From the NCBI GenBank assembly GCA_018656645.1, contig JABHZL010000034.1, positions 1 to 64,000 on the forward strand: a stretch of DNA of 64,000 nucleotides, in the 5' to 3' direction. Position numbers and translations under genes: made by a program. This document shows, piece after piece, positions 1 to 64,000 of the stretch (the first letter of the stretch is position 1; each line of letters opens with the position of its first letter). This DNA is from Phycisphaerae bacterium. Its GTDB lineage: Bacteria; Planctomycetota; Phycisphaerae; Phycisphaerales; SM1A02. The notes below the pieces were generated by a model. That model had not been told where the DNA came from. It searched no databases and saw nothing but the letters and a program-made list of their open reading frames with translations.

Positions 1-1
1 A

Positions 2-817
2 AGAAAAACGTGGTTGCCAAAACTTGCCAGCGGTGACGCAATTGGTTGTTTTGCGTTGACTGAAGAGCAGGGCGGTTCTGACCTTGCCAATATGCAGACG
101 AAAGCAGTCAAAGAGGGCACCGACTGGGTTATTACAGGGAAAAAGGTGTGGATTACGAATGGTTCTATCGCCGACATTGCCGTTGTTTGGGCAATGACTG
201 AGGATGGGTGCCGTGCTTTTCTTGTTGAGAAGAACGCCAACGGTTTTATGACCAGTGATATTGAAAATAAATATTCGCTGCGCGCCTCAGTGACATCTAA
301 TTTGACGTTCGATGGCGTGAGAGTTTCAGAAGAAATGATGCTGCCGAACATGCAGGGATTGGCAGGGCCACTGAAGTGTTTAACAAACGCGCGGTATGGC
401 ATTGCGTGGGGGGCAATAGGTGCGGCGATTGCGTGCTTTGAAGAGGTATTGACGCACACACAAAAACGCATTCTTTTTGGACAACCGCTTGCTGCAACAC
501 AATCCATACAAATGCGACTTGCAGAAATGAGCAGAAACATTACGACTGCGCAGTTGCTCGTGTTGCATCTTGGCAGAATGAAAGATGCTGGCACGTTGCA
601 CCATGCACAAGTTTCAATAGCGAAGTGGAACAACGTTCGCATGGCACTTGATATTTCTCGAGATGCGAGGGATATGCTTGGTGCTGTTGGGGTGAGTAGT
701 GACCATTGCACTATCCGTCACATGCTGAACCTTGAGACTGTGGTGACCTACGAAGGCACTGAAACTGTCCACAAACTCGTTGTTGGACGTGAACTTACTG
801 GTTTGAACGCTTTCTGA
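2..817 (+). CDS. gcdH: glutaryl-CoA dehydrogenase, 3' part (5' end outside window)
   Basis: This is a flavin-dependent acyl-CoA dehydrogenase that oxidises and decarboxylates glutaryl-CoA to crotonyl-CoA in lysine and tryptophan breakdown. The frame is open to the window edge and reads RKTWLPKLASGDAIGCFALTE, so the N-terminal third is missing. The first in-window start-like codon (TTG at 14) is internal to the family alignment. GcdH-type features seen are the FAD/substrate segment KVWITNGSIADIAVVWA, KYSLRAS, NARYGIAWG, the LFGQPL region, RDMLGAVG, and YEGTETVH with the catalytic-base Glu near the C-terminus. The gene is followed by two hairpins and converges on a minus-strand gene. The subfamily call rests on the NARYGIAWG and YEGT context. 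Confidence 0.9.
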   Translation, partial: RKTWLPKLASGDAIGCFALTEEQGGSDLANMQTKAVKEGTDWVITGKKVWITNGSIADIAVVWAMTEDGCRAFLVEKNANGFMTSDIENKYSLRASVTSNLTFDGVRVSEEMMLPNMQGLAGPLKCLTNARYGIAWGAIGAAIACFEEVLTHTQKRILFGQPLAATQSIQMRLAEMSRNITTAQLLVLHLGRMKDAGTLHHAQVSIAKWNNVRMALDISRDARDMLGAVGVSSDHCTIRHMLNLETVVTYEGTETVHKLVVGRELTGLNAF

Positions 818-827
818 AAAACAATCA

Positions 828-850
828 AAAAGTGTACCCGGTACGCTTTT
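828..850 (+). terminator. hairpin just after gcdH
   Basis: A 10-bp stem (828-837 with 841-850, one T-G wobble) has AAAA at its base and TTTT at its 3' end, 11 bases after the gcdH stop. It looks like a weak intrinsic terminator; the stronger one follows at 898. Confidence 0.5.
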
Positions 851-897
851 GGATGCAGTATTTGTGAATGGCTTTTGGAACTGTCCGTATAAAAGAA

Positions 898-934
898 CAC
901 CGCCGCAGTCAATTGACTGCGGCGGTGCGTTTTT
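898..934. terminator. bidirectional intrinsic terminator between convergent genes
   Basis: A perfect 13-bp GC-rich stem (898-910 with 915-927, loop AATT) is followed by CGTTTTT on the plus strand. The minus strand continues into TTCTTTT. It sits between gcdH (plus) and the PEP-CTERM-like gene (minus), so it probably ends both transcripts. Confidence 0.85.
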
Positions 935-980
935 GCATCGAAATGCGTCAGTGCCGAGGCACTGAGTTTGTCGTTAACGA

Positions 981-1658
981 TTAACGTCGACGACGGCGTC
1001 CAGCTAAACCAGCGAGACCGAGGAGTGCCATAGCACCTGGAGCAGGTACCCATGTTACGCCTAGTTCTTGCCATGTGTCGCCATTTGAGTCTTTGCCTTG
1101 GAGGCTGATTTGACCAATAAGGTCACCGAATGCTTCGCCACCAGCGCCAGCGCCACCAATAACGGTGAATTGCCCGATGAGGACACGTCCACCTTGTTCA
1201 GCACCTTGTGCATCGACAGGAGTTACGAACCATGAACCATTATTAGTTGCAAGTTCGCCGCCACTATTAAATGATGTCCAGTCGATACCAATGTCCAAAA
1301 GTGCATTGTTACCAAAAGGTGTGCCATCTGCATACAACGCGCCAATCGTAACGTATGAATCCCATTCTAGCGATGGAGCTAGTGGGAAGAATGCGCTATT
1401 AATGGCTGTTGAAGTTGGTCCACCAAGAGCGTGTTGGAAGAAACTGCCACCGTTAACTTGGATAGACAAGTCGCCTACCGAGTTGCCGAATACAGCATCA
1501 ATTCTACTTCCAGCATCGAGATCGACATACATGCGTATGGTTTCACCATCGCCCATGTTGCCCATACTATCGAAACTAAATCCTTGAAATGGAGTTGCTT
1601 GAGCCGCACCTGCGAGTGCTATTGCACCCAATGCGCCCAACGTAATTGTTGCTCTCAT
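981..1658 (-). CDS. secreted protein with PEP-CTERM-like sorting tail, paralog 1
   Basis: This is a 225-aa exported protein. It has a signal peptide (MRATITLGALGAIALAG, cut near AQA), a beta-rich middle, and the tail PAPGAMALLGLAGLAGRRRRR. That tail is a PAPGA variant of the PEP-CTERM motif: short hydrophobic helix plus Arg cluster, expected to be processed by an exosortase-like enzyme. The start is placed at the ATG at 1658, which has AGGAG at a good distance, rather than seven codons upstream. Conserved blocks shared with the genes at 2028 and 60806 are LDAVFGN, the FFPLAP region, WDSYVTIGA, and NGSWFVTPVDAQG. The function of this body domain is not known to me. It is a tandem paralog of the next gene and carries a block of 131 identical bases. 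Confidence 0.85.
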   Translation of the reverse strand: MRATITLGALGAIALAGAAQATPFQGFSFDSMGNMGDGETIRMYVDLDAGSRIDAVFGNSVGDLSIQVNGGSFFQHALGGPTSTAINSAFFPLAPSLEWDSYVTIGALYADGTPFGNNALLDIGIDWTSFNSGGELATNNGSWFVTPVDAQGAEQGGRVLIGQFTVIGGAGAGGEAFGDLIGQISLQGKDSNGDTWQELGVTWVPAPGAMALLGLAGLAGRRRRR

Positions 1659-1790
1659 ATCAAAATCTCCTTCTCCCAAGTTTTACTTGGGATAAACAAT
1701 AAAATCCTTTGGCGCTTCAATACGCCGCAGGTTCAATTTTCCTGTGCCTTCTCGTTCGATCTAGCACTGCTTCCAGTAGTAGGGTACCAC
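1659..1790 (-). promoter_or_regulatory. 5' leader of PEP-CTERM-like paralog 1 with motif shared with paralog 2
   Basis: Read on the minus strand, the leader holds GTACC, then 8 nt, GGAAGCAG (complement at 1767-1774), 30 nt, then TTGAACCT (complement at 1729-1736), followed by a GGCG...CGCC hairpin and the AGGAG ribosome site. The same blocks with nearly the same spacing precede the paralog at 2028. The spacing suggests a structured or protein-bound leader, but simple common descent is also possible. The rest of 1791-1949 shows nothing I can assign. Confidence 0.45.
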
Positions 1791-1949
1791 TTATTTCAGG
1801 TGAATCAAGTGCTACTTAGTAAAAATATGGGAGAATTTACGTTTTTTTATGAATTTATCGGACCTCATGACTTGTTCATTACGCTCTATGCCCATTAAAG
1901 TGCGATAAGTAAAATCTTGTATCTTCCTACAATATCTGCGATTACATGC

Positions 1950-1981
1950 AAAAAACACAGCTGCGATCTCTCGCAGCTGTG
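1950..1981 (-). terminator. intrinsic terminator of PEP-CTERM-like paralog 2
   Basis: A perfect 11-bp stem (1956-1966 with 1971-1981, loop TCTC) is followed on the minus strand by six T residues (A run at 1950-1955). It lies 47 bases after the paralog 2 stop, so the two paralogs are separate transcription units. Confidence 0.9.
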
Positions 1982-2027
1982 CAAATCCCTGAATTATGTT
2001 TCATAGAGTCCCGAGGTCAGGAAACTA

Positions 2028-2699
2028 TTATTTTCGTCTTCGTCGGCCGCAGACACCTGCGAGACCAAGAAGTGCAATCGCACCTGGTGCAGGAACCCAT
2101 GTAGCACCGAGTTCTTGGAATGTTACGCCATCAGCGTCTTTACCCTGAATACTTATTTGACCTAGAAGGTCAGTATAGCCATCGCCAGTACCACCAATAA
2201 CGGTGAACTGCCCGATGAGGACACGTCCACCTTGCTCTTCACCTTGTGCATCAACAGGAGTTACGAACCATGAACCATTATCAGTTGCAAGTTCGCCGCC
2301 ACCTTCAAATGATGCCCAGCTGATACCAATGTCAAGTAATGCATTGTTACCAAAAGGTGTGCCATCTGCATACAACGCGCCAATCGTAACGTATGAATCC
2401 CATTCTAGCGATGGAGCTAGTGGGAAGAATGCGCTATTAATGGCTGTTGAAGTTGGTCCACCAAGAGCGTTTTGATAGAAACTCATGCCATTAGTGTCTA
2501 TCGACAAACCACCAACTGAGTTACCAAATACAGCGTCAAGACGTGCACCTGCTTCAAGGTCTACATACATACGGTAAGTTTCGCCATTCCCAGTATTGCC
2601 TAGTGAATCAATGCTGATTCCTTGGAAGGGAGTTGCTTGTGCAGCACCAGCAATTACAAGGCTAAATGCAGCACCTAATACAACGTTTGTTGTTTTCAT
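2028..2699 (-). CDS. secreted protein with PEP-CTERM-like sorting tail, paralog 2
   Basis: This is a 223-aa tandem duplicate of the gene at 981, with the same plan: signal peptide (MKTTNVVLGAAFSLVIAG, cut near AQA), beta-rich body, and tail PAPGAIALLGLAGVCGRRRRK. The start is at the ATG at 2699 because AGGAG lies 8 bases upstream; the longer frame adds a charged stretch that would spoil the signal peptide. The centre of the gene (2340-2470) is identical to 1302-1432 of paralog 1, while both ends have diverged. It is probably a surface or envelope protein; no enzymatic motif is visible. Confidence 0.85.
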   Translation of the reverse strand: MKTTNVVLGAAFSLVIAGAAQATPFQGISIDSLGNTGNGETYRMYVDLEAGARLDAVFGNSVGGLSIDTNGMSFYQNALGGPTSTAINSAFFPLAPSLEWDSYVTIGALYADGTPFGNNALLDIGISWASFEGGGELATDNGSWFVTPVDAQGEEQGGRVLIGQFTVIGGTGDGYTDLLGQISIQGKDADGVTFQELGATWVPAPGAIALLGLAGVCGRRRRK

Positions 2700-2835
2700 T
2701 TCAGATCTCCTTTTCTCCGCTTCTGCGAAGAAGTACAATAATTCTTTGGTACGAATGTACCACCGAGGTTCAAGTCCTCTTGCGAGAGTGAACTATTCAC
2801 TCTTCGCTGCTTCCGATGTGAAGGTACTCCTCGAA
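2700..2835 (-). promoter_or_regulatory. 5' leader of PEP-CTERM-like paralog 2
   Basis: Minus-strand order: GTACC (complement 2823-2827), 8 nt, GGAAGCAG (2807-2814), a perfect hairpin GAGTGAA-TAG-TTCACTC, TTGAACCT (2766-2773), then a GGTAC-ATTC-GTACC hairpin and the ribosome site. The blocks and spacing match the leader of paralog 1 although the bases between them differ. 2836-2946 shows nothing clear. Confidence 0.45.
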
Positions 2836-2946
2836 AAGGGATATGCAAATGCAAGGGGGCGAATTTGATAGGTTTTCTATGCAGTTTTTGGTTAGCGGAC
2901 CATGACCACATTGGCGCTTTGTGAGCGTGTTGTAGATGGGTAACTT

Positions 2947-3399
2947 CTACTCTTTGTGCAGGGCACCTTTGCTCCACGAAAGAATGGTTTCAACATCTTT
3001 TGACATCATTTCAGAATCTAGGTGGAGAGGAACATAAAACCAAAGCGGCATTTCGCCTTCTTCGACTTCTTCGCCACACTCTTTACGCTTGTGGTTTTGT
3101 TTCTTGGTGCTGTAACTCGACCATTGTGAAAAGTTGATTTCTTCTCTTCCCAAGCGTACATCACGAGAGATCAACCAAGATGCAGGGGCAATGTAGGAAT
3201 ACCATGGCCAAACTGTTTCGTTGGAGTGGCAGTCATAGCAAGATTGACGCAGAATTGCCATGACTTCTTCTGGCGCCTCAATCTCGCCAGTAACTGGAGG
3301 ATTAGTATGATCAACTGGGAATATAACGCTGAGGAGTCCAAAGAGCACTCCAACAATGATAACTATTCGCCATTTAGTTTGGGCTTTCATTTTTCTCAT
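2947..3399 (-). CDS. haem-binding domain protein, membrane anchored (CxxCH)
   Basis: This is a 150-aa protein with one N-terminal membrane helix (WRIVIIVGVLFGLLSVIF) and a single c-type haem site, SCYDCHSNETVWPWYS. It matches the family usually named haem-binding domain (Haem_bd): NPPVTGEI precedes the site, and APASWLISRDV and INFSQW follow. The role is probably periplasmic electron transfer or sensing; the partner is not in the window. The start is taken at 3399, where ATG overlaps the stop of the upstream acetyltransferase (ATGA), which points to coupled translation. An ATG at 3390 is also possible. Confidence 0.8.
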   Translation of the reverse strand: MRKMKAQTKWRIVIIVGVLFGLLSVIFPVDHTNPPVTGEIEAPEEVMAILRQSCYDCHSNETVWPWYSYIAPASWLISRDVRLGREEINFSQWSSYSTKKQNHKRKECGEEVEEGEMPLWFYVPLHLDSEMMSKDVETILSWSKGALHKE

Positions 3400-3857
3400 A
3401 CAAGGGACTTTACCAAAAGTAGGCATGGGTTTGTTTCATCCCAGAGCGTTGGAAAGACTTCGAGGGGCGTGAAGCCCACACCGATATAAAATTTGCGTGT
3501 TTTGGCATATGCTTCGTCTGAGCTATCTGCTGAAATCGTTTTGACTTGTAAAAATTTTATACCTTCTTTTTTAAGATGGGTCTCAAGGGCGGCAACTAAT
3601 TGCCTACCTACTCCAGTTCGATGGTATTTTGGCAAGACGCCTAAACAGTGCATTTCTGCAGTTTCTGGAAAGTGTTTGCGGATGGTGATAAATCCAACAA
3701 CATCATCGCCATCTTTGGCAAGCACTGAGGGCATTGTGCCAGCGTCTTTGATGTATTGCAAAGTTGATTTCTCGATCCCAAACCACTCTGGCAACGCACG
3801 AAGTATTTTTTCGACATGAGCTCCCGAACCGCTTTGTTGAATGATAAACCGCATCAC
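3396..3857 (-). CDS. GNAT family N-acetyltransferase
   Basis: This is a 153-aa protein of the GNAT fold. The acetyl-CoA site is HRTGVGRQLV (Q/R-x-x-G-x-G/A form), preceded by beta-4 MHCLGVLPKY and followed by FYIGVGFTPLE, the usual C-terminal strand. The substrate cannot be told from sequence. GTG at 3857 directly follows the ychF stop; ATG at 3854 is the next codon and equally likely. It lies between ychF and the haem-binding gene in a tight minus-strand set. Confidence 0.85.
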   Translation of the reverse strand: MMRFIIQQSGSGAHVEKILRALPEWFGIEKSTLQYIKDAGTMPSVLAKDGDDVVGFITIRKHFPETAEMHCLGVLPKYHRTGVGRQLVAALETHLKKEGIKFLQVKTISADSSDEAYAKTRKFYIGVGFTPLEVFPTLWDETNPCLLLVKSLV

Positions 3858-4898
3858 TTACACATTAAACAGGAAATTCACGACATCGCCATCTTGCATC
3901 GTATAGTTCTTGCCTTCGCTGCGTAGTTTTCCAGCCTCTTTGATTGCTTTTTCAGAAGAGAGTGAGAAAAGGTCATCGACGTGGTAACACTCTGCGCGGA
4001 TAAAACCGCGTTCGATGTCACTGTGAATAACACCAGCTGCTTGCGGGGCAGGGGCTTCTTTTGGAATTGGCCACGCGCGCACTTCTTTTTCACCCGCTGT
4101 GTAGAACGTGCTTAGTCCCAGCAGAGTATTGAGCGCGCGAGCAAGTGGGCCGACCGCTGGCTCAACAAGACCCATAGATTCAAGCATGTCTGATTGGTCA
4201 TTTTTGTCAAGTTCCGAAATTTCTGATTCAAGAGTTGCACAGACCACAACACTTTCACCCCCGTTTTTTTGTGCGTATGATGTAACGTAGTTGGCAGCAT
4301 TAGAATCACCACTGACATCATCTTCAGAAACATTTGCTACGTACAACATAGGCTTTGCAGTCATGATGCCATAACTTTTAAGTATTGCTCGATCGCTTTC
4401 ATCCCATTCGCCCTCACGGGCAGGCTTTTCTTCTTCAAGGAGTGCATTGACACGCGATAACACATCGACCCGTTTTTGCGATTCTTTATCACCATGTTTC
4501 GCAGTTCGCTCTGCTTTATCGATTGCGCCTTCTACAACGACCATATCAGCAACGATGAGTTCACTATTCATTGAATCAATATCCGACTCTGGATTTCCAT
4601 CGTCGAAGCATTTTACGACGTGGCAAAGGGCATCAACATTTCGAATATGCGCAAGAACAGCATTGAGATTAGACCCACCAGAAGGCACGCCCGGAAGGTC
4701 AACGACTTGGAGTGTTGCAGGAATGACTTTTTGTGCCACGATAAACTCAGTTATCTTTGCAAGTCGAGGGTCCGGTATAGGAGCAATTCCCATGTTCGGT
4801 TTCATGCTTCCTATTTGCACAGCGACGCTATGAGCGGTCAGCGCAGTAAATAACGTTGTTTTGCCTACGCCTTGTAATCCAATAATTCCACATTCCAT
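3858..4898 (-). CDS. ychF: redox-regulated P-loop NTPase YchF (OLA1 family)
   Basis: YchF is a 346-aa Obg-like ATPase that binds ribosomes and is tied to stress responses. The P-loop is GLQGVGKTTLF near residue 10, the switch region is DLPGVPSGGSNLN, and the C-terminal TGS-like domain ends ...SEGKNYTMQDGDVVNFLFNV. The start is fixed at 4898 by AGGAG about 10 bases upstream and by the usual MECGIIGLQ N-terminus; the open frame continues 70 codons further upstream without family similarity. It is slightly shorter than the usual length of about 363 aa. It leads a tight set with the GNAT and haem-binding genes. Confidence 0.95.
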   Translation of the reverse strand: MECGIIGLQGVGKTTLFTALTAHSVAVQIGSMKPNMGIAPIPDPRLAKITEFIVAQKVIPATLQVVDLPGVPSGGSNLNAVLAHIRNVDALCHVVKCFDDGNPESDIDSMNSELIVADMVVVEGAIDKAERTAKHGDKESQKRVDVLSRVNALLEEEKPAREGEWDESDRAILKSYGIMTAKPMLYVANVSEDDVSGDSNAANYVTSYAQKNGGESVVVCATLESEISELDKNDQSDMLESMGLVEPAVGPLARALNTLLGLSTFYTAGEKEVRAWPIPKEAPAPQAAGVIHSDIERGFIRAECYHVDDLFSLSSEKAIKEAGKLRSEGKNYTMQDGDVVNFLFNV

Positions 4899-5083
4899 AC
4901 CGTTAAATCTCCTAAGAATCGCGAAATTGTACTCGACTAAGGCATTGGACGAACTAACCACATGTTTTGTACTCGGTCCGTACCCAACATCGTAACCGGT
5001 ACGCTTCACAGCACCAATAAGGGTGCCTAGTACGGTCCAAGATCGGTCATTCAGCCCCGGGTCAATGGGGCTATAGTGGGAGT

Positions 5084-7192
5084 ATGTATATATGTATGGC
5101 GATAGCATTGATGTTAGGTGGATCTGATTTTCAAAAGCAATTTGATATTGCAGGAGAAAATCGCCTTGAAATTGAAGAGGCGATCCGAGAAGTGCCTGAT
5201 ACTCAAAAGGCAGGGATGGAATGGCTCATCACCCACATGCCCGAGGAAGATTTGAAAACACTTACTGGCGAGTTTTTATTAGAGAATTGTGATCTTGCTT
5301 ACGAATCATGGAATCAAGCCCCATGGAAAGAACAAATTTCTGAAGAAGTGTTTTTCGATTGCATTTTGCCCTATGCCAACATAAATGAACGCAGAGATAA
5401 TTGGCGAGGAGATTTTCGCAAGAAGTTTTCACAGATTGTCGCAGGGGCAACAACTCCAACCGAAGCAACGATATTACTCAACAAGAATCTATATGACATG
5501 GTGGATGTGCATTACTCCACCGAACGTCCAAAAGCAGATCAGTCTCCGTACGAAAGTATTGAAGCAGGAATGGCTTCGTGTACTGGCTTGAGCATTCTTT
5601 TGATTGATGCGTGCAGAAGTGTAGGCGTTCCTGCGCGTTTTACAGGTACACCACTTTGGTACAACGAAAGCGGTAATCATTCATGGATTGAATTTTGGGA
5701 CGAGGGGTGGCACTATACAGAAGCAGATACAGACAAGGTCGATTCTGCTTGGTTTGATAACTCTGCTGCAAGAGCAACAAAGGGGCATCCTAAACATGCT
5801 ATCTTTGCTGTGACGTGGAAAAAGGGGGAGAAACACTTCCCACTTGTTTGGTTACCCGAAGTTGAAACGTATGGTGCAGTTGATGTGACTGATAGGTACA
5901 CCAAAGAACAAGAAACGGTTTTGGTTCCAATTCGTATACGGGCGTTGAATAAAGAAGATGAACGACAAGCAAGACATGTCGTTGTTTCCAATAGCAAAGG
6001 TGAGCTCATGCTTGAAGGAAGCACGAAAGATGAAAGTGCTGATGCAAATGACCATTTGACGTTTATGCTTCCAAAAGGAGAAACGTTTTCTTTTCACTGC
6101 AAGAACGATGTAATTGAACAATTTATCACCTCTGAGGTCGTGCTTGATCTGAATACTGAAAGATTTACAGATCGCGCTGCGGCATTTTATGCCTCTCAAT
6201 TATGGGCACAACGCGAGGTTGAGTTAGAAGACAATGTAATTGAACATGATGGAAAAGCAATGCCTTTTTGGTCTACAACTTTTGGCGATGCACCTTTTGG
6301 AGAAAAATCACTTTGGATTTCCATGCACGGTGGAGGAGGCGCGCCTGCTGAAGTAAATACGAAACAGTGGGAAAATCAAAAAAAACTCTATACCCTCGAA
6401 GAAGGAGTGTACGTTGTACCTCGCGCTCCAACAGATACTTGGAACATGTGGCATCAAGCTCATATTGATCCAATGTTTGATCAACTCATTCAACACATGA
6501 TCAAGCAGAAAGGCGTTGATCCAAACAAGGTGTATATCGTTGGGTACAGTGCAGGCGGTGACGGTGTTTATCAACTTGCACCACGTATTGCAGACAGATT
6601 CGCAGCTGCAGGAATGATGGCCGGCCACCCGAACGAAACGTCACCAGAAGGTCTTCGAAATATCGGATTTGCATTACATGTTGGTGAAGAAGATGCTGCA
6701 TATGATCGAAATACCATTGCGGTAACGTGGGGAGAGAAACTCGATGTCCTACACCAAGAAAATCCAGCAGGATATGCACACCAAGTCGTTGTTCATAAAG
6801 GAAAAGGGCATTGGATGGACCGCCAGGAATCAGCCGCCTTGCCTTGGATGGCGACATTCACACGTAACCCCTATCCGAACAAGGTGACATGGATTCAGGA
6901 TGATGTATTGCACAAACAGTTTTATTGGCTTGGTGTTGATGATCCAGAAGCAAGAACAAAAATTGTCGCATCAATTGATGGCCAAGTAATCACAATTCAC
7001 GAAACTGATGTTAAGAAGATGACTGTGTACTTGAATGATAAGTTGGTAAGTCTCGATGGGCCTATCATTGTGCAATATAAAGATCGCATCATTACAAAAG
7101 TAAAACTAATTCGAAATCGAGATATAATTCAAAAGACACTTCGTGACCCAAAGAATTACTACACGGCCTCGTATACTTTTGAATTACCTTAA
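5084..7192 (+). CDS. transglutaminase-like / alpha-beta hydrolase fusion protein
   Basis: This is a 702-aa two-domain protein. Residues about 100-230 form a transglutaminase-like (cysteine protease fold) domain with Cys166 in MASCTGLS, His199 in GNHSWIEF and Asp215 or Asp217. After a linker, residues about 395-610 form an alpha/beta hydrolase: ISMHGGGGAPA (oxyanion), Ser489 in VGYSAGGDG and His576 in KGKGHWMD. The first residues (MAIALMLGGS) may be a short signal sequence, so it may act in the periplasm on peptides, but that is inference. ATG at 5084 and 5096 are both possible; TATAGT at 5072-5077 would make the mRNA almost leaderless. It overlaps the next gene. Confidence 0.75.
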   Translation: MYICMAIALMLGGSDFQKQFDIAGENRLEIEEAIREVPDTQKAGMEWLITHMPEEDLKTLTGEFLLENCDLAYESWNQAPWKEQISEEVFFDCILPYANINERRDNWRGDFRKKFSQIVAGATTPTEATILLNKNLYDMVDVHYSTERPKADQSPYESIEAGMASCTGLSILLIDACRSVGVPARFTGTPLWYNESGNHSWIEFWDEGWHYTEADTDKVDSAWFDNSAARATKGHPKHAIFAVTWKKGEKHFPLVWLPEVETYGAVDVTDRYTKEQETVLVPIRIRALNKEDERQARHVVVSNSKGELMLEGSTKDESADANDHLTFMLPKGETFSFHCKNDVIEQFITSEVVLDLNTERFTDRAAAFYASQLWAQREVELEDNVIEHDGKAMPFWSTTFGDAPFGEKSLWISMHGGGGAPAEVNTKQWENQKKLYTLEEGVYVVPRAPTDTWNMWHQAHIDPMFDQLIQHMIKQKGVDPNKVYIVGYSAGGDGVYQLAPRIADRFAAAGMMAGHPNETSPEGLRNIGFALHVGEEDAAYDRNTIAVTWGEKLDVLHQENPAGYAHQVVVHKGKGHWMDRQESAALPWMATFTRNPYPNKVTWIQDDVLHKQFYWLGVDDPEARTKIVASIDGQVITIHETDVKKMTVYLNDKLVSLDGPIIVQYKDRIITKVKLIRNRDIIQKTLRDPKNYYTASYTFELP

Positions 7193-7607
7193 TTTCAAAC
7201 CTGCTTCATCACATAAAACACAGTTATTGATTGCTGCATTGATGTGGACACTTGTCGGATTTGGCTTGTTAGGTTTTGGGTTGAAGTGGTTGCTTCAATC
7301 AAGAACAGAATGGGTATTTTTATTACTGCTTGGCGTTTTACTTATTGGGGTCACAAAAGGCGTATTTATGTTACGTAAATCTGCCTTGCGTGCTATCAAT
7401 CGAATCAAAAACCGCGGTGATGGCACTTGTGTCTTCGGAGTATTTTCATTATGGCAATGGATGTTGGTTGGAGTCATGATTACAGGTGGTCGCTTGTTAC
7501 GAATGAGTGGCTTGCCTGATGAAATTTTAGGAACCCTCTACGCAGCAATTGGTATCGCGCTGTTCATTGGATCAGTTGCTACTTGGTCTGCGTGGCGTCA
7601 CTCGTGA
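7179..7607 (+). CDS. small multi-pass membrane protein, unknown function
   Basis: This is about 142 aa, with four predicted membrane helices: LLIAALMWTLVGFGLLGFG, WVFLLLLGVLLIGVTKGVF, LWQWMLVGVMITGGRLL, and ILGTLYAAIGIALFIGS. I do not recognise the family. The start is uncertain: GTG at 7143 lies inside the previous gene, and TTG at 7179 gives a short basic N-terminus before helix 1. No ribosome site helps. It follows the transglutaminase/hydrolase gene with overlap, so the two probably act together. Its 3' end overlaps the convergent secretin frame by 10 bases. Confidence 0.6.
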   Translation: MNYLNFKPASSHKTQLLIAALMWTLVGFGLLGFGLKWLLQSRTEWVFLLLLGVLLIGVTKGVFMLRKSALRAINRIKNRGDGTCVFGVFSLWQWMLVGVMITGGRLLRMSGLPDEILGTLYAAIGIALFIGSVATWSAWRHS

Positions 7608-10270
7608 AGTGAAGATTTAATCGCAGGATCATCAATCGCTTCTTCAAGTTGATCTAAGCCTTGCTCGATTGCTTGGATTGTTGCACCGTAATAATGTTCT
7701 GTTTGATAGAAATACTTTGCCACGTCTTCATCAATGATGTGCACTTGTTTTGGATCAATATCAGGGACCATGATGTACTGCCCAACATGAAACTGATCAA
7801 GCGCGAGAGACTTGGCACCATTATTAAGTTCAACAAGATGTTTGAGCGCAATTGCTCGTCTTAGACGGATTAAATCTTCCGCGTCATGCAACACAATAGT
7901 GTGCCGAGCGTTACCAGCGGGAGTGTCTTGGTTTAATGTCCATACTAAATTCTTCCAAGCAGATCGATCTTCGCAAACAACAGTTTGCACATCTGGAACA
8001 GCTTGGCCGTCTGCGAAGGAAATCGCGATTGCAGTGCCTTGGTTCTTTAAAAAGAACTTGTTTGCATCTCGGCTACCAGAAGAATTGGCTAAGACTCGTT
8101 CAATAAACTCAACACCCATGCCACCATTTTGTTCTGTTCCAAAGATTGCAATGCGTGATGCTGGGATTGCTTCATCAAGATCGAGTCGTTTTGTTATTTC
8201 ATAGACCATTCTTGTCACAAGAATGGATTCTCCAGGAAAGTGATTGTCTGCAAATCGTGCAAAAGCTGGGTTTGATTTAAGTTGGTAATTATTCTTGATT
8301 GCATTTTCTGCAAGCGCGCGATAATGTTGTAATGGTTCGTTTTTCTCTAAGAACGTAAGGTCAAATACGTCGTCTTGTTTAATGCGGTAAGAATCTCTGA
8401 ATAAATCATTCCCCGCACTGTCAAATCTTGGGTCATCCTTAGGCATTGCACTAAGAATGCTGTCGTTATCAGGAAGAACATGCGGTGTGAGAACAATGAT
8501 TACTTCAGTTTTGCTTGAAGTAGTTCTTTCGGATTGAAAAAGTCCACCTATCAAAGGAAGGTCACCAAGAAGAGGAACTTTGTCGTGAATAGTGTGGTGT
8601 TCTTTGTTGACAAGACCGCCGATGATGAATGGTGTGTCATTTGGAATTCGTCCATATGTTTGCACACGTCTACTTGAAATCGTGGGGGCTGTTGCGAGCA
8701 ACTTGTCACTCGAATCACGGATTTCTAAATCAGCACCTGGAACAGTTGACGAAACAATTGTGTCAATTAACATGCTGACTTCGTCGCCATTTTCAGAAAT
8801 ACGTGGACGAACATTAAGCATAATGCCCGTTGGCAAATACTTAAAGTTGAAAGAGAGCATGTCTGCGTTGTTGATTCCGGCAGTGCTTGTTGCAATTGGA
8901 ATGTCTTGTCCAACACGAATGGTTGACTGGCGATTGTTCAGTGTCAAAACGCTTGGTCGTGAAAGGATCTCAGCTTTTCCGTCTCGTATGAGTGCACGTA
9001 AATTGACATCAAGGATCCAAGAATTGGGATTGCTAAATGGGCGGCTTAGGTCTAAATCCAAAAGGGAGAGCGCGAGAGAATCATTGTCGGTTCCCGCATT
9101 GGATTTGCCAGCATCAACAGTGAAAAGGTTTGGTGTATCAGTCAAATTCCAATCTATGCCAATATCTTTGAGGCCGTCTTCATTAATTTCAAGGACCATT
9201 CCCTCAATAAAAATTTGTCTAGCGGGACGATCGATTTGCTCATCAAGTATTTGTTTTACCTCACTAAAGTGTTCTGGATGCGCAGCATCAAACATTACAA
9301 TGAGTTGTGTTGTTGGTGAAGCCACTGTATTTGTAAAGAGGTTGCTTGCGGTATTGGGAACCATCGTGAGTCCAAAAGCACCGCCTGCGACTGAGCCACC
9401 CACGAGCCCCGTACCTTCTGAAGCCGGATCGGGAACAAGTGCAACATAAGGCAATTTATTCCACTCAACTTTGTCGGGGAGTTCTGAAGGTTTATTAAAT
9501 GTCGTAATACCAAAACCATTGAGTAGTTCAATAGCTGAAGGAGCATCAACATAACTCAATTGGATGACTTCTGACCATAAATCACGAATCGTTAGGTTCT
9601 CTCGTGTTTGCGTAAGTGTTGTGAGTGATTCAGCAACAAATCCTTCAGCGGTTTTGACATCTTCGTTTGGAGTAACGATTCCATTCTCAATTTGCAAGCC
9701 TTGTGCCCATAGTTGATGTGGTTGTGATGCGTACGTTTTGTAACCAAACCGAATGATTTTTGTAACTCCATCGCTTTTATGTGCAATAGAGTGAACCTCA
9801 ACAACGCCATCTGGTGGTACAGGTAGAACGCCATCAAGTGTAGCAACCGATGACTTGTAACCATGGTTCGTTGAAAAACGTGTTGCGACAAGATCAACTA
9901 ATTCTACAATTTCGGTTGGATTTATCGTACTAAGTTGTATGTAGAGATCAACGGGGGATGTTTGAACAGTTTCTGTGACGAGGTCAGCAATTTCTTCTGG
10001 CGTAATTTCTTTTTGTTCAAGAGGAACTGGTTCCTCTGCCAAAGTAACATGATCAATTGTTTTTGATGTTGCTTTGTCAATTGCAATTGCCAATGCTTCA
10101 AGATCTACGGGTTCTTCGCTGTCAATAATAATACCTGTGGAGGTCGGTCGCTCCATTTCTAGCATGCCAGTTGAAGTTGTGCTTGAACATCCACCAAGGA
10201 GACCTGAAATGCAAAGTATGGTGCCTGCTAAAAGACCTAGATTCGTATTTTTTGCTGCTGGATGTTTCAT
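7598..10270 (-). other. possible internal start of the lipoprotein secretin within the fusion
   Basis: ATG at 10270 begins MKHPAAKNTN, followed by a hydrophobic stretch and LLGGC. That is a complete type II signal peptide, so 890 residues could be made as a separate outer-membrane secretin. No good Shine-Dalgarno sequence is visible before it (GACGAACACCCC). The ABC part ends at a natural-looking C-terminus just before this Met. Whether cells make one polyprotein, two proteins or both cannot be told from sequence. Confidence 0.6.
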
Positions 10271-11971
10271 GGGGTGTTCGTCGTTGCCAATGATAGTTTT
10301 ATGTTCTAAAGTCAGTACTCTATGAACGAGTTGCATGAGTGCAGGATCGTGTGTCACTATTATGACGGTTCTGCCCGCCATGTGTTCAAGGACATCTTTG
10401 ATGATCTGTATGGCGGCCTCAGATTCGATTGAGGCGGTGGTTTCATCAATAATGAGGGTTTGTGGCTGCCGAACGAGCGCCCTTGCTAGATTGATGCGTT
10501 GTTTTTGGCCATGGGATAATTCTCCACCTTTATCACCGATCCTCGTGTCATACCCGTTTGGTAGTTGCTCGATAAAACTGTGTGCACCTGTAAGTTTGCA
10601 CGCATCAATGATTTCTAGCGTGGTAGCGCTTGGTCTTGCGTAACGAAGGTTGTCATAGATAGAAGCATTGAACAAAAACGCATCTTGAAACGCAACGCCA
10701 AACATGTCGCGTACATCTTGAAGTCGAATATCTTTGATATCGTGCCCCCCGATCGTAATCACACCCGAAGTTGGGTCATTAAAGCGGGGAAGCAAACTGA
10801 TGAACGTGCTTTTTCCACATCCACTTGGGCCTGTAATAACGACATGTTCTCCGGCATCAATTTGCAAGTTCGCTTTTTGTAAAATATTTTCTTCTCCGTC
10901 GAAGGCGAAAGAAACATTATGGAATTCAATTGGTCCAACTAGTTGTAATGTTTCCGTTCGTGTGCGCATGTCATATGAAATTTCGTCAACTGGTTCATCA
11001 AGCATTTCAAGAACGCGGTCGACACTTGCGGATGTTCTGGAAAAATGCCCAGTTCCACTGATAATTTCTAATACTGCGGGGTACAACATTCGCACGTACC
11101 AGAAGAACATGAGAAACGCACCAATTGTCATGCTTCCAGCATAGACTTCCCATGCGCCGTATCCGAGTAGGAGTATTGTGCCTACACCAACGAGTAAATC
11201 TGCAACAACTTTCTGGGCAAACTGAAAACGTTGTGTTTTAATTTGATCATCTCTACTTGCACGAATTGTTTGCAAGAACGATTCAGTTTCTCTACTCTCA
11301 GCAGAAAACCCTTTCACAACTTGAGCGCCTAGAAAAGTTTCAACAAGGTTGCCATGAGCTTCAGCTAAATGTTTTTGTGCGCGGTGGTGGCTGTCACGAA
11401 TGGGTAGGTAAAACTTTTTATAGGTCCATAAGTGGAGAGGAAGTACGATTGTACTTGCGAGTGCTAGTTTCCAGTTTACAACATATAAAAGGATAAGAAG
11501 AATTTGAAATTCGAGCGTATACCTAAGAAGTGTTGGCAACTTGTCTTGGATAAATGTTTGAATCCGAAAGGTGTCGTCCATCACCCGTGAGCTGACTTGT
11601 CCTGGACGGTTTGATTTATAAAAACTCATGCCTAGTTGCTGCATATGATTGAATAACCGTTGCCGCAAATCGAAGCAAACTTGTTCACTTACTCGAACCG
11701 ATATCATTCGGCTGATAAAGAACAGAACATTTCGTAACACGTAAATTGTGCAGAGTGAAAGCAGAATGATCCAGAGTAAATCCCAGCCGCCTTCTTTTGC
11801 AGAAAGTGCAGGAAAAACATCGTCAACAAGAAGTGAAAGCGCCCATGGCAAGACCATGTCAGCGAGTGCAAGAAATCCAACAAGGATCACAACCATCGTG
11901 ACCTGCCCACTCCATGGTCTAATCAATTGGCCAAAACTGCGTAAGCCATTGGTCTCTTTGTATGTACGCAT
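7598..11971 (-). CDS. ABC exporter fused in frame to a lipoprotein secretin
   Basis: This is one open frame of 1457 codons. Residues 1-310 are an MsbA-like six-helix exporter domain. The nucleotide-binding domain has Walker A GPSGCGKST near 381, Q-loop AFQDAF, signature LSHGQ (variant of LSGGQ), Walker B LIIDE and H-loop VTHD, and ends near 565. Met568 then opens a lipoprotein signal peptide with lipobox LLGGC (Cys595). The remainder is a secretin: a short-domain pair ending RQIFIEGMVLEI, the beta core with ILSRPSVLTLNN and VGQDIPI, GGLVNKE, VPLLGDLPLIGGLFQ, and EVIIVLTPHVL. About 270 further residues are unassigned. No stop codon separates the parts. ATG at 11971 has AGGA 8 bases upstream; ATG 11980 or TTG 11992 is also possible. 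It is divergent from the fucosidase gene. Confidence 0.8.
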   Translation of the reverse strand: MRTYKETNGLRSFGQLIRPWSGQVTMVVILVGFLALADMVLPWALSLLVDDVFPALSAKEGGWDLLWIILLSLCTIYVLRNVLFFISRMISVRVSEQVCFDLRQRLFNHMQQLGMSFYKSNRPGQVSSRVMDDTFRIQTFIQDKLPTLLRYTLEFQILLILLYVVNWKLALASTIVLPLHLWTYKKFYLPIRDSHHRAQKHLAEAHGNLVETFLGAQVVKGFSAESRETESFLQTIRASRDDQIKTQRFQFAQKVVADLLVGVGTILLLGYGAWEVYAGSMTIGAFLMFFWYVRMLYPAVLEIISGTGHFSRTSASVDRVLEMLDEPVDEISYDMRTRTETLQLVGPIEFHNVSFAFDGEENILQKANLQIDAGEHVVITGPSGCGKSTFISLLPRFNDPTSGVITIGGHDIKDIRLQDVRDMFGVAFQDAFLFNASIYDNLRYARPSATTLEIIDACKLTGAHSFIEQLPNGYDTRIGDKGGELSHGQKQRINLARALVRQPQTLIIDETTASIESEAAIQIIKDVLEHMAGRTVIIVTHDPALMQLVHRVLTLEHKTIIGNDEHPMKHPAAKNTNLGLLAGTILCISGLLGGCSSTTSTGMLEMERPTSTGIIIDSEEPVDLEALAIAIDKATSKTIDHVTLAEEPVPLEQKEITPEEIADLVTETVQTSPVDLYIQLSTINPTEIVELVDLVATRFSTNHGYKSSVATLDGVLPVPPDGVVEVHSIAHKSDGVTKIIRFGYKTYASQPHQLWAQGLQIENGIVTPNEDVKTAEGFVAESLTTLTQTRENLTIRDLWSEVIQLSYVDAPSAIELLNGFGITTFNKPSELPDKVEWNKLPYVALVPDPASEGTGLVGGSVAGGAFGLTMVPNTASNLFTNTVASPTTQLIVMFDAAHPEHFSEVKQILDEQIDRPARQIFIEGMVLEINEDGLKDIGIDWNLTDTPNLFTVDAGKSNAGTDNDSLALSLLDLDLSRPFSNPNSWILDVNLRALIRDGKAEILSRPSVLTLNNRQSTIRVGQDIPIATSTAGINNADMLSFNFKYLPTGIMLNVRPRISENGDEVSMLIDTIVSSTVPGADLEIRDSSDKLLATAPTISSRRVQTYGRIPNDTPFIIGGLVNKEHHTIHDKVPLLGDLPLIGGLFQSERTTSSKTEVIIVLTPHVLPDNDSILSAMPKDDPRFDSAGNDLFRDSYRIKQDDVFDLTFLEKNEPLQHYRALAENAIKNNYQLKSNPAFARFADNHFPGESILVTRMVYEITKRLDLDEAIPASRIAIFGTEQNGGMGVEFIERVLANSSGSRDANKFFLKNQGTAIAISFADGQAVPDVQTVVCEDRSAWKNLVWTLNQDTPAGNARHTIVLHDAEDLIRLRRAIALKHLVELNNGAKSLALDQFHVGQYIMVPDIDPKQVHIIDEDVAKYFYQTEHYYGATIQAIEQGLDQLEEAIDDPAIKSSLHE

Positions 11972-12042
11972 AGTTCGCATCCTATCAAGCAATACGCTTT
12001 ATTACCATTTAATTACTATTTACACCGCCTTATTTCGATACT

Positions 12043-14055
12043 ATGCCCATTATGCTTGAATTAATAGTAGCAGCATCAATTGCTTTATCGCCCGCAGATA
12101 CTCCAGATCCTAAACTTAATTGGTGGAGGGATGCGCGGTTTGGCATGTTCATCCACTGGGGGCTGTACGCAGTTCCTGCCGGCACGTGGAAAGACAAAGG
12201 GTCTGGTCATGCAGAATGGATCCGCACAACAGCTCAGATTCCGCTTGAGGAATACGACAAATTTGTTTCTGAATTTAACCCCGTTCTTTTTGACGCAGAC
12301 GCGTGGTGCGAGATGGCAAATGATGCAGGTATGGGTTACATCGTTATTACAAGTAAACATCACGATGGTTTTTGTCTATTCGATTCAAAACACACGAATT
12401 TCGACATCATGTCAACACCATTTAAACGAGACATCATGGCAGAGTTAGCAGAAGCTGCGCCTAGACACGACGTTCGCATGAGTTGGTATCACTCAATCAT
12501 GGACTGGCACCATCCCGATTACTTACCACGTAGAGGTTGGGAAAAAGATCGAACAGTAGATGGTGCAGACATGCAGCGCTTCAGAACATATTTGCATGGA
12601 CAAGTTGAGGAACTTCTTACTAATTACGGTCCAATTGGCATCATGTGGTTCGATGGGGAATGGGAATCCACGTGGCGCGGATCGTACGGCAGAGAACTGT
12701 ACGAACACTGCATTTCACTGCAGCCTGATGTCATCGTGAATAATCGGCTTGGCGCGCGTGGCGGAATGGAAGGCATGACGGGCATGGAAGGGTATGCAGG
12801 TGGGTATGGGGGGGACTACATGACCCCCGAACAAGAAATACCTGATGCTGTTGCAAATGGCATCGACTGGGAAACGTGCATGACGATGAACGACCGGTGG
12901 GGGTACAACTTGCACGATAAGAATTTCAAATCAACAACAGACTTGTTGAAAAAATTAGCTGACATCGTCTCAAAGAGCGGTAATTTTCTATTAAATATTG
13001 GTCCAAAGGCAGATGGTACATTTCCAGAGGAGTCTATTGAGAGATTGTCTGAAATAGGTGATTGGATGGATATAAATGCTGAAGCAGTTCATGGAACGGT
13101 TGGAAGCCCGTTTGCATCTTTGGAGTGGGGAAGGGCAACACAGAAGTTTCATGATGAATCGACAACTCTTTATCTGCATGTTTTTGATTGGCCCAAGGAT
13201 GGGAAGTTGGTAATTCCGGGTCTTGCAGGTACGGTCCTTGGTGCAAAAGTTCTTGGAGGCAGTAGCACTACTTTTTCAGTAGGGCAAGGAGAAGTCATAG
13301 TTGATCTTCCAAGCAACATGCCAAATAAACACATTGGCGTCGTAGCAGTGGAAGTACAGGGAAAACCAGTCATTTATGCTCCACCCGTAATTTCTGCACT
13401 AGCAGATGTGTTTGTCAATGATCTCGATGTTGAACTTACAGTTGGTTCAGAGGATATTGAGATTCGTTACGCAATTAACGATAAGTCAACCTACGGAATC
13501 TACAGAAGCCCTATACGTCTTGTTGGAACAACGTCGATTCATGCAAGAAGTTATGACGCAAACAAGGCGGTAAGTAAAGTTGTGACAAAAACATTTACGA
13601 AGGTAACCCCTTGGAAGGCAATCAAACTCCAAAACCATGTTCTTAATACATTGACACAAATCACATATAAAGGCACATGGGATGATCTTCCAGATTTTAC
13701 TCAGTTGATGTCTGAGCAAACTGAATTAGTTTCGTCAATTTCTGCAACTGATGAGGAGTTTGTCGCACTTGTAATCGATGGTTACCTCTACATCAGCGCT
13801 ACGAATATGATTGAGTTTGCACTTGAAAGTGACGATGGTTCGAGGTTACTTATTGATGATAGAGTTGTGATTGAAAATGGTGGTCTGCATGGAACACAGG
13901 AAAAGCGTGGGTCAGCACCACTTTCTCGCGGTTGGCACAACATAAAAGTAGAGTGGTTTAATAAAACGGGCGGAGCTCACCTCAACTTGAGGATGGGCGT
14001 TCTTGGTGAAGCGATGCATGCGATTGATCCATCAATTTTTGCAACAAGTAAATGA
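12043..14055 (+). CDS. alpha-L-fucosidase (GH29) with chitobiase-C-like and PA14-like domains
   Basis: This is a 670-aa exported glycosidase, signal peptide about residues 1-18, that should release alpha-linked fucose from fucans or glycans. The GH29 core covers about 25-340: NWWRDARFGMFIHWGLY, SKHHDGFCLFDS, YHSIMDWHHPDY, and GIMWFDGEWE with the nucleophile Asp204. A beta-sandwich follows, then a chitobiase/hexosaminidase C-terminal-like repeat (IRYAINDKSTYGIYRSPI) and a PA14-like domain near the end (ESDDGSRLLIDDR...GWHNIKVEWF). ATG at 12043 or 12052 may start. It overlaps the glycosyltransferase gene by ATGA. Its promoter must share the 71-bp gap with the divergent ABC-secretin gene. Confidence 0.9.
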   Translation: MPIMLELIVAASIALSPADTPDPKLNWWRDARFGMFIHWGLYAVPAGTWKDKGSGHAEWIRTTAQIPLEEYDKFVSEFNPVLFDADAWCEMANDAGMGYIVITSKHHDGFCLFDSKHTNFDIMSTPFKRDIMAELAEAAPRHDVRMSWYHSIMDWHHPDYLPRRGWEKDRTVDGADMQRFRTYLHGQVEELLTNYGPIGIMWFDGEWESTWRGSYGRELYEHCISLQPDVIVNNRLGARGGMEGMTGMEGYAGGYGGDYMTPEQEIPDAVANGIDWETCMTMNDRWGYNLHDKNFKSTTDLLKKLADIVSKSGNFLLNIGPKADGTFPEESIERLSEIGDWMDINAEAVHGTVGSPFASLEWGRATQKFHDESTTLYLHVFDWPKDGKLVIPGLAGTVLGAKVLGGSSTTFSVGQGEVIVDLPSNMPNKHIGVVAVEVQGKPVIYAPPVISALADVFVNDLDVELTVGSEDIEIRYAINDKSTYGIYRSPIRLVGTTSIHARSYDANKAVSKVVTKTFTKVTPWKAIKLQNHVLNTLTQITYKGTWDDLPDFTQLMSEQTELVSSISATDEEFVALVIDGYLYISATNMIEFALESDDGSRLLIDDRVVIENGGLHGTQEKRGSAPLSRGWHNIKVEWFNKTGGAHLNLRMGVLGEAMHAIDPSIFATSK

Positions 14056-14738
14056 AACTTTCATTCGTTATTCCCGCATGGAACGAAGAAGAACTCCTTG
14101 GCGCAACGATCAAATCAATACAGCAATCTGCCAAAGAATTTGAGTACGAAATCATAGTTGCTGATGATGCTTCAGATGATCGCACCGCAGAAATTGCAGC
14201 AGAACTAGGATCAATTGTCGTACGATGCGATAACCGACAAATTGGTTTAACAAGAAACGATGGCGCTGCGGTTGCAACTGGCGATCTGTTAATTTTTGTA
14301 GATGCAGACACGATTGTTTCCGAAGTCGTCGTTCAAGAAACTCTCAAAGCAATCAAAGAAGGCGCAGTTGCAGGGGGGAGTTTTCCTACCTTTGAAGGCA
14401 ACATACCAATATTTGCAAAAGTTATGACCCCAATCCTAAGAATTATGTTTCGCTTGCTGCGGGTTGCAGCAGGGGCGTACATGTTTTGTACTCCCGATAG
14501 TTTTGAAAAAGCAGGGAGGTTTGATTCTAAATTTTTCGCAGCAGAGGAAGTGCATCTTTCAAACAAACTTCACAAGTTTGGAAAGTACAAAACGATCAAT
14601 TCTCGAGTGATTACATCTAGTCGTAAATTTCGCACACACTCTTCATTAGAAATTATGACAACGCTTTTCCTCGTTTCAATTCCGAAGATTCGGGATATAA
14701 AAAAACGCAAAAACCTCTGGTATGGCTCTCGAAAATAA
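14052..14738 (+). CDS. family 2 glycosyltransferase
   Basis: This is a 228-aa GT-A glycosyltransferase. The nucleotide-sugar fold is evident from LSFVIPAWNEEELLGATI, EIIVADDASDDRTAEIA, and the DxD motif FVDADT (about residue 85). Residues AGGSFP and RFDSKFFAAEEVHLS match the acceptor-side region of GT2 enzymes that act on polyprenyl phosphates or glycans. The substrate is not determinable. Start and stop overlap with the fucosidase (ATGA), so translation is probably coupled. 14739-14894 contains no gene. Confidence 0.85.
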   Translation: MKLSFVIPAWNEEELLGATIKSIQQSAKEFEYEIIVADDASDDRTAEIAAELGSIVVRCDNRQIGLTRNDGAAVATGDLLIFVDADTIVSEVVVQETLKAIKEGAVAGGSFPTFEGNIPIFAKVMTPILRIMFRLLRVAAGAYMFCTPDSFEKAGRFDSKFFAAEEVHLSNKLHKFGKYKTINSRVITSSRKFRTHSSLEIMTTLFLVSIPKIRDIKKRKNLWYGSRK

Positions 14739-14894
14739 ACAATCCTGCAGGTTGTTTCACACATAGTATGTATTGATGTGGCTTTAAATAGTATTTTTTT
14801 AATTCTTCTCAATTCTCTTAAAATTTCCAGCCCTCAATAAAAGCAATGCGCGCACATGGGCATGTGCTTTAGACTTGCAGTCGATATTCATTCG

Positions 14895-16097
14895 CTATTC
14901 GTTCGTTTTTTGCTGAAGCCAATTGACAATATCGTCCGCATGCCAATCAAAAGTTGCAAACAAGCCTAAGTGGCCGCCTGAAAAGATCCAGCGTTCCGGC
15001 TTTCCCGCGCGTTTCCAAAGTAGATCACCGTTTTTCGCAGGCACAACCTTATCCCATTTTGCATGGACAAGAAGCGTGTTTTCTGGAAGTTCAGGTGCAA
15101 GAAAGTATGGATCCCTGGAAGGAGTGTTTAGATACGCAGTGCTATCGGTGTAGGGAGTGAACATCTTCGAAAATTTCCATTTCGTAAATGTGCCATCTTG
15201 CACAATTTCAAATTGATTCGCACCACCAGCAATAAGCACGACAGCATCGACATCGTTTTGCAATTCGTGATACACAGCGGGTGTATTTAATGCGCCTGCG
15301 CTGATACCAAGAAGAGCGAGCGGGAGCGTACGAATCGCAGGAAGTTTTTGCTCAACAATTTTCAGAATTGATTTAGTAGCAGTGATGACTTGGCAATACT
15401 TGCGATCAAACAAACGAATAATTTCTTGTGCAGTATCTTCTTCAGTTAACAGAATATTAGTGTTATATTTTGGTGCATTCAAGACAGTGTAGACATGCAC
15501 AACCGCCCAGCGTTCTTCCAAAAGTTCCTTTCCCAGAACCTTGGATGCGTGTTGCAACCCACCCAAGCCGCAGTACACCACGGCGAGTCCACGAACTGGC
15601 GAATCAGTTTTCCACTTCAATCTGTACACAAGTCCACCATCAGATTTGACATGCACATTGCCTTCTTCGTCAGGTAATAGTTCCTGTACTGTTGGAGGAT
15701 CCAATGCACTGCTCCATCCACACCAGCGACCGATACATTCTCGGAATTCTTTTTTTGGCTCATATTCTAGATAGTAGTTTGCTCCAAACTCACCTGTTTG
15801 GAGATAAAAAGAATCCGCGAATGTTCCACTGTGCTTTGCTCGAGTTTTACCCAGTGCATCGATGAAACTGAATTCCATTATTTCAGGCGAAAGGTCATTT
15901 ACAAGTTCACATGTAATTGTGTTAACCCCTTTGAGAAGATCTTTGCTTGTCTCTGGTAATGATTGCCAATCACAAGAAGCGAACTCATCTGTATGAATAG
16001 GCACAGGCTTTCTTCCTGTGGATGCAGGAACACGTTGCATCGAACATCCAGTAAGCAACGTAATGTAAATAAACAGTAAATAAGAAATAAATTGCAT
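14895..16097 (-). CDS. lipoprotein with alpha/beta hydrolase fold
   Basis: This is a 400-aa protein that begins with a lipoprotein signal (MQFISYLLFIYITLLTGC). The C-terminal half is an alpha/beta hydrolase: strand GLAVVYCGLGG, nucleophile Ser in LLGISAGALNTP, acid region LLVHAKWDKVVP, and His in FSGGHLGLF. It is therefore a putative envelope-anchored esterase or peptidase; the substrate is unknown. The start is taken at ATG 16097, with GTG at 16103 as an alternative. There is no ribosome site. Upstream on the same strand lies a relic of another exported protein (16138-16230). Confidence 0.75.
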   Translation of the reverse strand: MQFISYLLFIYITLLTGCSMQRVPASTGRKPVPIHTDEFASCDWQSLPETSKDLLKGVNTITCELVNDLSPEIMEFSFIDALGKTRAKHSGTFADSFYLQTGEFGANYYLEYEPKKEFRECIGRWCGWSSALDPPTVQELLPDEEGNVHVKSDGGLVYRLKWKTDSPVRGLAVVYCGLGGLQHASKVLGKELLEERWAVVHVYTVLNAPKYNTNILLTEEDTAQEIIRLFDRKYCQVITATKSILKIVEQKLPAIRTLPLALLGISAGALNTPAVYHELQNDVDAVVLIAGGANQFEIVQDGTFTKWKFSKMFTPYTDSTAYLNTPSRDPYFLAPELPENTLLVHAKWDKVVPAKNGDLLWKRAGKPERWIFSGGHLGLFATFDWHADDIVNWLQQKTNE

Positions 16098-16137
16098 ACT
16101 CACGCGAAGCGTAACAAAAAAATACGATTGAAGTTAC

Positions 16138-16230
16138 TTAGCTCAGGTTGCCAATTAGCCCTAATAAATCATCTGTGTCAATCACTCCATTTGCATTAAT
16201 ATCTGAGTTGCAATCAGCGCAACTAAAATG
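16138..16230 (-). pseudogene. dockerin-like C-terminal tail remnant
   Basis: The minus-strand frame reads CADCNSDINANGVIDTDDLL and then GLIGNLS-stop (stop at 16138-16140). This is the Ca-binding C-terminal repeat common on secreted Phycisphaerae proteins (C-x-x-D-x-N-x-D...NGxIDxxDLLxLL). The frame extends upstream only to a stop near 16290, with no ATG and no protein body. It appears to be the 3' end of a gene whose remainder was deleted. 16231-16340 otherwise shows only an A/T-rich promoter-like region. Confidence 0.6.
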
Positions 16231-16363
16231 TATAAGGCAAATTTTCTTTCTGAAAATAGCATAAAAACAAGAGTATTCAAAGATAAATCACAGATTCAGT
16301 ACTTAGGGAGACATTATGCCATGTTTTATTTATAGTACTATGCCAACTACATAGGAGATCATT

Positions 16364-16582
16364 ATGCGTAACTTAATTATGTTTTCAGTATTACTTATAT
16401 CTTTGGCTTTGCTTGCTGGCTGCAAGAACACTGCAACCGCTGTTGGCGAAACAGCGAAAGGGGCAGTGCATGGAGCTGGTGATATCGTCGTGGGCGTCGG
16501 TGAAGGAATTAACCACATTGGGAAAGGCATGAAAAAAGATATCAATGCTGATGATGGTGAAGACAAAGACAGTTCAGAGTAA
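16364..16582 (+). CDS. small entericidin-like lipoprotein
   Basis: This is a 72-aa protein with a clear lipoprotein signal peptide, ISLALLAGC (Cys at about residue 20), and a short Gly-rich amphipathic segment (ETAKGAVHGAGDIVVGVG) followed by an acidic tail. It resembles EcnA/EcnB-type entericidins in size and layout, though the match is weak. AGGAG lies 7 bases before the ATG. It sits 26 bases upstream of the deaminase gene and near the acid-resistance genes, which may reflect a shared stress response. Confidence 0.7.
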   Translation: MRNLIMFSVLLISLALLAGCKNTATAVGETAKGAVHGAGDIVVGVGEGINHIGKGMKKDINADDGEDKDSSE

Positions 16583-16608
16583 GAAAAATTAGCGATCACG
16601 AACAATTC

Positions 16609-17067
16609 ATGCGACGGGCAATTGAACTTGCTCGCAAAACATCCCTTGTGGAAAAATCAGGTGGACCGTTTGGGTGTGTGATTGTAAAGGATGGAGTAAT
16701 TGTTGCAGAGGGGGCAAATACAGTTCTTGCACACAATGATCCCACATGTCACGGTGAAATGAATGCTATTAGAACTGCATGTAAGGAATTGGGAACACAT
16801 AATCTTTCCGGATGCACGCTTTATACGACAGGCGAACCATGCCCCATGTGTTACGCAGCCTGTTGGTGGGCGCGTATTGAAAAAATTTATTATGGATCAA
16901 CAATCCAAGACGCGCAACAATTTGGCAATTTTGATGATGTGCCTATCATCAATTCTCTCAAAAAGGAGATTGCGCACCGCACGCTTTCAGGAGAGCAAAT
17001 TCTCCACGAAGAGGCGATACAATTATGGACTGATTTTTCCCATTCTGATTCAAACATCCATTACTGA
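16609..17067 (+). CDS. GuaD-like nucleoside/guanine deaminase
   Basis: This 152-aa zinc enzyme belongs to the cytidine deaminase-like fold. The active site is CHGEMN (His48, Glu50) and PCPMC (Cys78, Cys81), and the order and spacing follow Bacillus guanine deaminase (GPFGCVIVKDG, NDPT, LYTTGEPCPMC, WARIEKIYYGS). Guanine is the likeliest substrate, but a related nucleobase is possible. The family N-terminus appears to continue upstream of the ATG (ISDHEQF), where the only candidate start is ATT at 16588. It is followed after 19 bases by gadC. Confidence 0.8.
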   Translation: MRRAIELARKTSLVEKSGGPFGCVIVKDGVIVAEGANTVLAHNDPTCHGEMNAIRTACKELGTHNLSGCTLYTTGEPCPMCYAACWWARIEKIYYGSTIQDAQQFGNFDDVPIINSLKKEIAHRTLSGEQILHEEAIQLWTDFSHSDSNIHY

Positions 17068-17086
17068 TCAGAGAAAAGGGTAACAA

Positions 17087-18517
17087 ATGGCAAATATAAA
17101 ATCTAAAAAAAAGCTCGGTGTATTCGTTCTTGCGATGATGAACGTCGCAGTTGTGATGAGCTTGCGGGGGTTACCTATGATGGCAAAAGAGGGGATGACG
17201 ATGGTCTTTTACCTTCTCTTTGCATCGATTCTCTTTCTCGTTCCAGTTTCTCTTGTCTCTGCAGAACTCGCAACAGGTTGGCCAAAAAATGGCGGTGTCT
17301 ATATATGGGTAAAGGAAGCATTTGGGTCAAAATTGGGGTTTACGGCAATTTGGTTGCAATGGATTCAAAACGTTATTTGGTATCCAACAGTTCTTGTCTT
17401 TGCAGCAGGTGCACTTGCGTACCTTTTTGTAGACCCAACCCTTGCAGAAAATAAATTTTTTAGTATTATTGTTATTTTGGTTGTCTACTGGGGCGCAACG
17501 TTTGTCAACTTACGTGGCGTCGCATCTGCAGGCTGGCTGACAACCGCAGGCGTGATTGGTGGAACAATTTTGCCTGGTTTGCTCATAATTATCCTTGGTC
17601 TCTGTTGGTGGTTTGGCGGAAATCCTATTGCGTTTGATGCAACAGTGACGGCAACAGCGTGTTTGCCAGACTTTGGTAATATAAATTCACTCGCATTTCT
17701 TGGAGGGATTGTGCTCCTTTTCGCTGGGATGGAAGTGGGATCAGTGCACGTGAACGAATTAGGTAATCCAAAGAAACAATTTCCAGCAGCAATTTTTATC
17801 GCGATGTTTGTGATCATTGGTATTTTTACACTTGGTTCATTTGCAGTTGCTGCTGTTCTTCCAGCAGACGAAATTAGTTTAACAGCTGGCATCATGCAGG
17901 CGCTTCGTGACTTCCTTAATGAGTTTCACGCACTTTGGCTTCTGCCAATTCTTGGATTCCTCATTGCGTTTGGAGCAATTGGTGGCGTAACTGCGTGGAT
18001 TGCTGGTCCAAGTCGCGGTTTACTTGCGACGGCGAGCAAGGGTGAACTTCCACCAATCCTTCAAAAAGTAAACAAGAGCGGCATTCAGGTCAACATTCTA
18101 ATGGTCCAAGGGGCGATCGTTACGTTGATTTCACTTGTGTATTTGTTGATGCCAAATGTAAGTAGTGCGTTCTTCCTGCTCACTGCGTTGACTGCCTGTC
18201 TCTATTTGTTTATGTATATGTTGCTATTTGCAACAGCAATTAAACTTCGGTTTACTAAACCCGATGTGCCACGTGCGTTCAAAGTGCCAGGTGGCAATGT
18301 GGGCATGATTCTCCTTGCAGGCGTTGGGTTGCTCGCCGTGATTTATGCATACATCATCCTCTTCTTTCCACCAAGTGATCTTGCTGTTGGAAGCCCAACA
18401 TTTTATGTAGCGTTTCTTGTGATTGGAAACCTTATCTTTATTTTATTACCAATGATTATCAACCACTTCAAGAAACCATCTTGGGTGGCAAAAGGACCAT
18501 CAGACAATGCTTCATGA
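17087..18517 (+). CDS. gadC: glutamate/GABA antiporter, APC superfamily
   Basis: This is a 476-aa inner-membrane protein with about 12 helices. Family features are [13 protein letters not shown] at helix 1, [21 protein letters not shown], and [17 protein letters not shown]. The gene overlaps glutamate decarboxylase by 11 bases, which supports the role: it would import glutamate in exchange for GABA and so remove cytosolic protons in acid. An AGGG ribosome site precedes ATG 17087. A different amino acid antiport is possible if judged on the transporter alone. Confidence 0.88.
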
Positions 18518-19898
18518 TAAAAACAATGAACGGCTAGAAGAACTCATCGCTCCCACGTATGGATCTGAATATACGTCGAAGATACTTCCAAAATATAAAA
18601 TGGCGGAAACCAATATGCCCGCTCGCGATGCATATCGAATGGTGCATGATGAATTGATGCTAGATGGCAATTCTCGCCAAAACCTTGCGACGTTCTGTAC
18701 AACATTTGTTGAACCCGAAGTGCAACAGTTGATGACAGATTGTGTTGATAAAAATATGATTGACAAGGACGAATATCCACAGACTGCAGAGATAGAAAAC
18801 CGCTGCGTGCACATCCTTGCTGATTTGTGGAATTCTCCAGATGCGGAGACAACACTTGGTTGTTCAACGACTGGTTCAAGTGAAGCAGCGATGCTTGGCG
18901 GCATGGCCTTAAAGTGGAAGTGGCGTGAAAAAATGAAAGCCGCCGGAAAACCAACGGATAAGCCAAACATGATTTGCGGTCCTGTGCAAATATGTTGGCA
19001 TAAGTTTGCAAGGTATTGGGACATCGAACTTCGAGAAATTCCCATGGAAGGCGATCGTTTAATTATGACTGCAGAAGAAGTGATTAAGCGATGCGATGAA
19101 AACACAATCGGTGTTGTGCCAACTTTAGGCGTGACTTTTACTGGTCAATACGAACCAGTCAAAGAAGTAAGTGATGCGCTTGATAAGTTCCAAGAGGAAA
19201 CAGGAATAGACATTCCAATTCATGTAGATGGTGCGAGCGGTGCGTTCATTGCCCCGTTTATTCAAGCAGATTTAGAATGGGATTTCCGTTTGCCTCGTGT
19301 AAAATCAATCAACGCTTCGGGTCACAAATTCGGTTTAGCGCCTCTTGGTGTTGGCTGGGCACTTTGGCGTAGCAAAGATGACCTTCCAGAAGATCTTATT
19401 TTTAATGTAAATTACCTCGGAGGTAACATGCCAACTTTTGCGCTCAACTTCTCTCGCCCCGGCGGTGAAATTGTTGCGCAATATTACAACTTTATTAGAC
19501 TTGGCAAAACCGGATATCGTGAAGTCCACACATCTTGTCAAGAGATTGCAAAATATCTTGCAGATGAAATTAGCAAGATGGAGCCTTTTGAAATTATTTA
19601 CAACGGCGAAGGTGGTATCCTCGCGATGTGCTGGAAATTTAAAGATGGCCAGAAGTATAACTTCACACTTTACGATTTCGCCGATCGCCTTCGATCTCGA
19701 GGTTGGCTAGTTCCAGCATATTCAATGCCAGCGCACCGTGAGGATCTTGTGATTCAACGCATTCTTGTACGCCACGGCATGAGTATGGACTTGGCGGATT
19801 TGCTGCTTGAAGATATGCGACGAGCACTCGAGCACTTCGACGTGCATCCTGTCCAAGTACCACTAAGCGAAGAAGAAGCCGGTGGGTTTAAACACTAA
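18507..19898 (+). CDS. gadB: glutamate decarboxylase
   Basis: This is a 463-aa PLP enzyme that converts glutamate to GABA and CO2 while consuming a proton. The PLP lysine is Lys274 in [14 protein letters not shown]. Other family marks are [30 protein letters not shown] and the N-terminal [20 protein letters not shown]. The length matches E. coli GadB. It is translated from a start inside the 3' end of gadC, so the two form an operon. No obvious terminator follows; 44 bases separate it from the convergent pentapeptide gene. Confidence 0.95.
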
Positions 19899-19942
19899 AC
19901 AACTCGTGAGCTTCATCTTGATCTACATTACAATTCAATTGC

Positions 19943-20521
19943 TTAGTTACTACGGACCCTGCGTGTAGGCTGTAGCAGCAATCCTAAAAAGAGATAACCA
20001 ACTGCAGGGGCTGGTATTTCCAATTCAAACATGGCAAGTTCTTCGGGATTCATTCCCTCGGGGAAAATGGTGTTTGCGTTGTACTGCGCAGCTAACCACA
20101 TCGCATCTTCCCAGTTCCTCAGGTTTGATAAATTCGCATCACTTATGTTTGCATGAAACAAATTTGCTCCTTGTACATTTGCGTACTCAAGATTTGTTCC
20201 ACTCAAGTTCGCATATGTCAGATCAGCATTGATAAAATTTACCCCATAAAGCCATGCTTGGTTAAAAGTAGTTTGAGACAAACTTGCTCGAGCAAATGTT
20301 GAAAACACAAGATTTGTATGTGAAAGGTTTGCTCTTCGCAAAGAAGCATCGGCGAGATTAGCCCACCAAAGAAGTTGCCCTTCTAAGTCTACACCTGGGG
20401 TCACATAAGAATCGCTTAGCCACAATGACCCATCGGCATCATGGTCATACCACTGATAAATATCCGCGTTCGCTGAACAAGAAACGCCAAGTGCGAAAAT
20501 TGTGCCTAGTATCTTTCTCAA
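19943..20521 (-). CDS. exported pentapeptide-repeat protein with PEP-CTERM-like tail
   Basis: This 192-aa protein has a signal peptide (LRKILGTIFALGVSCSANA), about ten A(D/N)LxX pentapeptide repeats between residues 55 and 145 (ANLADASLRRANLSHTNL and so on), and the tail IPAPAVGYLFLGLLLQPTRR, which resembles a PEP-CTERM sorting signal. It is likely a surface-retained beta-helix; no enzymatic motif is present. The start is placed at TTG 20521 because AGGA lies 6 bases upstream; GTG at 20548 is the alternative. The gap 20522-20808 holds a possible promoter (TTGAAA...GATAAA on the minus strand) and nothing else I can support. Confidence 0.75.
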   Translation of the reverse strand: MRKILGTIFALGVSCSANADIYQWYDHDADGSLWLSDSYVTPGVDLEGQLLWWANLADASLRRANLSHTNLVFSTFARASLSQTTFNQAWLYGVNFINADLTYANLSGTNLEYANVQGANLFHANISDANLSNLRNWEDAMWLAAQYNANTIFPEGMNPEELAMFELEIPAPAVGYLFLGLLLQPTRRVRSN

Positions 20522-20808
20522 AATAGATCCTTTAACACCTACAGCCACACCATGCGTCTTCCGCCCATGGACTCCTAAGATTTATCGAATAAATCCGACA
20601 GTTTTCAATAGAAAAACCCTCGCTAAAATGTAATCATGACGGTTCCTAAGCGCTGAGTTGAACAAGGTCCCCAAGCACGCACCCTCTTTACCCAAATAAT
20701 AAACTCTCTAGAGCACTTTCGGCGATTCTCAAGAAAATACCCTTGATGCTATAGCCAATGTCAGTGACCAGTTTGTAGTAATCGAGAGGTGGGGTATGTG
20801 CGATGGTG

Positions 20809-22137
20809 TTACGAAATAATTTGTAACTGTTGTTGTGCAACCGTGATGTCATTCGTAACTTCTATTACTATTGCAGGTACAAGTTCACCTTGATTCGCGC
20901 TAGTTTTTACTGTGATTTCTGCATAGTGTTCACATCGTCCACGGAAGATATTTTTTTCAACCCGTTGTTCTAGCATGACGTTGAGGGTCCTGCCAATGAG
21001 TTGTTCACGGTAGGAGAGCGAAAGTGTATCGTTGAGTTGCAGTAATGTTTGAACGCGATCTTGCACCAGTATGGGTGGAAGTTGTTTCCATCGAGCAGCC
21101 GCCGTGCCTGTACGAACTGAGTATGGAAATATGTGCATGTGTAAATATCCAACGCTCTCTGCTGTTGTAATTGTCTGTTCAAAATCAGCATCAGTTTCTG
21201 TCGGGAATCCACAAATAATGTCGGTGGTGATTGCGGGGGGTAATCCGTCAACAGTTAATCGTTCATTGACCATTGCAATCATTTCAAGATATTGCGAAGT
21301 GCTGTACTGCCGGTTCATCTTTTGTAAAACTTCGTCGCTTCCCGATTGCAGTGGTAGGTGCAGATGGGGGACGATGTTTTTATTTGCAACCATTGCATCA
21401 AGTAGGGTGGGTGTCACATCACCGGGTTCCATTGAACTCATTCGCAATCGTTGAAGACCATCAATTTGCGCAACAGCATCGAGTAGATCCGCTAAATATT
21501 CTTGGTTTGGATGTGCTTGCTTTCTACGCAAAGCAGTTTCATGTCCATAGGCTCCAATAAACACACCAGTGAGTACAACTTCTTTGTGACCAAGTTCCAC
21601 TAAACGGGCCGCTTCAGTGACAGTGTCTTCAATTGTTTTTGAACGAAGTGTCGTTCGTATTTTTGGAATGATACAAAAAGAACAATGTGCATCGCAACCA
21701 TCTTGAATGCGAAGTTCAGCCCGTGTGTGTGCAGCCTGAAGTTTTGGTAGAGCTTCAATCGGTAGAGAAGTTGTAACTGGTTGCTCTTTGTTTGGGCGTT
21801 GTAACCAGGTATTCACTTCATTTGCAAAACGCTCAAGCATAGGTGTTTTGCCTGCTTGAGTCACGACAGTGTCGCCAAGTTCGTTTGCCATTTCTGGGTC
21901 CGTACCAGTAAAACAGCCTGTGACAAAGACATGTTTGCCATTACGTTTCGCACGACGAATCGCATTGCGAGATTTTGCGGCTGCCCGTCCCGTTACGCTA
22001 CACGTATGCACAATTTCTAAGTCAGGCGATTCGCTTGAAGGCTGCATGCCGAGTTCTTGTAAAATCGATTCCATTTCACGACGTTCTGCATGGTTCATCC
22101 TGCAGCCAAGTACTTTAAAATGGTAGGTTTTTTCCAT
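20809..22137 (-). CDS. mtaB: tRNA t6A37 methylthiotransferase MtaB
   Basis: This is a 442-aa radical SAM enzyme of the MiaB family that should convert t6A to ms2t6A at position 37 of ANN-decoding tRNAs. It has the N-terminal UPF0004 domain (KVLGCRMNHAERREME, HTCSVTGRAA, VTGCF), the radical SAM cluster motif CDAHCSFC, and GFPTETDADF. MtaB rather than MiaB is favoured by the GCRMN N-terminus and the MSSMEPGDV segment. The start is at ATG 22137; the open frame upstream overlaps the divergent gene and is not conserved. Only 19 bases separate its start from that of SMUG1. Confidence 0.88.
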   Translation of the reverse strand: MEKTYHFKVLGCRMNHAERREMESILQELGMQPSSESPDLEIVHTCSVTGRAAAKSRNAIRRAKRNGKHVFVTGCFTGTDPEMANELGDTVVTQAGKTPMLERFANEVNTWLQRPNKEQPVTTSLPIEALPKLQAAHTRAELRIQDGCDAHCSFCIIPKIRTTLRSKTIEDTVTEAARLVELGHKEVVLTGVFIGAYGHETALRRKQAHPNQEYLADLLDAVAQIDGLQRLRMSSMEPGDVTPTLLDAMVANKNIVPHLHLPLQSGSDEVLQKMNRQYSTSQYLEMIAMVNERLTVDGLPPAITTDIICGFPTETDADFEQTITTAESVGYLHMHIFPYSVRTGTAAARWKQLPPILVQDRVQTLLQLNDTLSLSYREQLIGRTLNVMLEQRVEKNIFRGRCEHYAEITVKTSANQGELVPAIVIEVTNDITVAQQQLQIIS

Positions 22138-22146
22138 TGCGACGCG

Positions 22147-22160
22147 CCATGGTACCATGG
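22147..22160. promoter_or_regulatory. 14-bp perfect palindrome between divergent starts
   Basis: CCATGGTACCATGG is a perfect palindrome centred between the mtaB ATG (22137, minus) and the SMUG1 ATG (22157, plus). It could be an operator, but it also supplies overlapping ATG codons, so chance is possible. Confidence 0.3.
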
Positions 22161-22900
22161 GCATCATGGCAAAACGACTCATTGCAATTACAAAGGAATT
22201 GTCAAAAGGTGTGGACGCACTGTCGTTTAGCGAGCCAGTTGCGTATGTGTATAACCCACTTGTGTATGCGTGGAAATCACACAAGGCATATCTTGATAAA
22301 TATGGATCGGTGAAGGGGAGAGTGCTACTTATTGGAATGAATCCCGGACCATGGGGAATGGCACAGACAGGTGTGCCGTTTGGTGAAATTTCTGGTGTTC
22401 GTGATTTTCTTGGGATTGAAGAGAACGTAGAACAGCCAAAGCATGTTCATCCAAAAAGACCAATTCAAGGGTTTGATTGCCCGCGCAGTGAAGTCAGTGG
22501 TAGGCGAGTATGGGAATGGGCAAGGGAACGCTACGGAGACCCCGAAAGTTTTTTTGACGAGTTTTTTATTATCAATTACTGCCCACTTTGTTTTATGGAA
22601 GAGGGTGGTAAGAACCGAACACCGGATAAGTTGAAAGCCGAGGAACGCGACGCAGTGTTTGAAGTGTGTGATGTTGCGCTTCGTAAGTTTGTTAACGTAT
22701 TAGAACCATCAAAGATTGTTGGCATAGGTGGATTCGCAAAAAAACGTGCGATGAGAACCCTAGATCGCGAAGACATCGAAACTATTTTACATCCGAGCCC
22801 CGCGAGCCCGATTGCAAATCGCGGCTGGGCTCCTCAAATTGAAAAGCAATTTGAAGCGATGGGTGTAGAGTTGCAGGTACGTCCCGAATTTGCAAAGTGA
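22157..22900 (+). CDS. SMUG1-type uracil-DNA glycosylase
   Basis: This 247-aa base-excision repair enzyme should remove uracil or oxidised pyrimidines from DNA. Motif 1 is GMNPGPWGMAQTGVPFGE and motif 2 is HPSPASPIANRGW, both typical of the SMUG1 branch. In motif 1, Asn is in the water-activating position. NYCPLCFMEEGGKNRTP corresponds to the SMUG1 middle region. Length agrees with the family. ATG 22157 or 22166 may start; neither has a ribosome site. It is transcribed divergently from mtaB. The 69 bases after the stop contain no clear terminator. Confidence 0.88.
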   Translation: MGIMAKRLIAITKELSKGVDALSFSEPVAYVYNPLVYAWKSHKAYLDKYGSVKGRVLLIGMNPGPWGMAQTGVPFGEISGVRDFLGIEENVEQPKHVHPKRPIQGFDCPRSEVSGRRVWEWARERYGDPESFFDEFFIINYCPLCFMEEGGKNRTPDKLKAEERDAVFEVCDVALRKFVNVLEPSKIVGIGGFAKKRAMRTLDREDIETILHPSPASPIANRGWAPQIEKQFEAMGVELQVRPEFAK

Positions 22901-22969
22901 CAGGCACTTTGCGCTCGCGGACTCGCTTGGTGTGCCAGTCACGTCGAATTTAACTACCCCTCGGGTAAT

Positions 22970-25333
22970 TTATTTCGGTTCTGAGCCAGCTCTTTTAATT
23001 TCTTCGTCCATGACACGGAAGTACAGACCCATACCTTTTAAACCGTTGAGGACTTTGAATAGGACGGGATTCCAACCCTTTTGCAGTATGAATGTGCCAA
23101 ACTTTTTATCTTTTCTCGCGGTTTGCCAAGAGGCGTCGTCCCAAACGAGATCGTTGCCAACCCAGATTCGGCATGCGTCATCACTTCCAATGGTGAACTC
23201 TACTTCACGTTCATCAGGGCTCCACAACCAACACTTAGCGTAGGCAAACACATTTTCAGTTGCTTTGCCAAGCGACAGGTTTAAGTAGCCGTCCTTTTCG
23301 CTTTGTGCGTAGGCCCATTTGAGAGGTTCGCCAAGGGTAGTCATAGGTACAGTAAGTTGCACAATGTTTGGTTCAGGAATTTGCTTTTGATTTGCAAGGT
23401 TCGACAGGCGATCATCGTCGTTTGCAATTGCAAAGTAAGCAGCAATTTGCCACTCCCGAACGAAACCGCCAGGTAATCGAAGTTCACGCTCTTTCGTGTA
23501 GCGTCTTGCATCTTCCCAGCAGAAATTTTTGACATATCGTTGTAATTCCGCTTCACCAAATTCTGGGGCTGTTTCATCTATCGCCATCCATGCAGAGAAT
23601 GCGAGGTAACGATCGCTTGTTGGATCTTCAATAACATTTGCAAGAAGCGGAAGAAGGGAGGGGTCTTTCAGTTGTTCTGCAACTTTCGTTGCAGCGAGGC
23701 GAACGATACGTTCATTGTTTTTCAATCCAAGTTCAACCATTTTTTTATTGTTACAAGCCAAAACAAGTAAGCTTTTTTCAGTAGGATTGACTTCGTTGAA
23801 TGTCTTAACAATCGTTTCTTGATCACCTGTTGCAGCAATGTTTTTAGCCCATTCCATTGGGGGCGTGTACTTACCATCGCCATCTGCATCAACGAATATA
23901 GGGTTTGCGATTGCAAGCGGATAGATCTTTCGATCATCTTCATCGACATACGGAGTCATTGCCTCATCGCCTTCAGCGATTGCGACTACCCAACAATCTC
24001 GAGGGATCCCAACGCGGATCCGTGGTCGCAAGTGTGTTACGACACCAATCTCGCCTTCGATTTTAATTTCTGCAACTTGGTCGCCGTTTTGAATAATGCG
24101 AATGGTGTCAAGATCGACCCATGAAGCCGCTTGCGCATCTATATGTATATCAGCAATCGCATTGTGCACGGAAATCACTGAACCCATTGGCATTCCATTA
24201 ACGGTCATACGAAGGAATGGACCCGTTGTTGTGAACATATTTCCATCTCGTATTGCTTTGGTGACATCTGCGGGATCGATTTTTCCGGGATCGTCCTTTC
24301 CAGTAAAGACAAAGTTTCTAGGAACACCAGCGATGTTTGCAATCACAGTGTGGCTGTCACTGTTGCCAACGGCAGCGACTTTTCTACCTGCGTTGAGCAT
24401 GTTGTACCAATCACGCAGAACACTATGCCGACTATTACGTGTATTTACTTCGGAAATTTCTGCATCGTGATACCCCCAACCGTAATTTTCATTAAGCACT
24501 TCGACCGAATCAAAATCCCAAGACCACCGTTTGTCATCAGATTCACCTGTGATTGGGTCGAGCCCACGACGCCCAAAGTAATCGATATTTCCCCATCGCG
24601 GGTGATTAATTTGAATAATAGGCACGACTCCAGCCTCATTTTGTTCAGCACGGATCATCGTAAACAATTCTGGCGCTTCTAACTTCTGGTTCACTACCTT
24701 TGCACTTGCATCAAGTGGAAAAGCATTCAAATGTCCATACGGTGTAGAGACTTCGTTACCAACAACTGCAGTGACATGTTCGTTTGCGCCAAGATCGTCA
24801 ATAATAGGTTGGTAATTTGTATTGTGATTGTGGTCTGTTGCAACGGCGAACTCTACACCCTCTCCAACTATTGAAATGATTCTCTCGTTCATATTGGAAT
24901 CGCCATGACCGCTGTGTGTCAAGGTGTGTAAGTGAAAATCACCGCTGACCCAACCAGTTGAATCGATTTCATGAATGAGTTCAGCATCCCATGAATACTC
25001 TTTGCCTTCTTCAATTTCAATGTGCGTTGTATCAATAGACCACTCTATGCCGTGCGATGCCATGATGTCCCACGAACCAACGGGGACGGTGACGACGCCA
25101 GTACCATCGAGCGTGTAAATAGCGTGCTTTCGCACAGCAAGTTGTTTTGGTGCTGCATCAGGGTTTGGAAATAAATCTTCCGCTTTGCCTTCTGCATTCA
25201 TAAAAGTAAGACGCGAAGGAACAGCATGTCCGTTTTCATCAAGAACCGTAAACGCAAGCGTTCCATGAGGTGATTCTATATTTGCAGTTGGGGCTGGTGG
25301 AGAGAGAGCAATAAGTAATAATGGTGTAAGCAT
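22970..25333 (-). CDS. CehA/McbA-family secreted metallohydrolase (PHP domain)
   Basis: This is a 787-aa exported protein with a short signal peptide (MLTPLLLIALSPPAPTA). An N-terminal carboxypeptidase-regulatory-like region (about 25-120) precedes a PHP metallo-phosphoesterase-type domain: GDFHLHTLTHSG (His134, His136), ATDHNH (Asp167, His168, His170), INHPRWG and GNSDSHT. Members named CehA/McbA hydrolyse carbaryl, but the natural substrates of most are unknown. The C-terminal third has helical, HEAT-like segments (VRLAATKVAEQLKDPSLLPL) and a sandwich-like end. Its ATG lies 17 bases from that of the divergent ABC ATPase. Confidence 0.82.
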   Translation of the reverse strand: MLTPLLLIALSPPAPTANIESPHGTLAFTVLDENGHAVPSRLTFMNAEGKAEDLFPNPDAAPKQLAVRKHAIYTLDGTGVVTVPVGSWDIMASHGIEWSIDTTHIEIEEGKEYSWDAELIHEIDSTGWVSGDFHLHTLTHSGHGDSNMNERIISIVGEGVEFAVATDHNHNTNYQPIIDDLGANEHVTAVVGNEVSTPYGHLNAFPLDASAKVVNQKLEAPELFTMIRAEQNEAGVVPIIQINHPRWGNIDYFGRRGLDPITGESDDKRWSWDFDSVEVLNENYGWGYHDAEISEVNTRNSRHSVLRDWYNMLNAGRKVAAVGNSDSHTVIANIAGVPRNFVFTGKDDPGKIDPADVTKAIRDGNMFTTTGPFLRMTVNGMPMGSVISVHNAIADIHIDAQAASWVDLDTIRIIQNGDQVAEIKIEGEIGVVTHLRPRIRVGIPRDCWVVAIAEGDEAMTPYVDEDDRKIYPLAIANPIFVDADGDGKYTPPMEWAKNIAATGDQETIVKTFNEVNPTEKSLLVLACNNKKMVELGLKNNERIVRLAATKVAEQLKDPSLLPLLANVIEDPTSDRYLAFSAWMAIDETAPEFGEAELQRYVKNFCWEDARRYTKERELRLPGGFVREWQIAAYFAIANDDDRLSNLANQKQIPEPNIVQLTVPMTTLGEPLKWAYAQSEKDGYLNLSLGKATENVFAYAKCWLWSPDEREVEFTIGSDDACRIWVGNDLVWDDASWQTARKDKKFGTFILQKGWNPVLFKVLNGLKGMGLYFRVMDEEIKRAGSEPK

Positions 25334-25350
25334 CCGTGTATGCTACTCTG

Positions 25351-25974
25351 ATGTCACTTGTTGTTGAGAACCTTTCTTACGAATATGTGCAGGGCGAAAG
25401 TGTCCTAAGTGATTATTCCCTGAAGATTGACGAGGGCGAACTGGTCGTACTTGTTGGCCCTTCTGGCTGTGGTAAATCAACACTTTTGCATTGTGTAGCG
25501 GGGTTGTGTGAGCCCAAATCGGGAACGATATATATTGATGGGAAAGAGGTTTCTCAAAAGAAACCTTACGAGCGTGGTATTGGCATCATGATGCAGGACC
25601 AACCGCTCTACGAACACCTTACGGTTGAAAAAAACATTGCCTTTCCATTGCGTGCTCGTGGTGACAAAAAAACTGATGTTTCGAAATTCATTGATGTACT
25701 TCAACTTGGTGATGTTGCAAAACAAAAGGTTTCCAAATGCAGCGGGGGGGAACGAAGGCGAGTTGCATTTGCTAGAGCAGTTGTTTTGAAACCACGCTTG
25801 TTGTTACTCGATGAACCTTTTGTTTCGCTCAATGACGAACTGCGCGAAATTATTATGGAACGAATACAAGATATTGGAACGACAACACTTCTTGTAACCC
25901 ATAATTTAGATTCAACACTCACTACTTCCAAGACAATTAAAAAAATCACCCTTGGGTCAAAGACCCAAGGGTGA
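25351..25974 (+). CDS. orphan ABC transporter ATP-binding protein
   Basis: This 207-aa ATPase has all core motifs: Walker A GPSGCGKST, Q-loop IMMQDQPLYEHL, signature CSGGERRRVAFARA, Walker B LLLLDEPFVSL and H-loop LVTHNL. It resembles the N-terminal ATPase half of MalK/UgpC importers but lacks the C-terminal regulatory domain. No permease or binding protein is adjacent. The start is taken at ATG 25351 (MSLVVENLSYEY); GTG at 25336 adds five unlike residues. Its stop codon lies inside the hairpin that ends a minus-strand transcript. Confidence 0.85.
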   Translation: MSLVVENLSYEYVQGESVLSDYSLKIDEGELVVLVGPSGCGKSTLLHCVAGLCEPKSGTIYIDGKEVSQKKPYERGIGIMMQDQPLYEHLTVEKNIAFPLRARGDKKTDVSKFIDVLQLGDVAKQKVSKCSGGERRRVAFARAVVLKPRLLLLDEPFVSLNDELREIIMERIQDIGTTTLLVTHNLDSTLTTSKTIKKITLGSKTQG

Positions 25975-25975
25975 T
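25938..25975 (-). terminator. strong intrinsic terminator, minus strand
   Basis: A perfect 14-bp stem (25945-25958 with 25962-25975, loop of three) is followed on the minus strand by a run of seven T residues. The plus strand after the stem is purine-rich and has no T run, so this terminator serves a minus-strand transcript, for which no convincing protein gene exists upstream. Confidence 0.85.
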
Positions 25976-26200
25976 GGAAGAGAAGAGAAGAGAAGGAACG
26001 CAACGAGTACCCTTTCGGGTAACAGTTACACGTAGACGTTCCACCACTTCGCCATGTAGGTTATCGGCAGTTCTATGCAAAGAACACCACCCAATTTGAA
26101 GAAAAGTCTTCAAAAACTTTATATTTGTTTGCAACCCATGAAGTACCAAAAACTTGCGCAGGGTATATTTTTTTGAGGTTTTTATCGGCTGTTGCACAAT
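25938..26200 (-). ncRNA. candidate structured non-coding RNA
   Basis: The 371-base gap before addB holds no credible gene, yet ends (minus strand) in a strong terminator. Upstream of that, the minus strand has a row of stems: TTGAAG-ACTTTT-CTTCAA, TTCT-TTGCAT-AGAA, GCC...GGC, and a long arm GGAACG...CGTTCC capped by ACCC-GAAA-GGGT. A pyrimidine tract (TTCTC repeats) precedes the terminator. Signature sequences of RNase P RNA, tmRNA and SRP RNA were looked for and not found. 6S RNA is possible but unproven. The 5' end is not defined; 26200 is a guess. A short open frame (26197 to 25946) has no protein-like features. Confidence 0.45.
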
Positions 26201-26345
26201 TTTTCTAAGTCTATATTGTGCAAATAGTTGCCTCTAATGCGTGGAACATTCGCTATATATCTGAAAGTGTAAAACTCACATTCGTCGGTGAGCACTGACA
26301 CAATGTTGTCAGCCTTTTGGGGGGGAGTCTGCTACTCTTTCACAC

Positions 26346-29192
26346 ATGACATCGATCAATAGACACTTCTTGGGATGGGACAAGCCGTTCCTGTTTGAGA
26401 CAGCCAACTGGTTGCAAGAGCATTACTTGCAAGACCAACTTGGAAACAATGAAAACCTCCTTGTCCTTGTTTCGGGGCAAGAAGTTGGAAGAAGGCTACA
26501 GCGTATTTTGATCGGCAATGCCGCAAAAAGGAACAGCGCTGTAGTCCTACCTATGATCGAAACGACGTCGCAATGCTTTGATCATTTGATGGGGAACAGC
26601 GATCAAATCGCAGATCAAGCCACAACGCTCATGGCAACGGCGAGTGTGCTTCGGAAGATGCGCGGTGAGGAACTTCTCGAAATTATTGGAAATCGACATC
26701 CTGAACTTGATGATGTGCCTGCTTGGGTTGCACTTGCAGAACAAGCTTGCACTGCTATGGCAACACTCTCTGGTGGAGGTTTAACTCCACAAAGAACATC
26801 GTGGCCAGAAGCGGCGCAGGTGATGTTGACGGAAAGTGCTGAAAAAAGATTTGATACATTAGAGTTGATTCAACAACGAGTAAAAAATCTACTACTTGAA
26901 AATGGGTTATGTCTTCTTGAAACGAAGAGAATGGAGCTTCTTGATGAGGAACAGCAGGTTCAACTTCAAGGTATAGATCACGTTGTCCTCGTTGGGACTA
27001 CAGATATTTCAGGAATGGTGTTAAAAACCATTGATCGTATAAGCAAGGCTGGCGTGCCTGTTGATTCTCTTATTCGTGCTCCGAAGTCAGAGTCGGAGGG
27101 ATTCGACGAGTATGGGTGTGTTGATACTGACTATTGGTCAAAAGCGATGATTGACATTTCTGAGGATCGTATTCAAGTTGCAGGTTCACCAAGTAGTCAA
27201 GCAGCATCCGTTATCCGAGAACTTTCACTCGTCAAGAATACATATTCTCCCGACCAAATCATCGTGGCGTCGACTGATGAGTCGTTGGTTCCAATTATTC
27301 AACGGCATCTTTCTGGCCATGACATCAAAAATAGATTCGCAGGTGGAAAATCTTTGCTTGAAACACCAGTGGCTCGCTTGTTAAAAGCGGTCGCACAACT
27401 TGTACAAACGCAAACTTTTTCAGCATACGCAGCTCTTGTCAGGCATCCTGATTTATATTCATTATTAGATGTACAGGAATCAACGTTGAAAGCACTCGAT
27501 CAATATTCAATGGAATTCGTTCCGGAGTTTGTTGATCCCGATGGATGGGTTGTACCCAAAAGGCAGTTTAAATCCATCGAAGCGTTGGTTTCTCTGCACA
27601 AGCGTACATTTGATTTCATTAGAATTTGTAGTTCGTTGCAAACCGAACGGGCGGAGTGCGCAACGTGTGCAAGTGTTGTCCGTTCATTGTTGTTGAAAGT
27701 TTATGGTGATGAAACACTTGATCGAAGCGACCCCAAGTTTGTTTCATTACAACAAATATTTAACGCACTTGACCGCTTTGATGCAATGCCAAGTAATGTC
27801 TCAGAACAACTGGGTCTGCTAGATGCCGCAACACTCATTGGTCTGTTGTTGAGTTCTGTTGAAACATCAACTATTCCTGAATACCCAAATCCTGAAGCAA
27901 TTGAAACAGTCGGATGGCTTGAAGCAATGGCGGCTGATGCTCCATGTTTGATTGTTGTTGGAATGAGTGCAGATTTAGTTGGTGGGAATAATCCAGGAGA
28001 CGTGTTTTTTCCTGATTCATTACGGGGAGCGCTCGGGTTAGAAACTATTGACAGAAAGCTTGCCCGCGATGCACATGCAATGAAAGCAATGCAAAGTATG
28101 CGTGCAGACGATGGAAAACTTACTTGGATAGTCGCACGTAAAAATACAGATGGTGACCCGTTGACACCAAGCCCGTTACTCCTTCGTTGTGAAGATGGAA
28201 AAGTTCTTGCAGAAAGAGCGAAACGACTCGTTGTTTCACTAGAACGTGAAGAGCCTGAAGTGCCAAAACAATTTACTCCCAAGAGTGAAGGGGCTGGCAT
28301 TCCAATCCCTCGCGTAGATGCATACGAATTTGAACCGGTTGAAAGAGTTTCGGTGACTGCGTTTAAAGATTACATAGCATGTCCTTATCGATTTTGGCTA
28401 AAACATGTCCTTCGTCTGAAAGTTGCAGAAGATGGTGGTACTGAATTGGATCCAAAGCTCTTCGGTGGATTAGTGCACAAGACTGTTGAAAAGTTTGGAC
28501 TTGATATATCTGTACGTGACTCAGGTGAAGAACAAGAAATTAAAAAGGCACTCTCTTCCTACTTAGATGAAGTGGTGCAAGAAATGTTTGGAAATAATGT
28601 TTCAAGTGCAATAGAGGTGCAAGTAGAACTTGCACGATTTCGCCTTGGTGAAGTTGCAAAACATCAGGCAGTGAGTGCCAAAGAAGGGTGGCGGATTCTT
28701 TGCAGTGAAAAGAAGTTGTCCAAAGAAATCATTATCGAAGGTAAACCGATGGTGGTTAGTGGTGTGATTGACCGAGTCGACTTGCACGCAGATGGACGAA
28801 TTCGAGTTTTAGATTATAAAACGGGTGGCGCTACTGCCAACGAAGTGCACTTTAAGAAACGCGACGCACAGTGGGTAGATCTGCAATTGCCTTTGTACAG
28901 GATGTTACTTTCTAATATAAAAGAGCTTGAAGGTAAAGACACGAGTGAAGAAAATGTGTCCTTGGGGTACTTTCGAATTGGCGATCAAGAAACGACAACA
29001 GGAATTAATTTACTCGATCTGCCAGATGAAGCCATGGCGACAGTAGATGATGTCATTACTGCAATCATGTGTGATATTGCAAATAGTAAGTTCGGAGAAG
29101 CGCCTACTGATCCCGCTCCAAAATACAGCGACGATTTTGCATGGATTTGTCAAGACAATAGTATTACTGAAGAATCAGAGGGGGATGATTGA
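26346..29192 (+). CDS. addB: AddB-like helicase-nuclease subunit
   Basis: This is a 948-aa protein with an N-terminal helicase-like region that lacks a clear P-loop (VSGQEVGRRL in its place) and a C-terminal PD-(D/E)XK nuclease (about 680-900): SVTAFKDYIACPYRFWLKHVL, GGLVHKTVEKFG, and the catalytic RVLDYKTGG. It should pair with the next gene in a RecBCD-type complex that resects double-strand breaks. Many AddB proteins carry a 4Fe-4S cluster held by four Cys. Here only the Cys of ACPYRFW and one C-terminal Cys are seen, so the cluster is probably absent. ATG 26346 is the first good start. addA follows almost without a gap. Confidence 0.82.
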   Translation: MTSINRHFLGWDKPFLFETANWLQEHYLQDQLGNNENLLVLVSGQEVGRRLQRILIGNAAKRNSAVVLPMIETTSQCFDHLMGNSDQIADQATTLMATASVLRKMRGEELLEIIGNRHPELDDVPAWVALAEQACTAMATLSGGGLTPQRTSWPEAAQVMLTESAEKRFDTLELIQQRVKNLLLENGLCLLETKRMELLDEEQQVQLQGIDHVVLVGTTDISGMVLKTIDRISKAGVPVDSLIRAPKSESEGFDEYGCVDTDYWSKAMIDISEDRIQVAGSPSSQAASVIRELSLVKNTYSPDQIIVASTDESLVPIIQRHLSGHDIKNRFAGGKSLLETPVARLLKAVAQLVQTQTFSAYAALVRHPDLYSLLDVQESTLKALDQYSMEFVPEFVDPDGWVVPKRQFKSIEALVSLHKRTFDFIRICSSLQTERAECATCASVVRSLLLKVYGDETLDRSDPKFVSLQQIFNALDRFDAMPSNVSEQLGLLDAATLIGLLLSSVETSTIPEYPNPEAIETVGWLEAMAADAPCLIVVGMSADLVGGNNPGDVFFPDSLRGALGLETIDRKLARDAHAMKAMQSMRADDGKLTWIVARKNTDGDPLTPSPLLLRCEDGKVLAERAKRLVVSLEREEPEVPKQFTPKSEGAGIPIPRVDAYEFEPVERVSVTAFKDYIACPYRFWLKHVLRLKVAEDGGTELDPKLFGGLVHKTVEKFGLDISVRDSGEEQEIKKALSSYLDEVVQEMFGNNVSSAIEVQVELARFRLGEVAKHQAVSAKEGWRILCSEKKLSKEIIIEGKPMVVSGVIDRVDLHADGRIRVLDYKTGGATANEVHFKKRDAQWVDLQLPLYRMLLSNIKELEGKDTSEENVSLGYFRIGDQETTTGINLLDLPDEAMATVDDVITAIMCDIANSKFGEAPTDPAPKYSDDFAWICQDNSITEESEGDD

Positions 29193-29193
29193 G

Positions 29194-32100
29194 ATGATTG
29201 ACTTTAGAGAGTTTGAAATCATTGAAGCTTTGGCGGGTTCTGGGAAAACACAAGAACTCATGTTTCGTTTTTTGCGTTTGATGAAAAGCGGCGCAGATCC
29301 AAAAACAATTCTCGCAACGACCTTTAGCCGAAAGGCTGCTGGAGAAATTCGGGATCGCATAATTGAATCTTTGGCAAAAGCGGTTTTAGATACAGACGAA
29401 TTAGATTTGCTTATAAAACACGTGCCTGAAATTGAAGATGGTCAAGAAGGATGTGAATTGCTGCTTCGAGAGCTGTCATCATCGATGCACCGACTTAACA
29501 TCGGAACGATTGATAGCTTCTTCGTGAAGACTGCGCAGTATTTCAGTGATGCACTTGAGATGACTCCAGGATGGTCAATTTTGGATGAGGCACACGAAGA
29601 AGAAGTTTTTACTACTGCAGTTGTTGCGATGACAAAAGAGCACAAAAATACAAATCACTTTGCAAATTTGCTGCGTTGGAGTAAATCAGGGGCGAAGGTA
29701 CCAATTGGTAAAACGCTGAGTGAGATGCAACGGCAAGCGTATACATCAGTTCGGGACACCGATGCCTCAGCATGGTTGTGGGGGGAATCGTACCCGACAA
29801 TGTCGAATGATGATGTTGTTTCTGCAATACATTATCTTTCTACGATGAGTACAGATAAAAAATATCAAGCTAGTGATTTGTTGAAGGCGATTAAAAAATT
29901 GCAATGCAGAGATTGGAAGGCATTCGTAACGTCCGGCATGGCGTCGAAAGTTCTGGATAAAACGTACCAATATTACAAACAGGATATCGATCCCCACATC
30001 GTGGAAGCCTTGGAACCCCTTGTTGAACACGCTGTTGGTGTAATGGCAAATCGGTTGATTGCAAAAAACAAGGGAACGTACGAGCTCATGCACGATCTGA
30101 ACAAGTGCTGGATAGAAGCGAAACATGATCGTGGTTTATATTCGTTTGATGATGTGACATACAGGCTGAGTTTTATCAATGTGATGCAAAATCTCTCTGA
30201 ATTACAGTTCCGTTTGGATAATTCGATTGATCATCTGTTGATAGATGAGTTCCAAGATACTTCGCTTACGCAATGGAGTGTATTGAAGCCAATTATTGAT
30301 GAAATTTATCAATCAGAAAGTGACCGTTCACTTTTTGTTGTTGGTGATGTGAAGCAGAGTTTGTATGGTTTTCGTGGTGGAGAACCTGCACTTCTTCGGA
30401 CACTTCACAAACGACTTGATCACGCAGAAATTCGCAAACTTGATAAGAGTTGGCGGTGTTCTCCACCCGTACTCGATGCAGTAAATACCATTTTTGAAAA
30501 TGCACATGATGCAGGTCTATTGAAGGATCATTCGGAAGGTGCTGCTGAAAATTGGCAAGAGGATTTTATTCACCACGAATCAGCCAAACCAAACAGGCTG
30601 GGATATGCAGTTATTGAAACAGCAGGTGCTAACAATGAAGAATTAGAAGAAAAGAAATCTTCTTTAGCGCTTACTGTTGAGAAAGTTGTAGAGATCGTTT
30701 CTAACATTCACAAAAATGCTCCAAAAGCAGAGATTGGCATTTTGGTTCGTGGCAACACGAAGCAACAAATACAAAGGATTGTGAATGCACTAAGAACAAA
30801 TAAGGACCATCCTGTTCTTGCTGCGGAGTTTGGCGGGAATCCACTGACCGATTCGCCCGCTGTAACGGTTATTCTCTCTGCTTTGTTGATGGCCGATGAT
30901 CCGGGCAATACAACTGCACGCTTTCATGTCTGCAGTTCTCCGCTTGCTGCGCATCTTGAAATGAAATGGAATGGATCAGACAAAGAGTATGCAAGTGCGT
31001 GTAGAAAAATACGCAGGCGGTTAGTATCAAATGGGTATGCAGTTGTTGTTAGCGAATTTGCTGAGCAATTGATTGGTTCGGTAGATGAACGCGAGCGATT
31101 ACGCCTTTGGCAACTGATCGAACTCGCAGAATCAAAATCAGGTGATGTGGGACCATCTGGGGGATTGCGCCCATCAGAATTTGTGCAACTTGTGAAGGAA
31201 ACCCAAGTTCCTGACCCAGCATCATCTCTAGTGCAAGTCATGACTGTCCATAAATCAAAAGGGCTGTCGTTTGACGCGGTCGTAGTATGTGACTTAGACC
31301 AGCCAATTTGGAAGGCACCCAAGTTGATGGAAGTGCACGAGGATCCATGTGAACCTCCTGTTCACGTTGGCATGTATGCAAGTGAATATCTTGATTGTGC
31401 TATCCCAGAATATGAGCAGATGCGAGGTGAAATGCAATCACAGCAAGTCAATGACGCGCTTTGTTTGCTGTATGTTGCGATGACACGAGCGAAGCATGCG
31501 TTGCACATGGTGATTCCAAGTAGAACTTCAAAAAAACACTTGAAACGACTTGACGGATTGTTACTACAAATTATTGGGGAAGATCAAGCGCAAGAACCAG
31601 ACACAATTGTTTGGAAGGCAAAAGGCAGCAAACAAGATTGGTACTGTGAATTATCTGATTCGACCCACGCGGAAAAACCAAAAACAGTTGAACCATTCTC
31701 TTTGCTTCCTTCAAGTGATGACGAAGTTTTCCAAGGCCATGGCGTTGCTAGCAGCTCTCCATCAAGCTTAGAGGGTGGTGGAAAAGTGAAAATTTCAGAA
31801 AGGTTTGATGGAAAAACAAATACTAGTTTCAGTTGGGGAACAGTGACGCACTATTGGTTCGAGGAAATAGAGTGGCTTGGAGGAGTAACACCTTCAGTCG
31901 AGTCACTAGTGGCAAGTGCACCGAAGGAAGAGGCTGTGTTGCTTGGAGAGGAAAAACTTCGAGCTGCTGCTAAGAGCTTTGTTACAGCAATCGAGAGTGA
32001 GTCAATAAAAGCTTTGTTGACGAAACCTGAAGAGAACGTTGCAGTTTTCAATGAGCAAACGTTTGCACTACGTGTTGAGAAGGGCACTGATTTTGCTTCA

Positions 32101-32394
32101 GTTTCAATGAATGAATTGACAGATGTACGTGGATCAATTGATCGGCTAGTCGTCTATTACGACGAAGAGGGTAATCCAATTCGGGGCGAAGTAATTGATT
32201 GGAAAACGGATTCATTCGATGCCTCTTTGCGTGAAGAGAGGGTAGAGCACTACGCTCCACAATTAGCTTCTTATCGACTTGCAGCTTCACAGTTACTAGG
32301 AATCGATGCTAGAGAGATTTCAACGAAGTTGGTCTTTGTGAAGAACCATAAAATTGTACAACTTGATGAAAAAACCCATTTAACAGCCTCATAA
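29194..32394 (+). CDS. addA: AddA-like UvrD/RecB helicase-nuclease
   Basis: This 1066-aa SF1A helicase has Walker A ALAGSGKTQELM (about residue 10), motif Ia TTFSRKAAGEIRDRI, Walker B LLIDEFQDTS, motif III VVGDVKQSLYGFRGGEP, motif V MTVHKSKGLSFDAVVV and motif VI LLYVAMTRAKHAL. A C-terminal PD-(D/E)XK nuclease follows (RGEVIDWKTDSFD, HYAPQLASYRLA). Both nuclease sites of AddAB are therefore present. The start is placed at ATG 29194, two bases after the addB stop, with GAGGGGG as ribosome site; ATG 29185 overlaps addB and has that site too close. Confidence 0.9.
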   Translation: MIDFREFEIIEALAGSGKTQELMFRFLRLMKSGADPKTILATTFSRKAAGEIRDRIIESLAKAVLDTDELDLLIKHVPEIEDGQEGCELLLRELSSSMHRLNIGTIDSFFVKTAQYFSDALEMTPGWSILDEAHEEEVFTTAVVAMTKEHKNTNHFANLLRWSKSGAKVPIGKTLSEMQRQAYTSVRDTDASAWLWGESYPTMSNDDVVSAIHYLSTMSTDKKYQASDLLKAIKKLQCRDWKAFVTSGMASKVLDKTYQYYKQDIDPHIVEALEPLVEHAVGVMANRLIAKNKGTYELMHDLNKCWIEAKHDRGLYSFDDVTYRLSFINVMQNLSELQFRLDNSIDHLLIDEFQDTSLTQWSVLKPIIDEIYQSESDRSLFVVGDVKQSLYGFRGGEPALLRTLHKRLDHAEIRKLDKSWRCSPPVLDAVNTIFENAHDAGLLKDHSEGAAENWQEDFIHHESAKPNRLGYAVIETAGANNEELEEKKSSLALTVEKVVEIVSNIHKNAPKAEIGILVRGNTKQQIQRIVNALRTNKDHPVLAAEFGGNPLTDSPAVTVILSALLMADDPGNTTARFHVCSSPLAAHLEMKWNGSDKEYASACRKIRRRLVSNGYAVVVSEFAEQLIGSVDERERLRLWQLIELAESKSGDVGPSGGLRPSEFVQLVKETQVPDPASSLVQVMTVHKSKGLSFDAVVVCDLDQPIWKAPKLMEVHEDPCEPPVHVGMYASEYLDCAIPEYEQMRGEMQSQQVNDALCLLYVAMTRAKHALHMVIPSRTSKKHLKRLDGLLLQIIGEDQAQEPDTIVWKAKGSKQDWYCELSDSTHAEKPKTVEPFSLLPSSDDEVFQGHGVASSSPSSLEGGGKVKISERFDGKTNTSFSWGTVTHYWFEEIEWLGGVTPSVESLVASAPKEEAVLLGEEKLRAAAKSFVTAIESESIKALLTKPEENVAVFNEQTFALRVEKGTDFASVSMNELTDVRGSIDRLVVYYDEEGNPIRGEVIDWKTDSFDASLREERVEHYAPQLASYRLAASQLLGIDAREISTKLVFVKNHKIVQLDEKTHLTAS

Positions 32395-32476
32395 CGGCTG
32401 GTTTATAAAAACTGACAATATCCTCCGTAATTCACTTGTATTACCAAATTGCACGCAGTATCCTTGCGGTAATAGT

Positions 32477-32497
32477 TGAGAATGAGTATCATTTACA
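32477..32497 (+). promoter_or_regulatory. Fur box upstream of feoA
   Basis: TGAGAATGAGTATCATTTACA fits the Fur inverted repeat (TGAnAATnAnTATCATTnnCA) in most positions and ends 16 bases before the feoA start. It implies that ferric-uptake regulator bound to Fe(II) represses the feo operon when iron is ample. The match is by eye. Confidence 0.7.
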
Positions 32498-32512
32498 ACT
32501 TGGTGTAACGAA

Positions 32513-32776
32513 ATGACTCCTAATACCCTAGCATCTGAAAACCATTGTATTCCACTCTCTCAATTAGGAGAGCGAGAGAAGGCAGTTGTGCATGTAACCG
32601 ATTTAGACGACGGCGAACGAGAAGCGCTTGCCGCGATGGGTTTACATGAAGAGGCAACGTTTGAGTTGTGCCAGCAGGGCCAACCATGCATCATTCAGGT
32701 AGAAGCAACAAGACTTGGCCTTTCTCGCGAAGTAACAGAGCGAATTATGGTTCGCCGTTGTGGTGTTTGTAACTAA
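32513..32776 (+). CDS. feoA: ferrous iron transport protein A
   Basis: This is an 87-aa SH3-like cytosolic protein that helps FeoB. Typical features are PLSQLGEREKAVV near the N-terminus, ALAAMGLHEEATFEL in the middle and TRLGLSREVTERIMVRRC at the end. It is somewhat longer than many FeoA proteins because of an N-terminal extension, and has three or four Cys near both ends (CQQGQPC, CGVC). It lies downstream of a Fur box and 13 bases before feoB. Confidence 0.9.
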   Translation: MTPNTLASENHCIPLSQLGEREKAVVHVTDLDDGEREALAAMGLHEEATFELCQQGQPCIIQVEATRLGLSREVTERIMVRRCGVCN

Positions 32777-32789
32777 TCGATACAAATAG

Positions 32790-34667
32790 ATGACTACAAC
32801 CGATTTGCATCTTAGTGCTGCACGTACAATTTTACTTTTGGGCAATCCGAATGTTGGAAAAACAACATTGTTCAACAGACTTTGTGGGCTACGGAGTGCA
32901 ACGGCAAATTTCCCGGGCAGTACGGTGGAATCCCGTATAGGAAATTCTACTCGTGGCTCGGTAAAGCGAAAATTTATAGATTTACCAGGTACGTACAGTC
33001 TTCATACAACGGATGATCTTGCAAAAGTTTGTCGCTACGCGCTTGATGGTGTTGACTGCGAACAACCAGATACAGTAATTGTTGTTGCTGATGCGACGAA
33101 TCTCCGACGAAATCTCACAATTGTGAATGAAATACTGCATCATGATGTTCGATGTGTGGTTGTTCTCTCTATGGCAGATATTGCTCAAAAATCTGGATTG
33201 ACAATTGACTGCGAAAAACTAGGCGAACATCTTGGATGTTCTGTTGTAAAGGTGAATCCACGATCTGGGGGAGGAATAGATGGATTACACGAAGTCCTTG
33301 ATAATCCACGAAAAACAAATGTCATTCTCCCAAAGGTTGGCGATTTGAAAGCAGTTAATGATTGGGCAAATGAAATTATCGCAGGTAGTGTTGGTGGCAA
33401 GTTAGCAGTTAGCGGCGGAACGCTTACTGATCGGCTTGATAAAGTTTGCACACATCCAGTGCTTGGAATATTTGTATTTGCTGCAGTGATGATTGGTCTT
33501 TTTTGGACAATTTTCACACTTGCAGCAGTGCCGATGGACCTTATTGACACAGTGTTTGGGTATCTCTCTACAGTTGCATCAAGTGTTTTACCAGAAGGAG
33601 CAGTTCACGATTTTGTCGTTGATGGTGTTATTGCTGGGATCGCCGGTACAGTTGTGTTTTTACCGCAAATATGTTTGCTTTTCTTTTTAATAAGTTTGCT
33701 TGAAGATACTGGTTATTTAGCACGAGCGGCATTTGTGATGGACAGAGTGTTGCGGCGCTTTGGTTTGCCAGGACAATCTTTCGTTCCGTTTCTTTCAGCG
33801 CACGCATGTGCGATTCCTGCAATTATGGCTGCTCGTATTGTTCCAGACAGGCGAGATCGACTTGCCACCATTCTTGTTGCACCGTTCTTTAGCTGTTCAG
33901 CTCGCTTGCCAGTCTATGTATTGCTTGTTGGTGTGATGTTCGCAAATCAACCATTTTCGGCAGGGCTTGCGTTTTTTGGTTGTTATGCACTTGGTGCCGG
34001 AGCTGCATTTTTAACAGCATTTATTATGCGTAGGACAATATTGCCAGGTAAATCCAGACCCATGGTGCTTGAGTTGCCAACGTATAAAATGCCATCTTTA
34101 CGTACCGCTGTCCTGAACACAATTGACCGGGCTTGGGTGTTTATTAAAAACGCAGGCACAGTTATCTTGGCAATAGTAGTTGTACTTTGGTGGTTATCTG
34201 CATATCCAAAAGGTGAACCCACACACGACGAAACGCTAGATGCAACGACGCAATTATCTGAATCCTATGCAGGAAAAATTGGTCAATTTGTATCACCAGT
34301 CTTTGCTCCGTTAGGGTATGACTGGAAATTAACTGTGGGGGTGATGACAAGTTTTGCAGCGAGGGAAGTGTTTGTCTCGACAATAGCAGTTCTCGTTTCG
34401 GGAAGCGATGATGTTGAAGATGAAACGATTATGGAAAAAATAGAAAACGCAAAACGTGCTGATGGTTCTCCTATTTTTAACATACCTACTTCAGCAAGCC
34501 TTCTTGTTTTCTTCGTGCTTGCAATGCAATGTTTGCCGACGATCGCAGTAACACGACGTGAAACCGGTTCGTGGAATTGGGCTTTTCTTCAACTTGGATA
34601 TATGACGGTGCTTGCTTGGGTGTGTGCGTTTATTACTTTTCAGGTTGTTTCTGGAATCGTCGCGTGA
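32790..34667 (+). CDS. feoB: ferrous iron transporter B
   Basis: This 625-aa inner-membrane Fe(II) transporter has an N-terminal G domain (G1 GNPNVGKTTLFN near residue 16, G3 DLPGTYSL) and a C-terminal membrane region with Gate motifs (LPEG...CLLFFLISLLEDTGYLARAAF, PFFSCSARLPVYVLL, TSFAAREVFVST). It is shorter than E. coli FeoB (773 aa). The G4 position reads VLSMADIAQKSG, with Ser where Asn of NxxD is usual. It overlaps the next small gene (TGATG) and sits in a Fur-controlled operon. Confidence 0.93.
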   Translation: MTTTDLHLSAARTILLLGNPNVGKTTLFNRLCGLRSATANFPGSTVESRIGNSTRGSVKRKFIDLPGTYSLHTTDDLAKVCRYALDGVDCEQPDTVIVVADATNLRRNLTIVNEILHHDVRCVVVLSMADIAQKSGLTIDCEKLGEHLGCSVVKVNPRSGGGIDGLHEVLDNPRKTNVILPKVGDLKAVNDWANEIIAGSVGGKLAVSGGTLTDRLDKVCTHPVLGIFVFAAVMIGLFWTIFTLAAVPMDLIDTVFGYLSTVASSVLPEGAVHDFVVDGVIAGIAGTVVFLPQICLLFFLISLLEDTGYLARAAFVMDRVLRRFGLPGQSFVPFLSAHACAIPAIMAARIVPDRRDRLATILVAPFFSCSARLPVYVLLVGVMFANQPFSAGLAFFGCYALGAGAAFLTAFIMRRTILPGKSRPMVLELPTYKMPSLRTAVLNTIDRAWVFIKNAGTVILAIVVVLWWLSAYPKGEPTHDETLDATTQLSESYAGKIGQFVSPVFAPLGYDWKLTVGVMTSFAAREVFVSTIAVLVSGSDDVEDETIMEKIENAKRADGSPIFNIPTSASLLVFFVLAMQCLPTIAVTRRETGSWNWAFLQLGYMTVLAWVCAFITFQVVSGIVA

Positions 34668-34822
34668 TGCCATTTGATTCATTGCAATTTTGGATTGTGA
34701 CAATCATTTTTCTCTTCGCTTTGTTTGTACTTGTACGCCCAATGTTGAAAAAAAATGTACGTCGATCTTGCGGATGTTCTAAAAGACCTCAAAAAATCAA
34801 ACTCACCATCGACGGCAAATAA
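34667..34822 (+). CDS. small FeoB-associated Cys-containing membrane protein
   Basis: This is a 51-aa protein with one membrane helix (FWIVTIIFLFALFVLV) and a basic tail with SCGCSKRPQK. Small proteins of this layout commonly follow feoB, and Cys pairs may bind iron or an Fe-S cluster. Its ATG overlaps the feoB stop codon, so it is translated with it. The longer frame that begins at 34571 lies inside feoB and is not used. Confidence 0.75.
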   Translation: MPFDSLQFWIVTIIFLFALFVLVRPMLKKNVRRSCGCSKRPQKIKLTIDGK

Positions 34823-34849
34823 ATTACCTAGTGGGTAGTTTTCATTCAT

Positions 34850-36052
34850 CTACGCAGATGTTTTGCGGAGAGCGAAAATGGTGAAAAGGAGGGCAGCGAA
34901 GCCTATGAGCCCAAGCCACATCCCCCAGCCAAGCATCGCTGTTATGGATTCCCATTCTTTATCTCCAGCTGCTCGGGAGAAAATGAAGAGGGTGATAGCA
35001 AAACCCAATTTTCCAAATAAACTTTGCAGCGATAGAAAAGTAGCACGCTTGGTAGCAGGAACACTTGGTGCAACAGCAGCATTGAGTGGCGCTGTCATTA
35101 ACGCCCTTGGACAGGATCGAAGGAGTGTTGCAATTGCAGCAGGAATACTCACAAAGAAATGCATGATTGCCATCATGGCGATTTGTAATCCTGCTGCTGA
35201 TAGAAGTGTGACACCAGTGCCAACCTTATTTCGAATGCGAATAGATTTGCCTGCAATGAATGATGCAAGAATCATAGTACATGTAAGGTGTACACTTGTT
35301 AAAAAAGGCGTAATTTTTACTGCTTGGTATTGTGTAGCAAGTTGTTTCAGATATGGTTGATAAAACTCATACGGAATATGATTGATGATAATCATATAGA
35401 CCGCAAAAACAGAGAGCCATAACAAACGAACGTTTTTTAACAAACGCATGCACGACATAATTTGTTGAAAAACCCCCACGGTTTTAGATTCATTGTTTTT
35501 TGAGGGTTCTGTGAACCGAATAGTGATCAAAAGTAAAGTAATTCCACCTAACAATGAAAGTGCATACGCACCCCGATAGTCAGGAATAGCTGCAAGCCCA
35601 CCCAAAATGCCAGCAGCACCAGTGCCGAGAAAATTGAATTTCATCGCCTTTGCTTCAAGTTCTGGGTACGCTTCTGGTTCGTCTAATGCTTGTGTTGTTT
35701 CTAAGAGAAAACTAGTATCAGTTCCACTATTAAATGCAATTCCACCAGCAAGGAACACTTGTGAAATAGCAAAAGTTTCAAATGAGTTTGCAAAGAGAAA
35801 CAGGAGATATGCAACACACAGAAAGGTAGAAGCAGTGATGAGTGTTTTTCGTCTACCAAACTGATCACTGAACCACCCAGAGGGCACTTCGATAATCACT
35901 ACACTCACAAAGTAAATAGAGGCCAAATACAAAACTTCAGAGAGTTCGAGTTTGCTGTTAAAAAACAGAAAATACACTGGCAACCAAAAGTAAGCATGGA
36001 ATAATCCAACATACCAAGGATAGAGTTTTAGATTCTGCCTTAGCTTGTCCAT
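34850..36052 (-). CDS. MFS transporter
   Basis: This 400-aa protein has about 12 membrane helices. The MFS loop 2-3 motif appears as GWFSDQFGRRKTLI. PSGW in helix 2 and the layout resemble drug or sugar-phosphate exporters of MFS_1, but the substrate is unknown. Its ATG immediately follows the stop of the M14 peptidase, so it probably belongs to the same operon and may take up or export a peptidase-related product. Confidence 0.8.
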   Translation of the reverse strand: MDKLRQNLKLYPWYVGLFHAYFWLPVYFLFFNSKLELSEVLYLASIYFVSVVIIEVPSGWFSDQFGRRKTLITASTFLCVAYLLFLFANSFETFAISQVFLAGGIAFNSGTDTSFLLETTQALDEPEAYPELEAKAMKFNFLGTGAAGILGGLAAIPDYRGAYALSLLGGITLLLITIRFTEPSKNNESKTVGVFQQIMSCMRLLKNVRLLWLSVFAVYMIIINHIPYEFYQPYLKQLATQYQAVKITPFLTSVHLTCTMILASFIAGKSIRIRNKVGTGVTLLSAAGLQIAMMAIMHFFVSIPAAIATLLRSCPRALMTAPLNAAVAPSVPATKRATFLSLQSLFGKLGFAITLFIFSRAAGDKEWESITAMLGWGMWLGLIGFAALLFTIFALRKTSA

Positions 36053-37825
36053 TTATGTAGGGTCATGTGGAATCGCTCGCTTATGCTCAATTGGTTTCGG
36101 TTGAAACTGTTCGCTGAGCTTGACAGTACGTTCAATTGTGCCGCCTTTTTCAGCAGCATAGGTGAATGTTACAGACCCATTGCCGTCAATTATAAATTGG
36201 AAAAGTGTCGAACCATTGCTGCTAATACCATTATTAACAACGACTCGTTCAGGTCGCTCGCTTTCCTGTGCTCTTAGTTTTGCATTGGGCATGAGTGAGC
36301 GAACTGTTCCAGAAGCAGCGACACTATTTGCAGCTGATGTTTTACATGTAAGAATGTCAGGCATACCAATTTGATGTTTTGCTGCCATCGCAGTTCGAGA
36401 TGGAATAAGTTTGTCATTGGCAACCTCAATCGTAACTTCCCAAAGACGATTGCTAATTTTTTGAACTTGCAATGCACCCCATGCAACTTTTGGCATTTCA
36501 TCTGCGTGAAACATTGTAAAGGCAAAGTTTCGGTGGCAACCTTCTTCTAACATCCATGGTGGTGTAACTCGACTTGAATATTTTTTAGTTCCACCTACGA
36601 GGATCGTGCCATACTGTGGATGTTCAACTTCGTGATAGGGAACAAACACATCTTCAAATTGGAGTAAGTCTCGGAACGTTTTTCTTTCTTCCTCTGATGG
36701 ATTATTTCCATTTGCCATCATCCGTTTGTCAGTCCATAATTCATTTGTGAAACTGATAATACCTAGTGCGTCGTAGGTGAAACCATCTTCACCGCCGTGG
36801 ACTGTGTATAAATCTTCATGGACTGTCATTGGATCATAGAAGGGGAGCATTTCGCCTCCTTTTTCTGCAATTGCTGAGAAAACCTGTAAATCTGCTCTTG
36901 GGTAATGAATGTACTTTGCGTTTGGTCCGTACAAAATCATTCCGCCAGCGTTGTGGTAACTCTGCGCAGCTGCAATATTTGGATGGTCAAAAATGAATTC
37001 CCCAATAACCCTCGTCTCTGGGAGACTAAATGGATAATCGGTAGCACCATATTGAATCCACTCTGGTTGCCAATCACTTGGCCAGTTGCGATTCGGGTCG
37101 TAACCGCCAATTCCATCTTCATTCACTTGCCCATCGTCGTCGTTATCAAATCCTTCTTGCCCAAGTCGAGACCAACCACCGGGTGGATCGTTTCGGTCGA
37201 CACGTGTAAAAAAACGGGGATCATCTTCATCAATTTTATATCTACCAAGAGGATTTTTTATCCACATACTCGTGATGTGTCCATCTCCATCAAGGTCATC
37301 AGCGCCATCTTCATCGGCAACTCCATCGTGATCGTTATCAGTTGGCCTAATTCCTCCACGAAGGAAATGGGGATTTGCAGGATCGTGAAACCATACTTCT
37401 CTACCATCTGGGTTTGCCATTGGAACAAAGTAAAATGATCGCTCGTCGATTAATTCTGTAATGCGATCGATAACACCGTAACTTTTACACAGATACCAAA
37501 TTGAATATAAGACTGTTTCTGCTGCTTGGATTTCATTTCCATGGATGTTTCCATCAATGAACATTGCAGTTTTCTCACGATCACTTCCTGTATCAGGATT
37601 ATTGAGGGTAACTAGCCAAATGTCCCTATCCCCAACACTTTTTCCAAGGGAACGCATTGTTAAAAGCTCGGGGTATGCAGCTGTAAGTTCTTCCATGGCT
37701 TTGGTCATCTCTGCATAGTCGTACCAGTGATCGAAGTGAAGATCGACACGAGAAGGGTGCGGTGCTTGTGCAGCGGAATTGCAGATGAAAACAAGAGAAC
37801 AGAGAATAGAGATAAAGCGAATCAT
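36053..37825 (-). CDS. secreted M14 zinc carboxypeptidase with Asp-rich Ca-binding inserts
   Basis: This is a 590-aa exported metallopeptidase (signal peptide to about Ala19). Zn ligands are His95 and Glu98 in NIHGNE and His291 in SYHNAGG. YDPNRNW (Asn245-Arg246) is the substrate-binding segment, and the general base is Glu362 in TNELW. Between the first ligands and NR lie Asp-rich loops (DNDHDGVADEDGADDLDGDGH and DNDDDGQVNEDG) that resemble thrombospondin-3 or EF-hand Ca sites. Its start overlaps the stop of the upstream M14-like gene (ATGA) and its stop touches the MFS gene. Confidence 0.88.
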   Translation of the reverse strand: MIRFISILCSLVFICNSAAQAPHPSRVDLHFDHWYDYAEMTKAMEELTAAYPELLTMRSLGKSVGDRDIWLVTLNNPDTGSDREKTAMFIDGNIHGNEIQAAETVLYSIWYLCKSYGVIDRITELIDERSFYFVPMANPDGREVWFHDPANPHFLRGGIRPTDNDHDGVADEDGADDLDGDGHITSMWIKNPLGRYKIDEDDPRFFTRVDRNDPPGGWSRLGQEGFDNDDDGQVNEDGIGGYDPNRNWPSDWQPEWIQYGATDYPFSLPETRVIGEFIFDHPNIAAAQSYHNAGGMILYGPNAKYIHYPRADLQVFSAIAEKGGEMLPFYDPMTVHEDLYTVHGGEDGFTYDALGIISFTNELWTDKRMMANGNNPSEEERKTFRDLLQFEDVFVPYHEVEHPQYGTILVGGTKKYSSRVTPPWMLEEGCHRNFAFTMFHADEMPKVAWGALQVQKISNRLWEVTIEVANDKLIPSRTAMAAKHQIGMPDILTCKTSAANSVAASGTVRSLMPNAKLRAQESERPERVVVNNGISSNGSTLFQFIIDGNGSVTFTYAAEKGGTIERTVKLSEQFQPKPIEHKRAIPHDPT

Positions 37826-39939
37826 GCACCACCTCCCTTTGTTTGTTTGAGTGGTAGTGTGGTAATTTCAGTGCCAAATTTCTCACTGAATAATGTAATT
37901 GAAACATTTGACATGGACTTCCCTTGGATTATCCAGCGATACCACCTTCGGGTTCCGCCACCATCAAGTGCCCAGATGCGTTGTACTTTTTGACCAGTAA
38001 TAATAGAGTCATTTGGAACATCAAGGCGGACAATAAATGGACGAGCACGTTTGTTTTTCTTTGCCATCGCAGTACCACTTGGGAGCCAACCATTGTTCAC
38101 GACCGAAACTTTGATTTCCCAGAGACCGTTGCCAAGTTCTTTTACGATTGGTGTTTCAAGTGATACTTTGGGCAATCGACTCGCGAGTTCAACAATAAAA
38201 TCAACTTGTTTTGTTGTGATCGAATCGATTTTACTTGTTGGAGGTAGTATTTTAAAATATGGAACCCATCCACCAATTTCGACTTGACCAAGTTGGGGGT
38301 GGTCGAAAGGAGTCCACTCGACAAATCCTGTGGCTTCACGTTGTGTATCACTGTAATCTAGCCATTTTGCATCATTAGATTCGGATTTGTTTTCACTGCC
38401 TCCTTGTTTGACATGACGAACTTGTACACCTGCCATTTTCGCGTATTGTTCAACTTGTTCAGGAGTTATCTCTGCCATTGTTTCCTCTGTTATTGGATAA
38501 CCAGCTGCTTGGGCTGCTTGCATAAGTTCATCAAGTGTTTCTTGTGCAATATCTCCAACATTAGACGGAGTCAAATTGGAACTGCCAGTGGATTGTGTAG
38601 AACTATCATCAGAAGAATTGTCAGGTCCTCTTCTGCCACCAGGACGCCCACCTCCACCACCAGGGCGCCCACCTCCACCAAATCTATCTTGCATGGATTC
38701 TCGAAATGCGGTTCGTTCATCACCACTTAGTTCACCATCTCCATCAGTATCAAACTCAGCAATCATTGCATCGCGATCAAAACCACCCCTTCCAGGACGA
38801 TCTTGTCCTGATCCATGTGAAGAGACGGTTTCATTTGGTTGAGCGGTTGCATTTTCGTTAGACTCTTTTCCCTCCTCTAAGGGATTTGGTCGTGACCAAA
38901 GTGGAGTGGAAAATGCAGGAACGCCATATTGTGCATATGCCCAAGCAACAAAACTTCCATCCCAAGAAGGTTGATCAACGTTTTTAAGTCCCGTCAATTC
39001 AACAAAAGTCTTGCTTAGTTTTCCGTAGAATTCCTCATCTGCTTTGTCGATCGTTTTTGGCGCACCTGCTTCGTCCTTACCATTCTCCTTTAAGGGTTTT
39101 GACAAAGTATCGTGCTGCCCATACACAACGATTGCAGCAATTTCTTGATGGGAAAATACAAAATCGATCAATGCCTTAGACTCTGGTTCAGAAAGTTGCC
39201 AAGGACCGGCGCCATCTTGGTGATATACATAGCCGTGCATAAAGTTTTTGTTGATGTCTACTCCTCCAACACTGTCTTCATTGAACTTGCCATCACCATC
39301 GTTATCTATTCCCTCGGTGTATAAAATAAACTCAGCAGATTCTCCCTCAAGAGCGTCTGGTTTTTTATGTAGCCTAGGATCTTCTGGATCTGCCACAAGC
39401 GTAGCTTTTTCGAGATCAGGAACTCGCATCATTGTGATGTAGCCATCATTATTAAGATCGTCACCACCATCTTCATCAACTAATCCATCTCGATCATTGT
39501 CAACGTGTCGAATATTTCTTCTTTGTCCATGTTGAACTGAATGGAAGTAAAAATTTGCAGCGTCTGGATTTACTTGCGGGATTATATAAACGGTGTTTGA
39601 ATCTAAAAGCGATTTTGTTGTTTCATCATCGCGCGTGAGTAACTCTTGGATAATATCAACTGCAACCTCACTGCCAAGTAAATGGTCACCGTCGATTCCG
39701 GCAACAATAAGAATAGCAGGGCGATCTGCAATTGGAAGCACTTCACTATTTGACAACGTGATAACTTGAATGGGCTGCCCGTTTCGGCTCGTTCCAATTG
39801 TGGAAACCGATACATTTTTATCTAAGTCAGAGATGGTCTGAATAGATGAGCGAAGTTCATCTGGAGTTCGCCAAGATCGTTCTGTCTCTTGGAGTTGCGT
39901 GGCGGACAGTTGCGCGGTTAATAATAAAGTAAACAACAT
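37822..39939 (-). CDS. M14-like protein with lost active site, EF-hand and Gly-rich inserts
   Basis: This 705-aa exported paralog of the previous gene has a signal peptide (MLFTLLLTAQLSA) and the same Asp-rich loops (DNDRDGLVDEDGGDDLNNDG, DNDGDGKFNEDS). At the HxxE site it reads GIDGDHLLGSE in place of NIHGNEIQAAE, at the third ligand VYGQHDT in place of SYHNAGG, and at the base FSTPLW in place of FTNELW. Catalysis as a normal M14 peptidase is therefore unlikely. An EF-hand (FDTDGDGELSGDE) and a Gly/Pro/Arg-rich linker (near 415-435) are inserted. It may bind peptides or assist its active neighbour; that is inference. Confidence 0.82.
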   Translation of the reverse strand: MLFTLLLTAQLSATQLQETERSWRTPDELRSSIQTISDLDKNVSVSTIGTSRNGQPIQVITLSNSEVLPIADRPAILIVAGIDGDHLLGSEVAVDIIQELLTRDDETTKSLLDSNTVYIIPQVNPDAANFYFHSVQHGQRRNIRHVDNDRDGLVDEDGGDDLNNDGYITMMRVPDLEKATLVADPEDPRLHKKPDALEGESAEFILYTEGIDNDGDGKFNEDSVGGVDINKNFMHGYVYHQDGAGPWQLSEPESKALIDFVFSHQEIAAIVVYGQHDTLSKPLKENGKDEAGAPKTIDKADEEFYGKLSKTFVELTGLKNVDQPSWDGSFVAWAYAQYGVPAFSTPLWSRPNPLEEGKESNENATAQPNETVSSHGSGQDRPGRGGFDRDAMIAEFDTDGDGELSGDERTAFRESMQDRFGGGGRPGGGGGRPGGRRGPDNSSDDSSTQSTGSSNLTPSNVGDIAQETLDELMQAAQAAGYPITEETMAEITPEQVEQYAKMAGVQVRHVKQGGSENKSESNDAKWLDYSDTQREATGFVEWTPFDHPQLGQVEIGGWVPYFKILPPTSKIDSITTKQVDFIVELASRLPKVSLETPIVKELGNGLWEIKVSVVNNGWLPSGTAMAKKNKRARPFIVRLDVPNDSIITGQKVQRIWALDGGGTRRWYRWIIQGKSMSNVSITLFSEKFGTEITTLPLKQTKGGGA

Positions 39940-39979
39940 AGTATGCTCCTCTGCAATGCGTAATGTGGAATAATAACTG

Positions 39980-40381
39980 TTATACCCCCGAGCCGTTGAA
40001 GAGCATCGATCCGCCGCGGTAGAAGAGCAAAGCGGACCCTATTCCAAGGATATTCGTCAACATAATATACAACATCGCTTGCCCGCTACGACCATCGTCG
40101 AACAATTCAATCGTGTCGAAGGCGAAACTAGAGAACGTAGTGAACCCACCAAGAACACCAACAACCAAAAGGAGTCGGAGTACTTCGCGGTGTTGAGATT
40201 GTGAACTGATAAGTATTGCTGTGATGAGGCCGATGGCTGCGCAGCCGAGGATGTTGACGATCAATGTTCCAACCGGAAAAGAAGATGTAGTCCAAGATTG
40301 ACCCACGTTTGCGATGAGGTAGCGGAGTACAGCCCCCATAGATCCGCCGAGTGCGACAAAAAGGATGGTTGTCATTTCCAT
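39980..40381 (-). CDS. fluC: fluoride channel FluC (CrcB)
   Basis: This is a 133-aa inner-membrane protein with four helices that exports fluoride as a dual-topology dimer. Family marks are GGSMGAVLRYLI, FPVGTLIVNILGC and VGVLGGFTTFSSFAFDT, which includes the Phe residues that line the pore. ATG 40381 or 40375 may start. The gene begins only two bases after the 3' end of tRNA-Arg, so both probably lie on one transcript. No fluoride riboswitch is seen. Confidence 0.92.
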   Translation of the reverse strand: MEMTTILFVALGGSMGAVLRYLIANVGQSWTTSSFPVGTLIVNILGCAAIGLITAILISSQSQHREVLRLLLVVGVLGGFTTFSSFAFDTIELFDDGRSGQAMLYIMLTNILGIGSALLFYRGGSMLFNGSGV

Positions 40382-40383
40382 AA

Positions 40384-40457
40384 CGCGCCCAGCAGGATTC
40401 GAACCTGCGACCTTCGCTTTAGGAAAGCGATGCTCTATCCAGCTGAGCTATGAGCGC
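40384..40457 (-). tRNA. tRNA-Arg (anticodon CCT)
   Basis: The minus strand folds as a full cloverleaf: acceptor GCGCTCA/TGGGCGC, D arm GCTC...GAGC, anticodon stem TCGCT/AGCGA with loop TTCCTAA, T arm GCAGG-TTCGAAT-CCTGC, discriminator G. The anticodon CCT reads AGG (Arg). CCA is not encoded. It lies between the FHA-sigma gene and fluC on the same strand. Confidence 0.96.
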
Positions 40458-40526
40458 CAATGATGCTGATTGTAACGTGCGATATCCCACCTAGCGTTTG
40501 GTTGTGTAAACAACTAGCGGGGTGGT

Positions 40527-41546
40527 CTATAGTTCTTCTGCGCGAATGCGAATGACAATTTGTCGAACAGCCCGCATGACACGACTCTTTGCATGGCGGA
40601 CAGCTTCTTGACTCATATTGAGTCGCTCGGCAGCTTTTTCGCAACTCATGCCTCGCCGGCCGTACATCTCAAAGGCTTCCCATGTTTTTGGCTCAAATTT
40701 TGGACGAGCTTCGGTCATCGCTTCGGAAAGTAAATGCTCTGCCCATTCACGGTCAAATGCTGCTTCGAGATCATCTCGTGGATCTTCGGCTGCTTCCATG
40801 CCAAAAGTATCAAGATTGCCTTCTTGTTTCTTTCGATAGCGCTGACGGATTGCATTCAGTGTAATTCGCTTTAAATATCCACGAAAGCGCCCCTTGCTTG
40901 GATCATATTCAAATCGATCGGCGACCTTGAAAAAGTTGAACAACACGGTTTGCATAATGTCATCAGCTTCACTACTAGGTAGTCCAGCATTTCTTGCAAA
41001 TCCACAAATGATAGGACCGTAGCGGTCTACGAAAATTCCCCACCCCATCTCCCGGTTGACAGTTTCGTCTGATTTCAGTTGCAGAAGCAAATCCATATTT
41101 GTTTCGTACCGACCATTTACTGTGCGAATAAGCGTCGGAACCTCATCTCCTTCTTCACCCTTGTCCTCGGGCACCCGATCGATTTCTTTAATCATTTCAG
41201 GGTTAAGTTCTTCATCCTCCTCGCCAAGTCGAACTAAAAACTTCCAAGGTCCAATTTGGATGAGGTCACCATCGTGTAGTTGAACCTCTTCACCTTCTTC
41301 CATCCGAATTGTGTTGAGATACGTCCCGCTTCGGCTTTTCAAATCAAGCAATAGCCACCGATCATCATTCCATTTGAATGATGCGTGTTTTCTAGAAACA
41401 TATCGATTGGATAGTTGTGAAGAGCACTCTGGGCTTCTACCAAGCACAATTTCTTGATCAGTTGAAGCGGAAATCGATGGCACAGGTTTACCGTGTATTT
41501 GGTCAAGAACAAGTCCGTTTGGTTGTTTGGCGTCTGATTTCAACAC
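40527..41546 (-). CDS. FHA domain-ECF sigma factor fusion
   Basis: This 339-aa regulator joins a phosphothreonine-binding FHA domain (about 20-105: IVLGRSPEC, YVSRKHASF, SGTYLNT) through an acidic linker to an ECF-type sigma factor. Region 2 is about 165-230 (EADDIMQTVLFNFFK, GRFRGYLKRITLNAIRQRY) and region 4 about 280-335 (SCEKAAERLNMSQEAVRHAKSRVMRAV). Region 4 should bind the -35 element. GTG 41546 has GGAG 4 bases upstream; TTG 41543 is also possible. The divergent neighbour is a Ser/Thr kinase, so phosphorylation may be read by the FHA domain; that link is inference. Confidence 0.9.
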   Translation of the reverse strand: MLKSDAKQPNGLVLDQIHGKPVPSISASTDQEIVLGRSPECSSQLSNRYVSRKHASFKWNDDRWLLLDLKSRSGTYLNTIRMEEGEEVQLHDGDLIQIGPWKFLVRLGEEDEELNPEMIKEIDRVPEDKGEEGDEVPTLIRTVNGRYETNMDLLLQLKSDETVNREMGWGIFVDRYGPIICGFARNAGLPSSEADDIMQTVLFNFFKVADRFEYDPSKGRFRGYLKRITLNAIRQRYRKKQEGNLDTFGMEAAEDPRDDLEAAFDREWAEHLLSEAMTEARPKFEPKTWEAFEMYGRRGMSCEKAAERLNMSQEAVRHAKSRVMRAVRQIVIRIRAEEL

Positions 41547-41560
41547 TGGTCTCCACGTTT

Positions 41561-41588
41561 ATCGTACACTGAGGGTACCATTTTTCAA
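41561..41588 (-). promoter_or_regulatory. sigma-70-like promoter of the FHA-sigma gene
   Basis: On the minus strand TTGAAA (complement 41583-41588) and TACGAT (41561-41566) are 16 bases apart, with the GTG start 15 bases downstream of the -10. The match is by eye; the rest of 41589-41683 must hold the promoter of the kinase. Confidence 0.5.
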
Positions 41589-41683
41589 GTTTAAGAGTTT
41601 TTTCTGAGACAAAACCTGAAAGAATGGTATTGTAATGGTTACGGTCATGCTCTTTCTGAGATAATGCACCGTAGGACAGCTTT

Positions 41684-43951
41684 ATGGCAACCAATCACCC
41701 ACCTACAGATCCAGATGCAGAAACCATTGGAATGCCCAGTGATGACTCGGGGAAGGGCAGTATGCCCGAGCCCTCCAAAGTTCCTTCCATGGGAATGCCG
41801 AGTGAAATTGGTCGGTATAAAATTTTGGGTGTTATTGGCTCTGGTGGTATGGGACATGTTTACGAAGCGATGCAAGAAGCACCAAGAAGGCGTGTTGCAC
41901 TCAAAGTTATTAAGAGTGGTGCAGCAAGTGAAATGGCGCTTCGTCGATTTGAGTTTGAAACGCAAATTCTCGCAAAACTGCATCATCCGAATATTGCACA
42001 AATTTACGAAGCCGGAACATGGAAAAGCCCTGAAGGAGATGTTCCATTTTTCGCAATGGAATATATTCCAGGTAGGCGTGGGCTAATTGAATATGCTCAG
42101 AAGCGAGATCTCTCTCTTCGTGATCGTCTTGCATTATTTACAAAGGTTTGCGAAGCTGTTCATCACGGTCACCAAAAGGGTGTCATTCACCGTGACCTAA
42201 AACCTGACAACATCTTGGTTGATACAAACGGTGAGCCTAAAATTATTGACTTTGGTGTGGCGCGTGCGACTGACGCAGACCTTGCTGTGACAACCATGCA
42301 AACCACGATGGGCCAACTCATTGGCACGTTGCAGTACATGAGTCCTGAACAATGTGATGCTGACCCAGATCGAATTGACACACGTAGTGATGTCTACGCG
42401 CTTGGTGTTATTTTATTCCAATTACTTTCTGGGAAACTCCCATACGACCTCCGCCGCCAAGCTATTCACGAAGCTGTGCGTGTGATCAAAGAAGAGCGTC
42501 CAAGTTCAATGGCAACGTTGAGTGGAACTTTAAAGGGTGATGTAGATACGATTGCTATGAAGGCATTAGAAAAAGATCGCAATAGACGCTATCAGTCTGC
42601 AGCAGAACTTGCAAATGATATTGGACACTTCCTAAACAGCGAACCAATTGAAGCGAGACCGCTTAGCCTTGCATATCAAATGCAATTATTTACAAAGAAG
42701 TACAAGCGAACCTGTGCTGCAATGATTGCGTTGACTATTACTATTATTCTGGGCATATTTGGAACAACGTGGGGAATGTTTGAAGCGAATCGTCAAAAGG
42801 ACATTGCTATTGTTCAACGTGACATTGCAGAAAAGCGTGCAGATGAAATTTTGTCAATGACGCAGACTTTCTCAACGGATGTATACGATGGGATTAAAAA
42901 AGTAAATGCCGCGATTGAAGTGAGAATGGAAGTGCTAAACGCAGTCATTCTGCACCTCAACGAATTGCGTGCATCTATCGGAGATTATAAAGAAGTGCTT
43001 GCTCAAAAAGCATTCGTTCACGGTCGCATTGGGCAAATTTACGCTTCAACGCAAGGCGCACATTTAGGTGATCCAGACAAGGCGTTAGGGCAATTTGATT
43101 TATCATTCGATATGTATACCCAACTTGTGAATGAAGGTCATGACGAATATCGATTACAGTTGGTTGTAACACTGACACGTAAAGCGAAAGTTTACAAGAT
43201 GACTGAACGCCCATCTCTTGCAATGCAAACGTATGAGGAGGCGAAAGCAATTATTGATCGCTTAATCGAAGAGAACAGTGATAATTTAGACATGATGCGA
43301 TTGTATACACAGGTTCACATGAGCATTGCTGACTTGTGGAGCAAAGAAGGAAAAACAAAACTTGTATCAGAAGAGTACGACAAACTTCTTGTTTATTGTG
43401 AAACAACATTAAAGCGGTGGCCCAATGATCTTTCCATCAAGCGAGACGTAACGCTGCTTTTATATCGTGTGGCGATGATGTACGTGAGAGAGGATAATTT
43501 TAAAACTGGGTTATCGTATTACGAACAAGCACTCAATCTCTTTCAAGAACTCGCTGCTGCTGAGCCAACAAATGGTCGAGCCAAACGAGACCTTGGATGG
43601 TCTCATTATTTTGTTGGGGACACTCTGCTGAAGATGAAATCTATGGAAGCAGGTTGGAAAGAATTAGGTGATGGGCTCAATGTTATTGTAAACAGATGTG
43701 TAGCATTTCCAGATGCAGCAGACGCAAGAAACGATGTAGCAGCCTATCTCAATTCATTGTTGGAATTTCGCATGAATGCAGACGCACCAGCAGAAGCGCT
43801 TGGAGATTGTAAAAAAGTCCTTCTCGCTCTCCAGCCAGTTGTTGAAAATAACCCAAATAACTTAGCGTTGGGTAATTTGTACCAACAAATTCAACTTTCT
43901 CGCAGTGAATTGCAAAAAGAAGTAGCTGCGGTTCAAGAAAAAATAAAATAA
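41684..43951 (+). CDS. membrane Ser/Thr protein kinase with C-terminal TPR-like region
   Basis: This 755-aa PknB-type kinase has a catalytic domain at about 44-320: GSGGMGHVYEA, Lys74 in VALKVIK, IHRDLKPDN (Asp171), DFG at 189-191 and the GTLQYMSPEQ activation segment. The N-terminus is Ser/Thr/Pro-rich and may be autophosphorylated. One membrane helix (344-366) is followed by a coiled, TPR-like extracytoplasmic region to the end that could sense a ligand or envelope state. It is divergent from the FHA-sigma gene with 137 bases between starts. A weak hairpin lies at 43951-43985; 43952-44252 holds that, a pyrimidine-rich tract and a terminator. Confidence 0.9.
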   Translation: MATNHPPTDPDAETIGMPSDDSGKGSMPEPSKVPSMGMPSEIGRYKILGVIGSGGMGHVYEAMQEAPRRRVALKVIKSGAASEMALRRFEFETQILAKLHHPNIAQIYEAGTWKSPEGDVPFFAMEYIPGRRGLIEYAQKRDLSLRDRLALFTKVCEAVHHGHQKGVIHRDLKPDNILVDTNGEPKIIDFGVARATDADLAVTTMQTTMGQLIGTLQYMSPEQCDADPDRIDTRSDVYALGVILFQLLSGKLPYDLRRQAIHEAVRVIKEERPSSMATLSGTLKGDVDTIAMKALEKDRNRRYQSAAELANDIGHFLNSEPIEARPLSLAYQMQLFTKKYKRTCAAMIALTITIILGIFGTTWGMFEANRQKDIAIVQRDIAEKRADEILSMTQTFSTDVYDGIKKVNAAIEVRMEVLNAVILHLNELRASIGDYKEVLAQKAFVHGRIGQIYASTQGAHLGDPDKALGQFDLSFDMYTQLVNEGHDEYRLQLVVTLTRKAKVYKMTERPSLAMQTYEEAKAIIDRLIEENSDNLDMMRLYTQVHMSIADLWSKEGKTKLVSEEYDKLLVYCETTLKRWPNDLSIKRDVTLLLYRVAMMYVREDNFKTGLSYYEQALNLFQELAAAEPTNGRAKRDLGWSHYFVGDTLLKMKSMEAGWKELGDGLNVIVNRCVAFPDAADARNDVAAYLNSLLEFRMNADAPAEALGDCKKVLLALQPVVENNPNNLALGNLYQQIQLSRSELQKEVAAVQEKIK

Positions 43952-44094
43952 AAAGCCCTTTATTTAGGCGATTATGGGGGTTTTTGGTATTTTTTTACTA
44001 ATACGCTTCACATTATTGCTACTCGGGGATAGTTGGTAGTACATGGATTACGAAATTGAACGAACCAACCTTCTTCTGACCCGTAATACTGACA

Positions 44095-44180
44095 ATTAAA
44101 CTCTTCTCCTCCTTTTTTCTCTAGCTTTCTCTCCTAATTCTCTCTACTTTCTCCCCTCTCTCTCCAGATTTCTTCCTTGA
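44095..44180. other. pyrimidine-rich tract in convergent intergenic region
   Basis: The plus strand is almost entirely C and T for about 80 bases (CTCTTCTCCTCC, TTTTTTCTCTAGC, CTCTCTCTCC), with no gene. On the other strand it is a GAGA-rich run. It might act as a Rho-utilisation-like sequence, a protein site or simple low-complexity DNA; I see no further signal. Confidence 0.35.
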
Positions 44181-44188
44181 AGGAACAC

Positions 44189-44219
44189 AAAAACTCTCCG
44201 AAAAATCGGGGAGTTTTTT
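44189..44219. terminator. bidirectional intrinsic terminator
   Basis: A stem of about 12 bp (44190-44201 with 44206-44217, one T-G wobble, loop AAAA) has T6 after it on the plus strand and T5 on the minus strand. It can end both the kinase gene and the convergent permease gene. Confidence 0.8.
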
Positions 44220-44252
44220 GTATGAGGTAAGTATTTGGATTTTCGGGTGTGA

Positions 44253-46379
44253 CTAATCCTCGAATGTAGTCGTGCCAAACTGTTCTTTCAAAGAACGAAT
44301 GCCTCTCTCATCGCCTATAACTGTGAGTTGATCATTTTCTTCTAGCAGTGTGCTGCCGCGAGGTACAACCATATGTCCTCTGCGATGTATCAACGCAACA
44401 AGGCATTCCTCTGGAAAACTCAAACTTTTAATAGGCAACCCAATAAGTGATTCTGTGGAAGTAGTTTTTCCTAAACGAATTGAGAGGAATCGGTCATCAC
44501 GAAGCAAAATTTCTTTCATTTCTTGATTAGTATTTGCAGAGAGCCATTTTGCCATGAACCCTTCTTTGTCAACGTGACCAGCAAGTTGTGCTAATAACCG
44601 AAGGTGCTGGGAGGGGTCATCTTCAGGACTGATAAGAAAGAAGATGGCATGGATTGACTGTTCTTCATGATGACCACCAAAAACATCGCCAACATCAATC
44701 ACAAGCCCGTCTTTTGATCGAGCAACTACCATGATCGACTGTTCAATACAAGGCAGTCGAAGGTGAGGCAGTGCAACACCACCAGTAACTGGAGTTGCAC
44801 CAACCTTTGTTCCGTGTAAAAATCCTTCAGAAAGATTTTCGGCAGTAACTGGAAGCAGGGCTGCAAGTTCCTCTGCAGCAAGAGTTGTAATATCTTCAAA
44901 AGTAGAACCGTGTGCTGCATCAATCACTCTTGCTTTAGCCACAATTTCATCAAATGGGTCGTGCGCTCGTAAGCCTTTTTCTTTGAGAATTTCTCTAAGT
45001 TCTGTATCGAGTGCTGCGAATCGATTTCGACCGAGCCGTTCAAAAACATGGTAAATAGCACCGTAGCGATCTACTCGGCTGCGGGCATAAAAGAAATACC
45101 AGAAAACGCCAACGGCAATTACACCAAGAGAGAAGAGAACTGGCAACCAACCCATAATGAAAATAATCCAAATGCACGCAATAGCTCCGAAGATTTGTAA
45201 CCATGGATAGAATGGCGCCCTGTATCCAGGATCATAGGAATCTAATTTTGTTTCTCTCATGACAACAACTGAAAGGCACAGTAAAGAGAACATTAGTAAT
45301 TGAAACGCACTTGCAAGTTTTGCTATTTTCAGTGGGTCAAGAAACAATATGATTAGTGTGATCAGTGCTGCAGAGACAGCTATTCCTAAAATTGGAGTTC
45401 CTTTGCTATCTACTTTTCGTAATGATGGTGGAAGTAAGTGATCCCTACTCATCGCAAGGGGATATCGTGAAGCACTAAGAATTCCTGCGTTTGCAACTGA
45501 GAGAAAGGCAAATATAGCAGCGGTTGCCATGATGTATAAGCCAACGTTTGAGCCAGTAATATCTGCTGCAACAGTAGATGCGGGTGTAAGATTTGTTTCA
45601 CCATTTGTAAATGAAACCGCTTCAGTACCACTGACCCCAATCATGACCAGGAGGCCAACGACATACACAACTACAGCAGTACCAATTGCTAGAAATAAAC
45701 CTAATGGCAAGTTCCGTTCAGGATTTTTAATTTCCCCTGCAACACTGATAACTTTCGTGACGCCTACATAACTAATGAACACCATGCCGGCAGTAGCAAA
45801 AATATCCTTCGGGCCACTACCGAAGAAATTGTCTAAATTCTTTGGTTCTATTTTTAGAGTCCCTGCACAGAGAAACCACGCCAATAGGCAGAGTAATGAT
45901 ACGACTAATATAATTTGGAATGATGTTGTTTTTTTGGCCCCAAGCATATTGAGACCACCGAAAAAAATAACTAGCCCAATTGCAATTACTGTATATAGCG
46001 ATTCGTCTGCGCCGCTAGGCAAGAAGAGTTGGATGTATGCGCCCATACCAACAAGAGCGAATGCAGTTTTTAATAGTAGGGCGAGCCAAATACCAAGACC
46101 GCCGATCGTGCCAACCATTGGGCCAAGACTTCTATCTAGGAAATAATATGCGCCACCGGATCTTGGCATCGCTGTTCCAAGTTCAATTTTACTGAGCATT
46201 GGAGGAATGAGTAAAAGCCCAGCGATGAGATATGCAAGTATGACTGCTGGTCCTGCAAGTTGGGTTGCAAAACTAGGGAGAAGGAAAAAACCGCTACTGA
46301 GCGTTGTTCCTGTTGCCAATGCAAATACAGCGAATAGCCCAAGACTTTTATTCGCTTTCTTGTATTTCGATTTTGCCAT
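44253..46379 (-). CDS. APC permease with C-terminal PTS EIIA-like and RCK-C domains
   Basis: This 708-aa protein begins with an amino acid permease of about 12 helices (residues 10-430: TGTTLSSGFFLLPSF, GGAYYFLDRSLGP, ISVAGEIKNPERNLP). A cytosolic linker leads to an EIIA-type-2 domain (about 480-620) with the phosphorylatable His539 in GVALPHLRLP, and then an RCK-C/TrkA-C domain (about 630-705: GLPIKSLSFPEECLVALIHR, LEENDQLTVIG). The transported substrate is unknown. The two tails suggest control by phosphorylation and by a nucleotide or ion ligand. A bidirectional terminator follows the stop. Confidence 0.88.
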   Translation of the reverse strand: MAKSKYKKANKSLGLFAVFALATGTTLSSGFFLLPSFATQLAGPAVILAYLIAGLLLIPPMLSKIELGTAMPRSGGAYYFLDRSLGPMVGTIGGLGIWLALLLKTAFALVGMGAYIQLFLPSGADESLYTVIAIGLVIFFGGLNMLGAKKTTSFQIILVVSLLCLLAWFLCAGTLKIEPKNLDNFFGSGPKDIFATAGMVFISYVGVTKVISVAGEIKNPERNLPLGLFLAIGTAVVVYVVGLLVMIGVSGTEAVSFTNGETNLTPASTVAADITGSNVGLYIMATAAIFAFLSVANAGILSASRYPLAMSRDHLLPPSLRKVDSKGTPILGIAVSAALITLIILFLDPLKIAKLASAFQLLMFSLLCLSVVVMRETKLDSYDPGYRAPFYPWLQIFGAIACIWIIFIMGWLPVLFSLGVIAVGVFWYFFYARSRVDRYGAIYHVFERLGRNRFAALDTELREILKEKGLRAHDPFDEIVAKARVIDAAHGSTFEDITTLAAEELAALLPVTAENLSEGFLHGTKVGATPVTGGVALPHLRLPCIEQSIMVVARSKDGLVIDVGDVFGGHHEEQSIHAIFFLISPEDDPSQHLRLLAQLAGHVDKEGFMAKWLSANTNQEMKEILLRDDRFLSIRLGKTTSTESLIGLPIKSLSFPEECLVALIHRRGHMVVPRGSTLLEENDQLTVIGDERGIRSLKEQFGTTTFED

Positions 46380-46409
46380 GGTACGAATACCATTCTACCA
46401 ACACAGGTA

Positions 46410-47852
46410 CTACCCAGTTGGTTCTGTCATTGCATGGAAATCAAGCAATTCATTTAGTTCATCAAGTTCAAGAAGGCCTTCTCTGGTCACAATTTCTCGA
46501 ATTGTTTCCCCAGTTTTGAATGCTTCTTTTGCAATCCGAGCAGTTGTGTCATATCCGATGACAGGGGCAAGAGCAGTTCCGACCATGAGGCTCTGCTCTA
46601 CAAGTTGTTCTGCAATCTCTTTGTTGACCTCTAAACCATCTATGAGTTTGTCTTGCATGATCGTCGAAGTGCCTGCAAGAAGTGTGATGGATTCGATGAG
46701 CCGTTCTGCTATGACAGGCATACAGAGGTTTAGCTCGAGAATAGAACCAACACCACCACTTGCAGCGATGGTAATTGTGACATCGTTTCCAGCAACTTGA
46801 CAAAATGTTTGCATTGCTGCTTCGCAAATGACAGGGTTTACTTTACCGGGCATGATCGAAGATCCCGGCTGCGTAGCTGGCAATGAAAGTTGGAATAGAC
46901 CACATCTTGGTCCTGACCCAAGCCAGCGAATATCGTTTGCAATTTTAGAAATACTCGTTGCAATTGTTTTTAACTCTCCGTGTGCTTCTACTACACAATC
47001 TCTTGTCGCTTGCGCTTCAAAATGGTTCGCTGCCTCTGCGAATTTAACTTTTGCATTTCTAGAAAGTTCTTTGCAAACAAGTGATGAAAACCGAGGATGC
47101 GTATTGATCCCAGTGCCAACGGCGGTGCCCCCGATGGGCATATTCTCTGCAAGGCGCTTCCTCGCTCGCTCTGCTCTTCGTATTCCATTTTCGATAGCAG
47201 CAGAATAACCAGAAAAGATCTGTCCCATCCTTACAGGAGTTGCATCCATGAGATGCGTTCTGCCGATCGTGACAATTTTGTCCCATTTTTTAGATTTGCT
47301 TTTCAGTCCCTTGTGAAGCGTTTTTAAAGCGGGTAAAAGTGTATCACGAATGTCGATACATGCAGCAAGTTGCATCGCTGTAGGAAATGTATCGTTTGAT
47401 GATTGCCCCATGTTGACATGGTCATTTGGGTGGATTGGATCTTTTGATCCAATTTTTGCTCCAACAGATTTACACGCTAGGTTAGAAACCACTTCGTTCA
47501 TGTTCATATTTGTCGAAGTGCCCGAACCTGTTTGGAATACATCGATTGGAAAATGCCGCATCATGCCTTTTAAACGGTCTGGATCATCAAGCGCTTGAAT
47601 TACATCTTCACAAGAAGTAACGATGAGATTTTTTCGCTCTTCATCAAGGAGTTTGAGTTTGTGATTTGCGATCGCTGCGGCTCGTTTGAGTAACGCAAAT
47701 GCCCGAATGAGGGAAGTAGGCAATGGACGACCAGAAACAGGAAAGTTTAGAACTGCTCGCTGTGTAGTAGCTCCATAAAGAGCTTGGCTATGTACTTCCA
47801 TTTCGCCCATGGAATCTATTTCAATTCGAGTACGTTTTTTTTGTTTACTCAT
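46410..47852 (-). CDS. fumC: fumarate hydratase, class II
   Basis: This 480-aa TCA-cycle enzyme converts fumarate to malate. Features are MGEMEVHSQALYGATTQRA, GSGTSTNMNMNEV, HPNDHVNMGQSSNDTFPTA, RTHLMDATPVRMGQ and the fumarase/aspartase signature GSSIMPGKVNP. Family members annotated as aspartate ammonia-lyase share the signature, but TSTNMNMNEV and the overall length favour fumarase. The start overlaps the stop of the upstream lipoprotein gene (ATGA), an unusual pairing that implies coupled translation. Confidence 0.92.
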   Translation of the reverse strand: MSKQKKRTRIEIDSMGEMEVHSQALYGATTQRAVLNFPVSGRPLPTSLIRAFALLKRAAAIANHKLKLLDEERKNLIVTSCEDVIQALDDPDRLKGMMRHFPIDVFQTGSGTSTNMNMNEVVSNLACKSVGAKIGSKDPIHPNDHVNMGQSSNDTFPTAMQLAACIDIRDTLLPALKTLHKGLKSKSKKWDKIVTIGRTHLMDATPVRMGQIFSGYSAAIENGIRRAERARKRLAENMPIGGTAVGTGINTHPRFSSLVCKELSRNAKVKFAEAANHFEAQATRDCVVEAHGELKTIATSISKIANDIRWLGSGPRCGLFQLSLPATQPGSSIMPGKVNPVICEAAMQTFCQVAGNDVTITIAASGGVGSILELNLCMPVIAERLIESITLLAGTSTIMQDKLIDGLEVNKEIAEQLVEQSLMVGTALAPVIGYDTTARIAKEAFKTGETIREIVTREGLLELDELNELLDFHAMTEPTG

Positions 47853-49285
47853 GGAATTATTTCTTGCTCTGATGTTGTTTCTTCTGTCACAACAGATGTT
47901 TGCTCAAGACCGAGTGTTTCTCGTTGTGATTGCGTTAGTTCCTGTTCAAAACGTTGAACAATTTGTTGTCGAATAACACTTGCAGCAGCGGGATCAGACA
48001 ATTTGATTGTTTCCCATTCATTGATCCAAGGCTGTGGTTTTTGGCGAACATTCGCAGCTGAATCCCACGATGAAGCGAGGATTGCAGTTTTGAATTGGAG
48101 AGAAAATAATTCTTCATCAACAAATCCATCGCCGTATGCCTCTAATAATCGTAATGCTTCGTCTGATCTTCCCTTTTCATTGAGCAACGGTACGGTTCTT
48201 TTTGCAATGGCGATTCTTGCTGAAAGTGAACGGTTCTCTGACAGCTCCCAAACTTTCATCAGAACGTTTACTCGAAGATCTGTTTCGCCAGCAGTAGAGA
48301 GAATGTCGTCTGCAAGGAGAAAAGAACGTGTGTCGAGAGATTTGAGAATGCTGAGAACTGCACTATCCCATGCTGAAACATTAATCGTTGACCTTAATGA
48401 AAGAAGTGTTTTGAATGCTTCAAGATCTGCTTTGTTTTGCAAACCTGCAATAAGAAATTGTGCAATGATTGGATCATCTTTATAGAGAACTAGAGGTTCC
48501 CAAAATCCTACAGTTGCAAAACCATTTGCAACTGCAGATCGAGTCGGTTCTGATTCACTTTTGAGCAGTGTGGAAAGTGCCTCGCGCTCTTGATCACTCC
48601 CTAATATTCCTTCAAGTGTTAAAAGTGTTGGTTCGTTTTGATTTTTCTTCGCGTTTTTTATTTTTTGCTTCCAAATGGCATAATTTACTTCTGAGTAAGG
48701 TGCATTTTTCAACAATGAAATTAGCGTATTCGATGCGACTTGAACTAGGGGTGAATCTAATCTAGCAAGCACAGGTTCGATGGCATCCGCGTATGGTTTA
48801 TCTTTGAAGAATAGAATTTCATACGAGGCAACTTCGTCGTTGTTTTCAACTTTTAGCGATGAAACAACTTGCTCTGGTAAGTTAGGAAGATTGATTTCAG
48901 GGAGTAATTTTGCAGCAGCAAGCCGAACACTTATATTGTGGTCATCTAACATGGAAACGACTATCAAAAGTTCTTCTTCTGTTGCTTCTCCATCGCGGTT
49001 TAGCACAGAAACCCGTTCAATCCCTATCGACCGAAGTTCTGGAAGTCTATCTGCGAGAAGGGCAGGCAGTTTTTTATGTTGTTGGTCGATTGAAATTAAT
49101 GGCCACAATTCTTTATATGCTTCAATGACCCTAGATCGCATCTCTTCGTTATCTACATGTACTACAACTTCCCGAATTTCTTGCCGTTGTGAGGTACGCT
49201 GTTTTGGAGTCGATTCGCATCCAAAGCACAGCAGAGTGAAGGAAACGGCAAGGAGTTGGCGAGTGATGAAGTAATTCTCTTGCAA
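47849..49285 (-). CDS. lipoprotein with HEAT-like helical repeats
   Basis: This is a 478-aa protein with a lipoprotein signal (LLAVSFTLLCFGC, Cys about residue 23) and a helical body with HEAT-like units (IVVSMLDDHNISVRLAAAKLLPEI, VLARLDSPLVQVASNTLISLLK, ALSTLLKSESEPTRSAVANGF). It ends in a Glu/Thr-rich tail. It likely serves as a binding scaffold at the outer membrane. The start is TTG 49285, with no in-frame ATG nearby. I do not recognise a specific family. It overlaps fumC by four bases and is divergent from the TPR gene. Confidence 0.7.
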   Translation of the reverse strand: MQENYFITRQLLAVSFTLLCFGCESTPKQRTSQRQEIREVVVHVDNEEMRSRVIEAYKELWPLISIDQQHKKLPALLADRLPELRSIGIERVSVLNRDGEATEEELLIVVSMLDDHNISVRLAAAKLLPEINLPNLPEQVVSSLKVENNDEVASYEILFFKDKPYADAIEPVLARLDSPLVQVASNTLISLLKNAPYSEVNYAIWKQKIKNAKKNQNEPTLLTLEGILGSDQEREALSTLLKSESEPTRSAVANGFATVGFWEPLVLYKDDPIIAQFLIAGLQNKADLEAFKTLLSLRSTINVSAWDSAVLSILKSLDTRSFLLADDILSTAGETDLRVNVLMKVWELSENRSLSARIAIAKRTVPLLNEKGRSDEALRLLEAYGDGFVDEELFSLQFKTAILASSWDSAANVRQKPQPWINEWETIKLSDPAAASVIRQQIVQRFEQELTQSQRETLGLEQTSVVTEETTSEQEIIP

Positions 49286-49327
49286 AGTGCATTCATTGTA
49301 TTAGATAACTACTTCAGAGGTAGTTTT

Positions 49328-49356
49328 TTGTGCTGGCAGTGAAGGCAGCGTATAAT
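49328..49356 (+). promoter_or_regulatory. sigma-70-like promoter of the TPR gene
   Basis: TTGTGC (49328-49333), a 17-base spacer and a perfect TATAAT (49351-49356). The ATG at 49368 is only 11 bases after the -10, so the transcript would be nearly leaderless. Confidence 0.65.
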
Positions 49357-49367
49357 GCCGTGTTCTT

Positions 49368-50702
49368 ATGAGTAATTGGCAAGACGCAGAACAACACGCT
49401 GATCGAGCGCTTGATTTATTTGAGCGTGGTAGGTGGTCTGAAGCGGAAAGAGAACTCCGCAAGGCTCTGGATATCGACCCGGATAAGGGTGATTGGCATT
49501 TTAATCTTGGATTGACCTTAGAGCGTTGTGGTCGCGATGCAGAGGCACTTTCGAGTTTTGAACAGGCTTCAAGGCTTCTCCCCGAAGCAACTGGTCCCCA
49601 GTTGGCAGCTGGATCGGCATGTCTTCGACTTGCTCGATTTAAAGATGCAATCGAATGTCTTGAAAGTGTTCTTGCAGAAGATCAAGCGTGTGAGACAGCG
49701 TGGGCAATGCTCATCGATGCACGCACTTCGATTGATGACCATGATGGTGCAGAAACTACTTTTTACATGGCGCAAGATGCGCTTCCAGATTCGAGCGCTA
49801 TCGTACTCGTAGCGATGTGCGAGAGTTTGCTTATCCGCGAACTTTGGGATAGAGCAGCGTGGTGTGCTAGGGAAGCGATGAAACTTGATCAGAATGTTCC
49901 AGGTGGTCGAATTAGACTCGCAAGCGCACTTATTGCCAAAGGTGAAGGACAACAAGCCTCGCAATTATTACTTCTTGAGTTACGACAAGACCCCGGAAAT
50001 GTTCAAGCCTTGTTGTTGCACGCTGATTTATTGGTTGATTCTGGCAAAAATCAAGAAGCAATGATGAAACTGCATCGAATTCTTGAACTTGAGCCAGCAA
50101 ATGTGCAAGCTCATGTCAGAGCAGGTGCGATTGCCATGGAAGATCGGCGATGGGAAGAATCATTTATTGCATGGGGGCTAGTTCGACGGCTAGATCCCTC
50201 CCATCCAACGGCATCTCTTTATCTAGCAAAAACCTTGCTTGCAATGGATAGAAATGAAGCGGCGCGACCACTTCTTCAGGAGCGCCTCGATCGGATGGAT
50301 GAAGGCGAATCTAGAGAAAGCAAACTTGAAATGGCAACACTTCTATTGCAAGCACATGAACCAGCTATGGCAGTTCCATTGCTTAATGAGTTGGCGAAGG
50401 ATCGGAACGACACAGTACAACTTCGGTTGTTGGCAGTAGCACTTTTTGCCAGTGATCAACGCGATGAAGGTGCAGCCATTAGCCGACGTGTGCTTCGCTT
50501 GCAACCAGATTGCATCGCATCGATGCACAATCTTGCGCTCGCAGCTTTTTCCTCCAATCGTTATAAATTAGCTTGGGGCTGGGTTCAAAAAGGATTGAAG
50601 ATAGATCCCCGCGACGAAGAACTTCGGCGTTTGCGTTCAAGGTTAATCTGGAAATCGATCAAATCTTTTTATGGAAAACTGATAGGTTTCAGATTGAATT
50701 GA
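49368..50702 (+). CDS. TPR repeat protein
   Basis: This 444-aa soluble protein has no signal peptide and at least eight TPR units (for instance AERELRKALDIDPDKGDWHFNLG, AIECLESVLAEDQACETAW, AMMKLHRILELEPANVQAHVRAG). The repeats should form a superhelix for protein-protein contact; the partner is unknown. It ends in a basic tail (LIWKSIKSFYGKLIG). It has its own promoter and is convergent with rpsR. Confidence 0.8.
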   Translation: MSNWQDAEQHADRALDLFERGRWSEAERELRKALDIDPDKGDWHFNLGLTLERCGRDAEALSSFEQASRLLPEATGPQLAAGSACLRLARFKDAIECLESVLAEDQACETAWAMLIDARTSIDDHDGAETTFYMAQDALPDSSAIVLVAMCESLLIRELWDRAAWCAREAMKLDQNVPGGRIRLASALIAKGEGQQASQLLLLELRQDPGNVQALLLHADLLVDSGKNQEAMMKLHRILELEPANVQAHVRAGAIAMEDRRWEESFIAWGLVRRLDPSHPTASLYLAKTLLAMDRNEAARPLLQERLDRMDEGESRESKLEMATLLLQAHEPAMAVPLLNELAKDRNDTVQLRLLAVALFASDQRDEGAAISRRVLRLQPDCIASMHNLALAAFSSNRYKLAWGWVQKGLKIDPRDEELRRLRSRLIWKSIKSFYGKLIGFRLN

Positions 50703-50808
50703 ATATTTTTAGGATTCTCTACGTAGAGAAGAGTACGATCCAAGACTGCATATTTTGCTAAGTACCCATAGGTACAACACTACATCAAGTAGGAAAATCG
50801 TCCCCTTG

Positions 50809-50842
50809 AAAAAATTTGAGACCACACTGTTTTTATAGTGTG
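50809..50842 (-). terminator. probable terminator of rpsR
   Basis: Minus strand: a 6-bp stem CACACT...AGTGTG (50837-50842 with 50823-50828) that includes the rpsR stop codon, followed after nine bases by a T-rich stretch (A run at 50809-50814). The stem is short, so it is only moderately convincing. Confidence 0.45.
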
Positions 50843-51072
50843 CCGGAAGTAAAAGGCAACAGTGCCATGAACCGAGCACGTTTGATTGCTTGGGCAATCA
50901 TCCGTTGTTGCTTCGCACTTGCACTGAGGCGTTTACGCGAATAAATTTTTCCGTTTGGTGTCATCAATCGACGCAAATCTTCTACTGACTTGTAGTCAAT
51001 ATACTTCTTGCCTTTGTTGTCAACTTTGAGGTATGTCTTTGATCGACTTCGGTTACCGTAATCATTACCCAT
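50833..51072 (-). CDS. rpsR: 30S ribosomal protein bS18
   Basis: This is a 79-aa small-subunit protein that pairs with bS6 on the platform. The core reads YIDYKSVEDLRRLMTPNGKI and then YSRKRLSASAKQQRMIAQAIKRARFMALLPF, the usual signature. AAAGGA lies 9 bases before the ATG. It stands alone here; bS6, ssb and bL9, its common partners, are not adjacent. Its leader holds a hairpin and T run that may act as an attenuator. Confidence 0.95.
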   Translation of the reverse strand: MGNDYGNRSRSKTYLKVDNKGKKYIDYKSVEDLRRLMTPNGKIYSRKRLSASAKQQRMIAQAIKRARFMALLPFTSGTL

Positions 51073-51124
51073 AGTGGGATCCTTTCGTCTCGGGTACCCA
51101 AACCTCCAGGTGAAGGTTCAGAAA

Positions 51125-51160
51125 AAGAGGGGCAGCCCCCACACACAGTCGGTGGGGGCG
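51125..51160 (-). promoter_or_regulatory. hairpin with T run in the rpsR leader, possible attenuator
   Basis: On the minus strand an 8-bp stem GCCCCCAC...GTGGGGGC (51153-51160 with 51136-51143, 9-nt loop containing CCG at the stem edge) is followed by TGCCCCTCTTTTT. It lies 64 bases upstream of the rpsR ATG with no gene before it on that strand. A second hairpin AACCT...AGGTT follows. The CCG recalls the known S6:S18 leader motif, but the match is weak. Confidence 0.45.
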
Positions 51161-51238
51161 ACGAGAATCGCAAATCATAGCCGATCTTGGTCTACCAAGC
51201 AACGCTAAGCGGTTCTCGGCGGTATCCTAACCACTCTC

Positions 51239-51874
51239 ATGAGGCCAATAATAGGCATTACAGCCGATCGTAGTGACGGTCGATTCCGAATTGGAGAGAA
51301 TTATGCCAATTGCGTTGCAAAAGCTGGCGGGGTACCTGTCATTTTGCCACCAGTTTTAGGAGAAGAAGAAAGATTCTTAGACCTTTGTGATGGGTTTGTT
51401 TTTTCTGGCGGCGATGATCCTGTGATGGAACAGTGGAGTATTAAAACGCATCCATCAACAACGAGATGTGACGAACAACGCCAACAATTTGAAACCTCTC
51501 TCCTCACCGAGTTATCAACATATCCAGATAAGCCCGTCCTCGGCATTTGCCTTGGCATGCAATTTATGGGGCTGCTTGCAGGCGGAACATTGATGCAAAA
51601 TCTTGAGCTTGAATTTGCTGAGAACCATAAAAAAGGGACGCACATTGTTTCTGGAGAACTTGGATCTGGACTTGTACACACATCCCATCACCAAGCGATG
51701 TCAGAATCAGGATCGTTGATGATCACAGCAGTTGCAGATGATGGAGTGATCGAAGCAGTACGCGATCGTGACAGAAAGTGGTACGTTGGTGTTCAGTGGC
51801 ATCCAGAACGAACTGAAGACGAACAACTTGGGCAGGGTTTATTTAATTCGCTTTGCAAGGCAGCAATCGAATGA
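51239..51874 (+). CDS. class I glutamine amidotransferase-like hydrolase (peptidase C26)
   Basis: This 211-aa enzyme resembles gamma-glutamyl-GABA hydrolase PuuD. Features are PIIGITADR, FSGGDD, the nucleophile Cys in LGICLGMQFM, HTSHHQAM and the His/Glu pair in VQWHPERTED. It should hydrolyse a gamma-glutamyl amide; the true substrate is uncertain. The start ATG 51239 is the first in frame. The stop overlaps the ygfZ start (ATGA). The presence of gadB elsewhere in the window hints at GABA metabolism but the genes are not linked. Confidence 0.8.
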   Translation: MRPIIGITADRSDGRFRIGENYANCVAKAGGVPVILPPVLGEEERFLDLCDGFVFSGGDDPVMEQWSIKTHPSTTRCDEQRQQFETSLLTELSTYPDKPVLGICLGMQFMGLLAGGTLMQNLELEFAENHKKGTHIVSGELGSGLVHTSHHQAMSESGSLMITAVADDGVIEAVRDRDRKWYVGVQWHPERTEDEQLGQGLFNSLCKAAIE

Positions 51875-52980
51875 CAATTCCCTCCCCACTCCATGACTGT
51901 ATTGCAAAGTACGAACTTGCATGGTGTAAACCAGAACCTGATTCGCGAGCCGTTTCACCAACAGAGTATATGAGCGAACCATTTTTATGCGAATTTTTGC
52001 CTTGGGGTGATGATGGTTGTTCAGTCCTTGCAACGACTGGCAGTGTTGAACTCGAATATGCCGCAATGCGAAAGAATGTTGGTGTATTTGATGCAGGAAA
52101 TAGAGGCACTATTTACGTACAAGGTGAAGAACGGTTGCCGTTTATTGATCGAATGACAACGCAGAAACTTTCAGATATGAATGTGGGTGAATCTCGGTTA
52201 GCATTTATTCTTGATCGAAAAGGACGAATAGTTGCTGACATCATTGTTGTTTGCGAAGAAGAACGAGTGCTCATTGATTGCGATGTTACAACGGTTCAAT
52301 CAATCCTTGATCATTTAGATATGTACATAGTTGCAGATGATGTGATCGTGCTGAATAAAACGCAAGAGGAACATAGAATCTGGTTGCTTGGTCCCGCTGC
52401 AAACAAGCATGAAGGGTTAGGAAACACTCGGTTTTTTATACCAAAAGAGTTTTTAGGAATAGATGGGTCTGCAATTACAATTACCTCGCAGCAAGCCGAA
52501 CAGCTCTGGTCTTCTTGCATGGAATTGGGCATGCGGCCTGTCGGGTGGTATGCACTGAACATGATTCGAGTTGAGGAATCAACGCCAATGTTTAGAATAG
52601 ATTTTGACAGTGCGAACTTACCCCATGAAACTTCTTTATGTTATTCGAGAGTTCGATTTGATAAAGGGTGTTATCTTGGGCAAGAAGTTGTTGCAAGAAT
52701 GGAAAGTCTTGGGAGTCCTAAACAGCGGCTAGTTTCTTTGAGATTAAATGGGGGTGAACTTCCAATTGCAGGGTCACAAATTTATGATCAACAATCAAGT
52801 GGTGTTGGAAAAACAATTGGCGTTGTCACATCAAGTGCGATGAGTCCGATGAATGGCGGAGAATCTGCTGTGATAGCGATGATAAAAGGTGCATATTGTC
52901 TAGACAAAACAGAAGTTTTTCCTTGGGTTGGCGCAGAACTGATTAAAGCAGTCGTTCATCCACTTTTGCCGAAAGAATAG
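51871..52980 (+). CDS. ygfZ: tRNA-modifying/Fe-S maturation protein YgfZ (GcvT-like)
   Basis: This 369-aa folate-binding protein has the GcvT fold (AAMRKNVGVFDAGNRGTIYVQGEERL near the start) and the YgfZ signature KGCYLGQEVVARM with the conserved Cys. YgfZ/IBA57 proteins help radical SAM and other Fe-S enzymes such as MiaB, which is encoded at 58.9 kb. The start is at ATG 51871, which overlaps the upstream stop. The HMG-CoA lyase gene follows after five bases, so three genes form one operon. Confidence 0.88.
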   Translation: MTIPSPLHDCIAKYELAWCKPEPDSRAVSPTEYMSEPFLCEFLPWGDDGCSVLATTGSVELEYAAMRKNVGVFDAGNRGTIYVQGEERLPFIDRMTTQKLSDMNVGESRLAFILDRKGRIVADIIVVCEEERVLIDCDVTTVQSILDHLDMYIVADDVIVLNKTQEEHRIWLLGPAANKHEGLGNTRFFIPKEFLGIDGSAITITSQQAEQLWSSCMELGMRPVGWYALNMIRVEESTPMFRIDFDSANLPHETSLCYSRVRFDKGCYLGQEVVARMESLGSPKQRLVSLRLNGGELPIAGSQIYDQQSSGVGKTIGVVTSSAMSPMNGGESAVIAMIKGAYCLDKTEVFPWVGAELIKAVVHPLLPKE

Positions 52981-52985
52981 ATGGC

Positions 52986-53897
52986 ATGAATCTTCCCTCT
53001 TCTATTGAAATTACTGAATTAGGTCCTCGAGATGGGTTACAGAACCAGAAATCTGTCATTACAACTGATACAAAAGTAGCTTTTATCAATGCACTTTCAA
53101 AAACAGGATTACGGCGAATTGAAGTATCTTCATTTGTAAATCCAAAATGGGTGCCGCAACTTGCAGATGCTGAAGATGTTTTTTTAAATCTTTGTCGCTC
53201 CGAGAATGTGAATTACACAGCCTTAGTTCCAAACGAACACGGTTGGAATCGTGCGATGGAAGCAGGTGTTGATGAAATTGCATTAATGACCGCGGTGAGT
53301 GAAACATTTTGTAAACGAAATATTAACACGACAATTGCAGGTTCTATTGACCGCATGAAACCTTTGGTTGATTCTGCAAAAGCAAACGGAGTTGGCATTC
53401 GGGGTTATGTAAGTTGTGTTGTTGCCTGCCCATACGAAGGCGAAATAGATGCAAAGCACGTCCGACGTGTTGTGGAACAATTACTTGATATTGGAGTTGA
53501 AGATATTTCTCTAGGCGAAACAATTGGAGTCGCAGTTCCTACAGATATAGATCGATTGTACGAAGCACTTGATGGAATTCTTTCACCCGAACAATCTATT
53601 TTGCACCTTCATGACACACACGGAACGGCACTTGCCTGCGCTTCATTTGCAATGCAATTAGGCGTACGTCGATTTGATGCTTCTAGTGGGGGGCTAGGTG
53701 GCTGTCCGTATGCACCAGGTGCAGCAGGGAATCTTGCAACCGAAGATTTGGTGTATTTTGCAAATAGAATGGGAATAGAGACAGGGTTGGATCTTGATCA
53801 GTTGATTTCAGCAGTTCGTATTATTGAAGCATCATTAGATTCGCCTTTGAGAGGCCGGGTTTACAGAGCATCAAGTTGCCAAGACCCAAGCTCTTGA
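52986..53897 (+). CDS. mvaB: hydroxymethylglutaryl-CoA lyase
   Basis: This 303-aa TIM-barrel enzyme splits HMG-CoA into acetyl-CoA and acetoacetate, the last step of leucine breakdown. Metal and substrate motifs are ITELGPRDGLQNQ, VSSFVNPKWVPQLAD, GETIGVAVP, LHLHDTHGTALA and the active-site loop GLGGCPYAPGAAGN with the catalytic Cys. Length matches the family. Its last 37 bases overlap the convergent phosphodiesterase gene. No other leucine genes are adjacent. Confidence 0.95.
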   Translation: MNLPSSIEITELGPRDGLQNQKSVITTDTKVAFINALSKTGLRRIEVSSFVNPKWVPQLADAEDVFLNLCRSENVNYTALVPNEHGWNRAMEAGVDEIALMTAVSETFCKRNINTTIAGSIDRMKPLVDSAKANGVGIRGYVSCVVACPYEGEIDAKHVRRVVEQLLDIGVEDISLGETIGVAVPTDIDRLYEALDGILSPEQSILHLHDTHGTALACASFAMQLGVRRFDASSGGLGGCPYAPGAAGNLATEDLVYFANRMGIETGLDLDQLISAVRIIEASLDSPLRGRVYRASSCQDPSS

Positions 53898-54655
53898 TCA
53901 AGATTGTATTGGTCGTTGATTTTTTGAATGCGAAAAACTTTTAAAGTATTTTCATTTATGACAACACCTCGTGGATGGCTAGGAAATCCGAAACAGCCGG
54001 TATTTATAATAACTCGTCCGTTGATCTCCCAAATTCCTGCACGGTGTGTGTGACCGATGATGACAATTTTAGTTTTCGGTGCATACGTAGATAACCACCG
54101 TTCTGTAATTGATGGGCAACGTTTCCAAGTTTGCAATATTTTGAACACGCACCACACTGTTCTCAAGGGCAGTTCAATCAAGTTTGGTCTGTTTTTTACT
54201 TTACGACTTTTTGCTGAACGGTTGGAAGCAATTCTTGTTGCTTCGAGTTGCGACTGAAAGGTGTCACCCGAGGCTTGTAACAGTTCGTTTCGATGTTTTT
54301 TTATTCTTGATGCATACCATGTCCATGGTGCAATTTCTGGGAAAACAGCGTGTCCGTGCATAATGAGAACTTTGTTATCGTGGGACAAACGCGCGTGGCT
54401 ATCGCTGATCATCGGGTCGTGGTTACCGTCAAGAAGATGAACTTTGACGTTGTCACTTTCTGCAGTTTTGATTAACGATCTGGTTGCCTCTTGAGATTGC
54501 GAGGAGTATTTCTTTGAATAGGATTCTTCAGTATCGCCATTCAAAATAAGTTCATCAAATCCCTGCCAGAGTGGACGAAGTTGGGAAATTGTTTCAATGG
54601 TGGAAAGTCGTTTGCAGAGATGCAAGTCGGAAAGAATGAGCGTTTTATTGTTCAA
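53861..54655 (-). CDS. metallophosphoesterase (LpxH-like)
   Basis: This 264-aa calcineurin-like phosphoesterase has every metal motif in order: LSDLHL, LNGDTEES, LDGNHD, MHGHAV and IGHTHRAG. The layout resembles UDP-2,3-diacylglucosamine hydrolases, which act in lipid A synthesis, but similar folds have other substrates. A basic segment (ASNRSAKSRKVKNRP) in the middle may contact membrane or RNA. It lies 33 bases downstream of the GGDEF gene and may share its transcript. Confidence 0.8.
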   Translation of the reverse strand: MNNKTLILSDLHLCKRLSTIETISQLRPLWQGFDELILNGDTEESYSKKYSSQSQEATRSLIKTAESDNVKVHLLDGNHDPMISDSHARLSHDNKVLIMHGHAVFPEIAPWTWYASRIKKHRNELLQASGDTFQSQLEATRIASNRSAKSRKVKNRPNLIELPLRTVWCVFKILQTWKRCPSITERWLSTYAPKTKIVIIGHTHRAGIWEINGRVIINTGCFGFPSHPRGVVINENTLKVFRIQKINDQYNLDQELGSWQLDAL

Positions 54656-54688
54656 CAGTAGTGCCCCAATTGAATTGAGGGTTGTGCG

Positions 54689-55942
54689 TTATTTTTCTTT
54701 TCCGATAGTAATAGTGTTTTTGCCATGTCGTTTTGATTCAAAAAGTCGCTCATCAGCCTTTTGTAACAATGAGTCCACTTCACTTCCGTCCCACGGGAAG
54801 GTCGCGAGACCTCCTGATATCGACACAGTGCCTTGTGCATCTTTCCCTAGTTTAGAAAAATGTGCTCGTGCTACTTGTTCGCGGAATCGTTTTGCAAGGA
54901 ATTCAACAGTAGTGGGGTGATTTGAACCAGCCTCGCGAGGAGGTTCTGGGTCGCAAAAGAGTACGGCAAATTCATCCCCACCAACTCGGCAAACGTGGTC
55001 GCCTTTTCGAATTGTTGCTTGAAGCAAACGAACAACCTCACGAATGATCTCATCGCCGGCATCGTGCCCGAACCGATCATTGTATTGTTTAAAGTTATCA
55101 ATATCAAAAATCATGACAGTGAGCGGTCGTCTTGCATGTAGTGCTTGGTTGATTTCTCTGCGAAGGCATGCTGAGAGGAATCTTCGGTTCCATGCTCCAG
55201 AAAGTTCATCACGATATGCGAGCAACTTCATTTGTCTATGACGAAGATGTAATTCAAGCCAACATGAAGTCCACCTTCCCCAACGAAGAACTTGTTCCTT
55301 TGTTGGGCCTATCGCTACAAGAATGCCATGTTCTTGGTGCCCATATCGAAGTTGCGCAAATTCAGCGTTATGTGGGACACGTGTTTCATCATCAACAAAT
55401 TCACAATATTTCCACTCAGTTTGCTCTTTGAGAAGAGTGAGTAGTGTAGTTCTGAAATTAGATGGATCATGTAACAACATTCGAACAAGGTCAACATCTC
55501 CCAGACTTTTACCGTCTGGCGTTGTTTTTGTCTGATCAGTGAATCCCAACGCTTCGTCAAGATCAAACTCCTCCGGCTCAGGTTTTTGCGTCGGTTGAGA
55601 CCTTGCATTTGTCACAGCCAAGAGGAGTCTTTCTGAGGTAGTGTCTTGAGGAACATATATATCCGCTAGCTTATGGATACGATTTTCTCCAGAGACAACG
55701 ATAATTGGAAATGGGTCTATTCGACGAATGGCATCAAAGGAAGAATCGCTATCTGATGCAAGAAGGCGTTCATCAAGAACAATCGCATCGATATTTTCTT
55801 TAGCGCAGCACGTCGAGAGTTCTCCAATGACATCGAACAATGTTTGTACGACATGTGTTGGTTGTTCAATACCACTAACAAGTTCAGGATCAAATGACCC
55901 TGCGAACAACATTCGTCCTCTGGTGTCTCGTACTTCGCTCAT
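54689..55942 (-). CDS. GGDEF diguanylate cyclase with receiver-like N-terminus
   Basis: This is a 417-aa soluble protein. Residues about 10-125 look like a degenerate receiver domain (IDAIVLDERLL, PIIVVSGENR), and residues about 250-410 form a diguanylate cyclase: AYRDELSGAWNRRFL, VMIFDIDNFKQYND, FGHDAGDEI and CRVGGDEFAVLF. The signature GGDEF is intact, and RKGD five residues before it is a product-inhibition I-site, so it should make c-di-GMP under feedback control. Its start overlaps the stop of the next upstream gene (ATGA), which probably encodes a partner. Confidence 0.92.
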   Translation of the reverse strand: MSEVRDTRGRMLFAGSFDPELVSGIEQPTHVVQTLFDVIGELSTCCAKENIDAIVLDERLLASDSDSSFDAIRRIDPFPIIVVSGENRIHKLADIYVPQDTTSERLLLAVTNARSQPTQKPEPEEFDLDEALGFTDQTKTTPDGKSLGDVDLVRMLLHDPSNFRTTLLTLLKEQTEWKYCEFVDDETRVPHNAEFAQLRYGHQEHGILVAIGPTKEQVLRWGRWTSCWLELHLRHRQMKLLAYRDELSGAWNRRFLSACLRREINQALHARRPLTVMIFDIDNFKQYNDRFGHDAGDEIIREVVRLLQATIRKGDHVCRVGGDEFAVLFCDPEPPREAGSNHPTTVEFLAKRFREQVARAHFSKLGKDAQGTVSISGGLATFPWDGSEVDSLLQKADERLFESKRHGKNTITIGKEK

Positions 55943-56382
55943 TCATCAGTTCCAAGTTCTGTACCATCGAGCAGCATGGATAGTTCGTCTGCATCGACGG
56001 ATTCAGCGTGAATGATCGGAGGATCTTCGAGTTTGTCTACGGTATGAGAGTTGTCATTGATTGACTGAAGTCGCCCATCTTTGATCGTGGAAACTTCTAC
56101 ATCTGGGAGATAGTGGTTGAGTGCTTTGAGAAGGTGTGGCAGATCTACCATTTCGTCTGCATTGATGAGTACCAATAGCGTTGGCTGAGGGGCTGAATTC
56201 CAAGCAGCATCATTTCGCCTGAGTTGTTGTAGAAGTGCAAGTTCAGCCATTGCAAGCATTGGGCAATGTTCAATATCTGCCTGCAAACCAAGCCTCTGTA
56301 CAATTCGACAGGCAGCCTCTACACCTTCTTGAGGCGTTAAAACCACACATCTAGCAGCGTTGTTGTTTGCGTTCTCACTCAT
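55939..56382 (-). CDS. small receiver-like protein, unknown function
   Basis: This 147-aa protein has an alternating beta/alpha layout (RCVVLTPQEGVEAACRIVQRLG, LAMAELALLQQLRR, PTLLVLINADEMVDLPHLLKALNHY) similar to a response-regulator fold, but without a clear phosphorylation-site Asp-Lys set. The last third is acidic and probably unstructured. The start is at ATG 56382, with AAGG upstream; the open frame reaches 56454. It overlaps the GGDEF gene by four bases and may control it. 56383-56635 shows no gene, only a short A/T-rich region. Confidence 0.55.
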   Translation of the reverse strand: MSENANNNAARCVVLTPQEGVEAACRIVQRLGLQADIEHCPMLAMAELALLQQLRRNDAAWNSAPQPTLLVLINADEMVDLPHLLKALNHYLPDVEVSTIKDGRLQSINDNSHTVDKLEDPPIIHAESVDADELSMLLDGTELGTDE

Positions 56383-56635
56383 TCTTTCAATACCTTCAAG
56401 GCTTCCTATACCAAAGGTAGTATCAAAAATACATAAAATCCACCCAAAACCCACTTTTTATCAATAAAACATCATTATTGATCTAATAATGTATCCGCCG
56501 CTGTACCCGGTCCCGAATCCGACGTTGTACCTAGTTCCCCGATGACAGCAACAAGGTCGATTGGCTCTGGGTTTCGGTATGCGCATTTTGCTAGGTGATG
56601 TTACGCACTCAGCCCGCGGTCACTAGAAGTGGTAC

Positions 56636-57718
56636 TTAATTGATCGCCCCAAGAGCGAGATCAGCGATGACAGATGCGCCATTGATGGGAGCTTCGAAGG
56701 TGAGTGCTTGTTGCATCTCGAACCGTTGTTGATGGTTTGAGAGTAATGAAAGGATCGTTTGCCCTGCATTTTGCAAGTTTGCATCTATTTCTTTGTAATC
56801 AGTTTCGATCACAACGCCTCCAAGTGTTTCAAGAGGTTCAGCATTTGTACGTTGATGATCATCATCATGGTATGGATAGGGAAGTACAACGCTAGGAACT
56901 GCATTGAATGCAATTTCAGCAATCGTGTTTGCACCACCCCTAGTAACTGCTAAATCTGCAGCCCCCCAGAACTTTCCCATTTCTTTTGTAAACGGGAGTA
57001 CAAGGTGTGCCACAGAAGTTTCTTGGTACGCCGTTTCTACAAATGTAGTTTTTCCTTCACCTGCCAAATGTAGAATTTGCCAGTTCATGAACAAATTTGG
57101 AGAAACTAATGCCAACCTAGGAATGAGTTCGTTGATTGTTCCAGCGCCTTGGGAGGCACCAGTGACGAGCAATGTCATTTTTTTAGGGTCAAGTCCCAAA
57201 TCGATATTATTTGCTCTCTGATCATGCTGTGAAATGGAACACGCGCGAAGAGGAGGGGGGACTATTTGTGCATGTACTTCGTCCCACTCGACGGTAGATA
57301 ATATTGAATCTGTCCATCGACTTGCAAGTTTGTTTGCTTTGCCTGGGGGTTTGTCGAAGTTCATCAAAATTGTAGGGACGCCTAGTTGGCTTGCAGCCCA
57401 GAGTGCAGGAGCTGCCACGAAACCCCCAGTTGCAATAACGCACTTTATGTCATGTAAACGAATATATTTTTTTGTTTGACTCGCTGATCGCAAAAAACCA
57501 ATACAGAACTTTATGAATCCAAATGGTGATAATGAAAGTGGATTAGCAGAAAGAGAAGTTGTTTGAAACGAAGTTTCTTCGACCATCCTGTGATCGATAG
57601 CGCGAGTTGAATGCGCAATGAATACGTCACACGAATTATCTTTTAGTGATTCTGCAATTGCAATTGCTGGAGCAACATGCCCGCCGCTGCCGCCACCAGC
57701 GATCAGCACGTTAGGCAT
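56636..57718 (-). CDS. murG: MurG, UDP-GlcNAc:lipid I glucosaminyltransferase
   Basis: This 360-aa membrane-associated GT28 enzyme makes lipid II. The N-terminal glycine loop is LIAGGGSGGHVAPAIAIAE; the C-terminal donor site has TGASQGAGTINEL and VTRGGANTIAEIAFNAVPSVVLPYPYHDDDHQ. The start is at ATG 57718 (MPNVLIAGG); the frame begins 17 codons earlier inside ftsW, without family similarity. It overlaps ftsW by 8 bases. The pair is a remnant of the usual division and cell-wall cluster and implies a peptidoglycan wall, which Phycisphaerae do make. Confidence 0.94.
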   Translation of the reverse strand: MPNVLIAGGGSGGHVAPAIAIAESLKDNSCDVFIAHSTRAIDHRMVEETSFQTTSLSANPLSLSPFGFIKFCIGFLRSASQTKKYIRLHDIKCVIATGGFVAAPALWAASQLGVPTILMNFDKPPGKANKLASRWTDSILSTVEWDEVHAQIVPPPLRACSISQHDQRANNIDLGLDPKKMTLLVTGASQGAGTINELIPRLALVSPNLFMNWQILHLAGEGKTTFVETAYQETSVAHLVLPFTKEMGKFWGAADLAVTRGGANTIAEIAFNAVPSVVLPYPYHDDDHQRTNAEPLETLGGVVIETDYKEIDANLQNAGQTILSLLSNHQQRFEMQQALTFEAPINGASVIADLALGAIN

Positions 57719-58853
57719 GTGAGGGTTGCCACTGTTCAACTGATGTAGTTGTATTAGCAAAAGATGCACGATCTACTGCATTTATTAGCCCAACACAAAA
57801 TGCAGTAAGGAGCCAACCTGTTCCGCCATTACTTAGAAGAGGCAGGGCGATTCCCTTCGTTGGTGCAAGGGAAGTTACAACGAGAATATTTATGCTCGCT
57901 TGCAATCCGATTGTTGTTGCTATCCCAAGCACAAGTAATCGCAAAAACGAATCCTTGCAATTGCGAATGACAGAAAAACTAAGGACAAGCAATCCAGCGT
58001 AGAGGCAAAGGACAGCACCAGCACCAGCAGCCCCAAGTTCTTCACATATGATTGAAAAAATAAAATCTGTTGTATCTTCTGGTAAGTAACCAAATTTATG
58101 CACACCATGACCAAGTCCAAGACCAGTCAAGCCTCCACTGGAAATAGCAGTTAGCGATTGTAAGATGTGATATCCAACACCTCCAGGATCATCGTATGGA
58201 TCTATGAATGCTTTTAATCGATCTATGCGGTAGGAACTTGCCATGATTGCACCAACAAGGGCAGCTATTCCAAATGGAAAAAGTGAAATGAAGTGTATAG
58301 TTTTGCAACCTGCTGCAAAAAGTAAAATGCATGCAGTTATAAAAATTAACACAGCCGTTCCTAAATCCTCTGCAGCAATTACACCACAAATGAATCCTAC
58401 GACAAGAACAGCTGGTAGAAGTCCTTTTTTGAATGAAGCCATGTTCTTGGAATATTCAGAGCCCCACCAAGCGATTGCTGCGATCATTGACCATTTTGCC
58501 ACTTCGCTTGGTTGAAACGCAAACCCACCAAAATCTAACCATCGATTTGCCGCATTGACTCGTTTTCCAATACCAGGAACGTAAACAGCAAGTAATAGAA
58601 GAAGCGCCACGGGAATGACCCAAAATACAATTGGTAGACCAGCAATTTTCACTTGTAAAAATCGAAGAGGAAATCGGCTGCCAACCCACATGGCGCCTAT
58701 TGCAAGCACTGCTAGCAAAGCAGGTCTGCTCAATATCATCTGTTTCAAAGTGAGTGGTTCACTAGAAACAGACAACCCAGCGGAGTTCACCATTACGACT
58801 CCAAGCATCAATAACATTACCGAAAGAATGACAACTCCTTGACCTGCTCGCAT
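57711..58853 (-). CDS. ftsW: FtsW/RodA-type peptidoglycan polymerase
   Basis: This 380-aa SEDS protein has about ten membrane helices and polymerises lipid II. Typical segments are MLGVVMVNSAGL, RWLDFGGFAFQPSEVAKW, AAEDLGTAVLIF, IDPYDDPGGVGYHILQSL, GGLTGLGLGHGVHKFGYLPEDTTDFIF and ALPLLSNGGTGWLL. Adjacency to murG favours FtsW over RodA. The start is taken at ATG 58853 (MRAGQGV); GTG 58889 would add 12 residues. It is divergent from miaB. Confidence 0.92.
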   Translation of the reverse strand: MRAGQGVVILSVMLLMLGVVMVNSAGLSVSSEPLTLKQMILSRPALLAVLAIGAMWVGSRFPLRFLQVKIAGLPIVFWVIPVALLLLLAVYVPGIGKRVNAANRWLDFGGFAFQPSEVAKWSMIAAIAWWGSEYSKNMASFKKGLLPAVLVVGFICGVIAAEDLGTAVLIFITACILLFAAGCKTIHFISLFPFGIAALVGAIMASSYRIDRLKAFIDPYDDPGGVGYHILQSLTAISSGGLTGLGLGHGVHKFGYLPEDTTDFIFSIICEELGAAGAGAVLCLYAGLLVLSFSVIRNCKDSFLRLLVLGIATTIGLQASINILVVTSLAPTKGIALPLLSNGGTGWLLTAFCVGLINAVDRASFANTTTSVEQWQPSHA

Positions 58854-58927
58854 TATTTGAAATATCGACTTGATGACCAATAAAAGCACAATCTTCTATG
58901 TTTTTCCGTCATAATACGCAACCTGCA

Positions 58928-60484
58928 ATGAAGGCTCATACTGTGCAAACTATTTCCACTAAAACGATTTTTTTAGAGACATTCGGTTGTCAGATGAATG
59001 AACTTGATAGTGAACTTGTTTCAGGACAACTTGCTGCCATTGGATACACCTTCGAGGGTGATAGAGCGAACGCAGACATCGTGCTGTTCAATACCTGCTC
59101 AGTTAGGGAGCAAGCTGAAAACAAGGTTCTTAGTAGAATTGGTGAATTAGGTGTAGAAAAACGAGAAGGCCGAGAAGTAGTGATTGGGATGCTTGGGTGC
59201 CTGCCGGAGCGTGAGGGAAAGAAGCTATTGAGCACGTATCCTCAAATTGATTTTCTCTGTGGACCCGGTGAACTCGATAAATTACCAATACTGATTCAAA
59301 ATGCAGTGGCTGGAGAGCGACTCGCTTCAACAGATCGAATTGCGCTGCAGGGGAATAATTCTAGGCGGTCAGCCGCGCTGTCTGCTGCTGATGACAACCT
59401 TGAGATGTTAGACCTTTCTAGGGTGTTTGACCCTAACAGCACTGGTGGAGATCGCAGATCTGCTTATGTCAGAATCACTCGTGGCTGCAACAAATTTTGT
59501 ACCTACTGCGTAGTTCCAAACACACGAGGTGCTGAAGTTCATAGACCACCGGATTCGATTGTGGAGGAGTGTCGAAATCTTGCAAAATCTGGCATTGTCG
59601 AAGTGACCTTACTTGGCCAGACGGTGAACCATTATCGATACACACATGGTTTAGCTATTTCTGTGGAAGGAAGAGAAGTTCCACAAATTGGACCAAGTTT
59701 GAAAGCATTCAGGCATGATAGTTCTCAGGATGAGCAAGTCACAACATTCGCTAAGTTATTAAAGCGCATTCATGATGAAGTTCCTGAAATACTTCGACTT
59801 CGTTTTGTTACAAGTTATCCAAAAGATTTCGGTGATGACATTTTAGAAACGATGCGTGATTGCCCACGGATATGCAATTATTTACACGTTCCAGCGCAGT
59901 CTGGGTCAAATAGAATTTTAAAATTGATGAATAGGGGGTATACCGTTGAGGAGTACCTAGAATTCATTGACCGTGCCCGAAAAATTATTCCTGATGTTGA
60001 AATCGCAGGCGATATCATTGTCGGATTCCCAACAGAGTCAGACGAAGATTATGAAGCTACCCGTTCCTTGCTAAAGAAGGTTCGATTTAAGAACAACTTT
60101 GTGTTTCATTATTCACCAAGACCAGGAACGGTCGCGATTGACCGCTTTAAGGATGATGTTTCAAGAGAGGTAAAGCGATCACGGTTGAACGCTCTTCTTG
60201 CATTGGGTGGTGAGATCAGCGAGGAAGTTCACGCCGCATATGAAGGAAAAGAAGTAGAGGTTTTTGTAGAAAGGATTAGCCCAAAATCGACGAAAAATGC
60301 TGGAGTAGAGCTGAAGTGGAAAAAACCGGTGATTCAGATGTCAGGTCGAACAAAAGGTGATCTGATTTGCGTGTTTGACATTCCAGATGGGTCAGATCCA
60401 GAGACTTATCTTGGAAAAAACATGTCTGTAAAAATCAAAAGTTCGGGACCTCTTTTATTGTCTGGCCAACTTTGCGGGTTCTGA
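58928..60484 (+). CDS. miaB: tRNA-2-methylthio-N6-dimethylallyladenosine synthase MiaB
   Basis: This 518-aa radical SAM methylthiotransferase adds the 2-methylthio group to i6A37. The N-terminal cluster Cys are in ETFGCQMNELDSE, FNTCSVRE and LGCLPE; the radical SAM motif is CNKFCTYC, followed by VPNTRGAE; the C-terminal TRAM domain is present. It is longer than the usual 440-470 aa because of two inserts (near 130-160 and near 235-275). ATG 58928 is used; ATG 58898 is possible. This enzyme and MtaB give the window both methylthiolation activities. Confidence 0.93.
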   Translation: MKAHTVQTISTKTIFLETFGCQMNELDSELVSGQLAAIGYTFEGDRANADIVLFNTCSVREQAENKVLSRIGELGVEKREGREVVIGMLGCLPEREGKKLLSTYPQIDFLCGPGELDKLPILIQNAVAGERLASTDRIALQGNNSRRSAALSAADDNLEMLDLSRVFDPNSTGGDRRSAYVRITRGCNKFCTYCVVPNTRGAEVHRPPDSIVEECRNLAKSGIVEVTLLGQTVNHYRYTHGLAISVEGREVPQIGPSLKAFRHDSSQDEQVTTFAKLLKRIHDEVPEILRLRFVTSYPKDFGDDILETMRDCPRICNYLHVPAQSGSNRILKLMNRGYTVEEYLEFIDRARKIIPDVEIAGDIIVGFPTESDEDYEATRSLLKKVRFKNNFVFHYSPRPGTVAIDRFKDDVSREVKRSRLNALLALGGEISEEVHAAYEGKEVEVFVERISPKSTKNAGVELKWKKPVIQMSGRTKGDLICVFDIPDGSDPETYLGKNMSVKIKSSGPLLLSGQLCGF

Positions 60485-60558
60485 GGGGCAATTTGGTAAT
60501 TTGGGTAAATAAACAGGCTTTTTTAAACTGTTTGATGATAAAAAAACAACTATTCCTG

Positions 60559-60586
60559 TTGACTCAGCCAAATCTTCCGCTATCTT
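60559..60586 (+). promoter_or_regulatory. sigma-70-like promoter of PEP-CTERM-like paralog 3
   Basis: TTGACT (60559-60564), a 16-base spacer and TATCTT (60581-60586). It would give a leader of about 210 bases before the ATG at 60806. Confidence 0.6.
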
Positions 60587-60592
60587 CAACCT

Positions 60593-60805
60593 GTTGCTAG
60601 GCATGTAGTTCTAGCAGCAAACTCACCGTGTGAGTCCGCATAGCAAAGTTGTGGGAACCAACCGAGCTTTTCTGCGAATACTCCCTCGTTGGGGAACATG
60701 GATGGGCGTCTCAAAAGTCAAGTCAGCTCTGAGTAGAGGCAAACACCCACCAACATTAACGTTTTTTTCTAGATCTAGAACAGGAATGAAAAGGAAGGAA
60801 AGCAC
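60593..60805 (+). promoter_or_regulatory. long structured 5' leader of PEP-CTERM-like paralog 3
   Basis: This 210-base leader contains no gene and has several possible stems: GCTAG...CTAGC near the 5' end, CCAAC-GAG...CTCGTTGG across 60658-60697, a GGG...CCC arm, and TCTAGATCTAGA. The ribosome site is AAGGAAGGAAAG. It does not match the shared motif of the two other paralogs. A riboswitch or protein site is possible, but I recognise no known class. Confidence 0.4.
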
Positions 60806-61474
60806 ATGAATATTAAAACGCTTTCATTAACAATTGTAGCTGGTTCGCTTTTAGCAACCACAGCCATGGCAGACTATACTAGTCTTAGCTATGACATCAT
60901 TGAGCAAGTAGGCGACGGCGCTCAAGCCGGAACTTGGACTGCTCGTATTTTCGCTGATTTTGAAAACTCAGTAGATCGTCTTGACGCTGTTTTCGGCAAC
61001 GCTGATAACATGCTCTCGATTGATTCAACTGGTGGATTTTTTCAATCAGCATTTGGTGATGCGGTAAGTACTGGTATTAACCCAGCATTTTACCCACTTG
61101 CACCAGACCTAGTGTATGACAGCTGGGTAACAATCGGTCTCGAAGATCAAGTTGACAATGCAATGTTAAACATTGGTATTGACTTCGCACCATTCGAAGC
61201 TGGTGGCGGTATCTCAACAGATAACGGCACATGGTTTGTAACTCCAGATGACGCCCAAGGCGCTGCAGGTGCAGACCTTCGCGTTATGGTTGGTCAATTT
61301 ACTATGGTTGGTTTGGGCTCTGCTGTACACGGCACACTCAACTTCCAAGGTAAAGATTCCGCTGGCGAAACTTACCAAGTAACTGGTCAAGATTTCTACT
61401 TTGAGCTTCCAGCTCCAGGTGCTCTTGCCCTCTTGGGTCTTGCTGGTATAGCAAGCCGTCGTCGTCGCAAATAA
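60806..61474 (+). CDS. secreted protein with PEP-CTERM-like sorting tail, paralog 3
   Basis: This 222-aa exported protein is a distant paralog of the two genes at 981 and 2028. It has a signal peptide (MNIKTLSLTIVAGSLLATTAMA), the shared blocks RLDAVFGN, FYPLAP, SWVTIGL, STDNGTWFVTPDDAQG and VMVGQFTM, and the tail ELPAPGALALLGLAGIASRRRRK. No enzymatic motif is visible. A strong ribosome site, own promoter and strong terminator point to high expression. It stands alone, 58 kb from the tandem pair. Confidence 0.85.
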   Translation: MNIKTLSLTIVAGSLLATTAMADYTSLSYDIIEQVGDGAQAGTWTARIFADFENSVDRLDAVFGNADNMLSIDSTGGFFQSAFGDAVSTGINPAFYPLAPDLVYDSWVTIGLEDQVDNAMLNIGIDFAPFEAGGGISTDNGTWFVTPDDAQGAAGADLRVMVGQFTMVGLGSAVHGTLNFQGKDSAGETYQVTGQDFYFELPAPGALALLGLAGIASRRRRK

Positions 61475-61538
61475 TTGCGAATGTATGACGTGTGTTACTG
61501 TGAATTCCACAGTAGGCACTGAAGGATAACCTTCACGA

Positions 61539-61569
61539 AACGCCGCTGCTTTTGCAGCGGCGTTTTTTT
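61539..61569 (+). terminator. strong intrinsic terminator after PEP-CTERM-like paralog 3
   Basis: An 11-bp stem AACGCCGCTGC/GCAGCGGCGTT (61539-61549 with 61554-61564, loop TTTT) is followed by a run of T residues to 61569. Confidence 0.93.
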
Positions 61570-61616
61570 GCGCATTATGTGATTCATAGTATGGTATTTC
61601 TTAGCGTTTTTTAGCT

Positions 61617-63047
61617 TTAATCAGCAAGGGCTTCCCGCAACGGGTCGAGTAATTCGCCAAAATGTTCATAACGGTTAACTGCAGATGAATACATTGGTTG
61701 TCGAACTTGGTCTTGGCTGAGGGTTAGCACAGTTCTTCCAGTTTCCCAGAAACGCATGCACCTTTCGTGAAATGGAAGGTTACAAAATTCAAGGATTTGT
61801 GTTGTTTGTTTTTCTTGGTGTTGGACAAGTTCTTCGTATTGGATTTCTAATATCCGGTCACTAAACAAGGATTGCCAATGTTTCATCATTGCATCGTACT
61901 GTCTGTAATAAAGCCCGATGTTTCGCAAATTATTTGCCCAAGCATTCGTACTTGGAGGAAATTTTTGCGCAAAGCAAGAAAGGCCAATGGAGAGTGGATC
62001 TCGTTTGCAATGTATGAATTTTGCGTTTGGAAGAATGGAAGCAATCGCGCCAACGAACTGATAATTTCCAAGCTGCTTGTCGACTGTGGCAATTGCATTC
62101 GAAGGTGTTGCTTCAATATATTCTTGGGCTATAGCATCAAGTGTTGTATTCTCAATATTTTTCCAAAATTCAGAGAATGTTTGTCCTTGGCTGTATTTTT
62201 GCAATAGATTAGGAAAGATTTCAAGTTCACCGAGTCCAACACCATCAGGGTGTGCATCGATAATTTGCTCTGTGAGTGTTGAACCACTGCGTAGCATCCC
62301 AACTATAAAAATTCTTGAATCATCTTGATTATTTGAACGCTTGCTTGCTACTTCTTTGTTGATAGCGGATTTGATTGCATTATGTTTTTCTTCGCAATCA
62401 TGAATATCAAAGTTTGTTCGAGCAAGAGAATTACTCTGCTCGTATGCTTCAAACGCACTTTTGTATTCGTTGCATTTTTCCATTGCTTTGCCCAAAACAA
62501 AATATAAAGATCTGCGTGTTTCGATCGGCTCTCGTTCAGCTGGAAGATGTGCAAGTAACACAGTTGCTGCTTCATCAGGTTTATCAACTGCAATCAACGC
62601 TTTTGCATATACCGTTGCAACGGTTAGATCTTCATTGCCTTGCTTCATAGAAGGGGCGAGTTGTTTCAATGCTTTTTCAGGTTCGTTTAAACGAAGCCAT
62701 GTATTCGATTTTCCCGCAAGAACGCCTGGGTGATTTGGTTGGTATTTCAGGGCTTTATCGTAGGCTCCGATTGCATTGCGAAATTCACCCTTGGTGCTGA
62801 GTATGTCTGCAAGCAAGCCGTGATAGTCAGCACGTTTCCCATTTTTTGCAATCGCATTCCGTATAAGTTGGAGTGCTTCATCGTATTTTCCGATTTGATT
62901 ACACACCTGTGCGAGTAAAGCCATGGCGAGGTCATCTCGTCTACGATCTGATAACACTGCTCGACATAAAGATTCTGCTTGCTGCACTTGTCCACTTGCA
63001 AGAGCCCGCATGGCTTCAGTTAATCGTGGGTCAGTTTGCTTTGCCAT
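61617..63047 (-). CDS. TPR domain-sulfotransferase protein
   Basis: This 476-aa protein has about five TPR units (residues 5-225: AESLCRAVLSDRRRDDLAMALLA, AIGAYDKALKYQPNHPGVLAG) and a C-terminal sulfotransferase domain: PAPS 5'-phosphosulfate loop IVGMLRSGSTLTEQII (about 255-270) and 3'-phosphate site FIHCKRDPLSIGLSCF. It may sulfate glycans, proteins or a small molecule; planctomycetes often have many such TPR fusions. There is no signal peptide. It is adjacent to rho on the same strand, 9 bases downstream. Confidence 0.88.
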   Translation of the reverse strand: MAKQTDPRLTEAMRALASGQVQQAESLCRAVLSDRRRDDLAMALLAQVCNQIGKYDEALQLIRNAIAKNGKRADYHGLLADILSTKGEFRNAIGAYDKALKYQPNHPGVLAGKSNTWLRLNEPEKALKQLAPSMKQGNEDLTVATVYAKALIAVDKPDEAATVLLAHLPAEREPIETRRSLYFVLGKAMEKCNEYKSAFEAYEQSNSLARTNFDIHDCEEKHNAIKSAINKEVASKRSNNQDDSRIFIVGMLRSGSTLTEQIIDAHPDGVGLGELEIFPNLLQKYSQGQTFSEFWKNIENTTLDAIAQEYIEATPSNAIATVDKQLGNYQFVGAIASILPNAKFIHCKRDPLSIGLSCFAQKFPPSTNAWANNLRNIGLYYRQYDAMMKHWQSLFSDRILEIQYEELVQHQEKQTTQILEFCNLPFHERCMRFWETGRTVLTLSQDQVRQPMYSSAVNRYEHFGELLDPLREALAD

Positions 63048-63056
63048 GATGAATCA

Positions 63057-64000
63057 TTAGCCACCAACAAGTTCTTCATTTGTAGAAAAACGATCTAGGG
63101 CAGCGAGTAACTGTTGTATTTGTGTCGGAGGCTTCATGTTAAGAAGTCTACGGCGAAGAGCAGTGACAGTCTTATATTCTGCAGGGGAGAGTAAAAGATC
63201 TTCTTTTCTAGTACCAGATGCAGCTAAATTTATCGCAGGGAATAAGCGTTGTTCAGAAATTGAACGGTCAAGGATCAATTCCATGTTGCCGGTTCCTTTG
63301 AACTCTTCAAAAATAATTTGATCTGCTCGGGAGCCAGTGTCTACTAGACAGCTTGCGATGATCGTGAGTGACCCAGATTGCTCAACATTTCTTGCGGCAC
63401 CAAATAGTTGTTTTGGAATGTCGAGCGCTTTGGCATCAAGTCCTCCGGACATTGTTCGACCGCTACTTGCATATTTATTTGAGTTGTTAAATGCTCTACC
63501 CAATCGAGTAAGTGAGTCAAGTAAAACGACAACGTCGATGCCTGCTTCTAATTTACGTTTTGCTCGTTCGATTGCCATGATGCCAAGTTCAATGTGTTCA
63601 TCAACATTTTGATCGTTTGATGAAGCAAGCACTTCTGCAGGCACAGTTCGTTTAAATTCTGTAACTTCTTCTGGTCGTTCATTGATGAGAAGTGCAACCA
63701 ATTCGACATCAGGGTGATTGTGATGAATGCCTGAAGCAATGTTCTGTAGCAATACTGTTTTGCCGGCTTTAGGCGGAGCAACGATTAACCCACGTGTACC
63801 AAAGCCGATCGGGCAAAAGAGATCTATCAGTCTACATGCAGGGGCGCATCCTCGATGCTCAAGTGTCATTCTTGGCTGTGGGTCGATGACAGTCATTTCC
63901 CCAAAAGGTTTCCGCTTTGCGTATTCTGCTGGATCAATTCCGTCAATTTCTAAAATTTCAGAAACAATGGGCCGAACATTTCGAATACCTTCTTTATTTT
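63057..64000 (-). CDS. rho: transcription termination factor Rho, C-terminal part (5' end outside window)
   Basis: This hexameric RNA helicase ends transcription. The part here covers the ATPase core: linker KPFGEMTVIDPQPRMTLE, IGFGTRGLIVAPPKAGKTVLLQ (P-loop), LINERPEEVTEFKR, VVLLDSLTRLGRA (Walker B), the Q-loop segment SSGRTMSGGLDAKALD and the R-loop region GSLTIIASCLVDTGSRAD. The frame stays open upstream of ATG 63896 to the window edge, so that ATG is internal and the RNA-binding N-terminus lies outside. Confidence 0.94.
   Translation of the reverse strand, partial: NKEGIRNVRPIVSEILEIDGIDPAEYAKRKPFGEMTVIDPQPRMTLEHRGCAPACRLIDLFCPIGFGTRGLIVAPPKAGKTVLLQNIASGIHHNHPDVELVALLINERPEEVTEFKRTVPAEVLASSNDQNVDEHIELGIMAIERAKRKLEAGIDVVVLLDSLTRLGRAFNNSNKYASSGRTMSGGLDAKALDIPKQLFGAARNVEQSGSLTIIASCLVDTGSRADQIIFEEFKGTGNMELILDRSISEQRLFPAINLAASGTRKEDLLLSPAEYKTVTALRRRLLNMKPPTQIQQLLAALDRFSTNEELVGG

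Follow-up and report, generated by a model that had tools for sequence, protein, structure and literature searches.

An ABC exporter and a secretin in one conserved open reading frame of Phycisphaerales: a predicted bacterial polyprotein

Introduction

Secretins are known from type II and type III secretion, type IV pili and filamentous phage, and are driven there by cytoplasmic assembly ATPases or by a growing fibre. For ABC exporters, the way out of the cell is a TolC-type channel. In HlyB–HlyD–TolC and MacAB–TolC, the ABC exporter powers export from diderm cells and is paired with an outer-membrane channel by way of a TolC-type trimer and a membrane fusion protein. A bacterial precedent for a polyprotein split by signal peptidase is FbcH, the cytochrome b/c1 polyprotein of Bradyrhizobium, in which two subunits of a membrane complex are encoded in one open reading frame (ORF) and separated at an internal signal.

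Here, we describe a gene in which an ABC exporter and a secretin share one frame. It was found in a Phycisphaerae contig, in the window (the whole stretch of 64,000 nucleotides that was analysed). No ABC–secretin fusion or pairing was reported in the literature searched, and an excerpt of a 2021 Chemical Reviews article (PMC8277102) contains no such pairing. The product is apparently a new kind of bacterial polyprotein.

Gene structure

On the minus strand, a frame with no internal stop codons ran from 11971 to 7598 through an ABC exporter, a lipoprotein signal and a secretin, and ended with a TGA at 7598–7600. Translation could start at a TTG at 11992 or at an ATG at 11971 (codon 8 from the TTG). 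The ATG was favoured because the orthologues of the genus begin at the equivalent Met in the genus alignment. The ORF comprised 1464 codons counted from the TTG; residue numbers (Met575, Cys602 and the Pfam ranges) follow this count, and seven is subtracted for numbering from the ATG. The features were as follows.

7598–11971, minus strand: fusion ORF with ABC exporter, internal lipoprotein signal and secretin (alternative start TTG 11992)
11087–11896, minus strand: ABC_membrane transmembrane domain, six-helix type-IV exporter fold (PF00664, residues 33–302, 2e-36)
10433–10882, minus strand: ABC nucleotide-binding domain, ABC_tran (PF00005, residues 371–520, 2e-30)
10190–10270, minus strand: junction, with a start-like Met (MKHP) followed by the internal type-II signal peptide
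10187–10189, minus strand: lipobox Cys (LLGG|C), where lipidation and cleavage by LspA are predicted
9431–9952, minus strand: secretin N-terminal periplasmic domains (AlphaFold blocks, pLDDT mostly 82–90, without Pfam match)
8474–8995, minus strand: Secretin beta-barrel domain (PF00263, residues 1000–1173, 8.7e-39)
7631–8392, minus strand: family-specific C-terminal extension of the secretin with conserved columns (pLDDT mostly 74–94, without Pfam match)

The initial annotation had placed both proteins in a single stop-free frame, which was borne out by re-reading the ORF and by the Pfam domains of both halves. Its placement of the secretin Met directly after the ABC C-terminus was also correct: the ABC half ended ...LTLEHKTIIGNDEHP, and Met575 (nt 10270), right behind this end, opened MKHPAAKNTNLGLLAGTILCISGLLGGC. 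The internal lipoprotein signal with lipobox LLGGC at Cys595 was found as described, with the Cys (nt 10189–10187) at position 602 in TTG numbering and 595 in ATG numbering. The hydrophobic 14-mer before the lipobox had a mean Kyte–Doolittle value of 2.11. AlphaFold modelled a short helix at the signal, with low confidence at the junction.

Exporter half

The complete set of catalytic motifs claimed for the ABC half was present, with Walker A GPSGCGKST, signature LSHGQ, Walker B LIIDE and H-loop THD, the last slightly outside the ABC_tran match. The motif positions corresponded to invariant alignment columns. With ABC_membrane followed by ABC_tran and the full motif set, this half is a type-IV half-transporter, as in MsbA, Sav1866 and ABCB1. 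It differs from these exporters in its signature, LS(H/R)G(Q/E) instead of LSGGQ, and in carrying a linker, a signal and a secretin at its C-terminus. The closest solved bacterial chain was Sav1866 (2.3e-89), and the AlphaFold model (mcbe818b9e74f) had long transmembrane helices in the exporter half (pLDDT mostly 80–94). No Pfam match to a C39 peptidase domain, as found in C39 bacteriocin exporters, was present in the fusion protein.

Some variation was seen among the relatives. At two loci (L101 and L104; genomes G390 and G281), the H-loop His was replaced (MITTNRD or MITSNRE, compared with MITHDP or MITHRP in the others), and the exporter of this genus may be ATPase-impaired. Genome G032 (L134, L135) had a second, stand-alone ABC copy, 47% identical to that of the window, in addition to a fusion cut by the contig end.

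Secretin half

The PF00263 barrel placed the C-terminal half in the secretin superfamily and was also present in 18 of 18 relatives, in which no other Pfam family matched the secretin half. Foldseek matched this half to PulD, GspD, InvG and PilQ, and it aligned to the solved GspD 6i1x (1.4e-36), although the alignment with solved GspD was confined to the barrel and the domain preceding it (profile 298–574). Since the first AlphaFold model had a pTM of 0.40, only domain-level matches were used. The score against the GspD equivalog TIGR02517 was 170 bits, below the cut-off of 351, and the full N0–N3 set of GspD ring domains was not recovered. GspE, GspF and GspG were not found beside the fusion, as judged by neighbour conservation between families, in which only the ABC was kept.

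The barrel and the preceding ring domain are common to this protein and GspD/PulD (also PilQ and InvG). An N-terminal export signal, as in GspD/PulD, is found in the separate-gene forms of the family. In contrast to GspD/PulD, the N-terminal domains are different, there is a distinct C-terminal extension and the locus has no conserved GspE/F/G neighbours. The sub-cut-off score and the unassigned N- and C-terminal domains indicate a secretin that is not the GspD of a type II system. Near the fusion of genome G058, a short separate ORF (L060, 5933–6169) repeated the secretin C-terminal domain with 43% identity.

Conservation of the fusion

A search for the secretin half in 61 related genomes returned open frames of approximately 1450–1730 amino acids in each of the 12 further members of the genus and in additional members of the family and the order. 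Mapping of both halves at the fetched loci showed that 41 genomes, belonging to families f1–f6, encode the ABC and the secretin in a single frame. They comprise every one of the 13 genomes sampled from the genus, along with 28 of other genera and families in the order. Among 400 sampled genomes of the order, 70 had this secretin, and it was fused in 41 of these. The fused families diverged to approximately 40% identity, and five fused loci were also present in named metagenome-assembled genomes (MAGs) from independent studies. Two loci were incomplete. In G051, the frame shifts within the ABC, after the transmembrane part and ahead of the ATPase part (L058, ~9262), which left only the ATPase half in frame with the secretin, and the fusion of G032 ran off the contig end inside the internal signal.

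In secretin trees, fused members were placed on both sides of the deepest split in the order, with five to six changes of state and an uncertain root. This pattern suggests that the fusion is old or arose repeatedly.

Predicted maturation

We consider it probable from the sequence data that the product is a polyprotein cut by LspA (by LepB in a sister clade) into an exporter and an outer-membrane secretin, made 1:1 and likely serving one route. One ribosome would synthesise a half-transporter ABC exporter with both termini in the cytosol and continue into a signal sequence, which SecYEG would insert N-in/C-out, so that the periplasm would receive the secretin as part of the same chain. In the clade of the window, Lgt would lipidate Cys602 (595 from the ATG) and LspA would cut in front of it. 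The exporter would thereby be set free, and the lipidated secretin would reach the outer membrane and form a multimeric channel. In the sister clade (f5 and f6), signal peptidase I would cut instead. The inner-membrane ATPase and the outer-membrane channel would thereby be synthesised 1:1 at one place. The initial annotation had proposed such a polyprotein, with signal peptidase II able to cut at Cys595. Its reading is partly supported, by the single polypeptide, the internal lipoprotein signal and the conserved fusion; the cut itself and a joint conduit of exporter and secretin are predictions.

As in FbcH, two proteins are encoded in a stop-free ORF with an internal signal predicted to be cleavable. 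FbcH belongs to a respiratory complex and is cut by signal peptidase I, whereas the present fusion joins a transporter to an outer-membrane channel and would be cut by LspA in one clade. It is unusual for a signal to be cleaved when it lies approximately 570 residues inside a multi-spanning protein, which counts against the proposed cutting.

Separate-gene relatives

Where the pair was not fused, the ABC gene usually lay directly upstream of the secretin gene, as in f10 (a different order), f2 (g70, g79) and f6 (g541). In f2, the ABC stop and the secretin start overlapped as ATGA (G324, G903, G855, G998) or TGATG (G364, G940, G826). The gene order was reversed in G054 and in the distant G689. 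An unlinked ABC was found in G825, and in G049, G232, G301 and G225 there was no ABC at the secretin locus. A genome search with the family ABC returned nothing above 400 bits in the latter four genomes or in G380 and G391. In families f20 and f23, the secretin was present without an ABC orthologue. The presence of the secretin without a linked ABC in some genomes indicates that the coupling is not obligatory, and genomes with the secretin alone show that the channel can also work otherwise.

These arrangements bear on a different explanation, by which the fusion serves co-expression only, replacing a stop/start overlap and fixing 1:1 synthesis of halves that act in different processes. The ATGA and TGATG overlaps and the secretins without ABC would fit this explanation. 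We nevertheless regard it as unlikely, because the two halves stay together in sequences as divergent as approximately 40% identity, are lost jointly and have no further neighbour that is conserved between families. Among the 61 relatives, 28 had both the ABC orthologue and the secretin (including G032), one had the secretin only and 32 had neither; orthologues were defined by scores of >500 bits, which separated cleanly from those of paralogues.

Internal signal and linker

A hydrophobic segment and a signal-peptidase site directly preceded the secretin in 41 of 41 fused proteins (counted by script, with G045 added by hand reading). The lipobox Cys had an equivalent in all 25 fused proteins of families f1–f4, the clade of the window, and a signal peptidase I site was present in all 16 of f5 and f6 (e.g. 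ATPALA|QD and EPAFA|QN). The signal at the start of separate-gene secretins matched that of their fused relatives in class. An LspA gene was present in the genome of the window (G000:C20, 2.1e-28). With a hydrophobic segment, a lipobox Cys and LspA, the secretin has the features of a bacterial lipoprotein, except that its signal is internal instead of N-terminal. The strongest sequence-based argument for selection on cleavage itself is that a cleavable site is retained although the clades differ in peptidase class.

If the chain were left uncut, a permanent ABC–transmembrane–secretin polypeptide would bridge the inner membrane and the periplasm and tether each secretin subunit to an exporter, in keeping with the unbroken frame and the added transmembrane-like segment. 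This arrangement seems improbable given the class-switching peptidase site in every fused protein and the existence of separate-gene relatives with ordinary N-terminal signals. Moreover, a 12–15-fold secretin ring would need an equal number of fixed half-exporters.

At the f5 and f6 sites, Gln was at +1 in 9 of 16 proteins (A|QD, A|QQ, A|QN, A|QE), resembling the Q-rule described for Bacteroidetes (PMC5837995). Examples of fused loci in these families are L039, L040, L101–L104, L122, L124 and L125.

The linker was in frame throughout and ranged from approximately 11 residues in the genus to approximately 80 in other families. Its dN/dS was 0.28–0.51 where dS was measurable, compared with 0.02–0.21 in the two domains; by this measure, the linker is under purifying selection. 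A chance open frame was rejected on the basis of the in-frame indels and the linker dN/dS below 1. Recoding or stop readthrough is superfluous, as no stop is present.

The ATG of the MKHP motif was conserved in all 13 members of the genus, and some secretin could therefore start internally there. That the secretin is made mainly from this Met575, with the fused product a by-product, is nonetheless very improbable. No Shine–Dalgarno-like motif preceded Met575, although such motifs were found for just 12 of 42 ORFs in the window. A Met in the linker was not conserved in other families, and an unfused ABC cannot be made, because no stop codon ends the ABC part. Six fused genes had no ATG between ABC and signal, and two of the fused genomes (G058, G416) had no ATG, GTG or TTG there; in these two, barring rarer start codons, the fused chain is the sole possible source of the secretin.

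The remaining alternatives are recent loss of a stop codon and a sequencing error such as a missing base, both raised by the initial annotation together with an ortholog search as a check, and an assembly error. They can be dismissed with near certainty: nothing in their favour was found beyond the G051 frameshift, which shows that single frameshifts occur in such assemblies, and the same fusion in 41 genomes of six families, including all 13 of the genus, in sequences diverging to approximately 40% identity and in independent MAGs, with no conserved stop between the halves, establishes the arrangement as real.

Proposed export route

Under the reading of a cleaved polyprotein, the exporter and the secretin most likely belong to one export route, as judged from their conserved pairing and fusion, on which the proposed conduit rests. 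Cleavage, outer-membrane targeting and a common substrate are what we infer. As in HlyB–HlyD–TolC and MacAB–TolC, the ABC exporter would be paired with an outer-membrane channel. In contrast to these type I systems, the partner is a secretin encoded within the same chain as the exporter, with no linked adaptor. The locus lacked the combination of membrane fusion protein and TolC-type channel of a type I system. No linked gene for a substrate or adaptor (membrane fusion protein) was found, which counts against the proposal, and the neighbours varied between families. By the lack of a conserved adaptor, the locus is not a type I system.

More tentatively, the pair may form a minimal secretion machine, in which a secretin would take the place of the TolC-type channel as recipient of the ABC substrate, all from one self-targeting gene product split by signal peptidase; we hold this to be possible, with the balance somewhat against it. 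If true, it would be a secretion route outside the numbered systems. Because one conserved gene carries both halves, a direct ABC-to-secretin route can be tested with that gene alone. The relatives provide a natural series of states, with separate genes, pairs overlapping at ATGA and finally the fused polyprotein. They also show an internal signal whose cleavage site persists through a change of peptidase class, in a probable polyprotein of a kind that is rare in bacteria, from a little-studied phylum.

Other observations

In six of the 13 genus genomes (L045, L047, L048, L050, L051, L053), a cluster lay upstream-adjacent to the fusion. It comprised a TolC-like protein, an HlyD-like adaptor, an ABC ATPase of its own and two MacB/FtsX-like permeases (named by eye). 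The cluster was apart from the fusion in G003 (moved, L054) and absent beside the copy in the window.

Three further loci were observed in the window. Overlapping ORFs at 26346–32394 encoded a PD-(D/E)XK nuclease protein and a UvrD helicase-nuclease, resembling AddAB. At 44253–46379, an amino-acid permease was fused to a PTS EIIA domain and a TrkA-C domain. A GadC-like antiporter adjoined a glutamate decarboxylase at 17087–19898, forming an acid-resistance pair in the small genome (~2 Mb) of this member of the Phycisphaerales.
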